Source of the DNA: Dickeya poaceiphila
GTDB lineage: Bacteria; Pseudomonadota; Gammaproteobacteria; Enterobacterales; Enterobacteriaceae
Direction: 5' to 3'
DNA length: 64,000 bases
NCBI RefSeq assembly: GCF_007858975.2
Contig: NZ_CP042220.2
Span: forward strand, 992,001 to 1,056,000
The first letter of the stretch is position 1, and every line of letters begins with the position of its first letter. Position numbers and translations under genes: made by a program. Shown here one piece after another: positions 1-64,000 of the stretch. The notes beneath the pieces were generated by a model that had not been told where the DNA came from, did not search any database, and saw only the letters and a list, made by a program, of their open reading frames with translations.

Positions 1-1308
1 TTCGTTTTGCGTATTGAAGATACCGATCTGGAGCGTTCGACCAAAGAGGCGATTGACGCCATTATGGATGGCATGAACTGGTTGAATCTGGACTGGGATG
101 AAGGCCCGTATTATCAGACCAAACGTTTTGATCGTTATAATGCGGTTATTGATCAGATGCTGGAAAATGGCACGGCCTATAAGTGTTATTGCTCCAAAGA
201 GCGCCTGGAAGCGCTGCGTGAGCAGCAGATGGCTAACGGTGATAAACCACGGTATGACGGCTGCTGCCGGGATTCTCACGAACATCACGCCGATGATGAA
301 CCGCATGTGGTTCGCTTTCGTAATCCGCAAGATGGTTCAGTGATCTTTGATGATCGTATTCGTGGTCCGATTGAGTTCAGCAACCTTGAGCTGGACGATC
401 TGATCATTCGCCGTACCGATGGGTCGCCGACCTATAACTTCTGTGTCGTGATCGATGACTGGGATATGGGGATCACCCACGTAATCCGTGGTGAAGACCA
501 TATCAACAATACACCGCGTCAGATCAATATCCTCAAAGCGTTGGGCGCGCCGGTGCCGGAATATGCACACGTTTCCATGATTTTGGGCGATGACGGCAAG
601 AAACTGTCCAAACGTCACGGCGCGGTAGGCGTCATGCAGTATCGTGATGATGGCTATTTGCCGGAAGCGCTGCTCAACTATTTGGTACGCTTGGGGTGGG
701 CGAATGGCGATCAGGAAATCTTTTCTATTGATGAAATGAAGCAGCTGTTCTCGCTGGATGCCGTCAGCAAATCAGCCAGTGCTTTTAATACCGAAAAGCT
801 ACAGTGGCTGAACCATCACTATATTAACCATCTGCCGCCGGAGTATGTGGCGACTCACCTGTCCTGGCATATCGAGCAGGCTGGCATTGACACCCGCACT
901 GGTCCACAGTTGAGCGAACTGGTGACGTTGCTGGGGGAGCGCTGTAAAACGCTGAAGGAAATCGCCGAATCCTGCCGCTACTTCTATGAAGAGTTTGCTG
1001 AGTTCGATGCCGATGCCGCGAAGAAACACTTGCGTCCGGTAGCGCGTCAGCCGCTGGAATTGGTGCGCAGCAAGCTGGCGGACATCACTGACTGGACGCC
1101 GGAAAACATTCATCATGCTATTCAGGGTACTGCCGACGAGTTGCAGCAGGGGATGGGGAAAGTGGGGATGCCGCTGCGAGTCGCGGTAACCGGTGCGGGT
1201 CAGTCTCCAGGTGTGGATGTGACGGTACATGCGATTGGTCAGTCTCGCACATTGCACCGTATTGATCGGGCATTGGCGTTTATCAGTGAGCGTGAAGCCC
1301 AGCAATAA
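1..1308 (+). CDS. gltX: Glutamyl-tRNA synthetase, 5'-truncated by window edge
   Basis: Charges tRNA-Glu with glutamate in the cytoplasm; class I aminoacyl-tRNA synthetase. The reading frame is open from base 1 (FVLRIEDTD...), so the gene begins before the window and about 435 residues are visible of a usual ~471. The N-terminal HIGH motif lies outside. The RIEDTD motif is at the very start, and the KMSKS-type loop appears as KLSKR near visible residue 202. The C-terminal anticodon-binding domain is complete and ends at a TAA. A strong hairpin terminator follows 27 bases later. Close to the E. coli protein throughout; no frameshift seen. Confidence 0.97.
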
Positions 1309-1334
1309 TAATTGAAGCAAGTTTGTGAGTAATG

Positions 1335-1360
1335 AAAACCCTGGCAAGCCAGGGTTTTTT
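1335..1360 (+). terminator. Rho-independent terminator after gltX
   Basis: Perfect inverted repeat AAAACCCTGGC / GCCAGGGTTTT (1335-1345 and 1348-1358) followed by T residues. The A-rich left arm could also terminate transcription coming from the opposite strand gene. Confidence 0.85.
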
Positions 1361-1428
1361 ACTCTCAGCCATTACTATCTTTTTGAACGATGGCGATGGT
1401 TTTTAACTGGCGGCCTGTACCTTGCGTA

Positions 1429-2697
1429 TCAGGCATTGAGTGCCTGATTCAGATCGTCCAGCAAATCTTCTATCGCTTCGATACCGACCGACAGGCGAAT
1501 CATTTCAGGTTTGACGCCTGCCTTAGCCTGTTCTTCCGGCGTCATCTGGCGATGCGTAGTTGAAGCCGGGTGGCAGGCCAACGATTTGGCATCGCCGATA
1601 TTGACCAGCCGTTTAAAAATTTTCAGTGCATCATAGAAGCGTACGCCCGCGTCGTAGCCGTCTTTCAGGCCAAACGACAGAATGGCGGATGGCGTACCTT
1701 TCATGTATTTCTGTGCCAGCGCGTAATGCGGGTGATCTGGCAAGCCGGCATAACTGACCCAGGCCACGCTGGGGTGTGATTGCAGGTATTGCGCGACCTT
1801 TTGGGCGTTTTCCACATGGCGTTCCATACGCAGAGAGAGTGTTTCCAGACCTTGCAATAATAAAAAGGCATTCATGGGTGCTAGGGCCGAGCCGGTATTG
1901 CGCAGTGGAACGGTGCGAGCGCGGGCAATAAAAGCGGCAGGGCCGAATGTCTCGGTATAGACCACGCCATGATAAGCCGGTTCGGGGAGGTTCAGGCCCG
2001 GAAATTTTTCTGGGTATTGGGTCCAGGGGAATGTGCCGGCATCCACAATGACGCCACCCAGCGAGTTACCGTGGCCACCAACATATTTGGTGATCGAGTG
2101 CACTACGATGTCTGCACCGAATGCAATCGGTTTGCATAGTACCGGCGATGCTACGGTGTTATCCACGACCAATGGCACCCCATGTTGATGGGCAACCTGT
2201 GCCAGCGCTTCGATATCGACAATGTTGCCAGCAGGATTGCCGATACTCTCACAGTAGACCAGCCGGGTTTTATCATCAATCAGTTTTGCGATGGCTTCAG
2301 GCGAATCATCCGCAGCGAAACGAACTTCCACCCCAAAACTTGGCAACATGTGGGCAAACAGCGTATAGGTGCCGCCATATAATTGCGGGGTTGACACAAT
2401 ATTGTCGCCCTGACGGGTCAGCGTTTGAATTGCATAAGTAATGGCGGCGCTCCCAGCGGAAACCACCAATGCCGCAATCCCGCCTTCCAGTGCCGCCAGC
2501 CGTTGTTCCAGCACATCGTTGGTGGGGTTCATAATCCGTGTATAGATGTTACCCGGTACAGCGAGGTTGAATAGATCCGCACCGTGTTGTGCATTGTCGA
2601 ATTCAAATGCGACATTTTGATAAATCGGCACGGCCACGGCTTTGGTAACAGGGTCGGAAGTAAAACCATGGTGTAGGGCGAGTGTGGCGTCTTTCAT
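1429..2697 (-). CDS. metY: O-acetylhomoserine sulfhydrylase (MetY family, PLP enzyme)
   Basis: A Cys/Met-metabolism PLP enzyme that makes homocysteine from O-acetylhomoserine and sulfide. The ~422-residue length, the YTRIMNPTNDVLEQR segment and the PLP-lysine segment SITKYVGGHG fit the MetY subgroup better than the shorter MetB/MetC (~385-395). The frame is open upstream to 2778, but the residues before MKDATLALHHGF look non-family, and GGAG sits about 10 bases before this ATG, so the start is placed at 2697. It stands alone, pointing toward gltX. E. coli has no metY and uses O-succinylhomoserine, so this is an accessory methionine or sulfur-scavenging gene. Exact substrate preference cannot be read from sequence. 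Confidence 0.88.
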   Translation of the reverse strand: MKDATLALHHGFTSDPVTKAVAVPIYQNVAFEFDNAQHGADLFNLAVPGNIYTRIMNPTNDVLEQRLAALEGGIAALVVSAGSAAITYAIQTLTRQGDNIVSTPQLYGGTYTLFAHMLPSFGVEVRFAADDSPEAIAKLIDDKTRLVYCESIGNPAGNIVDIEALAQVAHQHGVPLVVDNTVASPVLCKPIAFGADIVVHSITKYVGGHGNSLGGVIVDAGTFPWTQYPEKFPGLNLPEPAYHGVVYTETFGPAAFIARARTVPLRNTGSALAPMNAFLLLQGLETLSLRMERHVENAQKVAQYLQSHPSVAWVSYAGLPDHPHYALAQKYMKGTPSAILSFGLKDGYDAGVRFYDALKIFKRLVNIGDAKSLACHPASTTHRQMTPEEQAKAGVKPEMIRLSVGIEAIEDLLDDLNQALNA

Positions 2698-2909
2698 ATC
2701 TGGAAAACTCCGGCAATATATAGAAGAGATGACGCATTGTTGGTTTTTTTTGAAAAGTAAGAAAAACTTTTTTTGCATAAGCTAATACCAAACGCGCTTG
2801 ATTTGCTGTGGTTTTGGCGTCTGAGATAATGCGTGTTTTGTCGTATGTGCCATCCTTGTGCTACGTTGACGGCTTTTTCAGCGGTTGATCGGATAAATAG
2901 ATTTTGGCG

Positions 2910-2938
2910 TTGACAGGGTTAGGGGGGTTGCATATCAT
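2910..2938 (+). promoter_or_regulatory. Sigma-70 promoter of the tRNA-Ala pair
   Basis: TTGACA (2910-2915), a 17-base spacer, then TATCAT (2933-2938), followed by a GC-rich start region (GCGACCC) typical of stringently controlled stable RNA promoters. It lies about 30 bases upstream of the first tRNA. Confidence 0.75.
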
Positions 2939-2969
2939 GCGACCCGTTCACACGATACAGTGTCGATAC

Positions 2970-3045
<76 letters not shown>

Positions 3046-3092
3046 AACTTTCATCCCATACAAGTTTGGTTGTTGACAGTATCATCATATGT

Positions 3093-3168
<76 letters not shown>

Positions 3169-3305
3169 TATTCCCTCGCAATGTCTTCCTTTTTATTTCC
3201 TTGACGATTAAATCGATCTTATTTTTCACATTTATTTTTTTACATTTCTGTAAGAATTACCGCCATTGTCCCTGACTGGCAAAGACAATGACGCACATCC
3301 TGTTA

Positions 3306-3989
3306 TCAATTTTCTGGCAAACGGGGCGTCCAGTCGATGGGGGAATCACCTTGTTGTTCCAGCAACTGATTAGTTCTGGAAAAATGATGGCATCCTAAAA
3401 AACCACGATGGGCAGATAACGGTGAAGGATGCGGTGCTTTTAGTACATGATGCCGCTGTGTATCAATAATGCTGCCTTTCTTTTGCGCATGTGACCCCCA
3501 CAGCAGAAAGACGATCCCTTCCCGGTGTGCATTCAGTTTTGCTATCACCTTATCGGTGAAGGTTTCCCAACCCAGATTAGCGTGTGAATGTGCTTTGCCC
3601 GCTTCCACCGTCAATACAGTATTCAGCAGCATCACACCTTGCTGCGCCCAGCTTTGTAAAAAACCGTGCGAGGGGATCTCAAATCCGGAAATGTCGTTGG
3701 CCAGCTCTTTGTAGATATTGACCAAAGAAGGCGGAGCCGGTACACCTGGGCGCACCGAAAACGATAACCCATGCGCCTGATTAGGGCCGTGGTACGGGTC
3801 TTGCCCCAGAATCACTACCTTGACGGCGTGAAACTCAGTAAAACGAAAGGCGTTGAAGACATCTTTTTGGGGCGGATAGATCACCTTGCCTGCTACGCGT
3901 TCCTGATGAACGAACGACAACGTATTGACGAAATAGGGCTGTTCTTTCTCTTGGGCCAGCACATCGTGCCAGGTCAGGGAAGTGGTCAT
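3306..3989 (-). CDS. ung: Uracil-DNA glycosylase
   Basis: Removes uracil from DNA to start base excision repair. The family-1 motifs are intact: the water-activating loop GQDPYHGP and the DNA-intercalating loop [10 protein letters not shown]. The frame is open to 4025, but homology to E. coli Ung (TWHDVLA...EKEQPYF) starts just after MTTS, so the ATG at 3989 is chosen; an AGAG lies upstream of it. This gives 227 residues, normal for the family. Divergent from grcA, as in E. coli, where ung and yfiD are also neighbours. Confidence 0.96.
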
Positions 3990-4243
3990 GGGCGGCTCTT
4001 TGTTCAATCTGCTAAGTGGCGGCAACCTGGTTGTCCGGGTCTGGCCTGATTAATCAATCCTGATGGCTAAGCTTAGCGTCAAACGCGGCAGAGTGAAAAT
4101 CATTCACCGTCTTCTGCTATAGATGAATAGTGATTTGCTGAATTTTTTTAAAATTTACAAAAATAATTGCATTGCAGGGTTTGATATAAATTGATGTAAA
4201 ACAATTGATTATGAATTTGGCACTAAAAGGCGCTCAATCGAAA

Positions 4244-4257
4244 TTGACCTATATCAA
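4244..4257 (+). promoter_or_regulatory. FNR box upstream of grcA
   Basis: TTGAC-CTAT-ATCAA matches the FNR consensus TTGAT-N4-ATCAA in 9 of 10 positions and lies about 140 bases before grcA. E. coli yfiD is strongly FNR-activated under low oxygen, which fits. A weaker half-matching copy occurs at 4181-4194. Confidence 0.65.
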
Positions 4258-4395
4258 AGAGTGGGTGAGTAAGGGCTGGTATACAGGTAATCAGATTCGA
4301 TTGGTTTTGCGCTGACGTTAATGCCGTTGGCGAGTTGTTATCAATCGTGGATTTTGCATTCGGTTCAATAAAACGCCGCTTAACGGAGGCAATAA

Positions 4396-4779
4396 ATGGT
4401 TACAGGTATTCAAATCACCAAAGCAAATAACAATGCCCTGGTTAATTCTTTCTGGTTGCTGGATGAAGAGAAATCTCAGGCGCGTTGCGTATGTGCCAAA
4501 GCAGATTTCAATGAAGATCAAATCGTTGCTATCAGCGAACTGGGGCAGTTCGAATATCGTGAAGTACCGCTGGAGATTAAACCGGAAGTGCGTGTGGAGG
4601 GTGGTCAGCATCTGAACGTAAACGTATTGCGCCGTGAAACGCTGGAAGATGCGGTTAAAAACCCGGAAAAATATCCGCAGCTGACCATTCGTGTGTCAGG
4701 TTATGCCGTGCGCTTCAACTCGCTGACACCTGAACAACAGCGTGACGTGATCGCCCGTACTTTTACCGAAAGCCTGTAA
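4396..4779 (+). CDS. grcA: Autonomous glycyl radical cofactor GrcA
   Basis: A 127-residue stand-alone glycyl radical domain that restores pyruvate formate-lyase after oxygen damages its own radical domain. The radical-bearing loop RVSGYAVRF is intact near residue 102 and the C terminus is colinear with E. coli YfiD. A GGAGG ribosome site precedes the ATG by a few bases. It is monocistronic: an FNR box lies upstream and a strong terminator follows. Expected to be induced under low oxygen, useful inside macerating plant tissue. Confidence 0.96.
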
Positions 4780-4812
4780 GCGCGAGTCGGTAAAAAAGAC
4801 AATCGTCTGATC

Positions 4813-4843
4813 AACGCTGGTCACGAAAGTGACCAGCGTTTTT
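4813..4843 (+). terminator. Rho-independent terminator after grcA
   Basis: Perfect 12-bp stem AACGCTGGTCAC / GTGACCAGCGTT with a GAAA tetraloop (4825-4828) and a T tail. Confidence 0.9.
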
Positions 4844-4977
4844 ATTGGGCGTGGGGTTGGGGGCGCGGCTTTTGCCATCGCCATTTTGTGTAATGACTCA
4901 TGCGACAGGCCACAATGTGTCACTAAACACAGACGCCTGCGTTGCTACACACATTACCTCGGTTGCCCCTAAACGTA

Positions 4978-5001
4978 AAAGGGAGCCGTTTGACTCCCTT
5001 T
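4978..5001 (-). terminator. Terminator of srmB
   Basis: 8-bp stem AAAGGGAG / CTCCCTTT around an 8-base loop. Read on the minus strand it ends in CCCTTTTA, about 20 bases past the srmB stop. Confidence 0.65.
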
Positions 5002-5022
5002 CCTGGCATCAACTGCCCAGAT

Positions 5023-6375
5023 TCAGCTGTTATCCGCTGGTTTTTCTGTCGGTAGCTCAACTGATGCTGTGGCGCTGGGTTGACGGCGTTTACCAATATT
5101 TTTGCTGTCGCGGTGGCGTACCTTGACCTTCGTTTTCTGCTTTTCTTTCTCTTTTTGCTTCTGCTCTTTGCGCTTAGCCAGCACTTTTTTCGATGGCTTG
5201 CCGTTAGATTTAGGGCTTGGCGCACGGGTAGTCGGTCGTAGTTCATCCACCACGCGGGCTTTCAACGGTTCATTGAGATAACGGCCAATTTTTTCAAGCA
5301 GCAGATAATCATGCGCTTCTACCAGCGAGATGGCGCAACCCTTACGCCCCGCCCGCCCGGTACGCCCGATACGATGCAGGTAAACGTCTGACGTTCGTGG
5401 TAAATCGAAGTTGAACACGTGGCTGACGTCCTGAATATCCAGTCCGCGTGCGGCGACGTCGGTGGCAACCAATACTTTCACCCGGCCTTCGCTCAACCGT
5501 TTGATGGCTTCGTTGCGTTTAGCCTGTACCATTTCCCCTTCCAGATAGCAGGATTCGATACCAGCAGAGCGCAACCAGTCTACCAGTTCATGCACCCGCT
5601 CGCGTTTGCGCACGAACACGATGGAACGGGTTACGTCCGGCTGTTTGAGCAGGTGGCTCAGCAGTGCGGTTTTGTGCTGCACATCATCAGCGCGGTAGTA
5701 CCATTGCAGGATTTTTTTACGCTCGCGCCGTGACGGTTCGGCTTCCACTTCGATAGGGTCGTTCAGCAGTCGCTCGGCAAAATCCTGAATAGCGTCGCCT
5801 TCCAGCGTTGCGGAGAACAGCATGGTTTGCTTGCGCCAGCGGGTTTCTCCGGCAATATGCTCAATGTCCTGGGCGAATCCCATGTCCAACATGCGGTCGG
5901 CTTCATCCAGAATCAGGGTTTCTACTGCACGACAGTCAAAATTTTCTTCTTTGATGTATTGCAACAGACGTCCGGTAGTGGCGACCACCACATCCTGATT
6001 CTCGCTGAATACTTCGGCGTGATTCATATAAGCCACACCGCCGGTGATGGTCGCAATATCCAGATGGGTATGTGCAGCCAGCGCCCGCGCTTGATCCGCC
6101 ACTTGCATCGCCAGCTCTCGTGTTGGTGTCAGAATCAGGATTCGTGGCGGACCGGATTTTTTACGTGGAAAATCCAGCAAGTGTTGTAAAACCGGCAGCA
6201 GGTAGGCGGCGGTTTTGCCGGTTCCGGTCGGTGCGGAACCCAGCACATCCCGCCCTTCCATCGCTGGGGGAATGGCCTCGGCCTGAATGGCGGTTGGACG
6301 GCTGAAGCCCATGTCGCGCAAGGCGTCAAGCAGGCTGTCATCAAGATCAAACTCGGAAAAATTGGTCGCAGTCAT
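5023..6375 (-). CDS. srmB: DEAD-box ATP-dependent RNA helicase SrmB
   Basis: Unwinds rRNA during early 50S ribosomal subunit assembly. Helicase motifs in order: Q motif PTAIQ, Walker A APTGTGKT, PTRELA, DEAD (LDEADRMLDMGF), SAT, and HRIGRTGRAGR. After about residue 390 comes a very lysine/arginine-rich tail (PSKKVLAKRKEQKQKEKEK...), which is typical of SrmB and binds RNA. The 450-residue length is in the usual range (444 in E. coli). Divergent from trmN6, the same arrangement as in E. coli. Confidence 0.96.
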   Translation of the reverse strand: MTATNFSEFDLDDSLLDALRDMGFSRPTAIQAEAIPPAMEGRDVLGSAPTGTGKTAAYLLPVLQHLLDFPRKKSGPPRILILTPTRELAMQVADQARALAAHTHLDIATITGGVAYMNHAEVFSENQDVVVATTGRLLQYIKEENFDCRAVETLILDEADRMLDMGFAQDIEHIAGETRWRKQTMLFSATLEGDAIQDFAERLLNDPIEVEAEPSRRERKKILQWYYRADDVQHKTALLSHLLKQPDVTRSIVFVRKRERVHELVDWLRSAGIESCYLEGEMVQAKRNEAIKRLSEGRVKVLVATDVAARGLDIQDVSHVFNFDLPRTSDVYLHRIGRTGRAGRKGCAISLVEAHDYLLLEKIGRYLNEPLKARVVDELRPTTRAPSPKSNGKPSKKVLAKRKEQKQKEKEKQKTKVKVRHRDSKNIGKRRQPSATASVELPTEKPADNS

Positions 6376-6510
6376 GGTCTACCTCTGTTCGGGGCGCTGA
6401 TTATAGACGCATTGGCGGGGTTGTTCATCTGTTTAAGCGGTATTCGCCACTTTTCCCAAGATTCTGTTTCTCCTATGCTAACCCCGTTTTGACAACAATA
6501 TGGCATAGCA

Positions 6511-7254
6511 ATGACCTTCCAGCAGCATACACCGGCTCCGCGTGCCGGCGGATTTACTTTTAAACAGTTTTTTGTGGCGCATGATCGTTGTGCGATGAAA
6601 GTCGGAACCGATGGCGTGTTGTTAGGCGCATGGGCGCCACTGCATAAGGAAACCCGGATACTTGATATCGGTTGTGGTTCAGGTTTGGTGGCCTTGATGT
6701 TGGCCCAACGCAGCGGCGGGCGGACTCCAGTAGATGGTGTAGAGTTGGATACCGCCGCCAGTGCGCAAGCCTCGGACAACGCAGCGTTATCCCCCTGGGC
6801 TGACTACATACGAATTTATCAGGCTGATATTGCCGCTTATGCTCAGGCAGCTACAGCGCGTTACTCGCTGATTGTGAGTAATCCGCCCTATTTCTCTGTG
6901 GGCGTCGATTGCGCTTCTGCCCAGCGTGCGCAGGCGCGTTATACCACTACCTTAACGCACGACGCGTTGCTGGATTGCGCCAGCCGGTTGCTTGAGTCAG
7001 GAGGGCGATTTTGCGTCGTGTTGCCGTTACAGGTGGCGGATAGTTTTTTGAGGCTGGCGCAACAGTTGGCATGGTATGCCGACATCTGGGTTGATGTGGC
7101 GGATAGCCCGGCCCGGCCAGTCAATCGGGTGCTGCTATCGTTGAGGCGACATGCCGTAGCGCTGACGCGAGCATCGTTAATCATTCGTGACGATAATCGT
7201 CACTATTCGGCGTCATTTCAGGCGTTGACGCGGGATTTCTATTTGTCGATGTGA
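6511..7254 (+). CDS. trmN6: tRNA1(Val) (adenine(37)-N6)-methyltransferase
   Basis: Methylates N6 of A37 in tRNA-Val1 using S-adenosylmethionine. The class I SAM site LDIGCGSGLVALML is near residues 51-64, and the N6-adenine motif NPPY is at residues 124-127. 247 residues, like E. coli YfiC (245). Faces nadB end to end; only 73 bases separate them and contain a small hairpin. Confidence 0.93.
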   Translation: MTFQQHTPAPRAGGFTFKQFFVAHDRCAMKVGTDGVLLGAWAPLHKETRILDIGCGSGLVALMLAQRSGGRTPVDGVELDTAASAQASDNAALSPWADYIRIYQADIAAYAQAATARYSLIVSNPPYFSVGVDCASAQRAQARYTTTLTHDALLDCASRLLESGGRFCVVLPLQVADSFLRLAQQLAWYADIWVDVADSPARPVNRVLLSLRRHAVALTRASLIIRDDNRHYSASFQALTRDFYLSM

Positions 7255-7289
7255 ACATTTTGTCGATGTGAGTGCTCGTTGATGTAGTT

Positions 7290-7309
7290 TGCCGGGTGAA
7301 AACCCGGCA
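7290..7309. terminator. Hairpin between convergent trmN6 and nadB
   Basis: 8-bp stem TGCCGGGT / ACCCGGCA with a GAAA loop. There is no long T tract, so its termination role is uncertain. Confidence 0.4.
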
Positions 7310-7327
7310 TGAAAACCGGCTGTATCT

Positions 7328-8929
7328 TCAGGGATGAAGGATGGTTGGGTATGCGTTTTCCGCGCGTTGCGGATAATCAAGCGTGTAGTGCAGTCCACGG
7401 CTCTCTTTACGTTCCAGTGCACAACGTACAATCAGTTCCGCCACCTGAACCAGATTGCGTAGCTCCAACAGGTTGTTGGAGAGGCGGAAGTGGGCATAAT
7501 ATTCGTTGATTTCCTGCTTTAGCAGCGTGATGCGCCGTAGCGCACGTTCCAGCCTCTTGGTTGTACGCACAATGCCTACGTAATCCCACATAAATAGCCG
7601 TAGTTCGTGCCAATTATGCTGAATCACGACCCTTTCGTCAGAGTTTTCCACCTGGCTTTCATCCCAGCGGGGCAACGATTCCACCAGCGTTTTTTCGGGT
7701 AAATGCTGCTGAATGTCTTCAGCAGCGGACCAGCCGTACACCAGACATTCCAGTAGTGAGTTCGACGCCATGCGGTTTGCGCCGTGCAGGCCGGTATAAC
7801 TGACCTCGCCAATCGCATACAGGCCGTCCAGATCGGTACGCCCTTGCTGGTCAACGACCACGCCGCCGCAGGTGTAATGTGCGGCGGGAACGACAGGAAT
7901 CGGCTCCTGGGTCAGGTCAATTCCCAGCGACAATAACTTCTCGTAAATAGTCGGGAAATGCTGTGTGATGAAGTCTGCGGGTTTATGGCTAATATCCAGA
8001 TACATGCAGTCTACACCCAGCCGTTTCATTTCGTGGTCTATTGCACGGGCGACAATATCCCGCGGCGCCAGTTCCGCCCGTTTATCAAAGTCAGGCATAA
8101 AACGGCTGCCGTCAGGCCGTGTCAGCCAGGCGCCTTCACCACGCAGTGCTTCAGTCAATAAAAAATTGCGTGCCTGTGGGTGATACAGGCAAGTGGGATG
8201 GAATTGGTTGAACTCCATGTTCGCTACCCGGCAACCCGCTCGCCAGGCCATGGCGATACCATCTCCGGAAGAAATATCGGGGTTGGTGGTGTATTGGTAA
8301 ACTTTGGCAGCGCCGCCGGTAGCGAGCACCACGGCTTTGGCGCGGCATGATTCGACATGTTCTTTTTCGCGGTTCCACAGGTAAGCGCCAACTACCCGTT
8401 TATGGCCCGGCAAGCCGAGTTTACTGGAAGTTATCAGGTCTACTGCATTGCACCGCTCCAGCAACACAATATTGGGATGCTGCCTCGCCTGATTGACCAG
8501 CGTGGTTTCCACCGCTTTGCCGGTGGCGTCAGCCGTATGAAGGATACGACGGTGGCTATGGCCCCCTTCGCGCGTAAGATGGTAGCGAGCCTCGCCGTGC
8601 GGTGTAGTTTCGGTATCGAACAACACCCCTTGATCAATCAACCACTGTACGCAATGACGAGCGTTACGGGCAATAAACGACACCGCTTCCTGATCACACA
8701 AACCGTCGCCGGCAATCAAGGTATCGTTGATATGGGCGTCGATGCTGTCGGTTTCATCGAATACGGCGGCGATCCCTCCCTGAGCGTAAAAAGTGGCACT
8801 TTCACTTAACGGTCCTTTGCTAAGCACTATCACGCGGGCATGAGGAGCCAGACGGAGCGCCAGCGATAATCCTGCTGCGCCGCTGCCGATGATCAGCACA
8901 TCACAAGAGTAATCTGTAATAGAAGACAT
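7328..8929 (-). CDS. nadB: L-aspartate oxidase
   Basis: FAD enzyme that oxidises L-aspartate to iminoaspartate, the first step of de novo NAD synthesis. The FAD-binding motif [16 protein letters not shown] is at residues 14-29. The succinate-dehydrogenase-like core ([28 protein letters not shown]) and the C-terminal helical domain are present. 533 residues, normal (540 in E. coli). Divergent from rpoE, the conserved enterobacterial arrangement. Confidence 0.97.
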
Positions 8930-9176
8930 TATGGCTGTTGTTTAGTTTATAAAACAGTATTTTTGAATTTAGCACGATATTTATCTTAAATGTATTTTTT
9001 TGTTTTTTATATTAAACAACGTTGGTAGGTAAAGGCAGAACGGGGTGCCAGCAGCGGGCTTTTGACGTATGATTTGCCGGTTATGTGGGGAAAGGAACGA
9101 GAATAAAACCCCGCGGAAAGCGGCACTGTGGCGTGTGGCAGGCATCTGGCTGAATGCAAAAAATGCTTCATGTAGC

Positions 9177-9204
9177 GGAACTTTATGACAGAAAAAGACT
9201 CCAA
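9177..9204 (+). promoter_or_regulatory. Sigma-E promoter of the rpoE operon
   Basis: A perfect sigma-E -35 element GGAACTT (9177-9183), a 16-base spacer and a -10-like TCCAA (9200-9204), about 85 bases upstream of rpoE. This matches the known autoregulated rpoE promoter of E. coli. Confidence 0.75.
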
Positions 9205-9289
9205 CCCAGTGCTTGCTCGATTTCAGACATATGGCTGGCAGTACGTGACTTAGGCGTGGTGACACGGTTTTGGGGAGACATGATCTCGG

Positions 9290-9865
9290 ATGAGCGAGCA
9301 GTTAGCGGATCAGGTGCTGGTTGAGCGGGTCCAGAATGGCGATAGTAAGGCGTTTAATCTACTGGTCGTTCGTTATCAGCATAAAGTAGCGAGTCTGGTA
9401 TCGCGTTACGTTCCAGCCGGGGATGTGCCCGATGTGGTGCAGGAGTCGTTTATCAAAGCCTATCGCGCGCTGGAATCGTTTCGTGGCGAGAGCGCCTTCT
9501 ATACCTGGCTGTACCGTATTGCCGTCAACACGGCGAAAAATTATCTGGTGGCTCAGGGGCGGCGTCCTCCCTCCAGCGATGTGGACGCCAACGACGCTGA
9601 AAATTATGAAAATGCCAGCGCGTTGAAAGAAATATCGAACCCTGAGAATTTAATGTTGTCTGAAGAGTTACGACGAATCGTTTTCCATACTATTGAGTCA
9701 TTGCCTGAGGATTTACGTCTGGCAATTACATTGCGTGAATTGGATGGGCTGAGTTATGAAGAAATTGCCGACATTATGGACTGCCCGGTCGGCACTGTTC
9801 GTTCACGCATATTCCGCGCACGGGAAGCGATTGATAATAAAGTGCAACCGCTTATTCAGCGTTAG
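9290..9865 (+). CDS. rpoE: RNA polymerase sigma-E factor
   Basis: Extracytoplasmic-function sigma factor for the envelope stress response. 191 residues, the same as E. coli. Region 2 (VVRYQHKVASLVSRYV...DVVQESFIKAYRALESFRGESAFYTWLYRIAVNTAKN) and region 4 with its helix-turn-helix (LDGLSYEEIADIMDCPVGTVRSRIFRAREAI) are complete. First gene of rpoE-rseA-rseB-rseC, behind its own sigma-E promoter. Confidence 0.98.
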   Translation: MSEQLADQVLVERVQNGDSKAFNLLVVRYQHKVASLVSRYVPAGDVPDVVQESFIKAYRALESFRGESAFYTWLYRIAVNTAKNYLVAQGRRPPSSDVDANDAENYENASALKEISNPENLMLSEELRRIVFHTIESLPEDLRLAITLRELDGLSYEEIADIMDCPVGTVRSRIFRAREAIDNKVQPLIQR

Positions 9866-9914
9866 CTTGTTCTTAACGTTACTCATGACGGATTTGACAA
9901 GGTAAGGTGAAGTT

Positions 9915-10583
9915 ATGCAGAAAGAAAAGCTTTCCGCTTTAATGGATGGTGAGGCAGTGGACAGTGCGCTGCTGGGTGCCTTGTCGAAAGACGACAAGTT
10001 GCAACAACACTGGCAGCGTTACCATCTGGTCCGCGACACACTGCGTGGCGATGTCAGCGAAACGCTGATGCATGTCGATATCGCTGCACGTGTGGCTGTC
10101 GCTATCGAACAAGAGCCGGTGCAGTTCAAGGCGCAGGTGGTAACGGAATCCCAGCCTCATCCCCGTACCTGGCAGGCGTTGTCGTTCTGGCACAACGTTC
10201 GTCCGCTGGCCAGCCATCTGACGCAAATTGGCGTGGCGGCGTGCGTTTCGCTGGCAGTGATTGTGGGTGTACAGCACTACCAGCAAAACAGCGCTATGGG
10301 CGATAATAGTGTAGCGGAATCGACGCCTGCGCTTAGCACGCTGCCGGTAATGGGTGGCTCGGCTTCCCCGGTCAGCCTGAGCGTGCCGGCAGAGAATAGT
10401 GTGGCGCATAGCGGGCAGCGTCAGATGCAGGCGCAGCATGAGCGCATCAATGCGTTGCTGCAGGATTATGAACTGCAACGCCGTGTGCATTCCGATCAAC
10501 TCCAGTTGCAGCAGCAAGGGAGCCAGCAGCAGGCTGCCGTACAGGTGCCTGGTACTCAGTCATTAGGAATTCAACCGCAGTAA
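9915..10583 (+). CDS. rseA: Anti-sigma-E factor RseA
   Basis: Single-pass inner membrane protein that holds sigma-E inactive until DegS and RseP cleave it. The cytoplasmic sigma-binding domain (MQKEKLSALMDGEAVDSALL...) is followed by a membrane segment around residues 103-120 and a glutamine-rich periplasmic tail that binds RseB. 222 residues. Follows rpoE by 49 bases; its stop overlaps the rseB start by one base (TAATG). Confidence 0.96.
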   Translation: MQKEKLSALMDGEAVDSALLGALSKDDKLQQHWQRYHLVRDTLRGDVSETLMHVDIAARVAVAIEQEPVQFKAQVVTESQPHPRTWQALSFWHNVRPLASHLTQIGVAACVSLAVIVGVQHYQQNSAMGDNSVAESTPALSTLPVMGGSASPVSLSVPAENSVAHSGQRQMQAQHERINALLQDYELQRRVHSDQLQLQQQGSQQQAAVQVPGTQSLGIQPQ

Positions 10584-11533
10584 TGAAGCGTTACTGGTTT
10601 GCCGCATGTGTATTGCTGAGCAGCCTGTCTTATTCCTCTCTCGCCCCGGCAAGCGATTCCGGGGCGTTGTTGCAGCAGATGAGCAGCGCCAGCCGGTCAT
10701 TGAGTTACGAGATTTATTACATCAGTGTTTCCCGGCAGGGCATTGAGTCATTGCGTTACCGTCATTCGGTGCAAAATGGCGAAGCACTGGCTGAACTCAT
10801 TCATTTGGACGGTCCTAAGCGCGAAGTGATTCAGCGTGGCGGGGACATCAGCTATTTCGAAGCAGATGCTGAACCCTTTACCTTGTCAGGCGATCATATT
10901 GTTGATGCGCTGCCAGCCTTGATTTTCGCTAATGTGGAGCGACTGTCCGCTTATTACGATTTTATCCCTACCGGTCGTATTCGTCTGGCTGATCGTCAGG
11001 GCGATGTGGTGAGAATCGTCTCCAGGGACGGCACCCGTTTCAGTTATATCGTCTGTCTTGATGCGGAGTCACGCCTGCCGTTACGTGTCGACCTGCTTGA
11101 TCAAAATGGTGAGCTGCTGGAGCAGTTTCGGGCTATTTCTGTCACGGTGGATAAAACGGTGCAGATTGCCATGAAGCCGCTGGATAAGGTTACTCAGCCG
11201 CCGTTGCTCAGCATCCCCACCTCATCTGGCGCTAATTTCAACTGGATGCCGGAATGGTTGCCGGTTGGTGTGGAGGAGGTGTCACGTAGCCAGCGACCGT
11301 TGCCGGGAATCACTGGCCTTGCGGAATCGCGTCTTTACAGTGATGGATTGTTCAGTTTTTCCATTAATATCAGCCCGGCAGGAGAGAATCACCCTGATCA
11401 AAATGCGTCGCTGGGCCGCCGAACCATCCACACCGAAATACGAGATAATCGGGAAATTACTGTGATTGGCGAATTGCCGCTGGCAACCGCCAAGCGTATT
11501 GCAGATAACGTGTTATTCAAGGCGCAGCCATGA
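10583..11533 (+). CDS. rseB: Sigma-E regulatory periplasmic protein RseB
   Basis: Periplasmic two-domain lipoprotein-carrier-like protein that binds the periplasmic tail of RseA and shields it from DegS; lipopolysaccharide intermediates release it. A signal peptide covers roughly residues 1-23 (YWFAACVLLSSLSYSSLAPA). 316 residues, normal for the family. Translationally coupled to rseA (1-base overlap) and rseC (4-base ATGA overlap). Confidence 0.96.
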   Translation: MKRYWFAACVLLSSLSYSSLAPASDSGALLQQMSSASRSLSYEIYYISVSRQGIESLRYRHSVQNGEALAELIHLDGPKREVIQRGGDISYFEADAEPFTLSGDHIVDALPALIFANVERLSAYYDFIPTGRIRLADRQGDVVRIVSRDGTRFSYIVCLDAESRLPLRVDLLDQNGELLEQFRAISVTVDKTVQIAMKPLDKVTQPPLLSIPTSSGANFNWMPEWLPVGVEEVSRSQRPLPGITGLAESRLYSDGLFSFSINISPAGENHPDQNASLGRRTIHTEIRDNREITVIGELPLATAKRIADNVLFKAQP

Positions 11534-12000
11534 TCAAAGAATGGGCGACGGTGGTTTCCTGGCAGGCGGGCACCGCTGTGTTGCGCTGTGAACAACGTTC
11601 TGGTTGCCAGAGTTGCCAGTCTCGCATGTCCTGTGGTACTGGTGTGCTGAACCAGATTGGTGGAGCCGCAATACATCAATTGGCGGTGTCGTATCCGCAA
11701 CCGTTGCTGCCAGGTCAACGGGTCGAAATTGGTCTGGCAGAATCCAGTTTGTTGCGTTCTGCGATGCTGGTTTACCTGTTACCGCTGTTGGGGCTAATGC
11801 TGGGGGCGGCGTTGATGCAGCACTGGCTGCACAGCGATCTGATGGCTGTGGTGGGTGCATTCGCTGGTGTGGCGGTGAGTTTCGCTGCGGTAAAGCGGTT
11901 ATCAGCGAAAATTGACAATAATCAGCGTTATCAACCGGTGATTCTGCAGGTCTGTTTGCCCGAAAACCTGTTGCGAACCGATGTCACCTTGGAGCGCTGA
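11530..12000 (+). CDS. rseC: SoxR-reducing system / sigma-E regulatory protein RseC
   Basis: Small inner membrane protein with a cysteine-rich N-terminal part (CEQRSGCQSCQSRMSCG) and two membrane segments at about residues 76-98 and 103-120. It is implicated in sigma-E control and in reducing SoxR with the Rsx complex; its chemistry is not fully established. Last gene of the rpoE operon; 156 residues. Confidence 0.93.
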   Translation: MIKEWATVVSWQAGTAVLRCEQRSGCQSCQSRMSCGTGVLNQIGGAAIHQLAVSYPQPLLPGQRVEIGLAESSLLRSAMLVYLLPLLGLMLGAALMQHWLHSDLMAVVGAFAGVAVSFAAVKRLSAKIDNNQRYQPVILQVCLPENLLRTDVTLER

Positions 12001-12263
12001 AACGCCCTCAGTCAGCCGGATTGCTGGCGAGTTGGTATTCTGGTTTTTTCCTTTTAATGACTTTTTACCTCTGCTTTCATCTTCTCATCCATAACCTTGT
12101 CATAATCAATGAATTGATTAGATGCGCCATGACTAGGTTTTCCACCGTATGGCATGTAGAATGCTGCGATTCAGGTATATGACGACAGTAGCTATGGCTG
12201 TCATCACATTGCGGTGCCGTTCGGCAAGAATTTCAGAAATACCAAGGTAGAAAAATTTTTATA

Positions 12264-14063
12264 ATGAAGCATATACGAAATTTCTCCATTATTGCTCACA
12301 TCGACCACGGTAAGTCGACACTCTCTGACCGCATTATTCAAATTTGTGGTGGCTTGTCTGAACGTGAAATGGAAGCGCAGGTGCTGGATTCCATGGATCT
12401 GGAGCGTGAGCGCGGTATTACCATCAAAGCTCAGAGCGTGACGCTGGATTACAACGCTTCCGATGGTCAGACCTATCAGTTGAATTTTATTGATACCCCT
12501 GGACACGTTGACTTTTCCTATGAAGTTTCCCGCTCGCTGGCAGCCTGTGAAGGGGCGTTGCTGGTGGTGGATGCCGGGCAAGGGGTTGAAGCCCAGACAC
12601 TGGCTAACTGTTATACCGCGATCGAAATGGATCTTGAGGTAGTGCCGGTGCTGAACAAGATTGACCTGCCGGCAGCGGACCCTGATCGCGTCAGCCAGGA
12701 AATCGAAGATATCGTGGGGATTGATGCGACCGATGCGGTGCGTTGCTCCGCCAAGACTGGCGTAGGCGTACCGGATGTTCTTGAGCGTCTGGTGCGCGAC
12801 ATTCCGCCGCCGGAAGGCGACCCGGAAGCGCCGCTGCAGGCGCTGATTATCGACTCCTGGTTCGATAACTATCTGGGCGTGGTATCGCTTATCCGTATCA
12901 AGAACGGTACTCTGCGTAAGGGTGACAAGATCAAGGTGATGAGTACCGGTCAGGTGTATAACGCTGAACGCCTGGGGATTTTCACGCCTAAGCAGGTGGA
13001 CCGCGATGTCTTGCAGTGTGGTGAAGTCGGCTGGTTAGTGTGTGCCATTAAAGACATCCTCGGCGCGCCGGTGGGCGATACCCTAACGCTGGCGCGTAAA
13101 CCGGCTGAAACACCGTTACCGGGCTTTAAAAAAGTAAAACCGCAGGTGTATGCCGGCTTATTCCCGGTTAGTTCCGACGACTATGAAGCTTTCCGTGACG
13201 CACTGGGCAAACTCAGCCTGAATGATGCTTCCTTGTTCTACGAACCGGAAAGCTCTACCGCACTGGGTTTCGGCTTCCGTTGTGGTTTCCTTGGGCTTTT
13301 GCATATGGAGATCATTCAGGAGCGTCTGGAGCGTGAATACGATCTTGACCTCATCACCACTGCGCCTACGGTGGTATACGAGGTTAAAACCACCAGTAAC
13401 GACGTTATCTATGTTGATAGCCCGTCCAAACTGCCGCCGGTCAATAATATCGACGAGTTGCGTGAACCGATTGCCGAGTGCCATATGCTGTTGCCGCAGG
13501 AATATCTGGGCAACGTGATTACCCTGTGTGTAGAAAAACGTGGCGTGCAGACCAATATGGTTTATCACGGCAACCAGGTGGCGCTGACCTATGAAATTCC
13601 AATGGCGGAAGTGGTGCTTGATTTCTTTGACCGTCTGAAATCGACTTCCCGCGGTTATGCCTCGTTGGATTATGGCTTTAAGCGCTTCCAGGCATCGGAC
13701 ATGGTGCGAGTGGACGTACTGATCAACAGCGAACGTGTGGACGCGCTGGCGTTGATCACTCACCGTGACAACTCGATGTACCGTGGTCGTGAGCTGGTGG
13801 AGAAGATGAAAGATCTGATCCCGCGTCAGCAGTTCGATATCGCGATTCAGGCAGCCATCGGTAACCATATTATTGCTCGTTCTACCGTGAAACAGTTACG
13901 TAAAAACGTTCTGGCAAAATGTTACGGTGGTGACGTTAGCCGTAAGAAGAAATTGCTGCAGAAACAGAAGGAAGGGAAGAAACGCATGAAACAGGTAGGC
14001 AACGTCGAGCTGCCGCAGGAAGCGTTTTTGGCCATTCTGCATGTTGGAAAAGAAAGCAAATAA
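12264..14063 (+). CDS. lepA: Elongation factor 4 (LepA), back-translocating GTPase
   Basis: Ribosome-associated GTPase that acts on stalled or mis-translocated ribosomes and in initiation. G motifs: [17 protein letters not shown] and NKIDLP. EF-G-like domains II, III and V follow, then the lysine-rich LepA-specific C-terminal domain ([22 protein letters not shown]). 599 residues, identical to the E. coli length. Heads lepA-lepB with a 15-base gap. Confidence 0.98.
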
Positions 14064-14078
14064 CCCTGAGGAGTTGGC

Positions 14079-15047
14079 ATGGCCAATATGTTTGCTCTGA
14101 TTTTGGCATTAGCAACGCTGGTGACCGGCGTTGTCTGGTGTCTGGAGCGGTTCAAATGGGCGCCAGCGCGGCGCTCTAAAGTTTCCGCACTAAGTCAGCA
14201 GGTTAATGGTGTCGTCGACGAGAAAACGCTGGCGAACAGCATCAAACAGCCGGGTTGGATTGAAACGTTTGCGTCGGTTTTTCCGGTGTTGGCGTTGGTG
14301 TTTGTGGTGCGTTCGTTCATTTTCGAGCCGTTTCAAATCCCTTCTGGTTCGATGATGCCGACGTTGTTGATCGGGGATTTCATTCTGGTCGAAAAATTTG
14401 CCTACGGTCTTAAAGACCCGATAACCCAAACCACTCTGATTGAAACCGGACATCCTAAGCGCGGCGATATTGCGGTATTCAAATACCCTGGAGATCCGCG
14501 TTTGGATTACATCAAGCGTGTTGTGGGGTTACCGGGTGATCGCGTCAGTTATGACCCGATAGCCAAGCAGGTTACTATTCAGCCTGGATGTGGTGACAAG
14601 CAAATCTGTAGCAGTGCCCTGCCGGTGACCTACAGTAATGTCGAGCCTAGCGATTTTGTGCAGACATTTAGCGGGAGTGGCCGCGAGATGACCAGTGGTT
14701 TTTATCAGATTCCGCTGGAGCAGAAAAGTGAAGGCATCCGTATGGCCGCACGCAAGGAAACATTGGGTGAGGTGACGCATAACATCCTTACCGTACCCGG
14801 CGCTCAGGATCAGTTAGGCATGTATTACCAGCAACCCCGTCAGTCGCTGGGGACGTGGGTGGTGCCAGCAGGGCATTACTTCATGATGGGGGATAATCGC
14901 GATAATAGTGCAGACAGCCGTTATTGGGGATTTGTGCCGGAACGAAATCTGGTGGGTAAGGCAACGGCCATCTGGATGAGCTTTGAAAAACAAGAAGGTG
15001 AATGGCCTACTGGCGTACGGTTAAGCCGTATTGGCGGTATTCATTAA
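14079..15047 (+). CDS. lepB: Signal peptidase I
   Basis: Inner membrane serine protease that cleaves Sec and Tat signal peptides. Two N-terminal membrane segments (residues 3-22 and ~62-80), the catalytic Ser91 in PSGSMMPT and the general base Lys146 in DYIKRVVGLPGD, plus the box E motif GDNRDNSADSRYWG. 322 residues (324 in E. coli). This would process PelE, PaeY and PemA encoded further on. Strong GAGGAG-like ribosome site before the ATG. Confidence 0.97.
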   Translation: MANMFALILALATLVTGVVWCLERFKWAPARRSKVSALSQQVNGVVDEKTLANSIKQPGWIETFASVFPVLALVFVVRSFIFEPFQIPSGSMMPTLLIGDFILVEKFAYGLKDPITQTTLIETGHPKRGDIAVFKYPGDPRLDYIKRVVGLPGDRVSYDPIAKQVTIQPGCGDKQICSSALPVTYSNVEPSDFVQTFSGSGREMTSGFYQIPLEQKSEGIRMAARKETLGEVTHNILTVPGAQDQLGMYYQQPRQSLGTWVVPAGHYFMMGDNRDNSADSRYWGFVPERNLVGKATAIWMSFEKQEGEWPTGVRLSRIGGIH

Positions 15048-15114
15048 TCGAATGTAAATAAACTCGCAGCATATTTGCGACTTCCGTTGTAGAATATTTC
15101 TGAATAATAAATGC

Positions 15115-15134
15115 TGGCTCCCGGGCGGGAGCCA
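15115..15134 (+). promoter_or_regulatory. Hairpin in the rnc leader
   Basis: Perfect 8-bp stem TGGCTCCC / GGGAGCCA with a 4-base loop, about 100 bases before rnc and without a T tract. In E. coli RNase III cleaves a stem-loop in its own leader to limit expression; this could be the equivalent element, but that is inference. Confidence 0.4.
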
Positions 15135-15226
15135 CTGCAAACGAAACAGTTTTGACTTAATTAAGTGGCAAGGCAGGGCTGTTCCGTATGCTGTTGTTTA
15201 AAAAGGCATTATAGATCTATTGGTAA

Positions 15227-16812
<1,586 letters not shown>

Positions 16813-16823
16813 GGCTTGTGCCG

Positions 16824-17558
16824 ATGGAAGGCTGGCAACGCGCGTTTGTCTTGCATGGGCGACCTTACAGCGAAACCAGCCTGCTGCTGGATCTGTTTTC
16901 TGAAAATGAAGGCCGTGTGCGTGTGCTGGCGAAAGGCGCCCGTGCACGGCGCTCCAGTCTTAAAGGCGCTCTTCAGCCTTTTACGCCGTTGCTGGTACGT
17001 TGGGGTGGGCGAGGTGAAGTTAAAACCTTGCGTAACGCTGAGCCGGTTTCTCTGGCGTTGCCACTGAGTGGCTCGCTGCTCTATAGCGGCTTGTACGTGA
17101 ATGAGCTGCTGACACGGGTGCTGGAACTGGAAACCAATTATTCCGCTCTGTTTTTCGATTATCTTCATTGTTTACAACAATTGGCGGCGGCCAGTGGCTC
17201 ATCTGAACCTGCTTTGCGGCGCTTTGAACTGGCGTTGCTGGAGCATCTTGGTTATGGCGTTGATTTTCTTCACTGTGCCGGCAGCGGTGAACCGGTTGCC
17301 GATACCATGACCTATCGTTACCGGTCAGAAAAAGGTTTTATTGCGAGTTTGGTCGTGGACAACCTCAGTTTCACTGGACGTGAACTGCGGGCACTGGCGT
17401 CAAGGGAGTTTCCAGACATTGATGCCCTGCGTGCAGCCAAGCGTTTTACCCGTATGGCGCTGAAACCTTATCTTGGTGGTAAGCCACTGAAAAGCCGGGA
17501 GCTATTTCGGCAGTTTATGCCTAAGCCCTATAAAGCTGACCCGGATGAAAAGATCTAG
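16824..17558 (+). CDS. recO: DNA repair protein RecO
   Basis: Helps RecR load RecA onto SSB-coated single-stranded DNA in the RecF pathway. It has an N-terminal OB fold ([24 protein letters not shown]) and a helical C-terminal part. The ATG at 16824 is chosen because homology begins at MEGWQRAF; a GTG two codons upstream is in frame but not needed. 244 residues. Eleven bases after era. Confidence 0.96.
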
Positions 17559-17629
17559 AATTGCCTGGGTATCGTCAGATGCCGCTGGCGTGTACACTGC
17601 GGCAAAGACTTATTGTTGAAGGATGGATC

Positions 17630-18361
17630 ATGGCTGAGTTGTTGTTGGGCGTAAATATTGATCATATAGCTACCCTGCGTAATGCCCGTGGTACGGCGTA
17701 TCCCGATCCAATACAAGCAGCGTTTGTGGCGGAGCAGGCAGGGGCTGACGGTATCACCGTCCACTTGCGCGAAGACCGTCGCCATATTACTGATCGCGAT
17801 GTACGTTTGTTGCGCCAGACCATACAGACTCGTATGAATCTGGAGATGGCGGTAACGGATGAAATGCTGGCGATAGCCTGTGAATTGAAACCACATTTTT
17901 GTTGTCTGGTGCCGGAAAAACGTCAGGAAGTGACGACAGAAGGTGGGCTGGATGTTGCAGGCCAGCTCGACCGTATCACTGCCGCGGTGACACAATTGCG
18001 TGACGCAGGTATTCAGGTTTCGCTGTTTATTGATGCTGATCATGCACAGATTGATGCCGCAGTTACCAGTGGAGCGCCTTATATTGAAATCCATACTGGC
18101 GCTTATGCTGATGCGCAAAGCGATGTAGCCCGGCAACACGAATTTGAGCGTATCCGCGATGCGGCTACTTATGCTGCGGCCCGCGGCATCAAGGTCAATG
18201 CTGGCCATGGGCTGACTTATCATAATGTGCAGCCGATTGCCGCGTTGCCGGAAATGCATGAACTCAATATCGGTCATGCCATTGTTGGACGCGCAGTGAT
18301 GAGTGGTCTGGCACCGGCAGTGGCGGAGATGAAAACGCTAATGCGGGAAGCCCGACGCTAA
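17630..18361 (+). CDS. pdxJ: Pyridoxine 5'-phosphate synthase
   Basis: Condenses 1-deoxyxylulose 5-phosphate with 3-amino-2-oxopropyl phosphate in the last ring-forming step of vitamin B6 synthesis. A TIM barrel beginning [21 protein letters not shown], with the conserved motif [11 protein letters not shown]. The frame is open upstream to 17561, but the ATG at 17630 gives exactly 243 residues, as in E. coli, after a GAAGGA ribosome site. Stop overlaps acpS by one base. Confidence 0.97.
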
Positions 18362-18762
18362 TGGCGATTTTGGGACTCGGCACGGATATTGTCGAAATCG
18401 CCCGTATTGAGGCGATCACTGGGCGTTCCGGTGATCGCCTCGCCCGGCGTGTACTCAGTGAGCAGGAGTGGTTGCAGTATCAGGCCCATTCGCAACCGAT
18501 TCGTTTTCTGGCCAAACGCTTTGCGGTCAAAGAGGCCGCGGCTAAAGCGCTGGGCACTGGTATCCGTGATGGCCTGGCGTTTGCACAGTTTGAAGTGGCG
18601 AATGACGAACTGGGTAAACCCTGTTTACGGTTTCTTGCGCGTGCTGCTGAACTGGCTGAAAAGATGGGGGTTAGGCACGTACATGTATCGCTGGCGGATG
18701 AACGACACTACGCCTGTGCTACCGTGATTATTGAAGGGGGCGATTGTTCGCCCTTGCGCTGA
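18361..18762 (+). CDS. acpS: Holo-[acyl-carrier-protein] synthase
   Basis: Transfers phosphopantetheine from CoA to acyl carrier protein. Magnesium and CoA ligands are seen in [14 protein letters not shown] and in [15 protein letters not shown]. 133 residues, slightly longer than the E. coli protein (126) because of a short C-terminal extension. Coupled to pdxJ (TAATG); convergent with yfhL with only 6 bases between stops. Confidence 0.96.
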
Positions 18763-18768
18763 ACGTGA

Positions 18769-19059
<291 letters not shown>

Positions 19060-19298
19060 TTATACGCTGCCGCGAGCCGGTTACACAGCATTGCTATGGT
19101 ATAAACGACATAACGAGAGGTGAAGGGATAAAAAAAGGGTTTATTTTCTTGATTGAGAGACTATACGACGAAAAGATTAATCACTATTATGCGTTTATAG
19201 TGCATAATTTTTCATAGTAATTTGATATCAAAAAACAAAAATTCTCATGCAATGTATCCGTCATATTTACTTTGTACTGTAATTACAGCCTGCCTTTA

Positions 19299-19325
19299 TA
19301 AAGATTGTTGAGGCAGAATCGATAA
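19299..19325 (+). promoter_or_regulatory. FliA (sigma-28) type promoter of the EAL gene
   Basis: TAAA (19299-19302), exactly 15 bases, then ATCGATAA (19318-19325), against the flagellar consensus TAAA-N15-GCCGATAA. Only the first two bases of the -10 differ. It lies 47 bases before the EAL gene start. E. coli pdeH (yhjH) is a FliA-dependent flagellar class 3 gene, which agrees. Confidence 0.7.
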
Positions 19326-19371
19326 ACTCATGTGTGCATATGGTATACTTTATTCGTAAGCATCTCCTTCA

Positions 19372-20163
19372 ATGGCGGAACATATAGTGCAGCAAATTAG
19401 TCACTTTAATCAGCCCGGCTCTGAAGTCTCCGTCACCGGGGAGGTGCAGTGTGCAGATGCTGATTACTGGCACAGCTGCCACAGGCGGTACCGATTTCAA
19501 CCTATTTATCGCACTTCTGGTCGTTTGATGGGGATTGAGTTGCTGACCGCCGTTTTTCACCCATCCTGTCCGCAGAAATTTTTATCTCCTGAACATTACT
19601 TTGCCCGCCTTAGTGTTGAAGAGCGCCTCAATATCGTTATTGAACAGTTGCAGTTACTAAACCAATGGCATGACCGCTTTGTCCAGGATGAATTACGCGC
19701 CTCTGTTAATATTGATGGGCTGACTTTGCTGGCTTTGCAGGAAAACAGCAAGGCCAAAAAGCTGCTGACGACAATGCCCTGGCTGCGTTTCGAACTGGTT
19801 GAAAGTCTGGCGGTTTTGCCTCATGACACACTGGCGATGTTGCCCGAAGCCGGGTTGCTCTGGTTGGATGATTTCGGCTGTGGTATGGCGAATTTTTCCT
19901 CGTTATCACGGGTAAAATACGACTGTATCAAGATCGCCCGCGAGCTTTTCATCATGTTGCTTAATAGCAAAGAAGGTAGGCAGTTGTTTCCGTCACTGGT
20001 GACCCTGCTTGCCACTTACTGCAAGGATGTTGTAATTGAAGGGGTTGAGACTGAAGAAGAGTGGGATATCATCAGGCAATCTGATGCTTCCGCAGCACAG
20101 GGATATTTTTTGTCTATGCCTCAACCATTTGAAAATATGGAAGATCTTTGTTCCGAGTTGTAA
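19372..20163 (+). CDS. pdeH: EAL-domain c-di-GMP phosphodiesterase, PdeH (YhjH)-like
   Basis: A cytoplasmic stand-alone EAL domain, 263 residues, with no sensor or membrane part. It aligns along its whole length with my recollection of E. coli YhjH (MAEHIVQQIS~MIRQVIQRIS; WLRFELVE; ARELFVML). Catalytic features are present: Glu56 in the EAL position (GIELL), SVNIDG, FELVES, Asp166-Asp167 in WLDDFG, KIARELF, EGVE at 223-226, and AAQGYFL. It should therefore hydrolyse c-di-GMP. The FliA-type promoter just upstream ties it to motility. Its downstream neighbour is a c-di-GMP cyclase, an arrangement like ECA3271/ECA3270 in Pectobacterium atrosepticum. No good ribosome site precedes the ATG; the start rests on homology. 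Confidence 0.9.
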   Translation: MAEHIVQQISHFNQPGSEVSVTGEVQCADADYWHSCHRRYRFQPIYRTSGRLMGIELLTAVFHPSCPQKFLSPEHYFARLSVEERLNIVIEQLQLLNQWHDRFVQDELRASVNIDGLTLLALQENSKAKKLLTTMPWLRFELVESLAVLPHDTLAMLPEAGLLWLDDFGCGMANFSSLSRVKYDCIKIARELFIMLLNSKEGRQLFPSLVTLLATYCKDVVIEGVETEEEWDIIRQSDASAAQGYFLSMPQPFENMEDLCSEL

Positions 20164-20955
20164 TCATGCCTTCTTTATATGCCTGATATACCTGAATGAG
20201 CGCCTTTTTTCCTGTTTGTCGTGAAGTATTCTATTCCCCTCTGGAACCTGCCTTTGCTTCATCAACACCTTGAGGATAAAAGAAAAAATTCATATATCAT
20301 CAATATACGGCATAAAGCAAATGATTAGATTGCTATTTATAGATTTCTCATTCTTTATGCCTTGTTTTTTATATAAATATAGTGTTTTATGTGGTATGGA
20401 TTGCTTTTCCAGACTGGCAAAATCACGGTATTAGCTTAAAAAAGCAACAACCATAAGAAAAAGAACTGATCGATTTATAAGGTCCATAATAAATTGATTT
20501 ATAAAGATAAAAAAATAAATCTTTGCTGGTAACGATCAAAAAACAACTTGTGATAGTTATTTTTGATTAAAATAGTAGGACTTATCGGTATAATTGATTT
20601 GCTTACGAAAAATTGATAGTCAAAATACTGCGCTACGAAATCGGTAATAGAACCGTATAAAAATATTAGCCAGGCTTATGTCTATTACTATCATTAATAT
20701 AACTGATTAAGCTCATTCTCTTGATTCTATTATTTAGGTCTGCACACGGCGATATAATGGAGGCTTTATGCTGTCGTTTTTATGGCTATGAACCTGTCCT
20801 GCAGAGCTGGATAGTTTTTTCATTCATCCTTTCTACTCTCCGGAAATGTGCCAACCCTGAAAATCTATACAAGGGGAGTTATTACCGGGATTTTTCGTCT
20901 TCAGTGATGCGATTTGTTCGATCAGGACCGTTCCGGGCCTGAGGAGAGTGTTATT
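20164..20955 (+). other. AT-rich non-coding stretch between the PDE and the cyclase
   Basis: About 790 bases, much richer in A/T than its surroundings, with many stops in all frames. No convincing gene was found. A tiny ORF at 20768-20791 (MLSFLWL) has a GGAGG site 4 bases upstream and could be a leader peptide, but it is too short to judge. The composition suggests horizontally acquired or H-NS-bound regulatory DNA. Confidence 0.5.
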
Positions 20956-22470
20956 GTGTATGAAATTATAATAACTCTATTAATAGTGCTCTTAGGGATT
21001 TCTTCTGCCAGAAGCCGTAAATTTCAGGAAAAAGCCAACGCAGAACAAAAAAAGCAGGACTTCCTGAACATGGTGTTCTTTGCCGCCGAATACAGTCCAT
21101 CATCCATTATGATCGCTAATGAAAGCAGTGAGATTGTGTACGTAAACCGCCAGTTTACCGTTATGTCTGGTTATGAAGCGGAAGAGGTGATTGGCCGGAA
21201 AACGAATATATTAAGCTCTGGCATGACCAACGCCAGTGTGTATGAGGAACTATGGTCTACCTTGAATAAAGGTGAGATCTGGAACGGCGAGTTTGTTAAT
21301 CGTAAGAAAAACGGGCAGTTATATTGGGAAAAAGCCAGCATCGTCAAAATATATAATAAAGCCAGTGATGCCGTTCAGTTCGTTAGTATAAAAATGGATA
21401 TCACCGAGCGCAAGACGCAGGAGCATCATGACAACTCCTACAACCGTGCGCTGGAGTTACTGTCGAGCGGTGCGCCGCTGAAGGATATTCTGGATGCGAT
21501 TATCTTCAGTGTTGAGGAGAAGAATCCCGGCAGAATTGTCTGTTCCGTTCTGTTGGTTGACAAGGAAAATAAATGTCTGACCCTTGGCTCTGCTCCCAGC
21601 CTGCCGGGTTTTTACAAGAATGCTATCCACAACGTGAAGATTGCTGACGGTGCGGCTTCGTTTGGCTCTGCCGCCTATTCTGGCAAACGTGTTATCGCGG
21701 AAGATATTTCCACTCACCCCCATTGGACATTGTATAAAGGCCTGGCGTTGTATGCCGGGCTGCGTTCCTGCTGGTCTGAACCCATTTTTGGGCAGAACAA
21801 GGAAATTCTTGGGGTACTCAGTGTTTATCACCGCAAGGTCTATTCCCCGACAGAGGATGAAATTGCCTCTATTGAGAAATCTGCGCAACTGGTGTCGGTG
21901 GCTATCGAACGTTACCGTGCGATTGATATGCTGCGTCGTAGTGAAGAGCACTACCGGCAATTGGCCCATTACGATTCATTGACCTCGCTGGCCAATGGTT
22001 TGACATTTGCCGAGCAGATGGAGCAGGCTATCCAGTTATCCCGTCAGACAGGCAGGAAGATCGCGTTGATGTTCCTTGATCTGGATAAATTCAAGCAAAT
22101 TAATGATACCTTCGGCCATGCAACCGGGGATTTGCTGCTAAAAGAAGCAGCAGCGCGTATGCGAGGTGCAGTGCGTGAAACCGATACGGTTTATCGCCGC
22201 AGCGGTGATGAATTTATTATCCTGTTGCAAGGGATAAAAGAAGTCGAGAATCCGCTGTACGTCGCCGACAAGATCCACCATGCCCTCAACGAGCCTTTCT
22301 ATATTGAGGGCAAGAAATTAGATATCTCGTGCAGCATAGGTATTGCGCTGTATCCTGAACATGGAACGGATTCGCTGGCGTTAGCTATCAATGCTGATGC
22401 GGCGATGTATCAGGCGAAGGCGCTGGGACGCAGTCAAACTCAGATCTATCATGATCTGAATACTCACTAG
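20956..22470 (+). CDS. Membrane-anchored PAS-GAF-GGDEF diguanylate cyclase with SGDEF active site
   Basis: Predicted to make c-di-GMP from two GTP. One N-terminal membrane helix (residues ~3-16, IIITLLIVLLGIS), a PAS domain (~45-160, ending MDITERK), a GAF domain (~170-325) and a GGDEF domain (~340-500). The active-site motif is SGDEF (416-420), not GGDEF. The inhibitory I-site RETD (407-410) sits five residues before it, as in canonical enzymes. P. atrosepticum ECA3270, which lies in a similar locus, is an active cyclase with SGDEF, so activity is expected here. The GTG at 20956 is chosen because GAGGAG precedes it; a TTG at 20914 is an in-frame alternative. 504 residues. No partner gene within 700 bases upstream. 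Confidence 0.88.
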   Translation: MYEIIITLLIVLLGISSARSRKFQEKANAEQKKQDFLNMVFFAAEYSPSSIMIANESSEIVYVNRQFTVMSGYEAEEVIGRKTNILSSGMTNASVYEELWSTLNKGEIWNGEFVNRKKNGQLYWEKASIVKIYNKASDAVQFVSIKMDITERKTQEHHDNSYNRALELLSSGAPLKDILDAIIFSVEEKNPGRIVCSVLLVDKENKCLTLGSAPSLPGFYKNAIHNVKIADGAASFGSAAYSGKRVIAEDISTHPHWTLYKGLALYAGLRSCWSEPIFGQNKEILGVLSVYHRKVYSPTEDEIASIEKSAQLVSVAIERYRAIDMLRRSEEHYRQLAHYDSLTSLANGLTFAEQMEQAIQLSRQTGRKIALMFLDLDKFKQINDTFGHATGDLLLKEAAARMRGAVRETDTVYRRSGDEFIILLQGIKEVENPLYVADKIHHALNEPFYIEGKKLDISCSIGIALYPEHGTDSLALAINADAAMYQAKALGRSQTQIYHDLNTH

Positions 22471-22486
22471 TCGTCTTCGGCTGGCG

Positions 22487-23329
22487 TTATCGTTCCCGCA
22501 GCGCTTCTGTCCAGGCTTGCCGTATTGGTTTTAGCAAATAGCTAAGCAATGTTTTCCTGCCGGTAATCACATCAACATTGGCAATCATGCCGGGAAGAAT
22601 CAACTGTGGGTTGTCGTGAGTCCCCAGGTCGTTTTTCTCTGTGCGTAGCCGTATAAGGTAGAAGCTGTTACCTGCCTGATCGGTCATTACATCCTGACTG
22701 ATCTGATCGATATAACCTTTCAAGCTGCCAAATGTGGTGTAATCGTAAACGGCGAAAGTGATCATCGCATCCTGTCCAGGGCGCAAAAATGCTCTATCTT
22801 GTGGCTTTATACGCGCTTCAATCAGCAACTTGTCATCCAATGGGGCGATTTCCACCAGCGCACGGCCAGGAGAAATTTGCCCGGTAGTGGCATCGACAAG
22901 AATAGATTTGATAATACCCCGTACTGGCGCGGTGACCAGCGATAGCCTGTCCGCCGTATTTTCATTGGTATCAGGCGAGTGAGGCCGCTCACTATGCTCT
23001 AACTGCATCAGGGGATCACCTATGTTGACTATCTGCCCCTCGCGGATATGTAGCTTGCCCAGTTTACCTGCTTCCGGTGCCAGTACACTGTACTGAGGCG
23101 ATTGACTGAGCGTTTTCCCTGTCGCCGATACGACTTCATCCACGTTGGCAACCGCGGACCAGCCCATCAGAAAAACCACGAAGGCCAACATAGTCCAGAT
23201 CGATAACCGGATGAACATGGGTGTATCTTCCACCAGCGCCTGCCCGACATCCGGCAGCCCTTGCGACTCCTGATGGCGATGACCGAAGAAATATGTATTG
23301 ATAGAGCGAGCGAATTTAGCGAGAAGCAT
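22487..23329 (-). CDS. Type I secretion membrane fusion protein lacking the coiled-coil hairpin
   Basis: HlyD/LapC-like periplasmic adaptor. Seen in order: a cytoplasmic N-tail, one membrane helix (~40-60), the first lipoyl half (~78-111), a ~17-residue polar linker (112-128) and the second lipoyl half beginning VTAPVRGIIKS. A beta-barrel domain then runs to the family-typical end LLKPIRQAWTEALRER. HlyD-type proteins normally have a 100-200-residue alpha-helical hairpin where the linker is; here it is absent, so the protein is 280 residues rather than ~390-470. The hairpin usually contacts TolC, so either another protein bridges to the outer membrane or the system is impaired. The frame is intact. 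Overlaps the exporter gene by 14 bases and is co-transcribed with it. Confidence 0.88.
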   Translation of the reverse strand: MLLAKFARSINTYFFGHRHQESQGLPDVGQALVEDTPMFIRLSIWTMLAFVVFLMGWSAVANVDEVVSATGKTLSQSPQYSVLAPEAGKLGKLHIREGQIVNIGDPLMQLEHSERPHSPDTNENTADRLSLVTAPVRGIIKSILVDATTGQISPGRALVEIAPLDDKLLIEARIKPQDRAFLRPGQDAMITFAVYDYTTFGSLKGYIDQISQDVMTDQAGNSFYLIRLRTEKNDLGTHDNPQLILPGMIANVDVITGRKTLLSYLLKPIRQAWTEALRER

Positions 23330-25502
23330 TGATCTGTCCCTTCTTTAATGCGTCCAGTACGATGGCTTTGGGACCATCGGCGATAATACGTCCTTTGTCT
23401 ACGATAACGAGTCTATCTACCAGTGTCAGCATGGAAACCCGGTGTGTGACCAACAGCAGTGTTCTGTTGGCGAGAATGGCTTGTAGGGCTTGCTTAAAGC
23501 GGTCTTCACTGCTGTTGTCCATGGCGCTGGTCGGCTCGTCAAGCAGCAGGATAGGCGGGTCAAGCAGCAACGCACGGGCAATAGCGACGGCTTGTTTCTG
23601 ACCGCCCGACAAATGCATCCCTCGCTCACCAACCTGTAGGTTGTAACCATCCGGATGTAGTCGGGCGAAATCGTTGACGCCAGCGATATCTGCCACTCGC
23701 AGCATAGCGTCGTCTTCAACATAACGGGCACCGAAAATCAGGTTGTCCCGCAGCGTACCGCTAAACAGTTGAATATCCTGTGGCACATAACCGATGTGGT
23801 GGCGCAGGTCGGCGATGTCGAACTGACGTGCGTCAACACCGTCGATCAATAGATTACCGGTGGTTGGTTGGTAAAGGTTGACGATCAATTTTTCCAGTGA
23901 GCTTTTACCTGAGCCGGTACGACCAATAATGCCGACTTTTTCGCCAGCACGAATTGACAGATTAATATCAATCAGGGCGCGGTTTTTCTGCTCCGGATAG
24001 CTGAAAGTCACGTCGCAAAACTCAATGCTGCCCTGAATGCTTTCTCGTTTCAAAGGGGAGGGGTGATCGCCTCTCTCTTGCGGTAGCGCCATTAATTCAT
24101 GCGTTTCTTCCAGGGTTAACCGGGTCTGCAGGTAGCGGATAAACAGCTCGGACAGTGTTCCCAGCGTCATCAACACCCGGCTGTTAAGCAGATAACAGGC
24201 GAACAGCGAACCTGGCGTCAACTGCGCGCTCAGCAACAGATAGACCCCTACGACCATCATGACGACGCTGGCGAGATGCTGGCATGTTTGGGTCAGATGG
24301 ACGGCGAGGGCCGATAAGGTTTTCGCCCTTGAGCTGAGTCGGCTGATGTCACTGCTGATTTGTTCCCACTGACGCTGGCGTTCACCTTCGGCATTATGGA
24401 TTTTAATGGTGTCTAGTCCGCTCAGCGTTTCCGTCAGCAGTGCTTGTCGTTGTTCAGTTAGTCGGCGGGAATGCGTGTGCGCCGTCAATATAGGCTTTTG
24501 CAGGAGTACATTGATCACTAAAACCAGTAGCAACGTCAGCAAGGGCACCCAGAGCAGCGGACCTCCCAGTATGCCGAGTAAGATCAGCATCAGCAGCGTA
24601 AATGGGAAATCGAGCAATGTTCCCAGCGATAACGACGATAACGTGTCGTACAATGACTGAAGTTCCCGCACCCGATGAGCGACGGTGCCGATGCGTGCCG
24701 GAAAGACCGAGCGCATCATGCCCACCAGACGCTCGAATAAGGTGGCGGAAAGCAGAAGATCGGTCTTTTTCCCAGCAATATCCAGGCAAACACTGCGTAA
24801 TATCTTCATGATAAGCTCAAACAGCAGTGCGATGCCGAGGCCGGAAGCTAATACCCACAACGTATTTGTCGTTTGATTGGGGAGCACCCGATCATAGACC
24901 TGCATAACGAACAGCGGGATAAATAGCGCGATGATGTTGATCAACAGGCTGACGATGGCTGCATCCAGATACAGATTGCGTGATAGTTTCAACGTGTCGC
25001 GGAACCAGGCTTTACTTCGTGGCAGTAATGTCGCTGGCGATGCGTCGAAACGGGGGGCTGGCTGGGCAAACATGATTAACCCCAGATAGTTTTGCTGCAG
25101 CGTATTGTGATCAACCGTGATTTCGCCGCCTTCGGTTTCGCCGGTCATCAGACGCGCGTTACCGTCTGTTGTCCAACCCAGCAGGATAGCGGCACGGCCT
25201 TCGCGTAGTAACAACATTGCAGGTAGCGACATGGACGGAATGGCGTTTAACGAACGTTTAAGTATCCGGGCACGTAAACCTGCGCGTGCAGCAGCACGCG
25301 GCAGCAGGCTGGCAGGCAAACGTAGGTCTTCAAGCGGTAAGCCTGCGGTCAGCGTGGTACGGCTGGCTGGTTTTCCTTGTAATTGGCACAGGACCTGCAA
25401 GCTGTCGAGCAACGGGTCATCATGGCGGATACGAGGATCCTGATGTTGCGCAGAATGGTGCGGTTCTTCGCTGCCAGATGGCTGCTTATAGTGTGTATTC
25501 AT
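23316..25502 (-). CDS. Type I secretion ABC exporter (LapB-like, C39-like N-domain)
   Basis: Inner membrane ATPase/permease for protein export, 728 residues. Residues ~30-150 form a peptidase-C39-like domain in which the catalytic Cys position reads as DPLLD and the His position as GRAAIL. It therefore should not cut double-glycine leaders and fits exporters of RTX-type substrates with C-terminal signals. A six-helix membrane domain (~165-420) follows, then an ATPase with Walker A GRTGSGKSS (~residue 525), the Q loop YVPQD, signature LSGGQKQ, Walker B ILLLDEPTSAMD and the H loop VTHR. All ATPase motifs are intact. First gene of a two-gene operon with the membrane fusion protein. No substrate or outer-membrane channel is nearby. 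Confidence 0.92.
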   Translation of the reverse strand: MNTHYKQPSGSEEPHHSAQHQDPRIRHDDPLLDSLQVLCQLQGKPASRTTLTAGLPLEDLRLPASLLPRAAARAGLRARILKRSLNAIPSMSLPAMLLLREGRAAILLGWTTDGNARLMTGETEGGEITVDHNTLQQNYLGLIMFAQPAPRFDASPATLLPRSKAWFRDTLKLSRNLYLDAAIVSLLINIIALFIPLFVMQVYDRVLPNQTTNTLWVLASGLGIALLFELIMKILRSVCLDIAGKKTDLLLSATLFERLVGMMRSVFPARIGTVAHRVRELQSLYDTLSSLSLGTLLDFPFTLLMLILLGILGGPLLWVPLLTLLLVLVINVLLQKPILTAHTHSRRLTEQRQALLTETLSGLDTIKIHNAEGERQRQWEQISSDISRLSSRAKTLSALAVHLTQTCQHLASVVMMVVGVYLLLSAQLTPGSLFACYLLNSRVLMTLGTLSELFIRYLQTRLTLEETHELMALPQERGDHPSPLKRESIQGSIEFCDVTFSYPEQKNRALIDINLSIRAGEKVGIIGRTGSGKSSLEKLIVNLYQPTTGNLLIDGVDARQFDIADLRHHIGYVPQDIQLFSGTLRDNLIFGARYVEDDAMLRVADIAGVNDFARLHPDGYNLQVGERGMHLSGGQKQAVAIARALLLDPPILLLDEPTSAMDNSSEDRFKQALQAILANRTLLLVTHRVSMLTLVDRLVIVDKGRIIADGPKAIVLDALKKGQINASR

Positions 25503-26137
25503 GTCGCTATGCGTTCCTTAGCCACCAAGTGTTTGCTTACAGGTACATGTCATTTCAGGTGCATCAGTCAGAATAATGTCGGTTTTGAGGCCGCTTTATC
25601 GATCCACTTTGTTGAGAAACCTCGAATGGCGGTCAATATAACTGACATTTGGGTGCGACATAATACGCTTGTTAATCGGTATGCTGACAACTATTAGCTA
25701 TGAATCATCTGCTATAAAATGCGAATGGCGGACAGAGAATCTGTGTGGATAGCTTGCCCACCGATGGTGAAAATGCCATGCTGATAAATGGCCTAACGTG
25801 ATGTGCTGATGAGGGATCGTGAAGCGTGTTCTGGCCTCGCTGCAGGGAGTTCACTCGTGCGACGCCGCTGATTCCACCGGCAGACGACTATGCAATTATT
25901 GGCTTGCATCGCCTGCTGTGGGTGGAGACGATGGGTTTTCATGTCGGCATCTTGTGGTAGCTCATGTGTGAGATGTGTGCGTGGCTGCGGTTGCTAACCG
26001 CTGCCAAGTCGATGGTCACATGTGTCCTGATCCGCTTTGTCTGCCGACTTGCAGCACGGTATACAATAAAAACCCTAATCAGGAGCAAATTCACCCTGAC
26101 GGTGTGCTTGCTATATTGTTCATAAAAAGGGCTAGAT
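25503..26137. other. Intergenic region between the T1SS operon and the next gene
   Basis: 635 bases holding the divergent promoters of the exporter operon and the gene at 26138. No reading frame with family character was found on either strand. In related loci an outer-membrane channel or a large repeat adhesin lies near such an exporter; nothing of that kind remains here. Confidence 0.45.
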
Positions 26138-26479
26138 ATGTTTTACATTCTGCGTGACAGCAACGGCCATATTATCCGAGTAGAAGAATTACCGTTTCCA
26201 GAAATGAACGGCGAGTTGCCGGATGATTCTGTAGAAGCCACAGCATGGCTGAATAATCAGCAGGCCATTATGGCTAAGATTGAGCGGTTGCGCAGTAGCG
26301 ATCTGGAAATGGTACGTGTGCTGGAAGATCTGATTCAGGTATTGATCACCAAAGGGCAGATCAACATCACCGATTTCCCGGCCGCTGCACAGCTTAAACT
26401 CGTCAACCGGGCGCGGGATCGTGAAGAGTTGGGTAGTCTGGAGTCGTTGATCCGCGATGATGAGGACAAGCTCTTCTGA
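26138..26479 (+). CDS. Conserved small protein of unknown function
   Basis: 113 residues, acidic and probably cytoplasmic, with no signal peptide or membrane helix. The N-terminal part (FYILRDSNGHIIRVEELPFPEM) looks like a short beta unit. The rest looks helical (DLEMVRVLEDLIQVLITKGQINITDFPAAAQLKL). It resembles a family in gammaproteobacteria often mislabelled as a tryptophan synthase beta-like protein; it has no such activity by sequence. No operon partner: a strong terminator follows immediately. Confidence 0.8.
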   Translation: MFYILRDSNGHIIRVEELPFPEMNGELPDDSVEATAWLNNQQAIMAKIERLRSSDLEMVRVLEDLIQVLITKGQINITDFPAAAQLKLVNRARDREELGSLESLIRDDEDKLF

Positions 26480-26496
26480 CGTTGAGACGTGCTGAC

Positions 26497-26532
26497 AAAA
26501 CGGCTTGCCAGTTACCCTGCAAGCCGTTTTTT
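26497..26532 (+). terminator. Rho-independent terminator
   Basis: Perfect 12-bp stem AAAACGGCTTGC / GCAAGCCGTTTT with a 10-base loop and T tail, 17 bases past the stop of the small conserved gene. Confidence 0.88.
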
Positions 26533-26600
26533 ATTGGTTTGGCAGATGGTGAGCGCTCGTGTGCGACAATCGGTATAACCCGATTCAAGGTGGCTGAATA

Positions 26601-27530
26601 ATGATAAAAAACGAAAAAAAGGTGGATTTCGGCACGTTACTATCAGAAACCCGCAATCCGGCATCCATGAATTTGGATCTGCTGTCCACGCTGGACATGG
26701 TGTCGTTGTTCAATCAGGAAGATCATCGTGTGCCGGAGGCGATCCGTGAAGTATTGCCTGCGATTGCTCAGGCGGTAGATGCCGCCGCCGATTGCCTGAA
26801 GGCTGGCGGGCGAATTATCTATCTGGGGGCTGGCACCAGTGGTCGTCTTGGCGTATTAGATGCCTCGGAATGTCCGCCCACCTTTGGGGTGCCGCATGGA
26901 TTGGTGGTGGGGGTGATCGCTGGCGGCCCTGGTGCGTTGCTAAAGGCGGTAGAGGGCGCCGAGGATGACCCGTCGTTAGGCGAAGCGGATTTAGTCGCGT
27001 TGACATTAACCCCTCAGGATATGGTCGTCGGTCTTGCTGCGTCGGGGCGAACGCCCTATGTGATTGGCGGCTTGCGTTATGCTCGTGCATTAGGCTGCCG
27101 TACCGCCGCTATCTCCTGCAATCCACATTCACCGATTGCACAGGCAGCAGGGATCGCCATTTCTCCGCTGGTTGGGCCGGAAGTCTTGACGGGGTCTACC
27201 CGACTGAAATCTGGAACGGCGCAAAAATTAGTGCTGAACATGATTTCCACCGGTGCGATGGTACGACTGGGCAAGGTATACCAGAACCTGATGGTGGATG
27301 TGAAAGCCACCAACGTGAAATTGGTGGATCGTGCCTGCCGTATCCTGATGGAGGCTACCGGTATTGATCGGGATTCTGCACAGCGGTATTTGGTGCAGAC
27401 TGATTATGAAGTCAAACCGGCAATAGTCATGGTGGTGACTGGCTGCGATGCGCCACTGGCCAGGCAACGTTTAGCGGAGACAAGTGGTTATCTGCGCGAT
27501 GCGTTGTGCGAAGAACGGGCGAAAAGCTAA
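26601..27530 (+). CDS. murQ: N-acetylmuramic acid 6-phosphate etherase
   Basis: Cleaves the lactyl ether of N-acetylmuramic acid 6-phosphate during recycling of cell-wall sugar. Sugar isomerase (SIS) fold with [25 protein letters not shown] near residues 70-95 and the family segment [16 protein letters not shown]. 309 residues, normal for MurQ (298 in E. coli). No murP transporter or murR regulator lies beside it, unlike the E. coli murQP arrangement. tadA follows after 18 bases and may be co-transcribed. Confidence 0.95.
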
Positions 27531-28052
<522 letters not shown>

Positions 28053-28063
28053 CCGGGCGTGCC

Positions 28064-29527
28064 TTAGCGGGGGTGGGCGGAATTGGCTGTCAACTGTTCT
28101 GGTGGTACGGCGGGGTAGGCACTGGCGGCCAGTTGTTGCTGTGATGCCCGGTTTTCTTTCTCTGCAAGATATCCGACCAGGCTGACCATATAGCGCCGGA
28201 TATTTTCCACGTAATCATAAGCCTCCTGACCGCGGGCGTAACCGTTGGCGGTCTGGGTGTAATAGCGCTTTTGGGCCAGCATCGGCAAACGTATTTTGAC
28301 ATCGGCCCAACTGTCCGGATTGCCTTTCTGTGTTTCTGTGAGTTTACGGGCATCCATCATATGGGCGTATCCCATGTTATAGGCGGCTAGCGCAAACCAG
28401 ATACGTTCGTCTGCCGGAATGGTGGCGGGTACCTGTTGCATCATCTGACTCAGGTATCTGGCACCGCCGCGGATGCTTTCCTCTGGATTAAGTCTATTTG
28501 CCACATCCAGGCTGTCAGCAGTATTGCGGGTCAGCATCATCAGGCCGCGTACCCCGGTTGGCGAGGTTGCCAGCGGGTTCCAGTGCGATTCCTGGTACGA
28601 AATAGCGGCCAGCAGTTTCCAGTCGATCTCTCTGGCATATTTTTCGAACAGTGGGCGCAGGCCCGGTAACGTACTGTCGATAGCGCTAAGGAACGTGGTG
28701 GTATCCACATAATCGAACTCACCGACGTGACCGAGGTATTTTTCTTCCAGACGGGCAAGGGTGCCGTCTTCCATTATCTGGCTGAAAAAATCCAGTAATG
28801 CGGCGGAGAGGCTGTCGTCATGGGTTTGTCGCAGATACCAGGTAACCGGTTCTTCATCGCTCAGGTCAAATGATACGGCTAACTGCGGGTGAATACGTTG
28901 CATCAGACCGATGTTGATGGAGTCAGCGATGGTGTAATCCAGTTTTCCTTCCGCCACCTGCTTTAGCAGATCCAGTTCGGACACATTGGTAGCGACTTCC
29001 CAGCTCAGTTGCGGGTATTTGCTCGCTTTAAGGTCACGCAGCATGGCGGTGTGCGCCGAACCGGACAGTACGGTCAGTTTACCCTGCAACTTGTCCAGCG
29101 AGTTGGGGCGAGCCGTACCCATGCGGTAGACCAGTTGCTGTGACACTGAATAATAGGACGGCCCTGCCTGGAAACGGCTCAGACGCTCCCGGTTATAAAT
29201 CAAACCGGCAGCCAGCAGATCAGCCGTGTTGTTATCCAGATCGCTGAACAAATCATCGACATTTTGGCGCACCGATACCACCAGCCGCACGCCGAGGTAA
29301 TCGGCGAATCGCTTGGCCAGTTCGTAATCCAGTCCGGTGGGGGAACCGTTACTGAGGAAATAAGTCAGCGGAGAGGTCACGGTGCTGATACGTAGCTCGC
29401 CACGTGAAAGGATTTGCCTTAGCTGAACGTCCTGGTCGCTGCGCCATGGAATATTTGGCCACAATGCCAGCGTTAACAGCAAAGCGATTACCCCGATGAA
29501 TACATAATTTATCGTTAAACGCTTCAA
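28064..29527 (-). CDS. mltF: Membrane-bound lytic murein transglycosylase F
   Basis: Cuts peptidoglycan glycan strands, leaving 1,6-anhydromuramic ends. An N-terminal membrane/signal segment ([18 protein letters not shown]), an amino-acid-binding-like regulatory domain (~45-265), then a lysozyme-like transglycosylase domain with the catalytic Glu in [23 protein letters not shown]. 487 residues. Divergent from purL, as in E. coli. Its anhydro-sugar products feed the recycling route that includes MurQ, encoded 1.5 kb away. Confidence 0.95.
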
Positions 29528-29692
29528 TGAGTTGTCTCTCGGCGGCCAGTTGGCCTGTCTGTCTGTAACGGCAGTTTCTTATACGTCTGTCCCAGAGTCG
29601 GGGGCATTTTGCTTAACAAACCGCCAGTGTGCAACTGTTATTCGTTTGTCTATAGTTTGACCGCTGCATGTCTGCAATGTTTAACAATCGCT

Positions 29693-29708
29693 ACGCAAAC
29701 GGTTTCGT
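29693..29708 (+). promoter_or_regulatory. PurR operator of purL
   Basis: ACGCAAACGGTTTCGT fits the PurR consensus ANGCAANCGNTTNCNT at every defined base. It overlaps the -35 position of a promoter with TATAAT at 29726-29731, about 100 bases before purL, so binding would block initiation when purines are plentiful. Confidence 0.85.
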
Positions 29709-29800
29709 CGCGCGTCACTATTCTCTATAATAGCGCGCGTTTCCCCCCTGTAGCGCCCTGACGCACTGTCTCCGGTGCCTCGAAGACGAGAGAAATTTAG

Positions 29801-32800
29801 ATGATGGAAATACTGCGTGGTTCACCCGCCTTATCGGCTTTTCGCATCAATAAACTGTTGGCCCGGTGCAAAGAGCATCACTTGCCCGTTAGCGACATTT
29901 ATGCCGAATACGTCCACTTCGCCGATGTGAACGCTCCGCTAAACCATGAAGAACAGTCACGGCTGAGCCGCCTGCTGAAATACGGGCCCTCTCTCGCAGA
30001 GCACGAACCTACCGGACGGCTGATTCTGGTCACTCCACGCCCAGGCACTATTTCTCCGTGGTCTTCCAAGGCAACCGACATCGCACACAATTGCGGTCTG
30101 CAGAAAATTCGACGCCTGGAGCGCGGTCTGGCGTTTTATATCCATGCGCCCACGTTAAGTGATGCGCAGTGGAAAGAACTGGCGGCGCTGCTCCACGACC
30201 GTATGATGGAAAGCGTATTTGATGACTTGCAACAGGCCAATCTGCTGTTTTCTCAGCATCAGCCTGCCCAGTTGAAACGGGTGGAAATTTTGTTGCAAGG
30301 CCGCTCTGCGCTGGAAGAAGCCAACCTGCGTCTGGGGCTGGCGCTGGCCGATGACGAAATGGATTATCTGCTGGATGCTTTTACCAAACTGGGGCGCAAT
30401 CCAACCGATATTGAACTCTACATGTTTGCTCAGGCGAATTCTGAGCACTGCCGCCACAAAATCTTCAATGCCGACTGGGTCATCAATGGTGAAACTCAGC
30501 CTAAGTCGCTGTTCAAGATGATCAAAAACACCTTTGAGCACACGCCGGACTACGTTCTGTCTGCCTATAAAGATAACGCCGCAGTAATGGAAGGATCGGC
30601 GGTAGGGCGTTTCTTCCCTGATCAACAGGGCGCTTACGCTTACCATCAGGAACAGGCACATATCCTGATGAAGGTGGAAACCCATAACCACCCGACCGCT
30701 ATTTCACCGTGGCCGGGTGCCGCGACGGGTTCCGGCGGTGAAATCCGCGATGAGGGTGCCACTGGTCGTGGCGCGAAACCGAAAGCCGGTCTGGTCGGAT
30801 TCTCGGTATCTAACCTACGTATACCCGGTTTTATCCAACCGTGGGAGCAGGATTTCGGTAAGCCAGACCGTATCGTCAGCGCGTTGGACATCATGACCGA
30901 CGGTCCGCTGGGGGGCGCGGCTTTCAATAATGAATTCGGTCGTCCGGCGCTGACCGGTTATTTCCGTACCTATGAAGAAGCGGTGGACAGCCATAACGGC
31001 GTCGAAGTGCGTGGTTATCACAAACCTATCATGTTGGCGGGCGGCATCGGCAACATCCGCGCGGAACACGTGAAGAAAGGCGAGATCAGTATTGGCGCCA
31101 AACTGATTGTGCTGGGCGGACCGGCGATGAATATCGGGCTGGGCGGTGGCGCTGCGTCTTCCATGGCATCAGGCCAGTCTGATGCAGATTTGGATTTTGC
31201 TTCGGTACAGCGCGATAACCCGGAAATGGAACGCCGCTGTCAGGAAGTGATTGATCGCTGCTGGCAGCTCGGCGAGCAGAACCCGATTTTGTTTATCCAT
31301 GATGTGGGGGCGGGCGGCCTGTCGAATGCTATGCCGGAACTGGTTAGCGATGGTGGGCGTGGCGGTCGTTTCGAACTGCGCGACATTCTCAATGACGAAC
31401 CGGGAATGAGTCCGTTGGAAGTCTGGTGTAACGAATCGCAGGAGCGTTACGTGCTGGCGGTAGCGCCGGAACAGCTGGCGCAGTTCGATGAAATCTGCCG
31501 CCGTGAACGTGCACCTTATGCCGTCATTGGCGAGGCGACTGAAGAACAGCATTTGACGCTCAATGATCGTCATTTCAACAACAAGCCTATCGATATGCCG
31601 CTGGACGTATTGCTGGGCAAAACGCCGAAAATGCTGCGTGATGTTGAACGTAAGAACGTGGAAGGCACGCCGTTGAATCGAGAAGGCATTTATCTGGCGG
31701 ACGCGGTTGAGCGTGTGCTGCATTTGCCCGCAGTGGCCGAAAAAACCTTCCTGATCACCATCGGCGACCGTACGGTAACCGGGATGGTGGCGCGTGACCA
31801 GATGGTCGGTCCGTGGCAGGTGCCGGTGGCGGACTGTGCGGTGACTACCGCCAGTCTGGATAGTTACTACGGTGAAGCCATGTCCATCGGCGAACGTGCG
31901 CCGGTCGCGTTACGTAACTTCGCCGCTTCGGCGCGGTTGGCGGTGGGGGAAGCGCTCACTAACATTGCGGCAACGCATATTGGCGACCTGAAACGGGTGA
32001 AATTATCCGCGAACTGGATGGCGGCAGCCGGGCATCCGGGCGAAGATGCCGGCCTGTATGAAGCAGTACGGGCGGTTGGCGAAGAGCTATGTCCTGCGCT
32101 GGGATTGACCATTCCAGTGGGTAAAGACTCTATGTCGATGAAAACTCGCTGGCAGGAAAACGGTGAAGATAAGTCGGTAACCGCGCCGCTGTCGCTGGTG
32201 ATTTCCGCGTTTGCCCGTGTCGAAGATGTGCGACATACCGTGACGCCACAACTGCGTACCGACAAGGACAATGTGCTGCTGATGATTGATCTGGGAGCCG
32301 GCCATCACGCACTGGGTGCGACGGCGCTGGCTCAGGTCTATCGCCAACTGGGGCGTAAAACGGCGGATGTGCGTAATCCGGCACAACTGGCTGGCTTCTT
32401 TAATGCAATGCAAACACTGGTAGCGAACAAGGCGCTGCTGGCATACCACGACCGTTCAGATGGTGGTCTGCTGGTCACACTGGCGGAAATGGCGTTTGCC
32501 GGGCACTGTGGCATCAAAGCGGATATCCGTTCCATGGGCGAAGATGCGCTGGCGGTGTTGTTCAATGAAGAGCTGGGGGCGGTTATCCAGATAGAAGCTT
32601 CCCGCCGCGCCGAAGTGGAGCAAGTACTGGCTGAGCAGGGGTTAGCGGATTGCGTGCATTATCTGGGGCAGGCGGAAGCCAGTAATCACTTCATCATTCA
32701 CAGCGGTAATGAGGTGGTGTACCACGAAAGCCGTACGACGCTGCGTACCTGGTGGGCTGAAACGACCTGGCAGATGCAGCGTTTGCGCGATAATCCGCAG

Positions 32801-33688
32801 TGTGCTGATCAGGAACATCACGCCAAATCTGATGACAATGATCCAGGGCTGAATGTTGCACTGACTTTCGACCTGCGCGAAGACATCGCCGCACCGTTCA
32901 TCAGCCGTCAGGCGCGTCCGAAAGTAGCGGTGCTGCGTGAGCAGGGCGTCAACTCGCATGTGGAAATGGCCGCCGCGTTCCATCGTGCCGGGTTTGATGC
33001 CATTGATATTCATATGAGCGATCTACTCGCTGGTCGCCGTAATCTGCAGGACTTCCAGGCGCTGGTCGCCTGTGGTGGTTTCTCTTACGGTGATGTGCTG
33101 GGTGCGGGTGAAGGCTGGGCGAAATCCATTCTGTTTAATGATCGGGTACGCGATGAATTCGCTGCTTTCTTCCTGCGCCCACAAACGCTGGCGTTGGGGG
33201 TATGCAACGGCTGTCAAATGATGTCTAACCTGCGTGAGCTGATTCCAGGGGCGGAGCACTGGCCGCGCTTTGTACGCAATAAATCAGACCGCTTTGAAGC
33301 ACGTTTCAGTCTGGTTGAAGTGACCAATAGCCCATCGCTGTTCCTGCAGGATATGGCCGGTTCTCGTATGCCTATCGCCGTGTCTCATGGTGAAGGTCGT
33401 GTAGAGGTTCGTGACGGCAGTCATTTGACTGCGCTGGAACAACATCAGTTGGTGGCGCTGCGTTACGTGAACAATTACGGTCAGTTAACGGAAGATTACC
33501 CGGCTAACCCGAACGGCTCGCCGAATGGCATCACTGCGGTAACCAGCGCCAGTGGTCGTGCTACAGTCATGATGCCGCATCCAGAGCGAGTGTTTCGTAC
33601 CGTGAGTAACTCTTGGCACCCGGAAGAGTGGGGCGAAGATAGCCCGTGGATGCGTATGTTCCGTAATGCACGCCGCCAGTTGGGGTGA
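29801..33688 (+). CDS. purL: Phosphoribosylformylglycinamidine synthase
   Basis: Large single-chain enzyme of step four in purine synthesis, which converts FGAR and glutamine to FGAM. N-terminal domain from [20 protein letters not shown], two ATP-grasp-like PurM-type halves ([50 protein letters not shown]), and a C-terminal class I glutaminase. The glutaminase shows the nucleophile in [11 protein letters not shown] and the catalytic His/Glu in MMPHPER. 1295 residues, like E. coli. Controlled by PurR through the box at 29693. Confidence 0.98.
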
Positions 33689-33711
33689 TGTAATAACGTA
33701 ATGTATTGATC

Positions 33712-33741
33712 ATAAAGGGACTCCGGTCCCTTTATTTTTTG
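33712..33741 (+). terminator. Rho-independent terminator after purL
   Basis: Perfect 10-bp stem ATAAAGGGAC / GTCCCTTTAT with a 4-base loop TCCG and a T run. Confidence 0.88.
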
Positions 33742-33757
33742 TCTCAAATCAGCGACG
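33740..33757 (+). promoter_or_regulatory. GlrR-like binding site 1 upstream of glmY
   Basis: TGTC-N10-GACG, one base from the GlrR consensus TGTC-N10-GACA, about 245 bases before the glmY start. It touches the purL terminator T run. Confidence 0.6.
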
Positions 33758-33771
33758 GTGATATATTTTTT

Positions 33772-33789
33772 TGTCTCAAAAAGGAGACG
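33772..33789 (+). promoter_or_regulatory. GlrR-like binding site 2 upstream of glmY
   Basis: TGTC-TCAAAAAGGA-GACG, one mismatch to TGTC-N10-GACA. Its centre is 32 bases (about three helical turns) from that of site 1. Confidence 0.65.
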
Positions 33790-33834
33790 TTTATTTTTTT
33801 GATTTTAAATGATTATTTTTAATGAGCACCAGGG

Positions 33835-33852
33835 TGTCTTTTTTTAGCGACA
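33835..33852 (+). promoter_or_regulatory. GlrR-like binding site 3 upstream of glmY
   Basis: A perfect TGTC-N10-GACA. Its centre is 63 bases (about six helical turns) from that of site 2, so the three sites could lie on the same DNA face. Located roughly 150 bases upstream of the start, as expected for a sigma-54 enhancer. Confidence 0.7.
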
Positions 33853-33960
33853 AAAAGCAAAATTTTCACCGGCCTAAACGGATGAATCGTGCCGTGTTCT
33901 GAAAATCCATGGTGTGATGATTTTATTTTTCATTTAATTTCATATTTTTGTGATTTGTGT

Positions 33961-33988
33961 TTGATAACTGGCACAACAAGTGCATAAT
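33961..33988 (+). promoter_or_regulatory. Overlapping sigma-54 and sigma-70 promoters of glmY
   Basis: Sigma-54: GG (33970-33971), 10 bases, GC (33982-33983) within TGGCACAACAAGTGCA. Sigma-70: TTGATA (33961-33966), 16 bases, CATAAT (33983-33988). Both predict the same start at about 33995, the arrangement reported for E. coli glmY. Confidence 0.75.
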
Positions 33989-33994
33989 AAGCGC

Positions 33995-34195
33995 GCTGCT
34001 CATTCAACTGGTTATGATGCGAATGCTAAATTCATGCTCATAACACTTGGAATGATGCCAAAAGATAAGGTGCCTATCGTCCAGCATTATTGATAATTGC
34101 CTTTGGGCTTTATCGAACATTGGGCGACACGTTGAGTGAGGCACCGCCTATTCAGAAACCCGGTCAGACAGTTACTGTGTGACCGGGTTTTGCTT
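33995..34195 (+). ncRNA. glmY: Small regulatory RNA GlmY
   Basis: Trans-acting sRNA that occupies RapZ, sparing its homologue GlmZ and so raising GlmS (glucosamine 6-phosphate synthase) production. Called from position between purL and glrK as in E. coli, the dual promoter ending at 33988, a start region containing GCTCATTCA as recalled for E. coli GlmY, a 5' stem (GGTTATGA...TCATAAC) and a terminator. The terminator is an 11-bp perfect stem AAACCCGGTCA / TGACCGGGTTT at 34156-34190 plus TGCTTTTTG. No ORF here. About 200 bases. Confidence 0.8.
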
Positions 34196-34197
34196 TT
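34156..34197 (+). terminator. Rho-independent terminator of glmY
   Basis: 11-bp outer stem (34156-34166 with 34180-34190) enclosing an inner ACAG/CTGT pairing, followed by a T-rich tail. Confidence 0.88.
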
Positions 34198-34415
34198 TGG
34201 GGCCTGCATGGGCCTGCATCCTGCATATAGTTATGCCCGGCGTCATATTGTGAGCCTGTCCGCATCTGGTGGCAGCGTTTTGCATTACCAAATGAGATGA
34301 TTGCGAATGATTTTCCGGGATACGGCACGCTGCTTTTGAGGTGATACGGATAACGCGTACAATGGCGCGTTATGATGAGCGATGTATCAAGCGGAGTGCT
34401 CTGGCAGGTAACGAT

Positions 34416-35849
34416 ATGATTTCGTTGAAACGTTGGCGTTTTTTTCCACGCTCTTTGCGGCAATTAGTCATTATGGCATTCCTGCTGGTTTTGCTGCCGC
34501 TGTTGGTACTGGCTTATCAGGCTTATGAGAGTTTAGATCACCTCAGTGAACAGGCGGCTGGAATTAATAACACCACACTGGCCGATGCCCGGCGCAGCGA
34601 AGCCATGACCAGTACGGCTATCAGCATGGAACGTAGTTATCGCCAGTTTTGTGTGCTGGGAGATCCGACCCTGTCACAGTTGTATCAGAACCAGCGTAAG
34701 CAGTACTCCCAGATGCTGGACGCTCATGCACCGATTCTGCCTGATCCCTCCTATTATCAGAACCTGCGACAGTATCTGACGCAACTGGCCGAGATCCGGT
34801 GCCAAAACAACGGCCCTGCTGTGGCATCGGTTACGGTGCTGGATAATTTTTCGCGTACTAATGCTCAGATGGTGCAGGTGACTCGTGAGATGATCTTCTC
34901 GCGTGGGCAGCAGTTGCAGCAAGACATTGCTGAACGAGGCCGTTTCTTCGGCTGGCAAACCTTGATGCTGTTTCTGGTTAGCGTACTGCTGGTAGTGTTG
35001 TTTACCCGGATGATAATCGGACCGGTGAAAGGCGTTGAGCGGATGATCAATCGGCTGGGAGAAGGCCGTCCGCTAGGCCAGCTTGCCAGTTTCAGAGGGC
35101 CGACGGAAATCCGTTCTCTGGCGCAACGGATCATCTGGCTAAGCGAACGCCTCTCCTGGTTGGAAGCGCAGCGTCACGAGTTTTTGCGTCATTTATCTCA
35201 TGAATTGAAAACGCCGCTGGCGAGTTTGCGTGAAGGGACGGCGCTGCTGGCCGACGAAGTGGTTGGCACGTTGACGGTAGACCAAAAAGAGGTGGTGGCG
35301 ATTCTTGATAACAGCAGCCGCCATTTGCAGCAACTGATTGAGCAATTGCTTGACTATAACCGAAAACTAGCGTATGCCCCGGCGGGGCTGGAGCGAGTGG
35401 ATATCAACGACATCGTCAATATGGTTGTCTGCGCACACAGCCTGCCGGCTCGCAGCAAGCTAATGCAAACGCACATTGAACTGGATGCACCAGCGTGCCG
35501 GGCGGAAGCCACGTTGTTGATGCGGGTGATAGATAATCTCTATTCCAATGCGGTGCACTATGGCCGGGAATCCGGTAACATTTGGATTCGCAGTCGTCAA
35601 ATTGAGAACCGGGTTCAAATTGATGTCGCCAACAGCGGCTCTCCTATTCCTGAGTCGGATAAAAGCATGATCTTCGAGCCTTTTTATCAAGGTACTCACC
35701 AGCGTAAAGGTGCAGTAAAAGGGAGTGGCTTGGGACTGAGCATTGCGCAGGATTGCATCCGTCGTATGCAGGGTGAACTGAATCTGGTCACGGTAGAGTA
35801 TGCCGATGTCTGTTTTCGTATTGAATTACCATTGAACACTGAGAATTAG
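34416..35849 (+). CDS. glrK: Sensor histidine kinase GlrK (QseE)
   Basis: Inner membrane kinase that phosphorylates GlrR. Two membrane segments (about residues 18-38 and ~180-200) flank a periplasmic helical sensor. A HAMP linker follows, then the H box with FLRHLSHELKTPLASLREG, and a HATPase domain with DNLYSNAVHYG and GSGLGLSIAQD. The frame is open upstream to 34341, but homology to E. coli GlrK starts at the ISLKRWRFFPRSLRQL region, so the ATG at 34416 is used (477 residues). Two bases before qseG. Confidence 0.95.
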   Translation: MISLKRWRFFPRSLRQLVIMAFLLVLLPLLVLAYQAYESLDHLSEQAAGINNTTLADARRSEAMTSTAISMERSYRQFCVLGDPTLSQLYQNQRKQYSQMLDAHAPILPDPSYYQNLRQYLTQLAEIRCQNNGPAVASVTVLDNFSRTNAQMVQVTREMIFSRGQQLQQDIAERGRFFGWQTLMLFLVSVLLVVLFTRMIIGPVKGVERMINRLGEGRPLGQLASFRGPTEIRSLAQRIIWLSERLSWLEAQRHEFLRHLSHELKTPLASLREGTALLADEVVGTLTVDQKEVVAILDNSSRHLQQLIEQLLDYNRKLAYAPAGLERVDINDIVNMVVCAHSLPARSKLMQTHIELDAPACRAEATLLMRVIDNLYSNAVHYGRESGNIWIRSRQIENRVQIDVANSGSPIPESDKSMIFEPFYQGTHQRKGAVKGSGLGLSIAQDCIRRMQGELNLVTVEYADVCFRIELPLNTEN

Positions 35850-35851
35850 CC

Positions 35852-36637
35852 ATGATTGCACGGTTGTTAAGCCTCCTGCTGTTCCGAGGGCCGGTGGTGT
35901 CGTTGTCCGGCCCGGAGGCGATTGCCGCGCTGAAAACGTTGCTGGCTGGCTTGCCATTGCTATTTTTGCTGGCTGGTTGTGCTCAGGATAGTGATAACCG
36001 GCCTGCCGGGCAGCGAGTGGCTGATATCGTCAGCCTGCCTAAAGAGCAGGTGGCGGATTATCGCACCATGTCGTGTGAGCAATTGTGGCAACTCCACAGC
36101 ACCGATGCGATGAATAATGCACTGTACTGGTTGCGTGTGATGGACTGTGCTGCGCGCATGACGCCGACACAGGCCCGCCAGCAGACACTGATGGTGGGAG
36201 AAAATGACTGGAGCGGTTTGTTCCGTCAGGCCATCTTGCTGGACAATGCCGAAACCACGGCGCAGGAGCGTCATCAGATTATTGAACAGCTAAGCCGTCA
36301 TCGGTTAAATGTGCCGCTGACATTGTTGCCGCTGTTTCAGCTCTGGCTGGATAAACAGAATTTGATGTTGACTCTGTCTGATGAGCGACAGCGTTTCCAG
36401 CGTACTCAGGAAAACAACGACAAGCAGCTGGAAATGATGCATGAGCAGCAAAATCAATTACAGTCTCAGTTGGAAACCACCACGCGTAAACTGGAAAATC
36501 TGACCGATATTGAACGTCAGCTCTCATCGCGCAAACCGGTGCAGAGCGATTTGCCAGATGGCGAGAGTCGTCGGGTAAAAAACGGTGAGAGTGAAACACC
36601 GCCTGCTGTGGTGAAAAAAGGAATGAAAAGCGAATGA
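35852..36637 (+). CDS. qseG: Outer membrane lipoprotein QseG
   Basis: Lipoprotein of the glrK-qseG-glrR operon that interacts with the kinase. A lipobox LLAGC near residues 40-44 follows a hydrophobic stretch (LLAGLPLLFLLAGC). The mature part is helical with a coiled-coil-like glutamine-rich stretch near residues 185-220 (DKQLEMMHEQQNQLQSQLE). The leader before the lipobox is unusually long, so a later start is possible. Overlaps glrR by 4 bases. 261 residues. Confidence 0.92.
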   Translation: MIARLLSLLLFRGPVVSLSGPEAIAALKTLLAGLPLLFLLAGCAQDSDNRPAGQRVADIVSLPKEQVADYRTMSCEQLWQLHSTDAMNNALYWLRVMDCAARMTPTQARQQTLMVGENDWSGLFRQAILLDNAETTAQERHQIIEQLSRHRLNVPLTLLPLFQLWLDKQNLMLTLSDERQRFQRTQENNDKQLEMMHEQQNQLQSQLETTTRKLENLTDIERQLSSRKPVQSDLPDGESRRVKNGESETPPAVVKKGMKSE

Positions 36638-37971
36638 CCACCCGAAAGTCCGCCAGCCTGCTATTAGTGGATGATGATCCCAGCCTGTTGAAATTGTTGG
36701 GGATGCGTCTGACCAGTGAAGGATTTACCGTCACCACGGCAGCCAGTGGTCAGGATGCGTTGCGATTGTTGTTGCGGGAAAAAATCGATCTGGTGATCAG
36801 TGACTTGCGCATGGATGAAATGGATGGTTTGGCCTTGTTTGCTGAAATCCAGAAAAATCAGCCAGGGATGCCGGTGATTATCCTGACTGCGCATGGTTCT
36901 ATCCCTGAAGCTGTGGCGGCAACACAGCAGGGTGTATTCAGTTTTCTGACTAAACCGGTTGATCGTGATGCATTGTATAAAGCGATTGATGATGCGCTGA
37001 AACTGTCGCCGCCGACAAGTGATGAAAGCTGGCGTGCCGCGGTAGTAACGCGCAGCCCGATTATGCAACGCTTGCTTGAGCAAGCCAAAATGGTGGCGCA
37101 GTCAGATGTCAGTGTGCTGATTAACGGCCAGAGCGGTACCGGAAAAGAGATACTGGCGCAGGCGATTCATGCAGCCAGCCCCCGCGCTGGAAGACCATTT
37201 ATTGCCATCAACTGCGGAGCATTGCCGGAGCCTTTGCTGGAATCCGAGCTATTTGGCCATGCCAGAGGGGCATTTACCGGCGCTGTCAGCCAGCGTGAAG
37301 GCTTATTTCAGGCGGCGGAGGGTGGGACGCTGTTTCTTGATGAAATTGGCGATATGCCGCTTGCCTTGCAGGTAAAGTTGTTGCGTGTATTGCAGGAGCG
37401 CAAGGTCAGACCGCTGGGCAGTAATCGGGATATGGATATCAATGTACGGATCATCTCTGCGACGCACCGGGATTTGCCCAAAGCGATGGAAAAAGGCGAG
37501 TTTCGAGAGGATCTTTACTATCGTCTCAATGTGGTTAATCTCAAACTGCCGGCATTACATGAGCGAGCCGAGGATATTCCTTTGTTAGCCAACCATTTAC
37601 TGCGTGAGGCGGCGGCCCGGCATAAACCTTTTGTGCGTAGTTTTTCGACTGATGCCATGAAGCGCCTGATGACGGCAAGCTGGCCGGGGAACGTGCGGCA
37701 ATTGGTGAATGTGATTGAGCAGTGCGTCGCACTGACCAGTGCGCCGGTCATTGGCGATGCGTTGGTGGAGCAAGCGCTGGAAGGGGAAAATACGGCGTTG
37801 CCGACGTTTGTTGAAGCACGTAACCAGTTTGAACTCAATTATCTGCGAAAATTACTGCAAATTGCTAAAGGCAATGTGACGCAGGCGGCACGTATGGCGG
37901 GGCGAAACCGTACTGAATTTTATAAACTGTTGGCGCGGCATGAACTGGACGCCAATGATTTTAAAGAATAG
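36634..37971 (+). CDS. glrR: Sigma-54-dependent response regulator GlrR
   Basis: Activates glmY from sigma-54 promoters. Receiver domain (1-120) with phospho-acceptor Asp in LVISDLRMDEMDG and Lys in FLTKPVD. The AAA+ domain has Walker A GQSGTGKE, the sigma-54 contact loop GAFTGA, and Walker B GGTLFLDEIGD. A C-terminal Fis-type helix-turn-helix (GNVTQAARMAGRNRTEFYKLLARH) follows. 445 residues. The three TGTC-N10-GACR sites at 33740-33852 are its likely targets. Confidence 0.97.
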   Translation: MTTRKSASLLLVDDDPSLLKLLGMRLTSEGFTVTTAASGQDALRLLLREKIDLVISDLRMDEMDGLALFAEIQKNQPGMPVIILTAHGSIPEAVAATQQGVFSFLTKPVDRDALYKAIDDALKLSPPTSDESWRAAVVTRSPIMQRLLEQAKMVAQSDVSVLINGQSGTGKEILAQAIHAASPRAGRPFIAINCGALPEPLLESELFGHARGAFTGAVSQREGLFQAAEGGTLFLDEIGDMPLALQVKLLRVLQERKVRPLGSNRDMDINVRIISATHRDLPKAMEKGEFREDLYYRLNVVNLKLPALHERAEDIPLLANHLLREAAARHKPFVRSFSTDAMKRLMTASWPGNVRQLVNVIEQCVALTSAPVIGDALVEQALEGENTALPTFVEARNQFELNYLRKLLQIAKGNVTQAARMAGRNRTEFYKLLARHELDANDFKE

Positions 37972-38047
37972 TGTTAAGTTATTGTGAATTGCATGGCAGG
38001 TCATGATTTCGCCGTGCTGGCTCTGGCCGCTACATAGTGATGATTAG

Positions 38048-38395
<348 letters not shown>

Positions 38396-38420
38396 CAACC
38401 TGTTGTTGGTGATGCAGCAA

Positions 38421-38452
38421 AACACAGCCAGCCGTTATCGGCTGGCTGTGTT
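38421..38452. terminator. Hairpin between convergent glnB and pemA
   Basis: Perfect 13-bp stem AACACAGCCAGCC / GGCTGGCTGTGTT with a 6-base loop. The T tract is weak on both strands. Its position between convergent genes suggests a bidirectional terminator. Confidence 0.6.
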
Positions 38453-38478
38453 GTATCAGATGCAGGATAACCTATCTA

Positions 38479-39576
38479 TCAGGGTAATGTCGGTGTCCAG
38501 TCGCCCAGCACTTTGCTTTGGGTGTACTCTGCGGCTTGGGCGTCGCTCAGTTGCCGACGATCTTTGTTCACTGCCGCACCCGCACCATAGGATTTGTACT
38601 CGAAGAAACGAGAATCTGCCGGGTAGAACCAGATGGTGTTGCCGTCTTTGTCCTTGCCGGACATCTTGTCCCAGCCATAAATATGATTATCCATACTGGT
38701 GTTCAGGAATACGGTCTGCCCAATAGCGTTCGGATCGGCGTAGCGTCCATCGGAGAAGGTCGTTGTTGGGTGCCAGGGGCGGCCCAGTCCGTAGCTTTTA
38801 GCTGGCACTGAGTCACTTTCCCTAATCACACGGCTGTTGGTGATCACCAGACCGTACTTCTGATTGATATTGGTGCTGGGAGCAGTCAGGTAACCCGTGA
38901 CGCCACTTGGCACATCGGCACGATAGCGAGATACCAGATCGCAGTTGTTGAACAGCGCGGTGCCGTCGCCGAAAATGAAGTCAACGGTGCCACTGATCCG
39001 GCAGTCAGAGAAGAAGCTGCGACCACCGGAAACATACAGTGTGTCCTGATAGCTGATCAGGCTGACGTCTTTGAAGTAGGCGCGGTCGCCACTTTTGGTG
39101 ACATACAGCGCGACAGCCTGAGTATCTTTGATTTTACTGCTATCGCTGTCGCTCTTGGCCTGATTAGCCGGGAAGTCAAAGTCGTTGCGAATCGTCAGCG
39201 ATTGGGCGCTGAAATCCTTAGCGCTAATCGTGACAGTGCTGCTGCCTGCTGTTCCCCATTTGCTACCGTCTGACTTCAGCGTACCTGCCGCGGTGGTAGC
39301 TGCAATGATTGTACCGTCACGGCTTTCACCTTTCAGATGCAGGTTATTACGGGTAATTGTCAGGCGCTCGTTATAGGTGCCTTTCTTGACCAGAATTACA
39401 AATGACGTACTGTCGGCTGGCGCGCTGGCGATGGCATCAGCAATGGTTTTGAACGTTTTGCCATCGTTGGCGGATTTTGATACTACCGCGTTGTAAGTTG
39501 TCGCAGCCTGTGCCTGATGTACGCTGGCAGCGATAATCAGCGACAGTGCTAGGGTTCCAGTGATCGTTTTTAACAT
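38479..39576 (-). CDS. pemA: Pectin methylesterase A (secreted)
   Basis: Removes methyl groups from plant pectin, making it accessible to pectate lyases. A signal peptide of about 24 residues (MLKTITGTLALSLIIAASVH...QA) directs it to the Sec pathway and then the Out type II system. Carbohydrate esterase 8 right-handed beta-helix with catalytic residues in DTQAVALYV, ISYQDTLYV, SGTVDFIFGDG and LGRPWHP. Nearly colinear with Dickeya PemA as recalled (366 residues). The ATG at 39576 is chosen over 39582 because AAAGGA is nine bases before it. Last of three co-directional pectinase genes. Confidence 0.97.
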   Translation of the reverse strand: MLKTITGTLALSLIIAASVHQAQAATTYNAVVSKSANDGKTFKTIADAIASAPADSTSFVILVKKGTYNERLTITRNNLHLKGESRDGTIIAATTAAGTLKSDGSKWGTAGSSTVTISAKDFSAQSLTIRNDFDFPANQAKSDSDSSKIKDTQAVALYVTKSGDRAYFKDVSLISYQDTLYVSGGRSFFSDCRISGTVDFIFGDGTALFNNCDLVSRYRADVPSGVTGYLTAPSTNINQKYGLVITNSRVIRESDSVPAKSYGLGRPWHPTTTFSDGRYADPNAIGQTVFLNTSMDNHIYGWDKMSGKDKDGNTIWFYPADSRFFEYKSYGAGAAVNKDRRQLSDAQAAEYTQSKVLGDWTPTLP

Positions 39577-39659
39577 ACACATATTCCTTTAGTGGTGGGT
39601 AACTGAAGTCCAGGTGCTTTATGCACGAGTAGCGTCCTATAATCTCTTCTTGCTCAGCA

Positions 39660-41315
39660 TTACCGCGCAGTGGCCTGCAGCTTGTCTGCCAATTCTCGCA
39701 GTGAGGGCGTTGCCTTAATCTGGTCAGCGACTATCGCTGCGACTGCCTGTGCCCCTTTTTGCTGGAAGTGAGTCGTATCAGGCTGAGTCAGGCTACCTGC
39801 CTGATCGCGGTAATAGGGATAACGTTCCGGATCGACGGCCAGCCAGTATTGTTGCCACTGCTGGCCGTCGCCCTGATTGGCCAGCGCCAGCGTCGCCGTT
39901 TCCACATCCAGTAACGGCACCTGATTCTTGCTGGCCGTATCGCGGATGGTCTGGCTGTAATCGCCAACAAAGGCATAACCACCTGCTTTGTTCTGTTTTG
40001 TCAGATGGCTGTGTACGGCTGGCGTTCCGCTCTTTCCTTCGGCATTTTTGACCCGTGCTGTTGGTGTTAGCAATACCGGTATCATCTGATGCGACCGTGC
40101 GTAATGGATGTAACGCTCCAGCGAGATCTGGAAGGACATCTCCGGTTTGCCTTGTGGGTATTGCGGACTGCCATCGGCGTTATTGGGGTAGGTGCAAAGG
40201 TTGGCGACATCCGCTGCACCACGAACGGCTTTCTGGCTGTCGCAGTTCTGATCATTGTGTCCCATACCAATAAACAGATAATCGCCCGGTCGCATAAACG
40301 ATTCCATTTGGCGGAACCAACCTTCGTAGTAGAAATCACGTGAACTGCGCCCTGATCGGGCACCGTTGACGATGGCAATAGGGCTGTCGGGCAGGAACTG
40401 TTGTTCAAATACCTGGCCCCAGCCCATGCGGGGAAAGCGTGCTTCCTCGTAGGTTGCTGCGGTGGAGTCGCTAACGATGAAAATGCGGGTATGCGCCTGC
40501 TCCAGCGCGTTGCGGTATTGGCTGGCGCGGGTCAGATCCAATGGTTCGTAACTGCCGGAGGCATTCAATCCGATGATCGGGCGAAACGTGATGTCAGTTA
40601 ACACGGTGTGCCCAGCCTGGCCGCTGTCGTTGTGGTAATTGCGTGCGTGGTTGATAACCTGAAGAATCTGTGTGAAGGCTGGCGTTAGTGCATCTGGATA
40701 CGTCAACGGATCGAACTCGGATGGAACAGTCATACCGGCCTGTTTTAAGGCCTCATCAAAACCAGCGTGGAATTCGTGATAAGCGGTTTCCCAGGCAGTG
40801 GTCGATAAGGATGGCAAGGTAGTGGCATCAATCAGTTGTTGCGGGCCAATATAACCGACCGAGGCAGCGACATCGGACAGAATGCGATCAGTCAACGGGT
40901 TGATATTAATGCGATTGTCATGGCCGTTACGCAGTTGGGGAACCAACGCGCTCAGGCAGACGGCGCGGAGCTGGTTGCTTGCAAGGCAATGTTGTCCGCC
41001 AGCTTCAACGGCAGACAGGCGCAAGGGCGTGACCAGTGAGGAGACGTCGGCATAAAACCGTCCCTGAAGATCGGTTGTTACATTGCGCGCTATACCGCGT
41101 TGGTCTTTGATGAGTAACGTGGCAGGAAAGCGTATGTCACGATAGGCCACCTGACCGCTAATCAAGGTATTGGCTGCCAACGTAGTGATATTGAATGCTG
41201 GCTGAGAGGGGGAAACCGGTGCTGCTGGCGTGGTACTTTCAGCCTGTGCAAAAGACAATGGCAGACAAAACAGGGAACTGAGAAAAAGCGTCTGTTTCCA
41301 TGTCGTTGCTAGCAT
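39660..41315 (-). CDS. paeY: Pectin acetylesterase PaeY (secreted)
   Basis: Removes acetyl groups from pectin, acting together with pectin methylesterase so that pectate lyases can cut. Signal peptide of ~25 residues (QTLFLSSLFCLPLSFAQA). The C-terminal two thirds is an SGNH/GDSL hydrolase related to rhamnogalacturonan acetylesterases: nucleophile block IVSDSTAATYE, GARSGRSSRDF, GMGHNDQ, and the C-terminal DTTHF with the catalytic Asp/His. 551 residues from the ATG at 41315. Between pelE and pemA, the Dickeya order. Confidence 0.95.
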   Translation of the reverse strand: MLATTWKQTLFLSSLFCLPLSFAQAESTTPAAPVSPSQPAFNITTLAANTLISGQVAYRDIRFPATLLIKDQRGIARNVTTDLQGRFYADVSSLVTPLRLSAVEAGGQHCLASNQLRAVCLSALVPQLRNGHDNRININPLTDRILSDVAASVGYIGPQQLIDATTLPSLSTTAWETAYHEFHAGFDEALKQAGMTVPSEFDPLTYPDALTPAFTQILQVINHARNYHNDSGQAGHTVLTDITFRPIIGLNASGSYEPLDLTRASQYRNALEQAHTRIFIVSDSTAATYEEARFPRMGWGQVFEQQFLPDSPIAIVNGARSGRSSRDFYYEGWFRQMESFMRPGDYLFIGMGHNDQNCDSQKAVRGAADVANLCTYPNNADGSPQYPQGKPEMSFQISLERYIHYARSHQMIPVLLTPTARVKNAEGKSGTPAVHSHLTKQNKAGGYAFVGDYSQTIRDTASKNQVPLLDVETATLALANQGDGQQWQQYWLAVDPERYPYYRDQAGSLTQPDTTHFQQKGAQAVAAIVADQIKATPSLRELADKLQATAR

Positions 41316-41351
41316 GATGATCACCGTTTTTCCCTGCGACTGAATCTATGC

Positions 41352-41379
41352 AAAAAACGGCCACTTTTTCAGGTGGCCG
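41352..41379 (-). terminator. Terminator between pelE and paeY
   Basis: 7-bp GC stem CGGCCAC / GTGGCCG followed, on the minus strand, by TTTTTT. It would separate most pelE transcripts from paeY-pemA, allowing the lyase to be made in excess. Confidence 0.75.
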
Positions 41380-41400
41380 CGGTTTTCTCTGGCAGAAAAA

Positions 41401-42558
41401 TTACAGTTTGCCGTAACCTGCGTTGCTGTTGATGCTATCGGCAACGCTGCTGCTGATTTTCTGTACAGAATATTTGTACGGCAGCGTCGGTTTGTAGGCG
41501 GTAAAGCCGCAATTATCCAATCCGGCATCGCCGCCGTTAATCAGTGAACCATTATCGGAGAACACTTTGCTATTGAATGACTTCACAACAGCACAGTTTG
41601 ATTTCAGATTGGCGATATTGAGGTAGTTGCCTTCAGATAAAATGCTGCCGCTGGTGCCAAGACCGAAGCTGTACAGGTATGGGTAGGTGCTGTTCTTCAC
41701 ATCGCCCAGATAGACGTTGTTGTAAGCGTGAATACTACCAAAGCGTACGCGTGGGGTACGTTCGGTAACGCGGTCAAACACGTTGTTGTGGAACGTCACG
41801 CGCAGTTTGCCAGAGTCTTGCGCACCATTGCTGTCACTGTGGCCGATCAGGATGGTCTTGTCGTGCAGTTCGAAGCGGCTGTAGGAAACGGTGATGTAGT
41901 CAGACCCTTTCTTGATATCCAACGAACCATCGTGCTGTACATATTTCTCACCGTTTTTGGTGGTGTATTTGTCGTCGGTGAAGCTGCCATCGCTGACGGT
42001 AACATGGTCAACCCAAACGTGGTCGGAGTTATCGATTACTGCTGCATCCCACTCGGCGTTCCAGCCATCCCCTTCTTCGTAATGCGGTGCTACATCTACC
42101 GGCGTTTCGAGGTACAGGTTACGCAGGATAATATTGCTCACGCCTTTGATAACCAAAGAGCCGTTAGTAAATTTGCCGTTGCTGCCGATGCCAATGATGG
42201 TGGTGTTAGACGGAATGCTGATCTGGCTGCGAGCTTTCTGATCATCAAAGCTGGTGTAGGCTTTTCCACCACTGATATCAATGGCCCCAGTGACCTGGAT
42301 AATTTTAGGATCGGTATCCGAACCGTTCAGCGCAGCTTTAAATTCGCTGATATTTTTTACTGCATAGATTTTGGCTGACGCTGCTTTGGCGCCACCGGTG
42401 GTGCCGGTCGTCTGTGTTGCCCAGCCGGTTGAGGCTGTTTCTGTTGCTTTGGTAGTTTGCAGGCTGGCTGCGTGGGCGGCTGTAGTCATCATCGCGGTGG
42501 CAACAATGGCTGCCAGTACACTTTTGGTTCCAGCAGAAAATACGTGGGTGTTGTTCAT
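41401..42558 (-). CDS. pelE: Pectate lyase, PelE/PelD type (secreted)
   Basis: Polysaccharide lyase family 1 endo-pectate lyase, a major soft-rot virulence factor that cuts polygalacturonate by calcium-dependent elimination. Signal peptide of 30 residues ending AAHA. Parallel beta-helix with calcium-binding Asp in [20 protein letters not shown], then [12 protein letters not shown], and the catalytic Arg in RTPRVRFGS (~residues 267-275). 385 residues. Sequence from [18 protein letters not shown] and [12 protein letters not shown] agrees better with recalled PelE than PelD, although its place next to paeY is that of pelD in D. dadantii. A KdgR-like box lies upstream. Confidence 0.95.
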
Positions 42559-42628
42559 AGACTATTTCCTTGCGCTGTTGGCGCTAATCCAAACTGGTTG
42601 TTAAAAAATAAAAAATCATTCTTTAAAA

Positions 42629-42647
42629 AATGAAACGACATTTCGGA
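42629..42647 (-). promoter_or_regulatory. KdgR-like operator of pelE
   Basis: AATGAAACGACATTTCGGA carries the full left half and the centre of the KdgR consensus (AATGAAAC-N3-RTTTCATT); the last three bases differ. It sits about 70-90 bases before the pelE start, where KdgR blocks pel promoters until pectin breakdown products appear. Confidence 0.65.
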
Positions 42648-43439
42648 ATGTGGCAGGGCGAATTTTTAAGCATTTTTGATTAGGGTTTTTGCGATCAAAA
42701 TCGCGTTTTTTTATGATGCTTATTAATTTAATCTAAAGTGTGATCGAGGCGGGTAACTTGTGTTCATAGAGGTTGAATTAATTTTTATTTTAAATTTAGT
42801 GTTTTTTTTCGGTATTTTTTCCTGAAATAAATAGGATGGCTAAGAATTGATTCTGTTTTTATTAAATAGGGTTTTATGAATTAGTAAGTGTTGCCAATGC
42901 CTGAAAACCTATAATGTTATAATAAAAAGCAAGCTAACTTTTAGTGGCAGTGTTGTTGAAAGCCAAAAAGTGATTTTCATAAATGTTATTTATTGATTTT
43001 TGCAGGCGGCTGATCATCGTTGAGTTCGGGAATAAACAGCGAGATCAAACTGTAGTCCCCCCTGGATTTTATTCCCCCCGGTATTTATCGTTGGGAAATA
43101 AAACAGTTCGGCAATATATCCATAACATAAATTAAATAACCTTGTTGATTATATTATCTTGTAATGTCGTTTTTCCGCTGGGTAAATACTTTTGCCAGTT
43201 AGCCGTAGTTTTGCCTCTGCTATCCAGTGTGAACGTCAGTATTGTTGGTGTCGTTAAGGTGGCATTTAAAACGGCTATTATTGAAATGGGTGTTGCCCGT
43301 AAATATTTTGCGCTGTGATGTTATGGAAAGCGGTGTAGTGAGACAGAATGCCGTGCATGAAAAAAATGCAGGTGGCAGATGAGAAAAAGTCAGCCAGGAC
43401 GGTAAATCCCGGCAAGATGAAAAGCCTTGTGTGGCCTGA

Positions 43440-43455
43440 AGCTAATCGTTTGCGT
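43440..43455. promoter_or_regulatory. PurR operator of glyA
   Basis: On the minus strand ACGCAAACGATTAGCT matches the PurR consensus ANGCAANCGNTTNCNT except for one defined base. It is about 115 bases before glyA, which is a known PurR target in E. coli. Confidence 0.6.
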
Positions 43456-43569
43456 AAAAACCTCTGTCAAGCTCTATCATCGCCAGTCAAAAACGGTTTA
43501 CACTATGTGCCCACGCCCCTCTGGGTGATTTTTAATAAAGAAGCAAGTTAGCTGAGTCAGGAGATGCGG

Positions 43570-44823
43570 ATGTTAAAGCGTGAAATGAACATTGCCGATT
43601 ACGATGCCGAACTATGGCAAGCAATGCAGCAAGAAGTGGTGCGTCAGGAAGAGCACATTGAACTGATTGCGTCAGAAAACTATACCAGTCCACGCGTCAT
43701 GCAGGCCCAGGGGTCTCAACTGACTAATAAATACGCCGAAGGGTATCCGGGCAAACGTTACTACGGCGGTTGCGAATACGTTGATGTGGTTGAGCAACTG
43801 GCGATTGACCGCGCTAAGGAACTGTTTGGCGCCGATTATGCCAACGTGCAACCGCACTCTGGTTCTCAGGCTAACTTTGCTGTCTATACTGCGCTGTTGC
43901 AGCCGGGCGACACCATTCTGGGGATGAATCTGGCGCACGGCGGCCACCTGACTCACGGCTCTCCGGTCAACCTGTCTGGTAAATTGTATAACGTCGTGCC
44001 TTACGGCATTGATGATAGCGGCAAGATCAACTACGACGAAATGGCCGAACTGGCTCGCACTCACAAGCCGAAAATGATCGTGGGCGGTTTCTCCGCCTAT
44101 TCCGGCATCGTTGACTGGGCGAAGATGCGTGAAATCGCCGACAGCATCGGCGCTTATCTGTTCGTCGACATGGCGCATGTGGCTGGTCTGGTTGCTGCTG
44201 GTGTTTACCCGAACCCGGTTCCGCACGCACATATCGTGACCACCACCACCCATAAAACGCTGGCGGGTCCGCGTGGCGGCCTGATTCTGGCCAAAGGCGG
44301 CGACGAGGATCTGTACAAAAAACTGAACTCTGCCGTGTTCCCTGGCGGACAGGGCGGCCCGTTGATGCATGTCATCGCCGGTAAAGCCGTGGCGCTGAAA
44401 GAGGCGATGGAGCCGGAGTTCAAAACGTATCAGCAGCAGGTAGCCAAAAACGCCAAAGCGATGGTGGAAGTGTTCCTGTCTCGCGGGTTCAACGTGGTAT
44501 CTGGCGGTACCGATAATCACCTGTTCCTGCTGGATCTGGTCAGCAAAAATCTGACCGGTAAAGAGGCGGATGCCGCGTTGGGTCGTGCCAATATCACTGT
44601 AAATAAAAACAGCGTGCCGAACGATCCGAAGAGTCCGTTTGTGACCTCTGGTATTCGTATTGGTACGCCGGCTGCTACCCGCCGCGGCTTCAAAGAAGCA
44701 GAAGTGCGTGAGCTGGCTGGTTGGATTTGTGATGTGCTGGACAACATCAATGACGACGCCGTTATTGAGCGCGTAAAACAGAAAGTTCTGGATGTCTGCG
44801 CCCGTTTCCCGGTTTACGCCTGA
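43570..44823 (+). CDS. glyA: Serine hydroxymethyltransferase
   Basis: PLP enzyme that interconverts serine and glycine and charges tetrahydrofolate with a one-carbon unit for purine, thymidylate and methionine synthesis. The PLP lysine lies in [15 protein letters not shown], with the glycine-rich [12 protein letters not shown] segment. 417 residues from the ATG at 43570, exactly as E. coli. An ATG two codons earlier touches the AGGAG ribosome site and is less likely. PurR box upstream, strong terminator downstream. Confidence 0.98.
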
Positions 44824-44863
44824 TAATCAGCCGGATGTGTCCGACGGGTTCGGACGTGTTGCC

Positions 44864-44896
44864 AACGCCAGCCTTCGGGCTGGCGTTTGTTTTTTC
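44864..44896 (+). terminator. Rho-independent terminator after glyA
   Basis: 10-bp perfect stem AACGCCAGCC / GGCTGGCGTT with a TTCG tetraloop and a T-rich tail. Confidence 0.92.
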
Positions 44897-44957
44897 TCTT
44901 CCCGTTGCGTCTGTTCCTGCTCTCTGCCAGAGTAATCGACCGCAGAGGGGAAACAAC

Positions 44958-46106
44958 ATGGTTCTTCAATCCACATACTGGCTGGCGCTCGGCTATTTCA
45001 CCTATTTTTTCAGTTATGGCGTTTTTTTGCCCTTTTGGGGCGGCTGGCTCAAGGGAGAGGGGTTATCTGCCGAGGCAATCGGCATTCTGCTTGGCACCGG
45101 ACTGGTGTCGAGATTCGTTGGCAACCTGTTCATTACACCGTTGGTGAACGATCCCGCCCGACTGATTACCGTACTGAGAGGATTGGCATTGCTGTCGGTG
45201 TTGACATTCGCTGGTTTCTGGCTGGGCAGTGCCTTGTTATGGCTAATGCTGGTGATGGTTGGTTTCAACCTGTTCTTCGCGCCATTGATTCCGCTTACCG
45301 ATGCGCTGGCCGCGACCTGGCAAAAACAGTTCCCCCTTGATTATGGTCGGGTGAGACTCTGGGGTTCTATCGCGTTCGTGATAGGCTCCGCCCTTACCGG
45401 GCAACTGGCCACGTTCTGGGGACATCAGGCGATTTTGGCAACACTGGCGGCGGCGCTGTTATCGATGTTGCTGAGTATGGCGTTGAAACCGCATGTGATG
45501 CCTGCGTCAGCCACACGTCACCCTACGCAAACAACCGCTACGCCGTGGCTGGTCTTGCTGCGTGAGCCGGCAGTCTGGCGTTTTTTACTGTGCGTGTCCT
45601 TGCTACAGGGCGCTCATGCCGCTTATTACGGTTTCAGTGTGATTTACTGGCAACAGTCGGGGTATTCCGCCGCCGTTATCGGTTATCTCTGGTCGCTGGG
45701 GGTGGTAGCGGAAATCGTCATTTTTGCCCTGAGCAAGCGCCTGTTCGGCCATTGGCGTGCGTCCAGTTTGTTGATGTTATCCACGTTGTGCAGTGTGGTG
45801 CGCTGGAGTCTGATGGGAGCAACGGTGTCGTTGCCGTGGCTGATTGTGATGCAGATTTTGCATTGCGGCACTTTTACGGTCTGTCATCTGGCCGCTATGC
45901 GGTTTATCTCCTCACGCCACGATGCCGACGTACTGCGTTTGCAGGCGGCGTATTCGGCGCTGAGCACCGGTGGTGCTATTGCCGTGATGACGGTGGTGTC
46001 CGGTTTTCTGTTTGAGTACCTTCAGGGGGGAACCTTCTGGATGATGGCATTGCTGGTGTTGCCGGCGTTTATGCTGCGTCCGCAGGAGAGTAGCCACGCG
46101 TCATGA
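44958..46106 (+). CDS. hcaT: MFS transporter HcaT
   Basis: Twelve-helix major facilitator of the phenyl-propionate permease family; E. coli HcaT is proposed to take up 3-phenylpropionate. Homology runs from MVLQSTYWLALGYFTYFFSYG to the C terminus, with LDYGRVRLWGSIAFVIGSALTG and LQGAHAAYYGFS. The ATG at 44958 is chosen, with GAGGGG 8 bases before; the open frame upstream is the glyA terminator. 382 residues. No hca catabolic genes are near, so the substrate here is uncertain. The glyA-hcaT order matches E. coli. Confidence 0.92.
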   Translation: MVLQSTYWLALGYFTYFFSYGVFLPFWGGWLKGEGLSAEAIGILLGTGLVSRFVGNLFITPLVNDPARLITVLRGLALLSVLTFAGFWLGSALLWLMLVMVGFNLFFAPLIPLTDALAATWQKQFPLDYGRVRLWGSIAFVIGSALTGQLATFWGHQAILATLAAALLSMLLSMALKPHVMPASATRHPTQTTATPWLVLLREPAVWRFLLCVSLLQGAHAAYYGFSVIYWQQSGYSAAVIGYLWSLGVVAEIVIFALSKRLFGHWRASSLLMLSTLCSVVRWSLMGATVSLPWLIVMQILHCGTFTVCHLAAMRFISSRHDADVLRLQAAYSALSTGGAIAVMTVVSGFLFEYLQGGTFWMMALLVLPAFMLRPQESSHAS

Positions 46107-46151
46107 GTCAATCGGCGCGTTAGTAGCAGGCGAAAACGGTCAGGATAGAAA

Positions 46152-46814
46152 ATGTTACATTATAACAATTCAAGCTTTTCATGGCGTTGGGTAAGCTGCC
46201 TGCTATTGACCATGGTAGCGGTATCCGGCCCGGCGTCGGCGCATCCGCACAGTTTTATCGATATGAAAACCACCGTGGAAGGGAAAGACGACCAGATAAC
46301 CGGATTACGTATGAACTGGACTATGGACCCTATCACCTCTGCCGATTTGCTGTACGACGCAGGCAATGCCGCCAAAGATTCCGAAGTGTGGAAGAAACTG
46401 GCTGCTGACGTTATGGCGAATGTGCTGGGGCAACATTACTTTACTGATATCTACCGGGATGGAAAGCCGGTGAAATATCAGTCGCTACCAACGGAGTATC
46501 ACCTTTCTCGTGCCGGTAACAAAGCGGTGCTGGAATTTGTGCTGCCGCTGGCTCACCCGCAGCCGCTGGCGGGCGCGCCGTTACTGATTTCCACTTATGA
46601 TCCCACCTATTTCGTCGATATGTCCTATAACGATGACAACGCGATTCAGCTCAGCGCTGCGCTGGCCTCGCGCTGTAAAACTACGCTGAAGACGCCAAAA
46701 CCTGATGCGTCGCTTCAGTCTTATGCGCTGTCGTTGGATAAAAACGCTAAACCCTCTCAGGACATGGAGCTAGGAAAACAGTTCGCTCAACAGGTTACGC
46801 TGCAATGTCAGTAA
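46152..46814 (+). CDS. zevA: DUF1007 periplasmic protein, ZevA-like
   Basis: Secreted protein of 220 residues. Signal peptide about residues 1-30 (LLLTMVAVSGPASA), with the mature N terminus starting HPHSFID, a potential metal-binding HPH motif. DUF1007 family. In Haemophilus influenzae ZevA and ZevB are required together for zinc uptake; the same DUF1007/NicO pair appears here. The next gene starts 10 bases before this stop, so the two are translationally coupled. The transported metal is inferred. Confidence 0.85.
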   Translation: MLHYNNSSFSWRWVSCLLLTMVAVSGPASAHPHSFIDMKTTVEGKDDQITGLRMNWTMDPITSADLLYDAGNAAKDSEVWKKLAADVMANVLGQHYFTDIYRDGKPVKYQSLPTEYHLSRAGNKAVLEFVLPLAHPQPLAGAPLLISTYDPTYFVDMSYNDDNAIQLSAALASRCKTTLKTPKPDASLQSYALSLDKNAKPSQDMELGKQFAQQVTLQCQ

Positions 46815-47842
46815 ACCGTTCGCTTGTCTCCCGACATTACTTGTGCTGGTGGCCGCTGGTACTGTTTTTAGTGCTGCTCGGCATGGCCGCATGGCAGGCG
46901 CTGGTCTGGTGGCCGTCGATTCTGCTGCAAAGTATTGAATGGCAGAGAATGCTGCATCAGCAGATGTCGGATTTGATGGAGCAGGTGCGAGCCAGGCCCC
47001 ATCAGGCAGGCTGGACGCTGGTGATGTTCAGTTTGGTGTACGGTGTATTACATGCAATTGGTCCCGGTCACGGTAAGGTGGTGATCGCCACCTATCTGGC
47101 GACCCACCCGTCCCGGCTGAAAAGCAGCCTGCAACTGACGTTTGCCTCTGCGCTGTTGCAAGGGGGAATGGCGGTGGTGCTGGTGACCGTGGTGCTGGCG
47201 GTATTGCAGCTTTCCAGCCGGGCTTTGCACATCGGTAGTTTCTGGATGGAGAAAAGTAGCTTTGTGCTGGTGACAGTGCTAGGAGGCTGGTTGTGTCTGC
47301 GCGCATGTCGGCGCTTGCTGGCGTCACTCTTCCCTCGTGCCAGGCCACGTATCCATTCGTTAACGCCGCTTGATGCGCCGGTGTCCGGCATCCCGTTGAT
47401 GTCGACAGCTATGCGCCATCACCATGAAGAACAGTGCGGTTGTGGTCATCAGCATGTACCCGCAGCGGATACGCTTAACCACAGTGATGGCTGGCGCACC
47501 CGCCTGATGATCGTGCTGGCGATGGGGCTGCGCCCCTGTTCCGGTGCGATACTGGTGTTGTTGTTCGCTAAAGTGCTGGATGTGTTTGTCTGGGGGGTGA
47601 TCTCCGCTCTGACCATGGCGTTGGGGACGGCGTTTACCGTTTCGCTGTTGGGGGTGGCGGTGCTGTTTTGTCGTCGTCAACTGGAACGGTTAAGCCGTAC
47701 CAGTACCGCTTCCCGTTGGCAACCGCTGCTCTGGTCGGCCTTGTCGCTGGCGGGCGGTATGACACTGGCCTTCGCCGGCATTGTACTTTATCTCACCACG
47801 CAACCCGATGTTATGGGCGGAATCCGACCATTGATGGGGTAA
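46805..47842 (+). CDS. zevB: NicO-family metal transporter, ZevB-like
   Basis: Integral membrane protein of 345 residues related to the nickel/cobalt NicO (RcnA) family. Contains the signature HAIGPGHGKVVIATYL, a His/Cys-rich cytoplasmic or periplasmic loop (MRHHHEEQCGCGHQH, near residues 199-215) and a second signature GLRPCSGAILVLLFA. Six or seven membrane helices. Partner of the DUF1007 protein. Zinc, nickel or cobalt are all possible; the ZevAB pairing favours zinc. Confidence 0.86.
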   Translation: MSVNRSLVSRHYLCWWPLVLFLVLLGMAAWQALVWWPSILLQSIEWQRMLHQQMSDLMEQVRARPHQAGWTLVMFSLVYGVLHAIGPGHGKVVIATYLATHPSRLKSSLQLTFASALLQGGMAVVLVTVVLAVLQLSSRALHIGSFWMEKSSFVLVTVLGGWLCLRACRRLLASLFPRARPRIHSLTPLDAPVSGIPLMSTAMRHHHEEQCGCGHQHVPAADTLNHSDGWRTRLMIVLAMGLRPCSGAILVLLFAKVLDVFVWGVISALTMALGTAFTVSLLGVAVLFCRRQLERLSRTSTASRWQPLLWSALSLAGGMTLAFAGIVLYLTTQPDVMGGIRPLMG

Positions 47843-47881
47843 AGACAATTGTTTGGTTAATAAAAAATGTCTGGTTAATAG

Positions 47882-47918
47882 AAAAACGCCCCGGCCTGTA
47901 CATGCCGGGGGCGTTTTT
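47882..47918. terminator. Bidirectional terminator
   Basis: AAAAACGCCCCGGC / GCCGGGGGCGTTTTT, one G bulge, between the convergent zevB and ABC transporter genes, with A and T runs on both sides. Confidence 0.85.
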
Positions 47919-47940
47919 AGGTTGTTACCGACAGAGGGTT

Positions 47941-48732
47941 TTACAGTCTTGGTTCCGTCACCAATCCGTCAATCATTACCTGTGGAATACCGCGTGAACA
48001 GCGTTCGATGCGGCCACGCACACCGTACACCTGTGCCAGATTGCCTTCGTTGATTACCTCGGCAGGCGCGCCATCGGCAATCAGTTTGCCATCTTTAAGC
48101 ATCAGTACATGGTCGCCATGACGCAGCGCGATATTGATGTCATGCACGACCACTACCGTCACGATATTGCGCTTGCGGGTTTCCTGACGGACCAGATCCA
48201 TAACATGGAACTGGTAATTGAGGTCGAGCGCGCTGAGCGGTTCGTCCAGCAATAACAGTGAGGGTTGACGGATCAGCGATTGTGCCAATCCGACTAACTG
48301 CTTCTGACCACCGGAGAGCTGGTCCAGATAACTCATCGCCAGATGCGAAATGCCCAGCTGTCTGAGCAGCGTCAGTACGTCGTCTTCACTGTAGATGTGG
48401 TGCAAACCGCCGGATGCTCGTTGGGCGACGATAATCGATTCCAGCACGTGAAGATGCACCCCGGCAGGCAACGATTGCGGAAGATACACCACTTTTTCCG
48501 CTCGTTTGGCAAACGGCAGCTGCATCAGGTTGACGTCATCCAACAGCAGTTCGCCTTGCGCTTGCCCCAGGCCGGCCAGGGCGCGCAGTAGCGTTGATTT
48601 ACCGCTGCCGTTAGGTCCAAGCAGTACGGTGATCTTACCGCGCGGCAGCAGCGGTACCGACAGGTCGTTAATGATGGTTCGTCTGGGGTAGCCCGCAGAA
48701 AAATGGGAAATCGCCAGTCCGTTGTGACTCAT
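47941..48732 (-). CDS. Iron-siderophore ABC transporter ATPase (FecE/FepC family)
   Basis: Cytoplasmic ATPase powering uptake across the inner membrane. Walker A LLGPNGSGKSTLLRAL, signature LSGGQKQLVGLAQSL, Walker B LLLLDEPLSALD, H loop VVVHDINIAL. 263 residues. The ATG overlaps the permease stop by 4 bases. Third gene of a binding protein-permease-ATPase operon. The ligand (which siderophore) cannot be read from sequence. Confidence 0.93.
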   Translation of the reverse strand: MSHNGLAISHFSAGYPRRTIINDLSVPLLPRGKITVLLGPNGSGKSTLLRALAGLGQAQGELLLDDVNLMQLPFAKRAEKVVYLPQSLPAGVHLHVLESIIVAQRASGGLHHIYSEDDVLTLLRQLGISHLAMSYLDQLSGGQKQLVGLAQSLIRQPSLLLLDEPLSALDLNYQFHVMDLVRQETRKRNIVTVVVVHDINIALRHGDHVLMLKDGKLIADGAPAEVINEGNLAQVYGVRGRIERCSRGIPQVMIDGLVTEPRL

Positions 48733-49811
48733 ACGTTCCCCCGGTTACGCAGAATGATACTGAGGAAGAAAGGAACCCCTACCAGCGAGGTCACAATCCC
48801 TACCGGAATGATGACCCCAGGCAGCAGATTTTTAGAGGCAACAGATGCCAGCGACAGCACCAGTGCGCCTGTCAGCGCGCTGGCAGGTAGATAAAAACGG
48901 TGGTCTTCGCCGAAAATTATACGGGCGATATGCGGGGCAACCAGACCGATAAAACCAATCGGCCCGACGAACGCGACCGATAGAGCCGACAGGAAACTGA
49001 TGCGCAGCAACGTTGCCAGACGCAGACGACGTACGTTGATACCAAAGCTGATGGCGCGATCTTCACCTAAACGTAGCGCAGTGAGTTTCCATGAACTCAT
49101 CATGGACAACGGCATCACCACAGCCAGTACTGCCAGCAAAATGCCGAGCTTTTGCCAGGATGAGCGCGCCAGGCTGCCCATGGTCCAAAATACCAGCCCT
49201 TGCAGCGTATCTTCGTTGGCGACGAACTGCAGCATCGACACCAGCGCGTTAAAGGTAAACACCAGTGCAATCCCGAACAACACCACGCCGGAGGTTGCCA
49301 CCTTGGTCCAGCGAGTGATGCCGTCCAGCAGCAGTGCTGCCAGCAGCGCGAACAGGAAGGCGTTGGCCGAAATGAACCATTGCGCCGGAACGCCAGGAAT
49401 ACCGATCCCCAAGACAATTGCCAGCGCCGCACCAAATGCCGCGGCGGAGGAGACGCCTAACGTAAATGGGCTTGCCAGCGGGTTATTCAGGATGGTTTGC
49501 ATCTCTGCGCCAGCCAACCCCAGCGCCAGACCGACCACCACCGCCATCAGGGCATACGGCAGACGGATGTCCCAGACGATGACGCGACTGCCGGCATCCG
49601 CGTTAGCGGGGTCGGTCAGCGTTTGCCACAGTACATTCAACGGCAGGCCGGAAGGGCCGAGTACAAAGTCCAACAGCAGAGAGGCGACAATCGCCACGAT
49701 CAACACCGCCATTATTACCAGCCGATGGCGGATGACGTGTCGATAATCGATTATCGCGCTGTTTTCAGCTGTGCTGACACGGCTGATAGGGGATTCGGTG
49801 GTTACACTCAT
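48729..49811 (-). CDS. Iron-siderophore ABC transporter permease (FecCD family)
   Basis: Polytopic permease with about ten membrane helices, 360 residues. Family features include LGLAGAEMQTILNNPLASPFTLGVSSAAAFGA and GPIGFIGLVAPHIARIIFGEDHR (the ATPase contact). A 55-residue N-terminal cytoplasmic extension precedes the first helices. Single permease, so it acts as a homodimer as in BtuC. Three bases after the binding-protein gene. Confidence 0.94.
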   Translation of the reverse strand: MSVTTESPISRVSTAENSAIIDYRHVIRHRLVIMAVLIVAIVASLLLDFVLGPSGLPLNVLWQTLTDPANADAGSRVIVWDIRLPYALMAVVVGLALGLAGAEMQTILNNPLASPFTLGVSSAAAFGAALAIVLGIGIPGVPAQWFISANAFLFALLAALLLDGITRWTKVATSGVVLFGIALVFTFNALVSMLQFVANEDTLQGLVFWTMGSLARSSWQKLGILLAVLAVVMPLSMMSSWKLTALRLGEDRAISFGINVRRLRLATLLRISFLSALSVAFVGPIGFIGLVAPHIARIIFGEDHRFYLPASALTGALVLSLASVASKNLLPGVIIPVGIVTSLVGVPFFLSIILRNRGNV

Positions 49812-49814
49812 AGG

Positions 49815-50939
49815 TTACCTGGCCAGTTTACTAGCAAACACAAAGTTGTTGTCAGGCAAGGTAGTAAAGTGGCGAACAATATAGTGGTAGGTATCGTCCG
49901 GGTTCAGAGTGCTGAACTGCTTTGGATACACCGCTTTGGCCAGATACTCCATGCCGACGATGTTATACGGATGATTATAGAAATGATGGTAAACCCCATA
50001 GACCTGACCGGCTTTGATGGCGGGAACCTGATCGATGCCGGTACGGCTTAACAGCGCGTTGGCTTTTTCCTGAATATCGCTGCCGCTGGCACCATAACCG
50101 AACGGCAAAATTTTGCTGGTGCCGTTGCCGCGTTTGGAGCCGGTCATGATATAGGTATCGGGTTTTTCGCTGATCACTTTTTCCAGTGCAACAAAACCGG
50201 ATGCGCCCGGCAACAGATCAGAACCGATGTTTTTCACACCGATGGCTTCCAGTAGACCACCCCAGCCGTTGTGAGCATGGGTAAAGCAGCAGGCGTCGGA
50301 GTTGCCGGCGATAGGCTCAATGAACACGGTGGGTTTGGTCGTGATACCTGCGGTTGCTTTTTGGATGTCGCCAACGTGTTGACGGTAAAAGTCGGTATAG
50401 GCTTTGGCGTTTTCTTCGCGGTTTAATACTTTACCAAGCAAATCAACACTGGGGGCGGTGTTTTGCGCCGGGTTGATTTCATAATCTACAAATACCAATG
50501 GAATGTGCAGCGCATTCAGTTTGCTGATCACGCCATTTTCCATCAGGGAGGGTTTGGCGCGCAGTTGAGCAATCATCAGATCCGGTTTTTTAGCCAGAAT
50601 ACTTTCCAGCTCCACGTCGCCTTTGTCGCTAAAGCCCATGTCCAGAATGCTTTCAGATTGTGGCCATTTGCTTTTCAGCAAGTCCCAGGTGGCGGTGTCC
50701 TGTTTTTTAGGCAGATTGTTCCAGGCAACCAGACGCTGGAACGGATTATCACGATCCAGCAGCGCCATGGCCATGATATCGCGGCCATCCTGCAACACAA
50801 TGCGTTGAGGTTCCTGCGTGATGGTGACGCTTTGTCCGGCGATATCAGTAATATTGAGGGGGTATTGGGTGGCGAAACTGGTGAAGGAGGTCGTCAGTGT
50901 GGTAGCCAGCAAAATATGACGCCATGATTTATTTAACAT
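49815..50939 (-). CDS. Periplasmic iron-siderophore binding protein
   Basis: Cluster A-II substrate-binding protein that delivers an iron chelate to the permease. Signal peptide roughly residues 1-24 (HILLATTLTTSFTSFA), then the FhuD/BtuF-like fold: PLNITDIAGQSVTI...PQRIVLQDGRD and the C-terminal PDTYIMTGSKR...GQVYGVYHHFYNHPYN. 374 residues from the ATG at 50939, which has AGGAAG upstream; an ATG at 50954 is the alternative. Ligand unknown. A Fur-like box lies about 60 bases upstream. Confidence 0.92.
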   Translation of the reverse strand: MLNKSWRHILLATTLTTSFTSFATQYPLNITDIAGQSVTITQEPQRIVLQDGRDIMAMALLDRDNPFQRLVAWNNLPKKQDTATWDLLKSKWPQSESILDMGFSDKGDVELESILAKKPDLMIAQLRAKPSLMENGVISKLNALHIPLVFVDYEINPAQNTAPSVDLLGKVLNREENAKAYTDFYRQHVGDIQKATAGITTKPTVFIEPIAGNSDACCFTHAHNGWGGLLEAIGVKNIGSDLLPGASGFVALEKVISEKPDTYIMTGSKRGNGTSKILPFGYGASGSDIQEKANALLSRTGIDQVPAIKAGQVYGVYHHFYNHPYNIVGMEYLAKAVYPKQFSTLNPDDTYHYIVRHFTTLPDNNFVFASKLAR

Positions 50940-50999
50940 AATGCTTCCTGTCATTAACCGCTGCGTGTCGGGGATAACCCCAAAATGAACGAATGAGTC

Positions 51000-51018
51000 T
51001 AATAATTATTATCATATA
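51000..51018 (-). promoter_or_regulatory. Fur box upstream of the iron ABC operon
   Basis: On the minus strand TATATGATAATAATTATTA shares the ATGATAAT-N-ATTAT core of the Fur consensus GATAATGATAATCATTATC. Expected to repress the operon when iron is plentiful. Confidence 0.65.
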
Positions 51019-51102
51019 AGATTGAGATTTCGCTCAACAGGGCTGAGTTGTAAAGAAAAATAACAATAAGGGCATATCTGATTGACATGCCCATAGACTG
51101 GC

Positions 51103-51906
51103 TTAGCGCTTGAGTGCGTCGCTCAGTTGATCGCGGATGGTGGAGAGAAGGGATTTCACTACGCGTGGGTTACCCGCGACAATGTTGCCGGAAGCGATGT
51201 AGTTATGACCGCCGACGAAGTCGGTAACGATGCCGCCGGCTTCACGTACCAGCAGTTCGCCACCGGCGAAGTCCCACGGTTTCAGGCCGATTTCAAAAAA
51301 GCCATCTACGCGGCCTGCTGCCACATAGGCCAGATCAAGTGCGGCGGAACCGGTGCGGCGGAAGTCGGCACACTGACTGAACAAGGCTTCCAGCACACGC
51401 AGGTAGCTGGCGCTGTGCTGTTTGTGTTTGAACGGAAAGCCAGTCGCAAGAATTGTGCCGTCCAGATCGCGGGCATTACTGCCGCGCAGACGGTAACCAT
51501 TCAACTGAGCACCCTGACCACGGGTGGCAGTAAACAGTTCGTTACGCATTGGATCGTAGACAACGGCGACTTCGGTGCGGCCTTTAACGCGAACCGCGAT
51601 AGATACGGCAAAATGAGGGAGACGTTTAAGGAAATTGGTGGTGCCATCCAGGGGATCGATAACCCATTGTACGTCCTGATCCTCGCCAACCAGCTCGCCA
51701 CATTCTTCACCAATGATGGTGTGCTGCGGGTAGGCTTTGCGGATTACCTCGATAATCAGGCGTTCTGCATCGCGGTCAACGTTAGTGACAAAATCGTTAC
51801 TGCCTTTTTGGCTGGCCTCAACGGCGTCAGGCGTTTCATAGTTTTTAGCTATCAGGTTGCCGCCTTTGCGCGCTGCGCGCACGGCGATGTTAAGCATCGG
51901 ATGCAT
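51103..51906 (-). CDS. suhB: Inositol-1-monophosphatase / antitermination factor SuhB
   Basis: Magnesium-dependent inositol monophosphatase that in enterobacteria also joins the rRNA antitermination complex with NusA/NusB/NusG. Metal-binding motifs GEECGE, DPLDGTTNF and WDFAGGELLVREAGG. The frame is open far upstream to 52218, but homology and the exact E. coli length (267 residues) support the ATG at 51906. Divergent from trmJ. Confidence 0.96.
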   Translation of the reverse strand: MHPMLNIAVRAARKGGNLIAKNYETPDAVEASQKGSNDFVTNVDRDAERLIIEVIRKAYPQHTIIGEECGELVGEDQDVQWVIDPLDGTTNFLKRLPHFAVSIAVRVKGRTEVAVVYDPMRNELFTATRGQGAQLNGYRLRGSNARDLDGTILATGFPFKHKQHSASYLRVLEALFSQCADFRRTGSAALDLAYVAAGRVDGFFEIGLKPWDFAGGELLVREAGGIVTDFVGGHNYIASGNIVAGNPRVVKSLLSTIRDQLSDALKR

Positions 51907-52033
51907 GGTATCGTCCACAAGAATGTTAAAGAACAGAAAACGGCGCAAAGTATAGCAGATAGCAGGAGAAAGGGAAAACAGAGAAGTTTGTGTTAACATA
52001 CGTCGGTTTCCCGTTTTGTATGACAGAGTCCGC

Positions 52034-52795
52034 ATGTTACAGAATATACGCATTGTGCTGGTGGAGACTTCACATACCGGCAATATGGGGTCAACGGCCA
52101 GAGCAATGAAAACCATGGGCCTGACTAATCTATGGCTGGTCAATCCACTGGTTAAGCCTGATTCACAAGCCATTTCGTTGTCTGCTGGCGCCAGTGATGT
52201 GATTGGCAACGCCACCATTGTTGATACGCTCGATCAGGCGCTGGAAGGCTGTGGCCTGGTTGTAGGCACCAGCGCTCGTTCCCGAACGCTACCCTGGCCG
52301 ATGCTGGAGCCGCGTGAATGCGGCGTACGCAGTATTCAGGAAGCGCAACACGCGCCGGTGGCAATTGTGTTTGGCCGCGAACGCGTGGGGTTAACGAATG
52401 AGGAACTGCAAAAATGCCACTATCATGTGGCGATTCCCGCTAATCCGGAGTACAGCTCACTGAATCTGGCGATGGCGGTGCAGATCCTGTCTTATGAGCT
52501 CCGTGTCGCCTGGCTGGACAGCCAGCAGCAGGGCGAATCCGCGCATAAGGAAAGCCCGTATCCGCTGGTGGATGATCTGGAGCGTTTTTATCAACATCTG
52601 GAAGAGACGTTGCTGTATACCGGTTTCATTCGTCAGGCTCATCAGGGGCAGGTGATGAATAAGCTGCGGCGGCTGTTTACCCGCGCCCGTCCAGAAAGTC
52701 AGGAACTCAATATTTTGCGTGGCATGTTGAGCGCTATCACGAAAACAGCCTCATCAGAAAAATCACAGGATAACAAACCACAGGGTAATAGTTGA
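52034..52795 (+). CDS. trmJ: tRNA (cytidine/uridine-2'-O)-methyltransferase TrmJ
   Basis: SPOUT methyltransferase that 2'-O-methylates position 32 of several tRNAs. Motifs: the N-terminal [17 protein letters not shown] and the knotted SAM site [14 protein letters not shown]...[14 protein letters not shown]. 253 residues from the ATG at 52034, where homology to E. coli TrmJ begins (LQNIRIV). Directly upstream of the isc operon, as in E. coli. Confidence 0.96.
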
Positions 52796-52812
52796 GTTAT
52801 TTACTCAGTTAA

Positions 52813-52837
52813 ATAGTTGACTAAAACACTCAGGAAT
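52813..52837 (+). promoter_or_regulatory. IscR type 1 binding site in the isc promoter
   Basis: ATAGTTGACTAAAACACTCA followed by GGAAT agrees well with the [2Fe-2S]-IscR consensus ATASYYGACTRWWWYAGTC.... A second, less regular candidate follows at ~52836-52860. This fits autorepression of the operon when clusters are sufficient. Confidence 0.6.
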
Positions 52838-52920
52838 GTCAGACTCATGACTGTGCTATGTATACTTGATTCATAATACTTGTCTTAATAATACATGTTT
52901 ATCTTACGGATACCACTAAC

Positions 52921-53415
52921 ATGAGACTGACATCTAAAGGCCGCTACGCCGTTACCGCCATGCTTGATGTGGCGTTGCATTCAAAAGAAGGCCCGGTTCC
53001 ATTGGCGGACATCTCTGAACGTCAGGGTATTTCGCTTTCTTATCTGGAACAGCTATTTTCTCGCCTGCGCAAACATGGGCTGGTTGCCAGTGTGCGTGGC
53101 CCAGGCGGCGGTTATCTGTTGGGGAAAGACTCTAGCGAAATTGCCGTCGGCTCAGTCATCTCTGCTGTGGATGAGTCTGTGGATGCCACCCGTTGTCAGG
53201 GGAAAGAAGGGTGTCAGGGCGGTGATCGTTGCCTGACTCATACGCTGTGGCGTGATTTGAGTGATCGCATCAGCGAGTTTCTCAATAACATCACCCTGGA
53301 TGAACTGGTTAGCAATAAAGAAGTTCTGGACGTCGCAGATCGTCAGGATGCTGACGTGCGTCGTACTACCAACGGACGCATACAAGAAACTATTAACGTC
53401 AACTTGCGTGCCTGA
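52921..53415 (+). CDS. iscR: Fe-S cluster-sensing transcription regulator IscR
   Basis: Rrf2-family repressor/activator with a winged helix and a [2Fe-2S] site. Cluster cysteines 92, 98 and 104 are seen in [14 protein letters not shown]. 164 residues. First gene of iscRSUA-hscBA-fdx-iscX, regulating its own promoter. It also controls other genes in its apo form. Confidence 0.97.
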
Positions 53416-53473
53416 AAGAAAAAAGAACGAAACGCCTTGAACGTTTTGAAGTGATGTACGGAGTTTAAGAGCA

Positions 53474-54688
53474 ATGAAGTTACCCATTTATCTGGATTAT
53501 TCCGCTACGACGCCGGTCGATCCGCGTGTGGCTGAAAAAATGATGCAGTTTCTGACCCTGGACGGCACGTTCGGCAACCCGGCCTCGCGCTCTCACCGTT
53601 TTGGCTGGCAGGCGGAGGAGGCGGTGGATATCGCCCGTAATCAGATAGCTGAATTGGTTGGCGCAGATCCGCGAGAGATCGTGTTTACTTCCGGTGCCAC
53701 CGAATCGAACAATCTGGCTATCAAGGGCGCGGCGAATTTCTACCAGAAGAAAGGCAAGCACATCATCACCAGCAAGACAGAACACAAAGCTGTGCTGGAT
53801 ACCTGCCGTCAGCTTGAGCGCGAAGGGTTTGAAGTGACTTACCTGGCGCCGCAGCGTAACGGCATCATTGATCTGAAAGAATTAGAAGCGGCTATGCGCG
53901 ATGACACCATTGTGGTGTCGATTATGCATGTGAATAACGAAATCGGCGTGGTGCAGGATATCGCCACCATTGGCGAAATGTGCCGTAGCCGCGGCATTAT
54001 TTTCCATGTCGATGCCACCCAGAGCGTGGGTAAATTGCCGATTGATCTTAGCCAGTTTAAAGTCGATCTGATGTCTTTCTCTGGTCACAAGATTTATGGC
54101 CCGAAAGGGATTGGCGCGCTGTATGTGCGTCGTAAACCGCGCGTACGTATCGAAGCGCAGATGCACGGCGGCGGCCACGAACGTGGTATGCGTTCCGGCA
54201 CCCTGCCGGTGCATCAGATTGTAGGGATGGGGGAAGCCTACCGCATCGCCAAAGAAGAGATGGCTGAAGAAGCCGTACGTCTGCGTACCCTGCGTGATCG
54301 CCTGTGGAACGGTATTAACGATATCGAAGAAGTTTACCTGAACGGTGATTTGGACCAGGGCGCACCGAATATCCTGAACGTTAGCTTCAACTATGTGGAA
54401 GGTGAATCGCTGATCATGGCGTTGAAAGATCTGGCGGTTTCCTCTGGTTCGGCCTGTACCTCCGCCAGTCTGGAGCCTTCCTATGTGCTGCGTGCGTTGG
54501 GAATGAACGATGAACTGGCGCACAGTTCCATCCGTTTCTCACTGGGCCGCTTTACCACTGAAGAAGAAATTGACTACACCATCGATCTGGTTCGTAAATC
54601 CATTGGCCGTCTGCGCGACTTGTCCCCGCTGTGGGAAATGTTCAAACAGGGCGTGGATATCAGCAGCATCGAATGGGCGCATCATTAA
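53474..54688 (+). CDS. iscS: Cysteine desulfurase IscS
   Basis: PLP enzyme taking sulfur from cysteine for Fe-S clusters, thiolated tRNA and cofactors. PLP Lys206 in [16 protein letters not shown] and catalytic Cys328 in [10 protein letters not shown]; 404 residues, the same as E. coli. Starts [19 protein letters not shown]. 58 bases after iscR. Confidence 0.98.
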
Positions 54689-54712
54689 TTTGCAGGAATC
54701 GGGACGTATATT

Positions 54713-55099
54713 ATGGCTTACAGCGAAAAAGTAATTGATCACTATGAAAACCCGCGTAATGTCGGCTCGTTTGATTCGTCGGATCCGAGCATCGGCAGCG
54801 GTATGGTGGGGGCGCCAGCCTGCGGCGACGTGATGAAACTGCAAATCAAGGTTAATGACCAGGGAATCATCGAAGATGCCCGTTTTAAAACCTATGGTTG
54901 CGGTTCCGCCATCGCCTCCAGTTCGCTGGTGACCGAGTGGGTGAAAGGCAAAAGTCTGAACGAGGCTGAATCCATTAAAAACACCCAGATCGCCGAAGAG
55001 TTGGAATTGCCGCCAGTGAAAATTCACTGCTCCATTCTGGCAGAAGACGCTATCAAGGCCGCCATCGCCGACTACAAGAGTAAACGTGGCGACAAATAA
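54713..55099 (+). CDS. iscU: Fe-S cluster assembly scaffold IscU
   Basis: Scaffold on which [2Fe-2S] clusters are built before HscA/HscB release them. The three cluster cysteines Cys37 (GAPACGDVM), Cys63 (YGCGSAIA) and Cys106 (KIHCSIL) and the HscA-recognition motif LPPVK (99-103) are present. 128 residues. Confidence 0.98.
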   Translation: MAYSEKVIDHYENPRNVGSFDSSDPSIGSGMVGAPACGDVMKLQIKVNDQGIIEDARFKTYGCGSAIASSSLVTEWVKGKSLNEAESIKNTQIAEELELPPVKIHCSILAEDAIKAAIADYKSKRGDK

Positions 55100-55124
55100 C
55101 AGGCAGATGAAGTAGAGGTTTGCT

Positions 55125-55448
55125 ATGTCGATTTCCCTGAGCGACAGTGCTGCGCAACGTGTAAATACTTTTATGGCCAATCGCGGCAAAGGTATCGGTT
55201 TGCGTTTGGGTGTAAGAACATCCGGTTGTTCCGGTATGGCGTATGTGCTGGAGTTTGTTGATGAATTGAACACCGATGATGTGGTGTTTGAAGACAAGGG
55301 CGTGAAGGTCATTATTGATGGCAAAAGCCTGGTTTACCTTGATGGCACCGAGTTGGATTTCGTCAAGGAAGGGCTGAACGAAGGCTTTAAATTCAATAAC
55401 CCTAACGTTTCCAGCGAGTGCGGTTGCGGTGAAAGCTTTAATGTCTGA
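55125..55448 (+). CDS. iscA: A-type Fe-S carrier IscA
   Basis: Receives clusters or iron and delivers them to [4Fe-4S] targets. Conserved cysteines 35, 99 and 101 occur in [10 protein letters not shown] and [12 protein letters not shown]. 107 residues, as E. coli. Its stop lies inside the first unit of a short triple direct repeat (ATGTCTGAT...). Confidence 0.97.
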
Positions 55449-55487
55449 TCAAGGCGTTATGTCTGATTAAGACGTTAATGTCTGATC
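55441..55487 (+). repeat. Three tandem copies of ATGTCTGATYAAG-like unit
   Basis: Units start at 55441, 55459 and 55478 (18-19-base period): ATGTCTGATCAAGGCGTT, ATGTCTGATTAAGACGTTA, ATGTCTGATC. The first contains the iscA stop. Likely slipped-strand duplication of the gene end; no function is evident. Confidence 0.75.
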
Positions 55488-55594
55488 GTTGGCCGGTCTG
55501 TTGACTGGTTTCCGCTGTGTTGTGTGTTTCAGCATGGTTTATTGCGGCATATAACGCGGCGGAGGCGCACCAATTGGTGAACTCAGAGCACACT

Positions 55595-56113
55595 ATGGAT
55601 TACTTTGCTTTATTCGGGCTGCCGATTCGCTATAACGTGGATGGCAGCCTGCTTGCTTCCCGGTTTCAGGAACTGCAGCGTCAGTTTCATCCTGACCGCT
55701 TTGCCGCCAGCTCGGAACGCGAACGCGTGATGGCGCTACAACAGGCTGCGACCATCAATAATGCCTATCAGGTGCTGAAGCATCCGCTGAAACGTGCAGA
55801 GTATATGCTATCTTTGCACGGCTTCGATTTGAGCAGCGAACAGCATACGCTCCGTGATACCGCATTCCTGATGGAGCAGATGGAACTGCGTGAGGAACTG
55901 GATGAAATTGAACGTCATCCGGATGCGGAAACCGTGCTGGAGGCATTTGCGCAGCGCCTGCAGGAGATGATCCGCCAGCGTAGCGAGCAGATGCAGCGCG
56001 AGCTGGATGCGGAATCCTGGTCAGAAGCAGCGGATACGGTACGTAAACTACGTTTTTTGGATCGGATCCGGCAGCAGGCTGAACAACTCGAAGAACAATT
56101 GCTGGAACGATAA
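55595..56113 (+). CDS. hscB: Fe-S assembly co-chaperone HscB
   Basis: J-type co-chaperone that brings IscU to HscA. J domain with the HPD motif in [22 protein letters not shown], then a helical IscU-binding domain. 172 residues from the ATG at 55595 ([10 protein letters not shown]), the E. coli start; the upstream open frame is not homologous. 146 bases after iscA, so internal initiation or a repeat-containing leader is likely. Confidence 0.96.
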
Positions 56114-56193
56114 GTAAAATTCAATCTGGCGGGACCGTTGTGGCCGTGTGGCTGACTGCATCGGTTCTGCCTGCCAATTGATGGAATCTCAAT

Positions 56194-58044
56194 ATGGCCT
56201 TATTACAAATCAGTGAGCCAGGGCTGAGTGCGGAACCGCATCAGCGCCGTCTGGCTGTCGGGATTGATCTGGGAACGACTCATTCTCTGGTCGCCACTGT
56301 TCGCAGTGGTGAGACACAGACATTGCCCGACCACAACGGGCGTCACTTGTTGCCGTCAGTTGTTCATTACACAGCAGATGGGTATACCGTTGGTTGGGAG
56401 GCTCGCCAGCAGGCAACTGCCGATCCGGTCAATACGGTCAGCTCCGTCAAGCGATTGATGGGGCGTTCGCTTTCCGATATTCGTCAACGGTATCCCCATT
56501 TACCTTATCGGCTGGAAGCCAGTGAGAACGGGCTGCCGGTATTGCAGACCTCCAGTGGTCCGCGTAACCCGATTCAGATATCGGCTGACATTTTGTCAGC
56601 GCTGACCCGGCGTGCCGAAGAGGCGCTGAATGGGCAGCCTGATGGTGTGGTGATCACCGTGCCGGCCTATTTTGATGATGCCCAGCGTCAAGGCACCAAA
56701 GATGCGGCTCGTCTGGCCGGCCTGCATGTGCTGCGGCTGCTTAACGAACCGACCGCGGCAGCGATTGCCTACGGACTGGACTCTGGTCAGGAAGGCGTGA
56801 TCGCGGTGTATGACTTGGGCGGTGGCACCTTTGATATTTCGATCCTGCGTCTTAGCCGCGGGGTATTCGAAGTGCTGGCTACCGGCGGTGATTCCGCGCT
56901 GGGCGGTGATGATTTCGACCATTTGTTGGTCGAGTGGATTCGTGAGCAAGCTGGGATCACTGTGCGTGATGATCATCACTTGCAGCAGGCATTGCTTGAT
57001 ACCGCCATCCAGACCAAGATTGCCCTGAGCAATGCGCAACGTGTGCCGGTTTCGGTCGTGGGCTGGCAAGGCGATATTACTCGTGATCAGTTCAACACCT
57101 TGATTGCGCCATTGGTAAAACGCACGCTGTTGTCTTGCCGTCGCTCGTTGAAAGATGCGGGTGTAGAGCTGGATGAGGTGAAAGAAGTGGTGATGGTCGG
57201 CGGCTCCACTCGCGTGCCATTGGTACGTGAGAAGGTAGGCGAATTCTTTGGCCGCACGCCGTTAACCTCTATCGACCCGGACAAAGTGGTGGCTATCGGT
57301 GCAGCGATTCAGGCCGATATTCTGGTGGGCAACAAACCCGACAGTGAAATGTTGCTGCTGGATGTGATTCCGCTGTCGCTGGGCCTGGAAACCATGGGCG
57401 GGCTGGTCGAGAAAGTGATTCCGCGTAATACCACGATTCCGGTGGCGCGTGCGCAGGAGTTCACTACCTTCAAAGATGGCCAGACCGCGATGATGATCCA
57501 TGTATTGCAGGGCGAGCGCGAACTGGTACAGGATTGCCGTTCGCTTGGGCGTTTCACATTGCGTGGTATTCCTGCGATGCCTGCTGGCGGCGCACATATC
57601 CGAGTGACGTTTCAGGTAGACGCAGACGGGTTGCTGAGCGTGACGGCGATGGAAAAATCCACCGGGGTGGAAGCGTCCATTCAGGTGAAGCCCTCTTATG
57701 GTCTGAGCGACGATGAAATCGCTACCATGATTACCGACTCCATGCAGAACGCCCAGAGCGACATGAGTGCCCGCAGGCTGGCTGAGCAGCGCGTGGAAGC
57801 GACGCGTGTGTTGGAAAGCCTCAACAGCGCGCTGGCGACGGATGCCACCTTACTGAGCAATGACGAGCGGGCGGAAATCGACGCTGCCTGTCTTGAGCTG
57901 CAGCAGGCCGCACAGCAAACTGACGCCTCAGCCATTGAGGCGGCAATTAAAAAATTAGATCAACAAACCCAGGAATTCGCTGCCCGCAGGATGGATGAGT
58001 CTATCCGCCGCGCGTTGGCGGGGCATTCCGTGGACGAGGTATAA
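56194..58044 (+). CDS. hscA: Fe-S assembly chaperone HscA (Hsp70)
   Basis: Specialised Hsp70 that drives cluster transfer from IscU by binding its LPPVK motif. ATPase domain begins [15 protein letters not shown] and has [14 protein letters not shown] and [13 protein letters not shown]; a substrate-binding domain follows. 616 residues, the same as E. coli. One base before fdx. Confidence 0.98.
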
Positions 58045-58045
58045 C

Positions 58046-58381
58046 ATGCCCAAGATTGTTTTTCTGCCGCATCAGGACTTGTGTCCGGAAGGGGCGGTGT
58101 TGGAAGCGAATAGTGGTGAAACTATTCTGGACGTGGCACTGCGCAACGGTATTGAAATTGAACATGCCTGCGAAAAATCCTGTGCCTGTACCACTTGCCA
58201 TTGCATTGTCCGGGAAGGGTTTGATTCGTTGCCGGAAAGCACTGAAGATGAAGACGACATGCTGGACAAAGCTTGGGGGCTGGAGCCGGAAAGCCGACTG
58301 GGTTGTCAGGCGCGCATTACCGATGAAGATCTGGTGGTGGAAATTCCGCGTTATACCATTAACCATGCGCGCGAGCATTGA
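58046..58381 (+). CDS. fdx: [2Fe-2S] ferredoxin Fdx of the isc operon
   Basis: Adrenodoxin-type ferredoxin supplying electrons for cluster assembly. Cluster cysteines in CEKSCACTTCHC and RLGCQARI. 111 residues from the ATG at 58046, overlapping nothing and starting one base after hscA; the frame's upstream extension lies inside hscA and is excluded. Confidence 0.97.
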   Translation: MPKIVFLPHQDLCPEGAVLEANSGETILDVALRNGIEIEHACEKSCACTTCHCIVREGFDSLPESTEDEDDMLDKAWGLEPESRLGCQARITDEDLVVEIPRYTINHAREH

Positions 58382-58392
58382 CGGAGTAACTT

Positions 58393-58593
58393 ATGGGATT
58401 GAAGTGGACCGATAGCCGTGAAATCGGTGAGGCGTTGTACGATCTGTATCCTGATACTGACCCGAAAACCGTGCGTTTTACCGACTTGCACCGTTGGATT
58501 TGCGAGCTGGATGAGTTTGATGATGAGCCTGAGGCATCAAACGAGAAAATTTTGGAAGCGATCCTGCTGGTATGGCTGGACGAAGCCGAGTAA
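58393..58593 (+). CDS. iscX: Fe-S assembly protein IscX
   Basis: Small acidic protein (66 residues) that binds IscS and modulates desulfurase activity, possibly as an iron sensor. Conserved acidic surface: [33 protein letters not shown]. Eleven bases after fdx and last of the isc set; a terminator-like hairpin follows. Confidence 0.96.
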
Positions 58594-58604
58594 CGGAACT
58601 GATC

Positions 58605-58640
58605 AACGGGCTGCCTTGGGGTGGCCCGTTTTCTCTTTTT
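58605..58640 (+). terminator. Terminator after iscX
   Basis: AACGGGC / GCCCGTT stem (58605-58611 with 58624-58630) followed by TTCTCTTTTTT. Confidence 0.7.
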
Positions 58641-58692
58641 TATCGTGGCGATAACGGGCTGATAATAACAAAGCCCAATCTGGAGTAGATGT

Positions 58693-59988
58693 ATGACAAC
58701 TGAAGCGATGCTGATTACCCTTTCCCATCAGCCAGCGGACGCACGCTGGGGTGAGAAAGCCTCGTTAACCGCCAATGAGCAGGGATTTACCATTCATTTG
58801 TCCGGCGACAAGCCGCAGACCATTATTCAGCGTGCGGCCCGCAAAATCGACGGGCAGGGCATCAAACACGTTAAACTGGCGGGCGAAGGCTGGGATCTGG
58901 AAAGCAGTTGGGCATTCTGGCAAGGGTATCGCAGGCCGAAGGGCAAGCGCACGGTGGAGTGGGCTACATTACCAGAGTCACAGCAGCAGGAGCTGGAACG
59001 CCGCCTTAAGATCGTTGACTGGGTACGCGATACCATCAATCTGCCGGCGGAAGATTTGGGTCCAGAGCAACTGGCTACCCGTGCTATCGATCTGCTGTGC
59101 AGCGTGGCGGGGGAAGCAATTTCCTATCGCATTACCAAAGGCGAAGATCTGCGTGAGCAGAATTACGCCGGCCTGCATACCGTAGGACGCGGTTCCGAAC
59201 GTTCGCCGGTATTGCTGGCACTGGATTATAACCCGACCGGCAAGGCTGATGCGCCGGTGTTGGCCTGTCTGGTTGGTAAAGGCATCACCTTTGATACCGG
59301 CGGCTACAGTCTCAAGGGCAGCAGCTTCATGGATTCCATGAAGTCTGATATGGGCGGCGCGGCGCTGGCGACCGGCGCGCTGGCGATGGCTGCGGCTCGC
59401 GGTCTGCAGCAGCGCGTGAAACTGTATCTGTGCTGTGCTGACAACATGGTCAGCGGCAATGCGTTTCGTCTGGGCGATATCATTCGCTATCGCAATGGTA
59501 AAACCGTTGAAGTCATGAATACCGATGCCGAAGGGCGTTTGGTGCTGGCCGATGGCCTGATTGACGCCTGCGAGCAGAATCCGCAGTGGATTGTTGACTG
59601 CGCGACCCTGACCGGGGCAGCTAAAACGGCACTGGGTAATGATTACCACGCGCTGTTCAGCTTTGACGATGCAATGATTGACTCGCTGATGGACAGTGCT
59701 CGCCGCGAAGGTGAGCCGTTCTGGCGTCTGCCGTTGGAAGAGTTCCATCGCCAGCATTTGCCGTCTAACTTCGCTGAGCTAAATAACGTTGCTGGCGCGG
59801 CGCATACCGCAGGAGCCAGCTCGGCTGCGGCGTTCCTGTCTCACTTTGTGAAAAACTATCAGCAAGGTTGGCTGCATATTGACTGTTCTGCCACCTACCG
59901 CAAGTCGGCGGTGGATCAGTGGTCTGCCGGTGCAACCGGTCTTGGCGTGCGCACACTGGCCGATTTTCTGCTAAGTAAAGCGGGTTGA
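58693..59988 (+). CDS. pepB: Peptidase B (aminopeptidase)
   Basis: M17-family leucyl-type aminopeptidase, manganese/zinc dependent, degrading peptides in the cytoplasm. The family signature [12 protein letters not shown] and the metal-binding lysine/asparate segment [18 protein letters not shown] are intact. 431 residues (427 in E. coli). 99 bases after iscX, conserved order iscX-pepB-sseB-sseA. Confidence 0.96.
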
Positions 59989-60014
59989 GTTGTCTATAGG
60001 CTGGCAAATGATGT

Positions 60015-60044
60015 GACAACAGGGAACAGCGGTTCCCTGTTGTC
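60015..60044 (+). terminator. Hairpin after pepB
   Basis: Perfect 13-bp stem GACAACAGGGAAC / GTTCCCTGTTGTC with a 4-base loop; only a weak T tail (GTTATATT). Confidence 0.65.
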
Positions 60045-60117
60045 GTTATATTAATTGCTAACGTTCAGCGTCGTTGCCGTATGCAATATCAGGCAACGTT
60101 AAGCGTTGAGGAGAGTT

Positions 60118-60912
60118 ATGGAGTTTTCACCCCACAATCGGCTGGAAGAGGTGTTAAAGCTGGCTGCATCGGAACCGGCACACCGGCCTGAGTTTTTCAG
60201 CGAACTGCTGGAGGCGACGGTGTATGTGTTGGGTCACAGCGAAGACGTGATGTCTGGCGAAAACAGCCTGCAGGCGGACAGTGAGCTGCAATTGCAGCAT
60301 TGGGAAAAACCGGACGGTGATTCCGCTATCCCGTTTTTCTCTTCGCTGGAAGCATTGCAACTGGCTGTGACCAGCGAACAGGCATTTCTGGCATTACCCG
60401 CCAGAACGCTGTTCGATATCACCCGCGGCGCCACGTTGTTTTTGAACCCGAAGCTGCCGTATGGCAAAGAATTTCTGCCCCAGGAGATTGAACATGTGTT
60501 ATCCGGTGAGGGTAGCGGCCTGGTACAACAGCATATTCTGGATGGCGATACCGAACTAAAAATCGGTATTCCAACTGAGATGCCGACACAGATGATTGAT
60601 TCTCTGACTCAGTTGTTCAGTAAGCACCGCAACGTCAAACGGGCGTTTCTGGCGCAGATTCAGGAGCCAGATGAAGAACAACCGCATTTGCTGATTGGTC
60701 TGGATGTGTATGGCGATGATCTGGACGAGTTGATTCAGGCTGCCGGATCGGTGGCGACCGATACTCAGCCGGATGACCGCCCGATCGATATTTGTCTGGT
60801 GAATAACGAAGAACCCGGCATTAGCCACTTTTTAATTTGCCATACTACGCCGTTTTATGAGCGCAAATGGGGCAGTTTCCTGCGCGAGTTCAAAAATAGC
60901 GGTCAGGCATAA
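60118..60912 (+). CDS. sseB: Enhanced serine sensitivity protein SseB
   Basis: Cytoplasmic protein of unclear biochemical role; in E. coli it is linked to serine tolerance and sits beside sseA. No catalytic motif seen. 264 residues from the ATG at 60118 (MEFSPHNRLEEVLKLAA), which follows GAGGAG; the four residues upstream are in frame but unlikely. Not related to the Salmonella SPI-2 protein of the same name. Confidence 0.9.
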   Translation: MEFSPHNRLEEVLKLAASEPAHRPEFFSELLEATVYVLGHSEDVMSGENSLQADSELQLQHWEKPDGDSAIPFFSSLEALQLAVTSEQAFLALPARTLFDITRGATLFLNPKLPYGKEFLPQEIEHVLSGEGSGLVQQHILDGDTELKIGIPTEMPTQMIDSLTQLFSKHRNVKRAFLAQIQEPDEEQPHLLIGLDVYGDDLDELIQAAGSVATDTQPDDRPIDICLVNNEEPGISHFLICHTTPFYERKWGSFLREFKNSGQA

Positions 60913-60939
60913 CAGACTGTCAATAAACGCATGGTAAGT

Positions 60940-60977
60940 AAAAACGGCACAGGCGGGTTTGCCTTGTGCCGTTTTTT
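60940..60977. terminator. Terminator between convergent sseB and sseA
   Basis: AAAACGGCACAGGC / GCCTTGTGCCGTTTT with one bulged T and flanking A/T runs, suited to terminate from both directions. Confidence 0.8.
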
Positions 60978-61012
60978 TACTGGCCCATCACGCAGTGTGG
61001 CGGGGCGGATAA

Positions 61013-61870
61013 TCAACCGGTGATGACAGGTACATCATCGCGCGCGCCCCATTCGCTCCATGAACCGTCGTAGAGTGAAACCTGAGGAGCATTGAGCACA
61101 AACAGCGCCAGCATTACCACTGATGCTGTGACTCCAGAACCACAACTGGCGACAATCGGGCGTTGAATATCGACCCCGGCCTGATGAAAGAGAGTAGCCA
61201 ATTCGTCTGCCGATTTTAGCGCGCCATTTTCAACCAGCAAGGTCCAGGGGACATTAAAACTCCCCGGAATATGGCCGCGTCGCAGCCCTGGCCGTGGCTC
61301 ATCCACCTCCCCAAGAAAGCGCGGCGCAGGGCGGGCATCAACAATCTGCTCGTCACCCGTGCGACAAAGGAGCAACACCTCATCCAGCGAGCGGATAGCG
61401 CCAGCGGCAGGTGTTTTGGCGTTAAATACCTGAGCGGTCGGCGATACATCACCGTGTTCCAACGGTAACCCTTGCTGCTTCCAGCCTGCCAGACCACCAC
61501 TGAGGAGAGAAATGCGCGAAGCACCCACCAGCCGTAGCATCCACCAGGCACGTGGTGCGGAAAACAAGTTGCCTTCATCGTAAATCACCAGATGCTGCTG
61601 TTCGCTCAGCCCCAGCTTGCCCAATGCATCAGCAAAGGTAGCGAGATCTGGCATCATATGCGGCAGCGAGGTCTGGTGGTCTGAGAGGGACTCGATATCA
61701 AAAAATACAGCACCTGGCAGATGCTCCGCACGATATTCGGCGGTGATATCGCGCGTATCGTTGCCTACCGGCAACATGCGGGCGTCAATCAAAGCGATAT
61801 CAGCATCATGACGATGCGTATTCAACCAGGATGCGCTAACGAACAGTTCGACGGCAGATGATGTAGACAT
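61013..61870 (-). CDS. sseA: 3-mercaptopyruvate sulfurtransferase
   Basis: Two-rhodanese-domain enzyme that moves sulfur from 3-mercaptopyruvate to thiol acceptors or cyanide. The active-site loop CGSGVTAS (catalytic Cys in ASCGSGVTA) identifies mercaptopyruvate rather than thiosulfate specificity. The ATG at 61870 follows GGAGAG; the open frame beyond it to 62017 has no homology. 285 residues. Divergent from ndk. Confidence 0.95.
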   Translation of the reverse strand: MSTSSAVELFVSASWLNTHRHDADIALIDARMLPVGNDTRDITAEYRAEHLPGAVFFDIESLSDHQTSLPHMMPDLATFADALGKLGLSEQQHLVIYDEGNLFSAPRAWWMLRLVGASRISLLSGGLAGWKQQGLPLEHGDVSPTAQVFNAKTPAAGAIRSLDEVLLLCRTGDEQIVDARPAPRFLGEVDEPRPGLRRGHIPGSFNVPWTLLVENGALKSADELATLFHQAGVDIQRPIVASCGSGVTASVVMLALFVLNAPQVSLYDGSWSEWGARDDVPVITG

Positions 61871-62182
61871 AAAATCTCTCCATGTGAGCCGATTATTCGG
61901 CTCCGAATGCGACAATATTCTTAATGCGACAATGTTCTTAATGTGACCATGTATGGCATTGTCTGGAATATCTTTGCCCTGAGCAAGACATCTGCGTTGA
62001 TGCCGTGCGGGACCCACTCTGTTATATCGGTACAGGCCAATAGGCTAAATTTTTTTTACGAAAATGTTATTTTCCTGATGGGAAAGTCATGGCGGTGCCT
62101 CTATAATCTGCGCCACTTTGCACGGGCTGGTATTATAATTTTTCTAACCAGCTGTTATGACATGTTATTGGATGAGGCCACT

Positions 62183-62614
62183 ATGACGGTAGAACGTACC
62201 TTCTCTATTATCAAACCAAACGCAGTTGCCAAAAACGCTATCGGTGCGATTTACGCCCGTTTCGAAAGCGCGGGTTTCACCATTATTGCCTCTAAAATGC
62301 TGCACCTGAGCCGTGAACAGGCAGAAGGTTTCTACGCCGAGCATAAAGGCAAACCGTTTTTTGACGGTCTGGTGGATTTTATGACCTCCGGCCCGATCAT
62401 GGTGCAGGTGTTGCAGGCGGAAAACGCCGTACAGCGTAACCGCGATATCATGGGTGCCACCAACCCGGCCAACGCCCTGGCGGGTACATTGCGTGCCGAT
62501 TATGCCGACAGTTTCACGGCGAATGCGGTGCACGGCTCTGATTCTATCGAGTCTGCTGAGCGTGAAATCGCTTACTTCTTCAGTGCGGACGAAATTTTCC
62601 CTCGTACTCGTTAA
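62183..62614 (+). CDS. ndk: Nucleoside diphosphate kinase
   Basis: Balances nucleoside triphosphates by phosphate transfer through a phospho-histidine (His in [10 protein letters not shown]). 143 residues from the ATG at 62183 ([15 protein letters not shown]), the E. coli length; the long upstream open frame is excluded as non-homologous. GGATGAGGCC provides the ribosome site. Confidence 0.98.
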
Positions 62615-62691
62615 TGTTGGCGAAACACCGCCTTCCCCGGTAAAAAATGCGGCTGAGGTAGCGCAGGTGTTATAAAATTTGTACAATGCCG

Positions 62692-62730
62692 CGCCCTGGG
62701 TGAGCACGTTCTCGGCCAGGGCGTTTTCTT
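62692..62730 (+). terminator. Terminator after ndk
   Basis: 8-bp stem CGCCCTGG / CCAGGGCG (62692-62699 with 62716-62723) and TTTTCTTT tail. Confidence 0.7.
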
Positions 62731-62784
62731 TATCCGTATCCCTTTCGCGCCATAACGTGTAACAACGAGGCCATGAGTCAATTT

Positions 62785-63963
62785 ATGTCTGAGCAAACCC
62801 TATCTCCCGTCGTGGCTATGTCCGACGCTATCGCCGTTGCCGCCAACAGCAATGAAAAAATCAACCTTCTGGATTTCAACCGTCAGCAAATGCGGGCTTT
62901 TTTTGCTGAATTGGGGGAAAAGCCGTTCCGTGCCGATCAGGTCATGAAATGGATCTATCATTACTGTTGTGATGATTTTAACCAGATGACCGACCTTAAT
63001 AAGGTGCTACGTGGCAAGTTACAGGCGATAGCGGAAATTCGGGCGCCGGAGGTGGTTGATGAGCAACGCTCTTCTGACGGCACCATCAAGTGGGCGATTC
63101 TGGTTGACGGGCAGCGTGTGGAAACGGTGTACATTCCGGAAGAGGACCGCGCCACACTGTGCGTTTCATCACAGGTTGGGTGTGCGCTGGAGTGCAAATT
63201 CTGTTCTACGGCGCAGCAGGGTTTTAATCGCAACCTGCGTGTATCCGAAATTATCGGGCAGGTATGGCGTGCGGCGAAAATTATCGGTGCCGCTAAAGTG
63301 ACAGGGCAGCGTCCTATCACCAACGTGGTGATGATGGGAATGGGCGAACCACTGCTGAATCTGACCAATGTAGTACCGGCGATGGAAATCATGCTTGATG
63401 ATTTTGGTTTTGGCCTGTCCAAACGCCGCGTTACGCTGTCGACTTCCGGTGTGGTGCCAGCGTTGGATAAACTCGGCGACATGATCGATGTGGCGCTGGC
63501 AATTTCCCTACATGCGCCGAACGATGAAATTCGTAACGAAATCATGCCGATCAACAAAAAGTATGATATCGAAACCTTTCTGGCAGCAGTGCGTCGCTAT
63601 CTGGAGAAATCCAATGCCAATCAAGGGCGCGTAACCGTGGAATATGTGATGCTGGATCACATCAACGACGGTACTGAACATGCTCATCAGTTGGCCGAAT
63701 GTCTCAAAGATACGCCGTGCAAGATCAACCTGATCCCCTGGAACCCGTTCCCCGGAGCGCCTTATGGTCGCAGTTCCAATAGTCGGGTTGATCGCTTTTC
63801 CAAGGTGTTGATGGAGTACGGTTTCACGACCATTGTACGTAAAACCCGTGGCGATGATATTGATGCTGCCTGTGGTCAGTTGGCGGGTGAAGTGGTTGAT
63901 CGTACTAAGCGTACGCTGAAGAAAAAGATGCAACGCGACACGATTGCGATAAAAAGCGTCTGA
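62785..63963 (+). CDS. rlmN: 23S rRNA/tRNA (adenine-C2)-methyltransferase RlmN
   Basis: Radical SAM enzyme that methylates C2 of A2503 in 23S rRNA and A37 in some tRNAs. The cluster motif [14 protein letters not shown] (Cys-x3-Cys-x2-Cys), the GEPLLN segment and the C-terminal catalytic Cys in [12 protein letters not shown] are intact. 392 residues from the ATG at 62785 (MSEQTL, matching E. coli); an upstream ATG at 62773 is in frame and neither has ideal ribosome-site spacing. The N terminus has a longer variable stretch than E. coli. The remaining 37 bases of the window hold no gene start. Confidence 0.96.
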
Positions 63964-64000
63964 AAGTGATGTTAAATCAACCTGTTTTCTTAGGAAAGCA

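What the first reader, a model, noticed from the sequence alone, without database searches (positions are those of the whole stretch)
22487..23329. Membrane fusion protein with the coiled-coil hairpin replaced by a 17-residue linker
The two lipoyl halves and the beta-barrel are intact and in frame, but the long alpha hairpin that normally sits between the lipoyl halves (needed to reach TolC) is reduced to residues 112-128. This could be a natural hairpin-less adaptor for an exporter that delivers only to the periplasm or uses an unusual outer partner, or an in-frame deletion. An intact frame and overlap with the exporter gene argue against simple decay.
Basis: partly seen in the sequence, partly recalled or inferred. 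Interest (0 to 1): 0.72.

Follow-up and report, generated by a model that had tools for sequence, protein, structure and literature searches.

The report
Genus-wide hairpin-less secretion adaptor in Dickeya
A bacterial genus keeps an exporter whose connecting arm to the outer membrane is missing, which suggests that a machine built to push an adhesin out of the cell was turned into something that works at the inner membrane only.

Summary
ORF 22487-23329(-) is a 280-residue HlyD/LapC-type adaptor with both lipoyl halves, barrel and C-terminal tail, but with an 18-residue polar linker where relatives have a ~176-residue hairpin. It is not strain-specific: all 9 genomes held of the genus (Dickeya) have the short form as best hit, and a profile search lists 19 short clusters, the 17 named ones all Dickeya. 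Relatives have a 453-454 aa adaptor at the same place with outer-membrane factor and ABC (14 of 14 syntenic genomes outside Dickeya and G022). Dickeya lacks adhesin, outer-membrane factor and hairpin there, yet ABC and adaptor are under purifying selection (omega 0.09 and 0.16), 2-3 fold relaxed against relatives. A sister genome, G022, keeps the ABC without adaptor. Best reading: an inner-membrane ABC/adaptor pair left from an adhesin secretion system, unable to dock TolC tip-to-tip, probably serving the periplasm; substrate unknown. Slow decay is the main rival. No report of a hairpin-less type I adaptor turned up in my searches; Borrelia BesA (RND) is the nearest precedent.

The parts
22487..23329 (-). 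hairpin-less HlyD/LapC-type adaptor, 280 aa
23147..23329 (-). N-terminal cytoplasmic segment and hydrophobic (probable membrane) helix, residues 1-61; boundary set by eye
   Evidence: sequence; aligned to full-length relatives; omega 0.31 (1-38) and 0.17 (39-61)
22997..23146 (-). first lipoyl half, residues 62-111
   Evidence: Biotin_lipoyl match 81-110; omega 0.114
22943..22996 (-). 18-residue linker (112-129) in place of the coiled-coil hairpin
   Evidence: other species; 176-residue block in L041
22838..22942 (-). second lipoyl half, residues 130-164
   Evidence: omega 0.10
22556..22837 (-). beta-barrel region, residues 165-258
   Evidence: HlyD_3 132-247; omega 0.119
22490..22555 (-). C-terminal tail, residues 259-280, the segment with the lowest omega
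   Evidence: omega 0.075
23316..25502 (-). LssB/LapB-type ABC exporter, 728 aa; Walker A, LSGGQ, Walker B and H-loop present in the 9 Dickeya rows of the alignment
   Evidence: TIGR03375 869.8 bits; alignment
25503..26137 (.). stretch where outer-membrane factor and giant adhesin stand in sister genera; no remnant found
20914..22470 (+). PAS-GAF-GGDEF protein with SGDEF motif, convergent with the adaptor (16 bp apart)
   Evidence: kept in the full loci
19372..20163 (+). EAL protein of the same locus
26138..26479 (+). 113-aa conserved protein; its counterpart flanks the adhesin gene in L178 and L183

Best explanation
The ORF is the adaptor of a former adhesin type I secretion system. Shown: Dickeya and the sister genome G022 lack the adhesin and the outer-membrane factor at a locus where the 14 other syntenic genomes have the outer-membrane factor and a full-length adaptor; in Dickeya the adaptor has a 15-20 residue polar linker in place of the hairpin; ABC and adaptor are intact and selected across the genus. 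Inferred: one ancestral loss of adhesin and outer-membrane factor, then hairpin loss in frame; the adaptor still folds as barrel plus closed lipoyl domain and still docks on the ABC, but cannot reach TolC tip-to-tip, so the pair works as an inner-membrane unit, most likely exporting an unidentified substrate into the periplasm.
For: Short form in 9 of 9 genomes of the genus and in 19 clusters (17 named, all Dickeya; 152 contigs by the table); the 9 short forms are one clade (support 100). Full-length adaptor at the syntenic place in 14 of 14 other genomes of 6 genera. Omega over 9 species 0.156 for the adaptor (lnL -4926.5 against -5249.0 at omega 1) and 0.090 for the ABC (-11852.8 against -13167.2); four close pairs 0.07-0.18 for the adaptor. 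Lowest omega in the tail (0.075) and the lipoyl and barrel parts (0.10-0.12). ATPase motifs kept. No compensating insert in the ABC (726-732 aa against 728-746). No LapE-type outer-membrane factor (best hit per genome 22-24% identity) and no second LapC-type adaptor in 9 genomes. PF00353 (RTX) matches in the 9 genomes all lie within about 10 kb of the PrtE-like adaptor, by coordinates.
Against: No substrate, expression or localisation evidence. Every region is relaxed 2.4-4.6 fold against the full-length adaptors; 64 of 172 sites invariant in 16 full-length adaptors are also invariant in the 9 short ones. The N-terminal segment, which HlyD uses towards substrate and ABC, is weakly constrained (omega 0.31). 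Wider pairs with the window reach omega 0.19-0.21. G022 has no adaptor. One D. oryzae entry is truncated by an apparent frameshift (P0250). Fold not modelled.
Confidence: 0.55

Rival explanations
1. Slow decay: the locus lost its job with the adhesin, and ABC and hairpin-less adaptor are relics under weak residual constraint on the way out.
For: Adhesin, outer-membrane factor and hairpin all absent; G022 has no adaptor and a long ABC branch (0.49); omega of adaptor and ABC 2-3 times that of full loci while EAL (0.068 against 0.062) is not relaxed and GGDEF (0.009 against 0.032) is tighter; one truncated D. oryzae copy.
Against: No stop inside in 9 of 9 species. At the synonymous divergence of three comparisons with the window (dS 0.82, 0.96 and saturated, the last set to 2) a simple model of neutral point mutation gave 9.8, 10.3 and 12.3 stops on average and 0 of 500 open runs each. 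Close pairs still at omega 0.07-0.18; omega 1 rejected by 323 and 1314 log units.
Confidence: 0.25
2. BesABC-like conduit: the adaptor recruits TolC or another duct through its lipoyl tips or a third protein, so that export out of the cell continues without a hairpin.
For: BesA of Borrelia lacks the hairpin (9-residue loop) and is still held to work in a three-part pump (passages of PMC3807786 and PMC4446572). The 9 Dickeya genomes hold several TolC-family proteins.
Against: In BesABC the RND transporter may itself meet the duct, whereas canonical ABC transporters lack periplasmic protrusions (passages of PMC4446572). The locus's own outer-membrane factor is absent.
Confidence: 0.13
3. Regulatory or structural use: ABC and adaptor no longer transport a protein but act as an ATPase-linked sensor or lipid/peptide flippase tied to the neighbouring c-di-GMP enzymes.
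For: Linkage to GGDEF/EAL in 9 of 9 Dickeya; those enzymes are active in D. zeae EC1 and set swimming (passages of PMC7733949; identity with W909_14945/14950 inferred from the SGDEF motif and adjacency, not compared by sequence).
Against: The linkage is inherited from the adhesin locus and needs no new function; no direct evidence.
Confidence: 0.07

Closest known systems
LapC/HlyD-type adaptor of the Pectobacterium multi-repeat adhesin (MRP) type I system (ECA3266 locus)
   Same: Same gene order of ABC, adaptor, GGDEF and EAL in Pectobacterium loci; lipoyl halves, barrel and tail alignable. The link of MRP with ECA3270/3271, and the SGDEF motif of ECA3270, were read in passages of PMC6584795, PMC6963963 and PMC7733949.
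   Different: Dickeya lacks the ~176-residue hairpin, the outer-membrane factor and the adhesin.
BesA of Borrelia burgdorferi (PDB 4KKS-4KKU)
   Same: Adaptor without hairpin, short loop between lipoyl halves (9 residues, passage of PMC3807786).
   Different: RND pump, lipid-anchored, with an outer-membrane factor BesC; here an ABC type I adaptor with an 18-residue linker whose relatives with hairpin stand at the same genomic place.
HlyD in the HlyB/HlyD inner-membrane complex (PDB 8dck, 7sgr; identity of these entries recalled)
   Same: Best solved relative by sequence, profile positions 120-281, E 1e-31.
   Different: HlyD has the hairpin and works with TolC (recalled).
PrtE-like adaptor of Dickeya
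   Same: The other type I adaptor found in all 9 genomes (name inferred from RTX proteins beside it).
   Different: Full length (449-461 codons), 27-29% identity to the L041 adaptor.

Membership tests
HlyD/LapC-type T1SS adaptor (TIGR01843) | profile score above curated cut-off | tested here: met
   220.1 bits against 208.65, in two stretches; the full-length L041 adaptor scores 445.1 in one
HlyD/LapC-type T1SS adaptor (TIGR01843) | two lipoyl halves and beta-barrel | tested here: met
HlyD/LapC-type T1SS adaptor (TIGR01843) | long coiled-coil hairpin between the lipoyl halves (TolC contact) | tested here: not met
   176-residue block absent
HlyD/LapC-type T1SS adaptor (TIGR01843) | overlapping or adjacent T1SS ABC gene | tested here: met
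   TIGR03375 869.8 bits; 14-nt overlap
complete type I secretion system | cognate outer-membrane factor | tested here: not met
   absent from the locus; best hit per genome 22-24% identity; a general TolC could serve
complete type I secretion system | substrate in the locus or recognisable elsewhere | tested here: inconclusive
   no adhesin N-terminus match in 9 genomes, but no positive control in that call; RTX only near the PrtE-like adaptor
BesA-type hairpin-less adaptors | short loop instead of hairpin | tested here: met
   18 residues against 9
BesA-type hairpin-less adaptors | partner RND transporter and own outer-membrane factor | tested here: not met
   ABC partner, no outer-membrane factor in the locus
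LapADG-type adhesin control | LapG protease (PF06035) | tested here: not met
   0 of 9 Dickeya; 10 of all 38 genomes searched. The Pectobacterium-like genomes with the full locus were not in that set, so this is not tied to the loss of the adhesin

The most novel reading that the evidence does not exclude
A type I secretion system has been converted into a two-part inner-membrane exporter by loss of the part of its adaptor that docks on TolC, and this reduced machine has been kept for the lifetime of a genus; the lone ABC of the sister genome G022 is a further step on the same path, so the series full system, hairpin-less pair, lone ABC shows how a trans-envelope machine is cut down to a periplasm-directed one.
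Probability: 0.45. Interest if true: 0.75.

Novelty: new variant of a known kind. Interest (0 to 1): 0.6.

Why it matters
The hairpin is taken to be the part that recruits and opens the outer-membrane duct. A natural, long-kept adaptor without it, with full-length relatives at the same place in sister genera, lets one ask what the lipoyl and barrel parts do on their own on an ABC exporter, and whether type I machines can serve the periplasm. Hairpin-less assemblies such as BesA are called perhaps the biggest challenge to the tip-to-tip model (passage of PMC4446572); this would be a counterpart in the ABC class, in a genus that can be grown and mutated.

Tried and rejected
Assembly collapse or strain-specific deletion: rejected, 9 of 9 genomes, one per species.

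Of these I opened three: P0183 and P0200 are pieces of hairpin-bearing adaptors, P0250 is the truncated D. oryzae copy. Two short frames from other genomes (G431 308, G036 283 codons) were fetched; by eye both carry hairpin-like sequence, and the G431 frame is cut by a contig end. 78 of 80 named loci have a 435-470 aa adaptor; L123 is frame-broken, L140 ends at the contig edge.

A small conserved substrate gene between ABC and the 113-aa gene: no frame is shared by all 9; a frame of about 35-50 codons in a block shared by other Dickeya is absent from the window (judged by eye). Remnants of adhesin or outer-membrane factor there: none above chance.

A published phenotype for the gene: PMC10169776 (outline with abstract, passages and one section seen) reports phage-resistant D. 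solani with a broken hlyD (A4U42_17720), labelled prtE by its authors, although protease production was kept. Its distance from the mutated tuf (2.44 or 2.48 Mb) is nearer to that of the PrtE-like adaptor in G004 (2.27 or 2.76 Mb from one tuf) than to the short adaptor's (0.81 and 1.57 Mb from the two), assuming synteny. Not counted as evidence.

Omega caveats: MG+F3X4 in iqtree2 with kappa left at 1; gapped codons dropped (9 of 280 residues in the Dickeya set); dS saturated for the deepest pair; acpS had 8 of 9 sequences. The adaptor tree leaves the place of Dickeya among its relatives unresolved (supports 27-44).

Full report
What is there. ORF 22487-23329(-) encodes 280 residues and begins inside the ABC gene 23316-25502(-). 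Pfam and NCBIfam place it with HlyD-type adaptors; the ABC scores 869.8 bits to TIGR03375 (LssB type). Alignment with full-length relatives shows lipoyl half A, a linker (residues 112-129), lipoyl half B, the barrel and the tail; the coiled-coil block is missing. In the relative L041 the missing block is 176 residues. Linkers in the 8 other Dickeya genomes are 15-20 residues, polar, with little sequence conservation.

Who has it. The window's genome and all 8 same-genus genomes have a short frame (279-288 codons, counted from the first possible start) as best hit; the 8 others are 52-73% identical to the window. Names in the protein database show the genus to be Dickeya, among them D. solani, D. 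fangzhongdai, D. dianthicola, D. dadantii, D. zeae, D. chrysanthemi, D. undicola and D. lacustris. Of 120 listed profile hits (of 4537), 19 are short (274-282 aa): 17 carry a name, always Dickeya, and two carry none (P0001, P0015). The remaining 101 are 444-457 aa. By the table the 19 clusters stand for 152 contigs. One further entry (P0250, D. oryzae) is cut by an apparent frameshift.

The ancestral locus. With the conserved GGDEF neighbour as probe, 19 of 295 genomes of the family match at 1e-150: 4 Dickeya, G022, and 14 others in 6 genera. All 14 have outer-membrane factor (449-458 aa), ABC and full-length adaptor (453-454 aa) next to GGDEF and EAL. A giant divergent ORF stands upstream of the outer-membrane factor in 10 of the 13 stretches; the other three hold under 2.7 kb on that side, too little for the 780-residue listing threshold; L041 shows 405 residues with an Ig-like match. 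Named loci of Pectobacterium aroidearum, P. zantedeschiae, Brenneria salicis and Lonsdalea quercina have outer-membrane factor, ABC, full-length adaptor, GGDEF and EAL in the same order; the Lonsdalea contig is the one of G251 by its length, so the two sets are not independent. In L178 and L183 the 113-aa gene stands at the far side of the giant ORF. In Dickeya the same 113-aa gene sits directly upstream of the ABC, so what lies between them in relatives is gone; no remnant was found. I take this to be the counterpart of the P. atrosepticum MRP locus described in passages of PMC6584795 and PMC6963963; the original 2011 paper was not seen.

A further reduced relative. G022, whose GGDEF is 92% identical, keeps the 113-aa gene, an intact 727-aa ABC with its ATPase motifs, GGDEF and EAL, but has no adaptor there and no adaptor match in its genome. 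G022 is unnamed; Musicola is my guess. The ABC tree joins G022 and Dickeya with support 100, with a long G022 branch. A 44-bp block upstream of the ABC matches between G022 and 6 of 9 Dickeya above the best of 100 shuffles (30.1-35.6 bits against 25.6); a seventh only equals that best, and the window and G002 do not show it. I infer one ancestral loss of adhesin and outer-membrane factor, then hairpin loss in Dickeya (or earlier) and full adaptor loss in G022.

Selection. Over 9 Dickeya species omega is 0.156 for the adaptor and 0.090 for the ABC; omega 1 is rejected by 323 and 1314 log units. Neighbours: rnc 0.008, era 0.016, recO 0.036, pdxJ 0.034, acpS 0.044 (8 sequences), lepB 0.032, EAL 0.068, GGDEF 0.009, 113-aa 0.058, murQ 0.068, tadA 0.051, mltF 0.053. 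By region: N-terminal 0.31, membrane helix 0.17, lipoyl A 0.114, linker 0.27 (14 codons), lipoyl B 0.10, barrel 0.119, tail 0.075. In 16 full-length loci the adaptor has 0.050 (hairpin 0.058) and the ABC 0.043; EAL 0.062 and GGDEF 0.032 there. So adaptor and ABC are relaxed 2-3 fold in Dickeya, while EAL is about unchanged and GGDEF is tighter. Close pairs give 0.071, 0.085, 0.095 and 0.178 for the adaptor; wider pairs with the window 0.19 and 0.21. So constraint continues at the tips.

What is missing. No LapE-type outer-membrane factor (best hit per genome 22-24% identity) and no second LapC-type adaptor were found in 9 Dickeya; the next adaptor is PrtE-like at 27-29%, plus one 476-codon adaptor in G005 at 27%. 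LapG (PF06035) rings in 0 of 9 Dickeya. RTX matches in all 9 lie within about 10 kb of the PrtE-like adaptor. The adhesin N-terminus gave no match in 9 genomes, without a positive control in that call.

Mechanism. A hairpin-less adaptor cannot make the tip-to-tip contact with TolC that the hairpin makes (passages of PMC4446572 and PMC3807786). The conserved tail and the kept ATPase motifs point to an active ABC/adaptor pair (inference). With no cognate duct and no extra domain in the ABC, delivery into the periplasm is the simplest use. Decay is the main rival and is not excluded by the relaxed rates, but it fits poorly with intact frames at synonymous divergence of 0.8 and more. A BesABC-like direct contact is possible.

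Novelty. In the listings and passages I saw from searches of the held library there is no report of a hairpin-less type I adaptor or of this Dickeya gene; subscription papers are mostly missing there. BesA and, by its authors, other spirochaete and rare proteobacterial (Legionella) sequences lack hairpins (passage); the class to which the Legionella sequence belongs was not checked.

Noticed in passing
window 26138-26479 (+): 113-aa protein without Pfam or NCBIfam match; relatives at about 49-53% identity also stand in loci with this type of ABC and adaptor elsewhere (L039 16535-16876, L043 4763-5104, L123 2512-2853), so it may belong to the adhesin system.
   Followed up: partly
L170 13415-15598: G022 keeps an intact type I ABC exporter with no adaptor gene beside it and no adaptor match in its genome at the search's sensitivity.
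   Followed up: partly
window 25503-26137: The window's species lacks a stretch of roughly 150 bp upstream of the ABC that other Dickeya share by alignment, including a frame of about 35-50 codons in several of them; a 44-bp part is also in G022.
   Followed up: partly
window about 20721-20942 (+): A 73-aa frame overlapping the start of the GGDEF gene is much alike across Dickeya and different in L041; the start of the GGDEF gene may be mis-set, or there is a leader peptide.
   Followed up: no
window 20914-22470: The SGDEF protein has omega 0.009 in Dickeya, lower than in relatives with the full locus (0.032).
   Followed up: no
G005:C7:920049-921365: One Dickeya genome carries an additional 476-codon type I adaptor not listed for the other eight.
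   Followed up: no
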